Assembly: GCA_030636065.1 (NCBI GenBank)
Contig: DAOVXR010000037.1
Location: 1 to 9,691, forward strand
Reading direction: 5' to 3'
Origin: Sedimentisphaerales bacterium
GTDB taxonomy: Bacteria > Planctomycetota > Phycisphaerae > Sedimentisphaerales > SM23-30
Length of the DNA stretch: 9,691 nt
The notes below the pieces were generated by a model. The model made no database searches and was not told the origin of the DNA. It saw nothing but the letters and a program-made list of their open reading frames with translations. Below, in pieces: positions 1 to 9,691 of the stretch. Position 1 is the first letter of the stretch; each line of letters starts with the position of its first letter. Made by a program: the position numbers and the translations under genes.

Positions 1-71
1 AAGAGCACCTATCCTCCTTCGGCGGACAAGTCTGAAATACAGAAGGGTGGCACCTGGGGAAGAGAAGAAGA

Positions 72-99
72 GTTGAACGTCCAACATTCAACGTTCAAC
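72..99. repeat. Short inverted repeat of GTTGAAC words
   Basis: GTTGAACGT (72-80) and ACGTTCAAC (91-99) are perfect 9-bp inverted complements around a 10-base spacer that itself contains a related word (CAACATTC). No T-run follows, so it is not a standard terminator. It belongs to the word-repeat DNA that fills several spacers in this window. Confidence 0.6.
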
Positions 100-136
100 A
101 TCGAATAAGAAGAAATTAAGAAATCAGGAGAAAACA

Positions 137-235
137 ATGACGAATAATGGAAAGTCGCCATCGCCTGATGATTACATCAGACGCTGCCACCCGTCGACAA
201 AATTTCGGAATTGGGAATCAAAACAGATGAAATAA
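137..235 (+). CDS. Possible 32-aa small protein or gene remnant
   Basis: An ATG at 137 opens 32 codons ending in TAA at 233-235. AGGAG at 126-130 stands six bases upstream, one of the best Shine-Dalgarno matches in the window and the main reason to list it. The peptide (starting MTNNGKSPSPDDY) is hydrophilic, with a single Cys, no membrane segment and no family I recognise. It could be a true small protein, the surviving start of a truncated gene, or chance. It ends 27 bases before the hicBA promoter and shares nothing obvious with that operon. Confidence 0.2.
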   Translation: MTNNGKSPSPDDYIRRCHPSTKFRNWESKQMK

Positions 236-261
236 TCTTGTAGAATGTAGCTGATTTTGCG

Positions 262-290
262 TTGACAATGTTGCCGTGATATAGTATCTT
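262..290 (+). promoter_or_regulatory. Sigma70-type promoter of hicBA
   Basis: A perfect -35 TTGACA (262-267) is separated by exactly 17 bases from TATCTT (285-290), which matches four of six -10 positions. Transcription would start near 297, giving a leader of about 50 bases before hicB. An overlapping extended -10, TGATATAGT (277-285), lies in a 12-base word that recurs before the transporter gene at 2830. Toxin-antitoxin operons are usually autorepressed, but I see no clear operator dyad here. Confidence 0.65.
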
Positions 291-347
291 ACTGATGGAT
301 AGTTTTGTGTCATATTTGTTAAATGCTCATTAAGTCGAGGCAAATCC

Positions 348-551
348 ATGAAAATCAAAGTTGTGGTCCATGAAGCGGAAGAAGGTGGTTTTTGGGCTGA
401 GGTGCCTTCAATACCCGGCTGTGCCACTCAGGGTGAAACTTTCGATGAGTTGTTAAGCAATATTTACGAGGCTGTTGAGGGGTGTTTGTCCGTAGATGTC
501 CGGAATATAGCTATATCCGAAAAAGATAAAATAATGGAGATAGCAATTTGA
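348..551 (+). CDS. hicB: HicB-family antitoxin
   Basis: This 67-aa protein matches the HicB antitoxin core (partial RNase H fold). It opens with a beta-strand MKIKVVV, then has the typical [23 protein letters not shown] stretch (about residues 13-35) and an amphipathic helix with EAVEG. HicB binds and neutralises the mRNA interferase HicA. Many HicB proteins carry a C-terminal helix-turn-helix or ribbon-helix-helix domain for autoregulation; this one stops after the core, so it either relies on another repressor or does not repress. The ATG at 348 has GAGG at 337-340, seven bases upstream. Its last four bases overlap the start of hicA, implying translational coupling. Here the antitoxin precedes the toxin, the reverse of the Escherichia coli hicAB order but common elsewhere. 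Confidence 0.88.
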
Positions 552-754
552 AGGCGGTTAGCGGAAAACGCTTTTGCCGGCTTCTTAATGATAAAGACTG
601 GCAATTGAAGCGTATCAGCGGGAGCCATCATATTTTTTTCAAGGTGGGCAACATAGCCCGTATTTCAGTGCCTGTGCATGGTAATACACCTCTGAAGATC
701 GGACTACAAAGGCATCTGATGAAGATTGCCGATATTGATGAATCGGATTTGTGA
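548..754 (+). CDS. hicA: HicA-family mRNA interferase toxin
   Basis: A 68-aa protein of the YcfA/HicA family, a small dsRBD-like fold that cleaves mRNA and arrests growth when not bound by HicB. Diagnostic features are the N-terminal [15 protein letters not shown] helix, the catalytic-His motif GSHHIFFK (His at residues 27-28) and the tail [23 protein letters not shown], which matches the usual family ending. The start is a TTG at 548-550 inside the hicB stop region (shared bases TTGA). No ATG is available before the conserved helix, so expression probably depends on ribosomes terminating hicB, which would keep toxin output low. Length is normal and all expected residues are present, so the toxin looks functional. 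Confidence 0.88.
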
Positions 755-947
755 TATCGCATATTCGGCTGCGCCGAGAGAGGTGATCAGGAGTAAAGTG
801 GATAGTTGAAAGAGGAATAATAAATCGGCGTTTATTTTACCCGTTCACCTCTTCGCCTGCCGACTCATCTACCCATTCACTACATTTCAACCCAGTGCAG
901 TATGTCTCACTGAATCAACCGATTGTCTCACTACTCTCACTATTTGC

Positions 948-975
948 TTGCTCTGTTCGGCCTGCGAGTTACAAT
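948..975 (+). promoter_or_regulatory. Possible promoter of the yifB/comM gene
   Basis: TTGCTC (948-953) and TACAAT (970-975) are separated by 16 bases, with a start expected near 982 and a leader of about 37 bases. The -10 is strong and the -35 moderate. It lies in the 264-base spacer after hicA, which otherwise holds a small GC hairpin (TCGGC-TGC-GCCGA, 765-777) and two near-identical words, ACCCGTTCAC (839-848) and ACCCATTCAC (871-880). Confidence 0.4.
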
Positions 976-1018
976 ACGTCGATAATTCATTGTTCGCAAT
1001 ACTGGAAAGGATATGCGT

Positions 1019-2548
1019 ATGTTGGCTCGAATATATAGTGGCGCTATGGTCGGTATCGACGCTGTGTTGTGTGAGGTCGAAGTCGATGTCGGCAAAGGCG
1101 GCTTCGAACGCAGTACTATCGTGGGGCTGCCGGACGTCGCGGTTAAGGAAAGTATCGAGCGCGTCCGAAGTGCCGTCAATAACTGTGGCTACGAATATCC
1201 CAAGGCGTCCAGTATTATTAACCTCGCCCCGGCCGACATTAAAAAAGAAGGGCCTTGCTACGATCTGCCCATTGCTTTGGGTATGCTTCTGGGTCAGGGT
1301 TTTATCGTCGGCGAAAAGGTGAGCCAGACGGTTGTGATGGGTGAACTGGCGCTCGACGGCAGAGTGCGTTCTATCAGAGGCGTTCTGGCGACGGCTATTA
1401 TGACGCGGGAGATGGGATTCAAGACCATTATCGTCCCGGCTGACAATGCCAAAGAAGCAGCAGTCGTACAGGACATCGAGATTATACCGGTAGCCTCGCT
1501 TACCGAAGCGGTCGGTTTTCTCAATGATCAATTGCCTTTGGAACCTGTCGAGGTTGACATTGACGCGGTTTTTGCCCAGGCATCGCGATATGAGTTGGAC
1601 TTCGCCGAGGTCAGGGGTCAGGAATCCGTCAAACGGGCTTTAACTGTCGCGGCAGCGGGCAATCATAATATTCTTATGATCGGCCCGCCGGGCACAGGCA
1701 AGACTATGCTGACCAAAAGGTTGCCTACTATTATGCCGCCACTTACGTTACAAGAGTCTTTAGAGACCACCCGAATTCATTCGGCACTGGGACTATTGAA
1801 AAAAAATCAGCCGCTACTGGCGAAACGGCCGGTCCGCAACCCTCATCATTCAGCGAGTGGTCCTTCGCTGGTCGGCGGCGGTACGGTACCAAGGCCGGGC
1901 GAGTTGTCGCTGGCCCATAATGGGCTGCTGTTTCTGGATGAGTTTCCCGAATTCAAACGCAGTGTATTGGAGACTATCCGTCAGCCGCTGGAGGACGGCT
2001 GTGTTACTATTTCACGGGCGGCCGGGACGATGACATTCCCTGCCAGTATAATGCTGATCGCAGCAATGAACCCCTGCCCATGCGGCTATCTGACCGATCC
2101 GAAACGCAAATGCAAATGTACGCCCAACCAGGTCGAACGCTATCTGAGCCGGATTTCCGGGCCGCTGTTGGATCGAATCGATATCCATGTAGAAGTGCCG
2201 ACCGTACCGTTCCATGAACTGTCAGCCGACTATGGCGGGACCGGCTCGGTCGAGATGAGGGAACTGGTTGTGAAAACCCGCGTACGACAACAACAGCGTT
2301 TCAATGAAGAAGACATCCTGACCAACGCCAAAATGAGCAGTAGTCAGGTTCGTCGTTTCTGTCGCTTAGACGATGCCGGCCATAATATGGTCAAGCAGGC
2401 AGTCTATGAAATGGGCCTCAGTGCCAGAGCGTATGACAAAGTACTGAAAATCTCCCGAACCATCGCGGACCTGGAAGATGTGCCCGATATTCAGTCTCAT
2501 CATGTCGCCGAGGCCATCCAATATCGCCGATTAGATCGCAACCTGTGA
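1019..2548 (+). CDS. comM: YifB/ComM-type AAA+ ATPase (Mg-chelatase-like)
   Basis: A complete 509-aa member of the YifB/ComM family. In naturally transformable bacteria ComM is a hexameric helicase that drives branch migration of incoming DNA during chromosomal integration; the family is also widespread in bacteria not known to be competent, so the role here is inferred. The N-terminal S5-like domain runs to about residue 165, followed by the Mg-chelatase ChlI-type AAA+ domain with Walker A GPPGTGKT (222-229) and Walker B LLFLDE (303-308). A four-Cys cluster follows (Cys353, Cys355, Cys365, Cys367), then an arginine-rich ISGPLLDRIDIHVEVP sensor stretch and the C-terminal lid. An in-frame ATG at 1013 is possible, but GGAAAGG at 1004-1010 is eight bases from the ATG at 1019 and only two from 1013, and family members usually begin MLA. 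No competence gene is adjacent. Confidence 0.93.
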   Translation: MLARIYSGAMVGIDAVLCEVEVDVGKGGFERSTIVGLPDVAVKESIERVRSAVNNCGYEYPKASSIINLAPADIKKEGPCYDLPIALGMLLGQGFIVGEKVSQTVVMGELALDGRVRSIRGVLATAIMTREMGFKTIIVPADNAKEAAVVQDIEIIPVASLTEAVGFLNDQLPLEPVEVDIDAVFAQASRYELDFAEVRGQESVKRALTVAAAGNHNILMIGPPGTGKTMLTKRLPTIMPPLTLQESLETTRIHSALGLLKKNQPLLAKRPVRNPHHSASGPSLVGGGTVPRPGELSLAHNGLLFLDEFPEFKRSVLETIRQPLEDGCVTISRAAGTMTFPASIMLIAAMNPCPCGYLTDPKRKCKCTPNQVERYLSRISGPLLDRIDIHVEVPTVPFHELSADYGGTGSVEMRELVVKTRVRQQQRFNEEDILTNAKMSSSQVRRFCRLDDAGHNMVKQAVYEMGLSARAYDKVLKISRTIADLEDVPDIQSHHVAEAIQYRRLDRNL

Positions 2549-2553
2549 TAATC

Positions 2554-2596
2554 AGTTGTGAGTTGTGAGTTGTGGGTGGTGAGTGGTAGTGGTGAG
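2554..2596. repeat. Degenerate 7-bp tandem repeat (AGTTGTG)
   Basis: Three perfect tandem copies of AGTTGTG occupy 2554-2574, followed by degenerate GTGGTGAG/TAGTGG variants up to about 2596. It starts five bases after the preceding stop codon. No coding or regulatory role is apparent; slipped-strand expansion would explain it. Confidence 0.75.
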
Positions 2597-2667
2597 TTCG
2601 CCTCGGCGGATGCCTACGGCACAATGGTGAGAAAGAGGGAATACAGAAAAAATATTTTAGCCGCGAA

Positions 2668-2682
2668 TCCGCCTGCGGCGGA
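2668..2682. repeat. Perfect short palindrome TCCGCC-TGC-GGCGGA
   Basis: A 6-bp GC stem with a three-base loop. Near copies are at 12-26 (TCCTCC-TTC-GGCGGA, one mismatch) and 2599-2610 (TCGCC-TC-GGCGGA). Three relatives in non-coding DNA of one 9.7-kb window suggest a genome-wide interspersed palindrome family. The A-rich tract after it is not a U-run on the + strand, so terminator function is doubtful. Confidence 0.6.
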
Positions 2683-2831
2683 CGAATAAAAAACAGAAAA
2701 GAAGAATTCAGAATCGAGAATTTTTCATAATTCAAAAAACTATATAAACACAGCCTCCCGTTTGGGTTATACTCGTTTCAAACTATAACAAAGATATGAA
2801 AAAACTTTTTAAAAAGTATGACATCGGGTCG

Positions 2832-2840
2832 TGATATAGT
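2832..2840 (+). promoter_or_regulatory. Possible extended -10 promoter of the transporter gene
   Basis: TG-A-TATAGT at 2832-2840 fits an extended -10 element, which can work without a good -35; the bases 17 upstream (AAAAGT) are a poor -35. Transcription would start near 2847, only about seven bases before the ATG at 2854. That gene has no Shine-Dalgarno sequence, so the message may be almost leaderless. The same 12-base word CGTGATATAGTA sits in the hicBA promoter. Confidence 0.35.
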
Positions 2841-2853
2841 ACCGTGAAAAAAT

Positions 2854-3819
2854 ATGAAAAATGTATCTTCGCGAAAAATTGATATACCGGCCATTTTGGT
2901 TTTACTGGGCATCACGTTCACCTGGTCCACAGGCCCACTGTTTGTCCGTCAGTTTTACAGGGAAGGGCTGGCAGTTTGGGATATGAATCTTTTTCGATAT
3001 GTGATGGCTGTATTATTGCTCTGGCTGACGGTGGTACTGAAACATTACGCCCGTCGCGGCGGCGGCGAGACGGCAATGGCAACGGGTCGATTATGGCGGC
3101 GGGCGCTGGTGCCGGCGCTACCGGCGCTTGGGGCACAGGTGTTTTTTTCATGGTCGGTCTATTACCTGCAGCCGGGCCTGGTGGGTATTCTTCATAAACA
3201 AAGCGTAATCTGGGCGGTGCTGTTCGCGATGTTTTTTTTCGCGGACGAACGGTCGCTACTGCGTAGCGGCAAATTCTGGATCGGGTCGATTTGCGGAGTT
3301 GTCGGGGTTGTGGGCGTAATGGTTTTGCGGGAAGATGTCAACTGGGAGGGTGAATGGTTAGGCGTATTGTTTATCTTTATATTTTCGGTATGCTGGGGAT
3401 TTTACGGAGTAACGATTCGGCGATTCACCCGCCACATCGACCCGGTCAGGGGATATACCGTGGTTATGACCTATATGACAGCGGCCCTACTGGTATTGTC
3501 TTTGTTCCTCGGCGAGCCGCATACGTTCAGGCAAATTTCCGCCAAGCTGTGGTGTATGCTTGTTTTATCCTCGGTAATACATCTTTATCTGCCGTATATA
3601 GGTATGTATTGGGTTATTACCCACATAGGCGTAACCATTACCAATACGACACTACTGCTGACGGCGTTTCTGACGCCCCTGTTCTCATGGCTGATTTTTT
3701 CCGAACAACTTACAGTCGGTCAGTGGGGCAGCGGAATCATCCTGGTTTTCGGGGCAGCGATAACAATGATGACCGAACAAAAAATACAGAAACCGGAATT
3801 ACTGATTGTGCCGGATTAG
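2854..3819 (+). CDS. EamA/DMT-superfamily transporter
   Basis: A 321-aa integral membrane protein with about ten hydrophobic segments (roughly 11-31, 44-63, 86-104, 108-130, 142-158, 167-187, 202-220, 230-249, 258-282, 288-306). This fits the two-repeat, ten-helix plan of EamA-domain permeases in the drug/metabolite transporter superfamily. Early WSTGPLFVRQF and the second-half SVCWGFYGVTIRRF are typical repeat starts, and the LTAFLTPLFSWLIFSEQLTVGQWGSG ending is a classic EamA signature. Members export amino acids, metabolites or drugs, or take up nucleotide sugars; the substrate cannot be told from sequence or from the neighbours. There is no Shine-Dalgarno sequence before the ATG. The gene converges on murA with 18 bases between, so the two transcripts probably overlap. 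Confidence 0.85.
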   Translation: MKNVSSRKIDIPAILVLLGITFTWSTGPLFVRQFYREGLAVWDMNLFRYVMAVLLLWLTVVLKHYARRGGGETAMATGRLWRRALVPALPALGAQVFFSWSVYYLQPGLVGILHKQSVIWAVLFAMFFFADERSLLRSGKFWIGSICGVVGVVGVMVLREDVNWEGEWLGVLFIFIFSVCWGFYGVTIRRFTRHIDPVRGYTVVMTYMTAALLVLSLFLGEPHTFRQISAKLWCMLVLSSVIHLYLPYIGMYWVITHIGVTITNTTLLLTAFLTPLFSWLIFSEQLTVGQWGSGIILVFGAAITMMTEQKIQKPELLIVPD

Positions 3820-3837
3820 AATATCTGATTATCGTTG

Positions 3838-5112
3838 TCAGCCATTTTCTTTCACTCTTTCGATTTGTGCGCCGACGGGGTTTAGTTTTCGCTCGATGTG
3901 TTCATAACCGCGGTCGATGTGATACACCCGTAATACCTCGGTTTGCCCCCTGGCGACCATGCCTGCCAGTACCAGCGCGGCCGAGGCCCGCAGATCAGAC
4001 GCCATTACCGGCGCGCCGATAAGTTCCCGTACGCCCTGAACCACAACGGTTGGGCCTTCCTTGCGTAACATCGCGCCCATACGATTCAACTCCGCGGTGT
4101 GCATGAATCTGTCGGGAAAGATTTTCTCCGTGATAATACTATTGCCGTCCGCAAGACATAATAACGTCATCAGTTGGGCCTGAAGATCAGTTGGAAAGCC
4201 CGGATAAGGCTGGGTGGTAATGTCCACAGGGTTGAGCCGGCGAGCGGAACTGACACGCACTGTGTCGTTATCGATCCGCTCAATCTCGACACCAATCAGG
4301 TTAAGTCTGTCGATCAGGGCCATAAGATGTTCGGTTCGGCATCCCTTCAATGTCAGTTCGCCGTTAGTAATAGCGGCGGCAATCATAAAAGTACCGGCCT
4401 CGATACGATCAGGGATAATCTCATAATCGGTTCCGTGCAGATCATCCACACCCTCAACGATGATCCGAGGGGTTCCATGGCCGCTGACTTTCGCTCCCAT
4501 ACTATTAAGGAAATCACCAAGGTCAATAACCTCAGGCTCACACGCGGCAGCTTCAATCACAGTGCGACCCTGTGCCAGACACGCCGCGGTCATAACATTG
4601 GCAGTACCAAGAACGGTCGAACCAAAAGGGCCACCGAGAAAAATATCCGTTCCCTGAAGCCGCTGACTCTCGGTAATAATGTTACCGCCGTCGAGATGTA
4701 TTTTTGCGCCCAAGGCTTCCATGCCCCGCAAGTGCAGATTGACCGGCCGGTCGCCGATAGCACAGCCACCGGGCATACTGACCTCAGCCTTGCCCCGGCG
4801 CGCCAACAAAGGGCCAAGTACGCAAATACTTGCCCGCATCCGCCGTACACTCTCATAGTCAGCCAACGAGATGGATTCGTCCTCGACCTTGATACGCAAA
4901 GCGCCTGACTCGTCCCGCCGTACTCGCGCGCCAAGATTTTCCAACAGCGTAATCAGATGGCGCGTATCAGCGAGGTCAGGCACCGAGCGGATGACACATT
5001 CCTCGTTGGTTAGCAGGCAAGCCGCCATAATCGGCAGTGCCGCGTTCTTGGCACCGCTTATCCTGACCTCGCCCCGCAGTCGGGTTCCGCCTTGTATTAC
5101 GAACATGTCCAT
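3838..5112 (-). CDS. murA: UDP-N-acetylglucosamine 1-carboxyvinyltransferase MurA
   Basis: MurA transfers enolpyruvate from PEP to UDP-GlcNAc in the cytoplasm, the first committed step of peptidoglycan synthesis. The 424-aa protein has the usual length and all key residues: Lys22-Asn23 in GAKNAALPI, the catalytic Cys117 in [11 protein letters not shown] (the fosfomycin target; Asp here gives natural resistance in some taxa), Asp309 in [11 protein letters not shown], Arg375 in SDLRAS and Arg401 in [10 protein letters not shown]. The frame stays open 32 codons further upstream to an ATG at 5208, but that extension is a translation of the repeat element between prmC and murA. The start at 5112 has AAGGA nine bases upstream and gives the family N-terminus; an ATG two codons later is also possible. 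The prmC-murA order is conserved in many bacteria, so the two were probably co-transcribed. Confidence 0.96.
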
Positions 5113-5121
5113 TTCTTGTGT

Positions 5122-5126
5122 TCCTT
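5122..5126 (-). promoter_or_regulatory. Ribosome binding site of murA
   Basis: On the - strand AAGGA stands nine bases before the ATG at 5112, and it decides that start over the upstream in-frame ATG at 5208. It overlaps one copy of the 9-bp direct repeat AAAATAAAG that brackets the mobile-looking element, so the insertion left the signal intact. Confidence 0.7.
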
Positions 5127-5132
5127 TATTTT

Positions 5133-5273
5133 GTAACCGTTCACGCTTTTTACAGGTTGTTTTCTTTCGCCCTTTCAGGGCTAATAAATACGTGGGGTAA
5201 GACCCCACCCTGCAAGACTATTTTCAGTCGTCCCTACGGGACTAAATAAGAACAAGAATTTGTGAACGGTTGT
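5133..5273. mobile_element. MITE-like element with three hairpins between prmC and murA
   Basis: A 141-bp non-coding unit with terminal inverted repeats AACCGTTCAC (5135-5144) and GTGAACGGTT (5262-5271), each followed outward by GT on the + strand and then by the 9-bp direct repeat CTTTATTTT (5124-5132 and 5274-5282), as a target-site duplication would be. Inside are three perfect-stem hairpins: GCCCT-TTC-AGGGC (5169-5181), GTGGGGT-AAG-ACCCCAC (5192-5208) and GTCCC-TAC-GGGAC (5230-5242). It encodes no protein. The hairpins resemble interspersed palindromes common in environmental genomes, possibly mobilised in trans, and could also act as an attenuator or partial terminator within the operon. 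The direct repeat is A+T rich, so the insertion reading is likely but not proven. Confidence 0.6.
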
Positions 5274-5275
5274 CT

Positions 5276-6172
5276 TTATTTTTTTCGTGCTTTAATAATT
5301 CTTTTATGGCCAAGGTGGTCTTTCACCGTGGCAACATCATCAAGATAACCCGACTCCTCGAATAGCCTGGTTACGTCATCGGCCTGATTGTATGCGACCT
5401 CGACCATCAATAGCCCATCGTCGGCAAGGTATGGTTCAGCTTCCGCGACGATTCGGCGATAATAATCCAGTCCGTCATTCCCAGCCAGTAAGGCTTCCTT
5501 CGGTTCGTAATCACGAACGACCGGTTCCAGTTTCTCATACTCCTGCATTGAAATATAAGGCGGATTAGAGACAATCAAATCGAACACGCTCTTATCGGCC
5601 TTGCCCATCCCGGCGAACAGGTCGCTTTCAACCAGAGTAACGCGGCCTTCCAGTTCGTTGGCCTTGATATTCTTTTGGGCGATCTGTAATGCGGCCCGGC
5701 TGTTCTCGGCAGCGATTATCTCGGCTTCGACCGCGTTGGCGGCAATGGCAATTGCTATACAACCGCTACCGGTACACAAGTCCAGTACATCGACTGTTGG
5801 CCGATCCGCCTGATCTCGAATAAAATCCAGCGACTCTGTTACCAGTACTTCCGTCTCCGGCCGTGGTATCAGTACGCCCGGTTCGACCATTAGTTCCAGG
5901 CTGTAAAAATGCGCCTTACCCGTCAGATAAGCAACCGGTTCGTGCTTACCACAGCGGCGTACCTGTTCCTTATACGCAGCCAACTGTTCAGCGTCAGGGC
6001 AATGATCGAACTTAACATAAAGATCAATTCGTTTGCATTTTAATATGTGCGCCAGCAATATTTCCGCGCACAGCCGCGGCTGATCCACCTGCGATTTACT
6101 CAGGTAATCAGCGGTCCATTCCAGCAGCCGCCTGGTTGTCCATGGTGATTGTTTGTTTGTATCAGCATCCAT
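5276..6172 (-). CDS. prmC: Peptide chain release factor N5-glutamine methyltransferase PrmC
   Basis: A 298-aa PrmC (HemK) protein that uses S-adenosylmethionine to methylate the Gln of the GGQ motif in release factors RF1 and RF2, which improves translation termination. The N-terminal helical release-factor-binding domain covers about residues 1-85. PRPETE (104-109) leads into the Rossmann methyltransferase domain with the SAM-binding DLCTGSGCIA (131-140) and the glutamine-binding NPPY (203-206); the C-terminal GHKRIIKARKK is typical. Length is normal. The ATG at 6172 has no clear Shine-Dalgarno sequence. Its usual upstream partner prfA is not adjacent: 60 bases upstream lies the A+T-rich cassette. 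Downstream, the repeat element separates it from murA; without that element the prmC stop codon would lie about 15 bases from the murA start. Confidence 0.95.
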   Translation of the reverse strand: MDADTNKQSPWTTRRLLEWTADYLSKSQVDQPRLCAEILLAHILKCKRIDLYVKFDHCPDAEQLAAYKEQVRRCGKHEPVAYLTGKAHFYSLELMVEPGVLIPRPETEVLVTESLDFIRDQADRPTVDVLDLCTGSGCIAIAIAANAVEAEIIAAENSRAALQIAQKNIKANELEGRVTLVESDLFAGMGKADKSVFDLIVSNPPYISMQEYEKLEPVVRDYEPKEALLAGNDGLDYYRRIVAEAEPYLADDGLLMVEVAYNQADDVTRLFEESGYLDDVATVKDHLGHKRIIKARKK

Positions 6173-6232
6173 GCTTTATATTAAAACAAGAATTGGATAA
6201 ATAAAAGATGATATGTGAATATCCCGATAACC

Positions 6233-6844
6233 TTATAATGGGACGTGATCTCTTTCAGATATTTCATTATTTAAATATCTTGTTGAAAACGTATTTAATG
6301 CCCTATTAAATGCATCCTTCATTTCAGATGCAAACCTCGGAACCTCCTGAGTTTCTCTGTGAGTTTCAACCAAAACTTTTTCTACAAGAAATTTTGTTGC
6401 CCGACCTCCAGAAATCGCTCCCGCGACACACTTAATACCACGTTCTATAGACTCCTTTCTAACCGCGACGTCAACAGACACTTCAGAAACGTGGAATTCT
6501 TTTGCTCCAAGAATAATGAAACCAGTAACAGAGCCTGTACGATGACTTATCTTCCAGATCATTATCCCATCTTCTTCAGGCAAATCGAAAGCCGGCTCGT
6601 TGAGACCAAAATCGGCTACGATAGCATCGTTTTCAGAATCGTAATCACAGGTAAGGGTAATATCAAGTTCTTCGATATGCTTTTGGCCCAAACGTTGAGG
6701 TTTCTTTTGTGATCTTAGAAGACGTATTTCCCTTTCAGTTGAAGACGTAGCCATCCAGCCACAATCCGGGTTGAAACACCTGAATCGACCGAAATATTGA
6801 TCAAAATCCATTAACCATTTGTTACATTTTGGACACTTTTTCAT
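6233..6844 (-). CDS. Zinc-ribbon protein with DUF2283-like domain, second gene of the deaminase cassette
   Basis: A 203-aa protein of no named function. The N-terminus is a zinc ribbon of the form CxxC-x15-CxxxxC (Cys4, Cys7, Cys23, Cys28). Residues about 62-115 (YDSENDAIVADFG, then an acidic patch and GSVTGFIILGAKEF) resemble the small beta domain DUF2283; this is recognised by eye. The rest is a mixed, mildly basic stretch with no transmembrane segment. Its ATG overlaps the stop codon of the deaminase reading frame (ATGA at 6844-6841), and GGGGA lies six bases upstream, so it is probably translated from the same message. A role as regulator, sensor or nucleic-acid-binding partner of the deaminase is inference from this coupling only. 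Base composition is A+T rich like the deaminase and unlike prmC and dapL, suggesting both arrived together. Confidence 0.7.
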   Translation of the reverse strand: MKKCPKCNKWLMDFDQYFGRFRCFNPDCGWMATSSTEREIRLLRSQKKPQRLGQKHIEELDITLTCDYDSENDAIVADFGLNEPAFDLPEEDGIMIWKISHRTGSVTGFIILGAKEFHVSEVSVDVAVRKESIERGIKCVAGAISGGRATKFLVEKVLVETHRETQEVPRFASEMKDAFNRALNTFSTRYLNNEISERDHVPL

Positions 6845-7134
6845 TTTTCTTCCCCATAAAGCCGAAAATAAGCCCTAAACGTTACACCCTTAAAAAACTC
6901 TGCGTCTGCTTTATTTTGGAGTATTGCTTTAGTCTCTTCATCTGGATATGGTTCAAGATATACTACTTTACCTATTCCAATTTCTACTATTTTATTCGCA
7001 CATAATCGACAAGGGTAAGTTGTAGTATACAAGGGTAAGTTGTAGTATACAAGACACACTCTTTGAGTGACACGGAACGACCATTTCGAACAAGACCCAA
7101 TATGGCATTTTCTTCTGCGTGAAGCGCACGACAA
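6841..7134 (-). pseudogene. Detached C-terminal part of the deaminase reading frame
   Basis: This open frame carries the C-terminal end of the deaminase domain. After about 42 residues, partly out-of-frame translation and partly a repeat copy, it reads TTYPCRLCANKIVEIGIG and onward to FRAYFRLYGEEK. It therefore contains the complete PCxxC zinc motif missing from the upstream frame. On its own it lacks the HAE active site and the kinase-like domain, so it is not expected to be functional. It fixes where the original stop codon lay, overlapping the next gene by four bases. Confidence 0.6.
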
Positions 7135-8072
7135 TAATCAAGAATCTTAAATTTTTTCCTGAATATTCCCATCAGCTTTTTTTCATACCCTTCAACTTCT
7201 GGAATATCCGTCTTCATTGTTTTAATGAAATCATCACATAACCAATCTCTATAGCATTTTGTATATTTCTGCTTACAGGGTTTTTTGTCTTTTGGAACTT
7301 CATTGTATCCGGAACTGATGACATTTCCCACACCATCTACGATTATTGCGCCAACTTTCCTCTTGAGACAACTTGATCGCTGGCTTGCCGCGTAAGCCAT
7401 TGCCATAAAGGTTTCCATAAGTTTGATCGTTTGTTTATTTCTGAGTGGGTTAGCTGCAAGCTTAGCATATTCAGAAAAACTTCCTTTAAGTTTTTCAAAA
7501 CCTTCGTTACCAACTTCTTCAAAATCATCATCGTTTACAGCAACAATATCTGATTCTGAAAAACAGTCGCTTACATTTTGTCCATGTTCCGGAGTATCCT
7601 CCCCTTTATCTCTCTTATCATCTTCTTCAAAAGCTTTTCTATTACTATCATATTTTTCTTTGACCCGTCCCCATCTTCGCTCTTTATCGGCATATATACC
7701 AAACAAATAGAAATTACGGGAGTATTCACGAAGGGCTCGAATTTCTGCTGGGTTTCTTATACTATCTACAACCCATTTATCTTCCGGTTTACTGTCTTTT
7801 TTGATTTGGCTTACAATTTCATCAGCAAAATGCCCACGTCCCTTTTCGTCACGCGTTTTGTCCCCAAAATCCTGAAGTTCGCGTCGGTCCACTTCTTTAG
7901 GATCCTTTCCTGTCGCTTCTTTATACATTTCCCCCAACACGTCTGAAAGGGAAAGAAATCTGTAATTATTCGGTTCTGATTTTAGGATATTTTTGGCGAT
8001 ATAACTACAGCCACTACCGAACGAGCCGGTAAGACCAATAATATGTGGGTTATTAACCTCTTGATTGCCCAT
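6987..8072 (-). CDS. P-loop kinase-like/deoxycytidylate deaminase fusion, antiphage AvcD/DcdV type, truncated
   Basis: The readable frame gives 361 aa. Residues 1 to about 200 form a P-loop nucleotide-kinase-like domain: GLTGSFGSGCS (13-23), VDSIRNPAEIRALRE (102-116) and an ADKERRWGRVKEK stretch leading to TPEHGQNVSDCF. Residues from about 205 start the cytidine/dCMP deaminase fold: SSCLKRKVGAIIVD (233-246), extra Cys266, Cys273 and Cys279, the catalytic HAE (318-320) and YTTTYPC (342-348). This architecture is that of AvcD/DcdV and related antiphage dCTP deaminases, which convert dC nucleotides to dU forms after infection and starve phage replication. The 20-bp duplication diverts the frame after Cys348 into 13 foreign residues and a stop, so the last zinc-ligand Cys and the final helices are lost. 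The P-loop lacks the usual Lys (Cys22 instead). Low G+C and the single-cassette position suggest horizontal transfer. Confidence 0.8.
   Translation of the reverse strand: MGNQEVNNPHIIGLTGSFGSGCSYIAKNILKSEPNNYRFLSLSDVLGEMYKEATGKDPKEVDRRELQDFGDKTRDEKGRGHFADEIVSQIKKDSKPEDKWVVDSIRNPAEIRALREYSRNFYLFGIYADKERRWGRVKEKYDSNRKAFEEDDKRDKGEDTPEHGQNVSDCFSESDIVAVNDDDFEEVGNEGFEKLKGSFSEYAKLAANPLRNKQTIKLMETFMAMAYAASQRSSCLKRKVGAIIVDGVGNVISSGYNEVPKDKKPCKQKYTKCYRDWLCDDFIKTMKTDIPEVEGYEKKLMGIFRKKFKILDYCRALHAEENAILGLVRNGRSVSLKECVLYTTTYPCILQLTLVDYVRIK
7009..7053. repeat. Exact 20-bp tandem duplication disrupting the deaminase gene
   Basis: The unit ACAAGGGTAAGTTGTAGTAT occurs at 7009-7028 and 7029-7048 and is followed by ACAAG, giving 2.25 perfect copies. 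On the - strand it encodes YTTTYPC in the deaminase frame. Identity between copies is complete, consistent with a very recent duplication, a slippage-prone switch or an assembly artefact. Confidence 0.95.
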
Positions 8073-8079
8073 AATTATA

Positions 8080-8108
8080 ATTTTATCGATTTAGTGGGAT
8101 ATTGTCAA
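8080..8108 (-). promoter_or_regulatory. Consensus promoter of the deaminase cassette
   Basis: On the - strand a perfect -35 TTGACA (8108-8103) is followed after 17 bases by TAAAAT (8085-8080), a five-of-six -10. The expected start site, about 8072-8074, coincides with the ATG at 8072, so the transcript would be leaderless, in keeping with the lack of a Shine-Dalgarno sequence. A TATAAT at 8079-8074 is nearer the gene but too far from this -35. The rest of the 156-base gap to dapL shows only a weak CAACAG/CTGTTG inverted pair (8128-8133 and 8153-8158) and no clear terminator. Confidence 0.7.
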
Positions 8109-8228
8109 GTAGTTCAAAATTTCTTACCAACAGTCCCAGTCAAGACATCCACCTGTTGAAGCTCTCTGCTGCTGATATGAGCAAGTCGTTTTTATTGTCT
8201 CAATAGGGTTTAATCACAGGGTTGCCTG

Positions 8229-9455
8229 TTAGATTTTACTGATTCGGTCCATAGCGGTCTGGACGTTTTCACGGTCGCCGAAGGCCGAGAGGCGGAAGAA
8301 GCCCTCGCCTGCCGACCCAAAGCCGGCGCCGGGAGTTCCGACGACGTTCGCCTCGGTAAGCAGTTTGTCAAAGAAGTCCCAACTTCCGATACCGTTGGGC
8401 GTTTGCAGCCAGATATAAGGGGCGTTGACACCGCCATAAACAATATAGCCCATCCCGGACAGGCTGGTTCTGATTAACTGAGCGTTTTCCATATAATAGT
8501 CAACAAGCCGGCGGACCTGTTTTTTGCCCGCGTTGCTATATGTAGCCGCGGCGGCGGCCTGGACGGGATACGAAACGCCGTTGAACTTGGTAGTGTGTCT
8601 GCGGTTCCAGACAGGGTTGACCGGGACGGCCTCGCCGGCGGAGGTATAAGCCCGTAACTCTTTCGGCACGACCGTGAACGCGCAGCGGGTACCGGTAAAG
8701 CCGGCAGTTTTGGAAAAGCTGCGAAACTCAATAGCTACTTCCTTAGCGCCTTCGATTTCATAGATCGAATGTGGAATTTCCGGCTCGGTAATAAAAGCCT
8801 CATAAGCAGCGTCGAAGAGTATGACAGCCCTATTAGCGCGGGCGTAATCGACCCATTGCCGTAATGCCGCTTTCGTGGCCACGGCGCCGGTAGGGTTGTT
8901 GGGATAGCACAGGTAAATCAGGTCAACCTGTTCTTCAGGCGGAGCGGGAGTAAAGTTGTTTTCGGACGTACAGGGCAAATAAACAATGCCCTTGTAACAG
9001 CCGCGTTCGTCGGCGTCGCCGGTACGGCCGGCCATTACGTTGGTATCGACATATACCGGATAGACCGGGTCGGTAACGGCGATGGTGTTGTTAAGGCCGA
9101 ATATTTCCTGTATGTTGCCCGTGTCGCACTTGGAGCCGTCACTGATGAATATCTCGTCGGACGTAAGTTCCACACCACGGCTCTTATATTCGTTCTCGAT
9201 GACGGCCTGGATCAAAAAATCATATCCCTGTTCCGGCCCATAGCCCCTGAAAGTCGCCTTATCGGCCATTTCATCGACCGCCCGGTGAAATGCTTCGATC
9301 ACGGCAGTAGGCAGCGGCAGGGTTACATCACCGATGCCGAGACGGATAATTTGGGCCTGCGGGTTCTTTTTATGGAAATCATTGGTTCGACGCGCGATTT
9401 CAGGAAACAGGTATCCTGCTTTCAGTTTCATATAGTTTTCATTGATGGTAATCAT
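8229..9455 (-). CDS. dapL: LL-diaminopimelate aminotransferase DapL
   Basis: DapL is a PLP-dependent class I/II aminotransferase that converts tetrahydrodipicolinate and glutamate directly to LL-diaminopimelate, bypassing the succinylase and acetylase routes. The product feeds lysine and peptidoglycan cross-links. From the ATG at 9455 the protein has 408 aa, the usual length, and begins [23 protein letters not shown], a clear family N-terminus. [13 protein letters not shown] (37-49), [12 protein letters not shown] (69-80), CYPNNPTGA (183-191), DAAYEAF (215-221) and the PLP-binding Lys249 in [14 protein letters not shown] are all present. The frame extends 12 codons to a TTG at 9491, but neither start has a good Shine-Dalgarno sequence and the extension is unlike the family. 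It lies upstream of the accessory cassette on the same strand, though that cassette has its own promoter. With murA it makes the - strand group rich in cell-wall functions. Confidence 0.95.
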
Positions 9456-9540
9456 ACGAATATGGATACCAAAATAATGAAAGAAAGGCAAGATGAAATG
9501 AAAGGCGGATTCAACTCATAAGTGCAACAAATGTTAACTG

Positions 9541-9546
9541 ATTATA
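9541..9546 (-). promoter_or_regulatory. Possible -10 box for dapL
   Basis: A perfect TATAAT lies on the - strand at 9546-9541, giving a start near 9534 and a leader of about 80 bases. No good -35 is found at 16 to 18 bases upstream, where the DNA runs into the long inverted repeat at 9565-9646. The call rests on one hexamer. Confidence 0.3.
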
Positions 9547-9564
9547 TGACAACAGGTTGGCGAC

Positions 9565-9646
9565 GAGAAAAATAGTTCGGGGCCCCGGCTGGAAAATTTC
9601 CCCCCCCGTACCCCAAATTTGTCCAGCCGCCCAAACGATTTTTCTC
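9565..9646. repeat. 82-base imperfect inverted repeat with C-rich loop
   Basis: The inner arms CGGCTGGAAAATTT (9586-9599) and AAATTTGTCCAGCCG (9615-9629) pair over 14 bp with one bulged G, around a loop of eight C, GTA and four C. Further out GGG pairs with CCC (9579-9581 with 9630-9632) and GTT with AAC (9575-9577 with 9634-9636). GAGAAAAAT (9565-9573) pairs perfectly with ATTTTTCTC (9638-9646). Left over are a CCCG-type bulge near 9582-9585 and two mismatches. It could be a structured RNA, a palindromic mobile unit or a bidirectional terminator, although no simple U-run follows directly. It lies upstream of dapL. Confidence 0.65.
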
Positions 9647-9691
9647 TCGGTTCCGCTTAGAAGTCAGGCGCTGGGACATCGGGCAATGTTG

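What the first reader, a model, noticed from the sequence alone, without database searches (positions are those of the whole stretch)
7009..7053. A 20-bp exact tandem duplication switches off an AvcD/DcdV-type antiphage deaminase
Two perfect copies of a 20-base unit, with the first five bases of a third, sit in the zinc-site codons. Deleting one copy restores PCRLC and a full-length 403-aa protein ending in a four-base overlap with the next gene. With two copies the last zinc ligand and C-terminus are lost. Deaminases of this type are toxic when unregulated, so a slippage-reversible off state would be a plausible way to carry the system. A one-off mutation or assembly error would look the same in one sequence.
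Basis: partly seen in the sequence, partly recalled or inferred. Interest (0 to 1): 0.75.

Follow-up and report, generated by a model that had tools for sequence, protein, structure and literature searches.

The report
Frameshifted phage-defence-like deaminase gene
A recently duplicated 20-letter stretch knocks a phage-defence-like enzyme gene out of frame in a planctomycete-type bacterium; it looks like an ordinary, in principle revertible mutation, and nothing yet shows that the cell uses it as a switch.

Summary
Window 7009-7053 is a perfect 20-bp tandem duplication (2.25 copies) in the PCxxC zinc-site codons of a DcdV/AvcD-like gene. It leaves a 361-aa product without the last zinc cysteine and the C-terminus; the rest of the domain follows undecayed in another frame. 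A reversible switch is not supported: no second allele is visible to me, and among the 119 other proteins of the 120 best homologues 118 keep PCxxC, the exception being broken by an insertion sequence. The five-base third copy is the usual junction microhomology of a spontaneous duplication; the gene has about as many such seeds as a shuffle. The gene belongs to an acquired module (38.7% GC against 50-54%), absent from this site in a sister genome. In the two genomes of the order with close relatives the gene is also broken, differently: by an IS inside the very codons duplicated here, and by a frameshift near residue 117. Best reading: one of several independent, recent losses of a mobile, probably costly, defence-like gene. 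An assembly error cannot be excluded. The subfamily scores below NCBI's antiphage-deaminase cut-off and carries an undescribed downstream partner gene, probably more novel than the duplication.

The parts
7009..7053 (-). 20-bp perfect tandem duplication, 2.25 copies, in the codons for YTTTYPC
   Evidence: TRF; exact comparison
6987..8072 (-). Truncated DcdV/AvcD-like gene: P-loop domain plus deaminase domain up to PC of PCxxC, 361 aa
6841..7053 (-). Remaining C-terminal part of the deaminase in the other frame, conserved to YGEEK, stop overlapping the next gene
6233..6844 (-). Downstream partner gene, 203 aa, zinc-ribbon-like cysteines at the N-terminus; some relatives weakly DUF2283-like; beside this deaminase also in L003 and L009
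6173..8228 (.). Acquired region between prmC and dapL holding deaminase and partner; sister genome G316 has about 164 bp here
5276..6172 (-). Flanking gene, PrmC-like methyltransferase
8229..9491 (-). Flanking class I/II aminotransferase gene, 92% aa identity to that of G316. The name dapL is from recall

Best explanation
A mobile DcdV/AvcD-like deaminase module entered this Phycisphaerae-class genome between prmC and dapL. Recently a 20-bp tandem duplication arose in the zinc-site codons, by replication slippage or template switching between two copies of a five-base direct repeat. The frameshift removed the last zinc ligand and the C-terminal 50 or so residues and so should abolish deamination, leaving at most a fragment with the P-loop domain and ending translation about 143 nt before the partner gene. 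Shown: duplication, frames, lost motif, absence of decay, foreign composition, empty site in a sister genome, different breaks in two relatives. Inferred: slippage origin, loss of activity, relief from cost as the selective reason. Any perfect tandem duplication can revert by slippage (established knowledge), but that does not make it an evolved switch.
For: Perfect array with a five-base third copy, as left by a microhomology-flanked duplication. 57 seed pairs of five bases or more, 10-60 bp apart, in 1,013 bp of the gene; shuffled mean 51.9. Downstream piece as conserved as upstream. Of the 119 other proteins among the 120 best homologues, 118 keep PCxxC. In the order of the sister genome, 10 of 161 genomes match at E<=1e-30 and 2 of them are close relatives; both are broken, G002 by an IS in the same codons and G003 by a frameshift near residue 117. 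Module GC 0.387 against 0.504-0.542 in prmC, dapL, comM and murA; empty site in G316.
Against: One contig, no reads: an assembly or sequencing error would look the same. G002 and G003 are draft MAGs whose lesions could in part be errors. The undecayed downstream frame is also what a reversible switch, or no mutation at all, would give. More distant relatives in the class are mostly whole: 11 of 14 loci examined have one open frame with both zinc motifs. A four-base part of the seed recurs in some relatives, a mild hint of predisposition.
Confidence: 0.64

Rival explanations
1. Assembly or sequencing artefact: the organism has one copy and an intact gene.
For: Downstream frame shows no decay; a single contig; no read data, and no whole genome held. 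The database lists P0121, identical to the partner protein over its 192 residues, on a 6,713-base contig, apparently another assembly of the same organism, that I could not read.
Against: A 45-bp array is shorter than usual short reads and is not a typical misassembly (general knowledge). A clean 20-bp unit with five-base junction homology fits a biological event.
Confidence: 0.2
2. Reversible on/off switch: the duplication is gained and lost by slippage often enough that populations keep the gene silent and re-activate it under phage attack.
For: Perfect copies and an intact downstream frame. A four-base part of the seed (TGTA), spelled by the conserved Leu-Tyr and Pro-Cys codons, recurs at the same 20-nt spacing in 3 of 23 distinct zinc-site regions of relatives (L003, L004, L104); any lag-20 match of four bases or more occurs in 5 of 23. 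In fission yeast, reversible microhomology-mediated tandem duplications in ssp1 are described in review passages (PMC13207564).
Against: No second allele seen; no relative read has the duplication; seed density in the gene ordinary; the full five-base seed is in none of the 23 regions nor in L002/L009; the two close relatives are broken by an IS and by a different frameshift.
Confidence: 0.08
3. Translational recoding or ribosome bypassing reads the two-copy gene into a full-length protein.
For: Identical codons recur 20 nt apart, so a 20-nt hop would land on the same codon; downstream frame conserved.
Against: Twenty extra bases need +1, -2 or a long hop, so the common -1 slippage would not do (sequence); 118 of the 119 other best homologues keep PCxxC in frame; no Rfam match at gathering score in 6000-8400, best E 0.6.
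Confidence: 0.02
4. The duplication is a footprint of a departed transposon like the one that interrupts the same codons in G002.
For: The IS in G002 sits at a TA inside the same codons.
Against: TA-target elements leave short footprints (recall). The 45 bases of the array are only unit sequence, and a 20-bp unit with a five-base partial third copy fits slippage better. The window was not searched for the element as such.
Confidence: 0.02

Closest known systems
DcdV / AvcD anti-phage dCTP/dCMP deaminases (PADLOC dCTPase PDLC02373, NCBIfam NF041025)
   Same: N-terminal P-loop domain plus C-terminal deaminase with HAE and PCxxC; PADLOC E 7e-80, NF041025 E 1e-56; 26.0-30.5% identity over 93-94% of the query in the 20 plasmid records listed of 57, most of those 20 annotated as anti-phage dCTP deaminase or deoxycytidylate deaminase
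   Different: Below the NF041025 cut-off even when intact (P0002 252 of 400 bits); conserved downstream protein partner; an AvcI-like RNA was not directly tested; frameshifted here
Microhomology-mediated tandem duplications (fission yeast ssp1; cited in PMC13207564 as Dan et al. 2021, which I could not read)
   Same: Short tandem copy flanked by microhomology that frameshifts a gene and can revert
   Different: There reversibility is described; here only one allele is known
Phase-variable restriction-modification genes (recalled; otherwise seen only in search listings)
   Same: Frameshift by repeat copy number in a defence gene
   Different: Those tracts have many short copies and recur across strains (recall); here two copies in one sequence

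Membership tests
DcdV/AvcD deaminase | P-loop (kinase-like) N-terminal domain | tested here: met
   GSFGSGC present in the window and in the rows that reach that far; AAA_18 E 3.6e-6, 27.9 bits, just under its 29.4 cut-off
DcdV/AvcD deaminase | Deaminase domain with HAE and PCxxC in one frame | tested here: not met
   HAE present; PCxxC broken in the first frame and present only in the other frame; PCxxC kept in 118 of the 119 other best homologues, [HC]AE missing in 1 of the 120
DcdV/AvcD deaminase | Curated family models | tested here: inconclusive
   PADLOC dCTPase E 7e-80; NF041025 192.6 bits, and P0002 252, against a 400-bit cut-off
DcdV/AvcD deaminase | AvcI inhibitory RNA next to the gene | tested here: inconclusive
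   No Rfam match at gathering score in 6000-8400, best E 0.6; whether Rfam holds AvcI was not checked
DcdV/AvcD deaminase | Deamination of dC nucleotides and phage protection | not testable with these tools
   none
Phase-variable locus | Both repeat states present in a population or in related strains | tested here: inconclusive
   One state in one contig; no related locus read carries the duplication; no reads, so the population itself was not examined
Phase-variable locus | Repeat tract or its seed conserved among relatives | tested here: not met
   Five-base seed in none of 23 distinct zinc-site regions; a four-base part in 3 of 23; absent in L002/L009

The most novel reading that the evidence does not exclude
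The zinc-site codons of this deaminase subfamily are a recurrent, selected inactivation point (duplication here, IS in G002), and the duplication form acts as a slippage-reversible bet-hedging switch that lets cells carry a costly defence gene silently.
Probability: 0.07. Interest if true: 0.65.

Novelty: new member of a known kind. Interest (0 to 1): 0.27.

Why it matters
If it is simply a loss, it adds to the picture that mobile defence-like genes are gained and then broken quickly, here three times by three different lesions in what appears to be one order. If it were a switch, it would be a defence gene controlled by an unusually simple two-copy repeat, testable by read counting. The undescribed partner gene next to this deaminase subfamily deserves attention of its own: it could be a protein regulator where Vibrio uses an RNA.

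Tried and rejected
Own genome: none held for the window. Single-sequence scans for related loci confirmed no relative in genome contigs or viral contigs; the alignment A2 gave 9 loci and, capped, 80 of 191. The 20-mer is in no viral contig. Rfam gave one weak match below its cut-off. Chance repeat was rejected. Transposon footprint: considered because of G002, judged unlikely. Transposase family of the G002 element: not settled, since one search failed; 'IS630/Tc1-like' rests on the TA target and inverted ends and recall. PDB fold search with the partner model gave nothing at E<=0.001; its weak hits, uracil-DNA glycosylase inhibitor among them (E 0.52), are noise by E-value. Paper searches showed, in their listings, no title or abstract start about a tandem-duplication switch in a DcdV/AvcD gene; two of them returned nothing, and most subscription papers are not held.

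Full report
Observation. Tandem Repeats Finder reports 7009-7053 as period 20, 2.2 copies, 100% matches. The two copies are identical, the five-base remainder repeats the start of the unit, and the 20-mer occurs nowhere else in the window. An independent-base estimate gives about 3e-9 such arrays over lags 4-500, so it is not chance. Perfect arrays of period 10-60 are rare in what I held: 10 including this one, in 843,960 bases of 145 loci (some overlapping) plus the window. Of the 9 others, 7 have a period that is a multiple of three; whether those lie in genes was not checked.

What is interrupted. On the minus strand, 8072..6987 encodes 361 aa with a P-loop motif and the first part of a cytidine-deaminase domain (Pfam dCMP_cyt_deam_1). 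PADLOC's dCTPase profile matches it at E 7e-80 to profile position 469; the other frame (6841-7134) picks the profile up from position 461 to 520. The nearest relative, P0002, is 71% identical and 403 aa, with PCRLC and a tail ending YGEEK. The first frame reads PCILQ and stops at 6989-6987. The last zinc cysteine and the rest of the domain are therefore lost. The other frame ends at 6841 and overlaps the next gene (ATG at 6844) by four bases.

Age. The downstream piece is 73.4% identical to P0002 (47 of 64 columns) and the upstream piece 72.7% (253 of 348). There is no decay after the break, so the event is recent, reversible, or not real.

Genomic setting. No whole genome is held for the window. 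The window's aminotransferase is 92% identical to that of G316, found among 397 genomes of the class of G003, the genome of a record titled Phycisphaerae bacterium MAG49. G316 shares prmC and dapL at about 90% DNA identity but has about 164 bp where the window has about 2 kb. G316 is not among the 153 of 397 genomes with any deaminase match at E<=0.001. The module (6233-8072) is 38.7% GC, against 50.4% (prmC), 54.0% (dapL), 53.6% (comM) and 54.2% (murA). I read it as an acquired module.

Relatives. In the order of G316, 10 of 161 genomes match P0002 at E<=1e-30, and only G002 and G003 are close relatives, at E below 1e-100. Both are broken. In G002 the gene stops at a contig end (L002) and resumes at residue 343 at another contig's end (L009). 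The terminal sequences are a multicopy element: 4 matches of 132-135 of 135 bases at 100% and one weaker match in G002 for the left end (which also shows two 21-base matches in G316), 7 full-length matches and one weaker for the right end. Junctions read TATACTTTTC in 4 of 4 left ends and GAGCAGTATA in 6 of 6 right ends fetched, which implies a TA target inside the ACT ACA codons that the window duplicates. The family name IS630/Tc1-like is recall. In G003 the frame changes near residue 117. More distant relatives in the class are mostly whole: of 14 loci examined, 11 have a single open frame with both zinc motifs; L091 (G002) and L092 (G003) are the broken ones, and L149 is unresolved. Among the 120 best protein homologues, one of which is the window's own P0001, 118 keep PCxxC; the other exception is P0060, which is the G002 gene. 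That list favours whole proteins, because broken pieces score lower. Eleven short C-terminal proteins also exist, but contig ends could explain them. An archaeal relative, L005, has one TAA in its frame.

Two breaks within the same 20 bp of a gene of about 1.2 kb are striking, but with two events and a choice made afterwards this is weak evidence for a hotspot (my estimate of chance is a few percent; no call tested it).

Switch or loss. The five-base third copy is what a duplication between two five-base direct repeats leaves. Such seeds are common here: 57 pairs of five bases or more, 10-60 bp apart, in 1,013 bp of the gene, against a shuffled mean of 51.9. In relatives the full five-base seed is in none of 23 distinct zinc-site regions nor in L002/L009. 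A four-base part, TGTA, spelled by the conserved Leu-Tyr and Pro-Cys codons, recurs at the same spacing in 3 of 23, and a lag-20 match of four bases or more of any kind in 5 of 23. So the protein sequence may make this spot somewhat prone to slip, which speaks mildly for predisposition and not for an evolved switch. Any such duplication can revert, and in fission yeast reversible microhomology-mediated duplications are described (PMC13207564, passages). The toxicity premise is mixed in print: PMC9455884 (passages) reports filamentation when AvcD is over-produced without AvcI, toxicity in E. coli, and no observed toxicity in its V. cholerae system. PMC10511110 (passages) describes AvcI as an RNA that inhibits AvcD and is lost on infection, so the known system already has its own off control.

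Membership. The gene looks like a DcdV/AvcD enzyme by architecture, but the subfamily is apart: intact P0002 reaches 252 bits and the window's piece 192.6 against the 400-bit cut-off of NF041025, and identity to plasmid copies is 26.0-30.5% in the 20 records listed of 57. Anti-phage action is inferred.

Partner. The downstream gene has 21 listed proteins including P0121, the identical one, a cysteine-rich zinc-ribbon-like start in the rows that reach it, a weak DUF2283 match in 6 of 23 members but none for the window's own (best E 0.0011), a confident model (mean pLDDT 86) and no PDB match at E<=0.001. tblastn of the partner against the loci then held (L001-L133) found it only in L003 (and its duplicate L092) and L009, next to this deaminase. 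Five further pairs of deaminase and partner proteins share exact contig lengths (1354, 2275, 2844, 3437, 3894), which suggests, without proving, the same contigs.

Verdict. This is a recent-looking frameshifting duplication in a defence-like gene, most likely real and an ordinary loss, one of several in its group. An artefact remains possible. A switch is possible but unsupported.

Noticed in passing
6233-6844 (-): Undescribed gene family beside this deaminase subfamily: zinc-ribbon-like start, weak DUF2283 resemblance in some relatives, confident model, no PDB fold match; could be a protein regulator of the deaminase.
   Followed up: partly
L002 4900-5148 and L009 1-320: In MAG BS750m-G59 a multicopy insertion sequence with TA target sits in the same TTTYPC codons of the deaminase gene, splitting it over two contigs.
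   Followed up: yes
L003 4001-5178: Deaminase gene of MAG49 carries a frameshift near residue 117; the partner gene follows with an open frame.
   Followed up: yes
L005 4001-5194: Archaeal relative has one TAA inside the aligned deaminase frame.
   Followed up: no
342-754 (+): HicB-like and HicA-like toxin-antitoxin pair upstream of comM.
   Followed up: no
2554-2598: Imperfect tandem array of a 7/14-base unit (AGTTGTG-like) just after the comM stop.
   Followed up: no
database entry P0121: A protein identical to the partner over 192 residues is listed on a 6,713-base contig rather than the 9,691-base window contig, apparently a second assembly of this locus that could show the copy number.
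   Followed up: no
G281, G290, G305, G400, G412, G410, G437 (L098-L101, L146-L148): Seven other genomes of the order carry a more distant, open DcdV-like gene; tblastn found no partner gene in the four of these loci held at that time (L098-L101).
   Followed up: partly
L003, L004, L104 zinc-site codons: The conserved Leu-Tyr and Pro-Cys codons spell a four-base direct repeat (TGTA) 20 nt apart, the same spacing as the window's duplication.
   Followed up: partly
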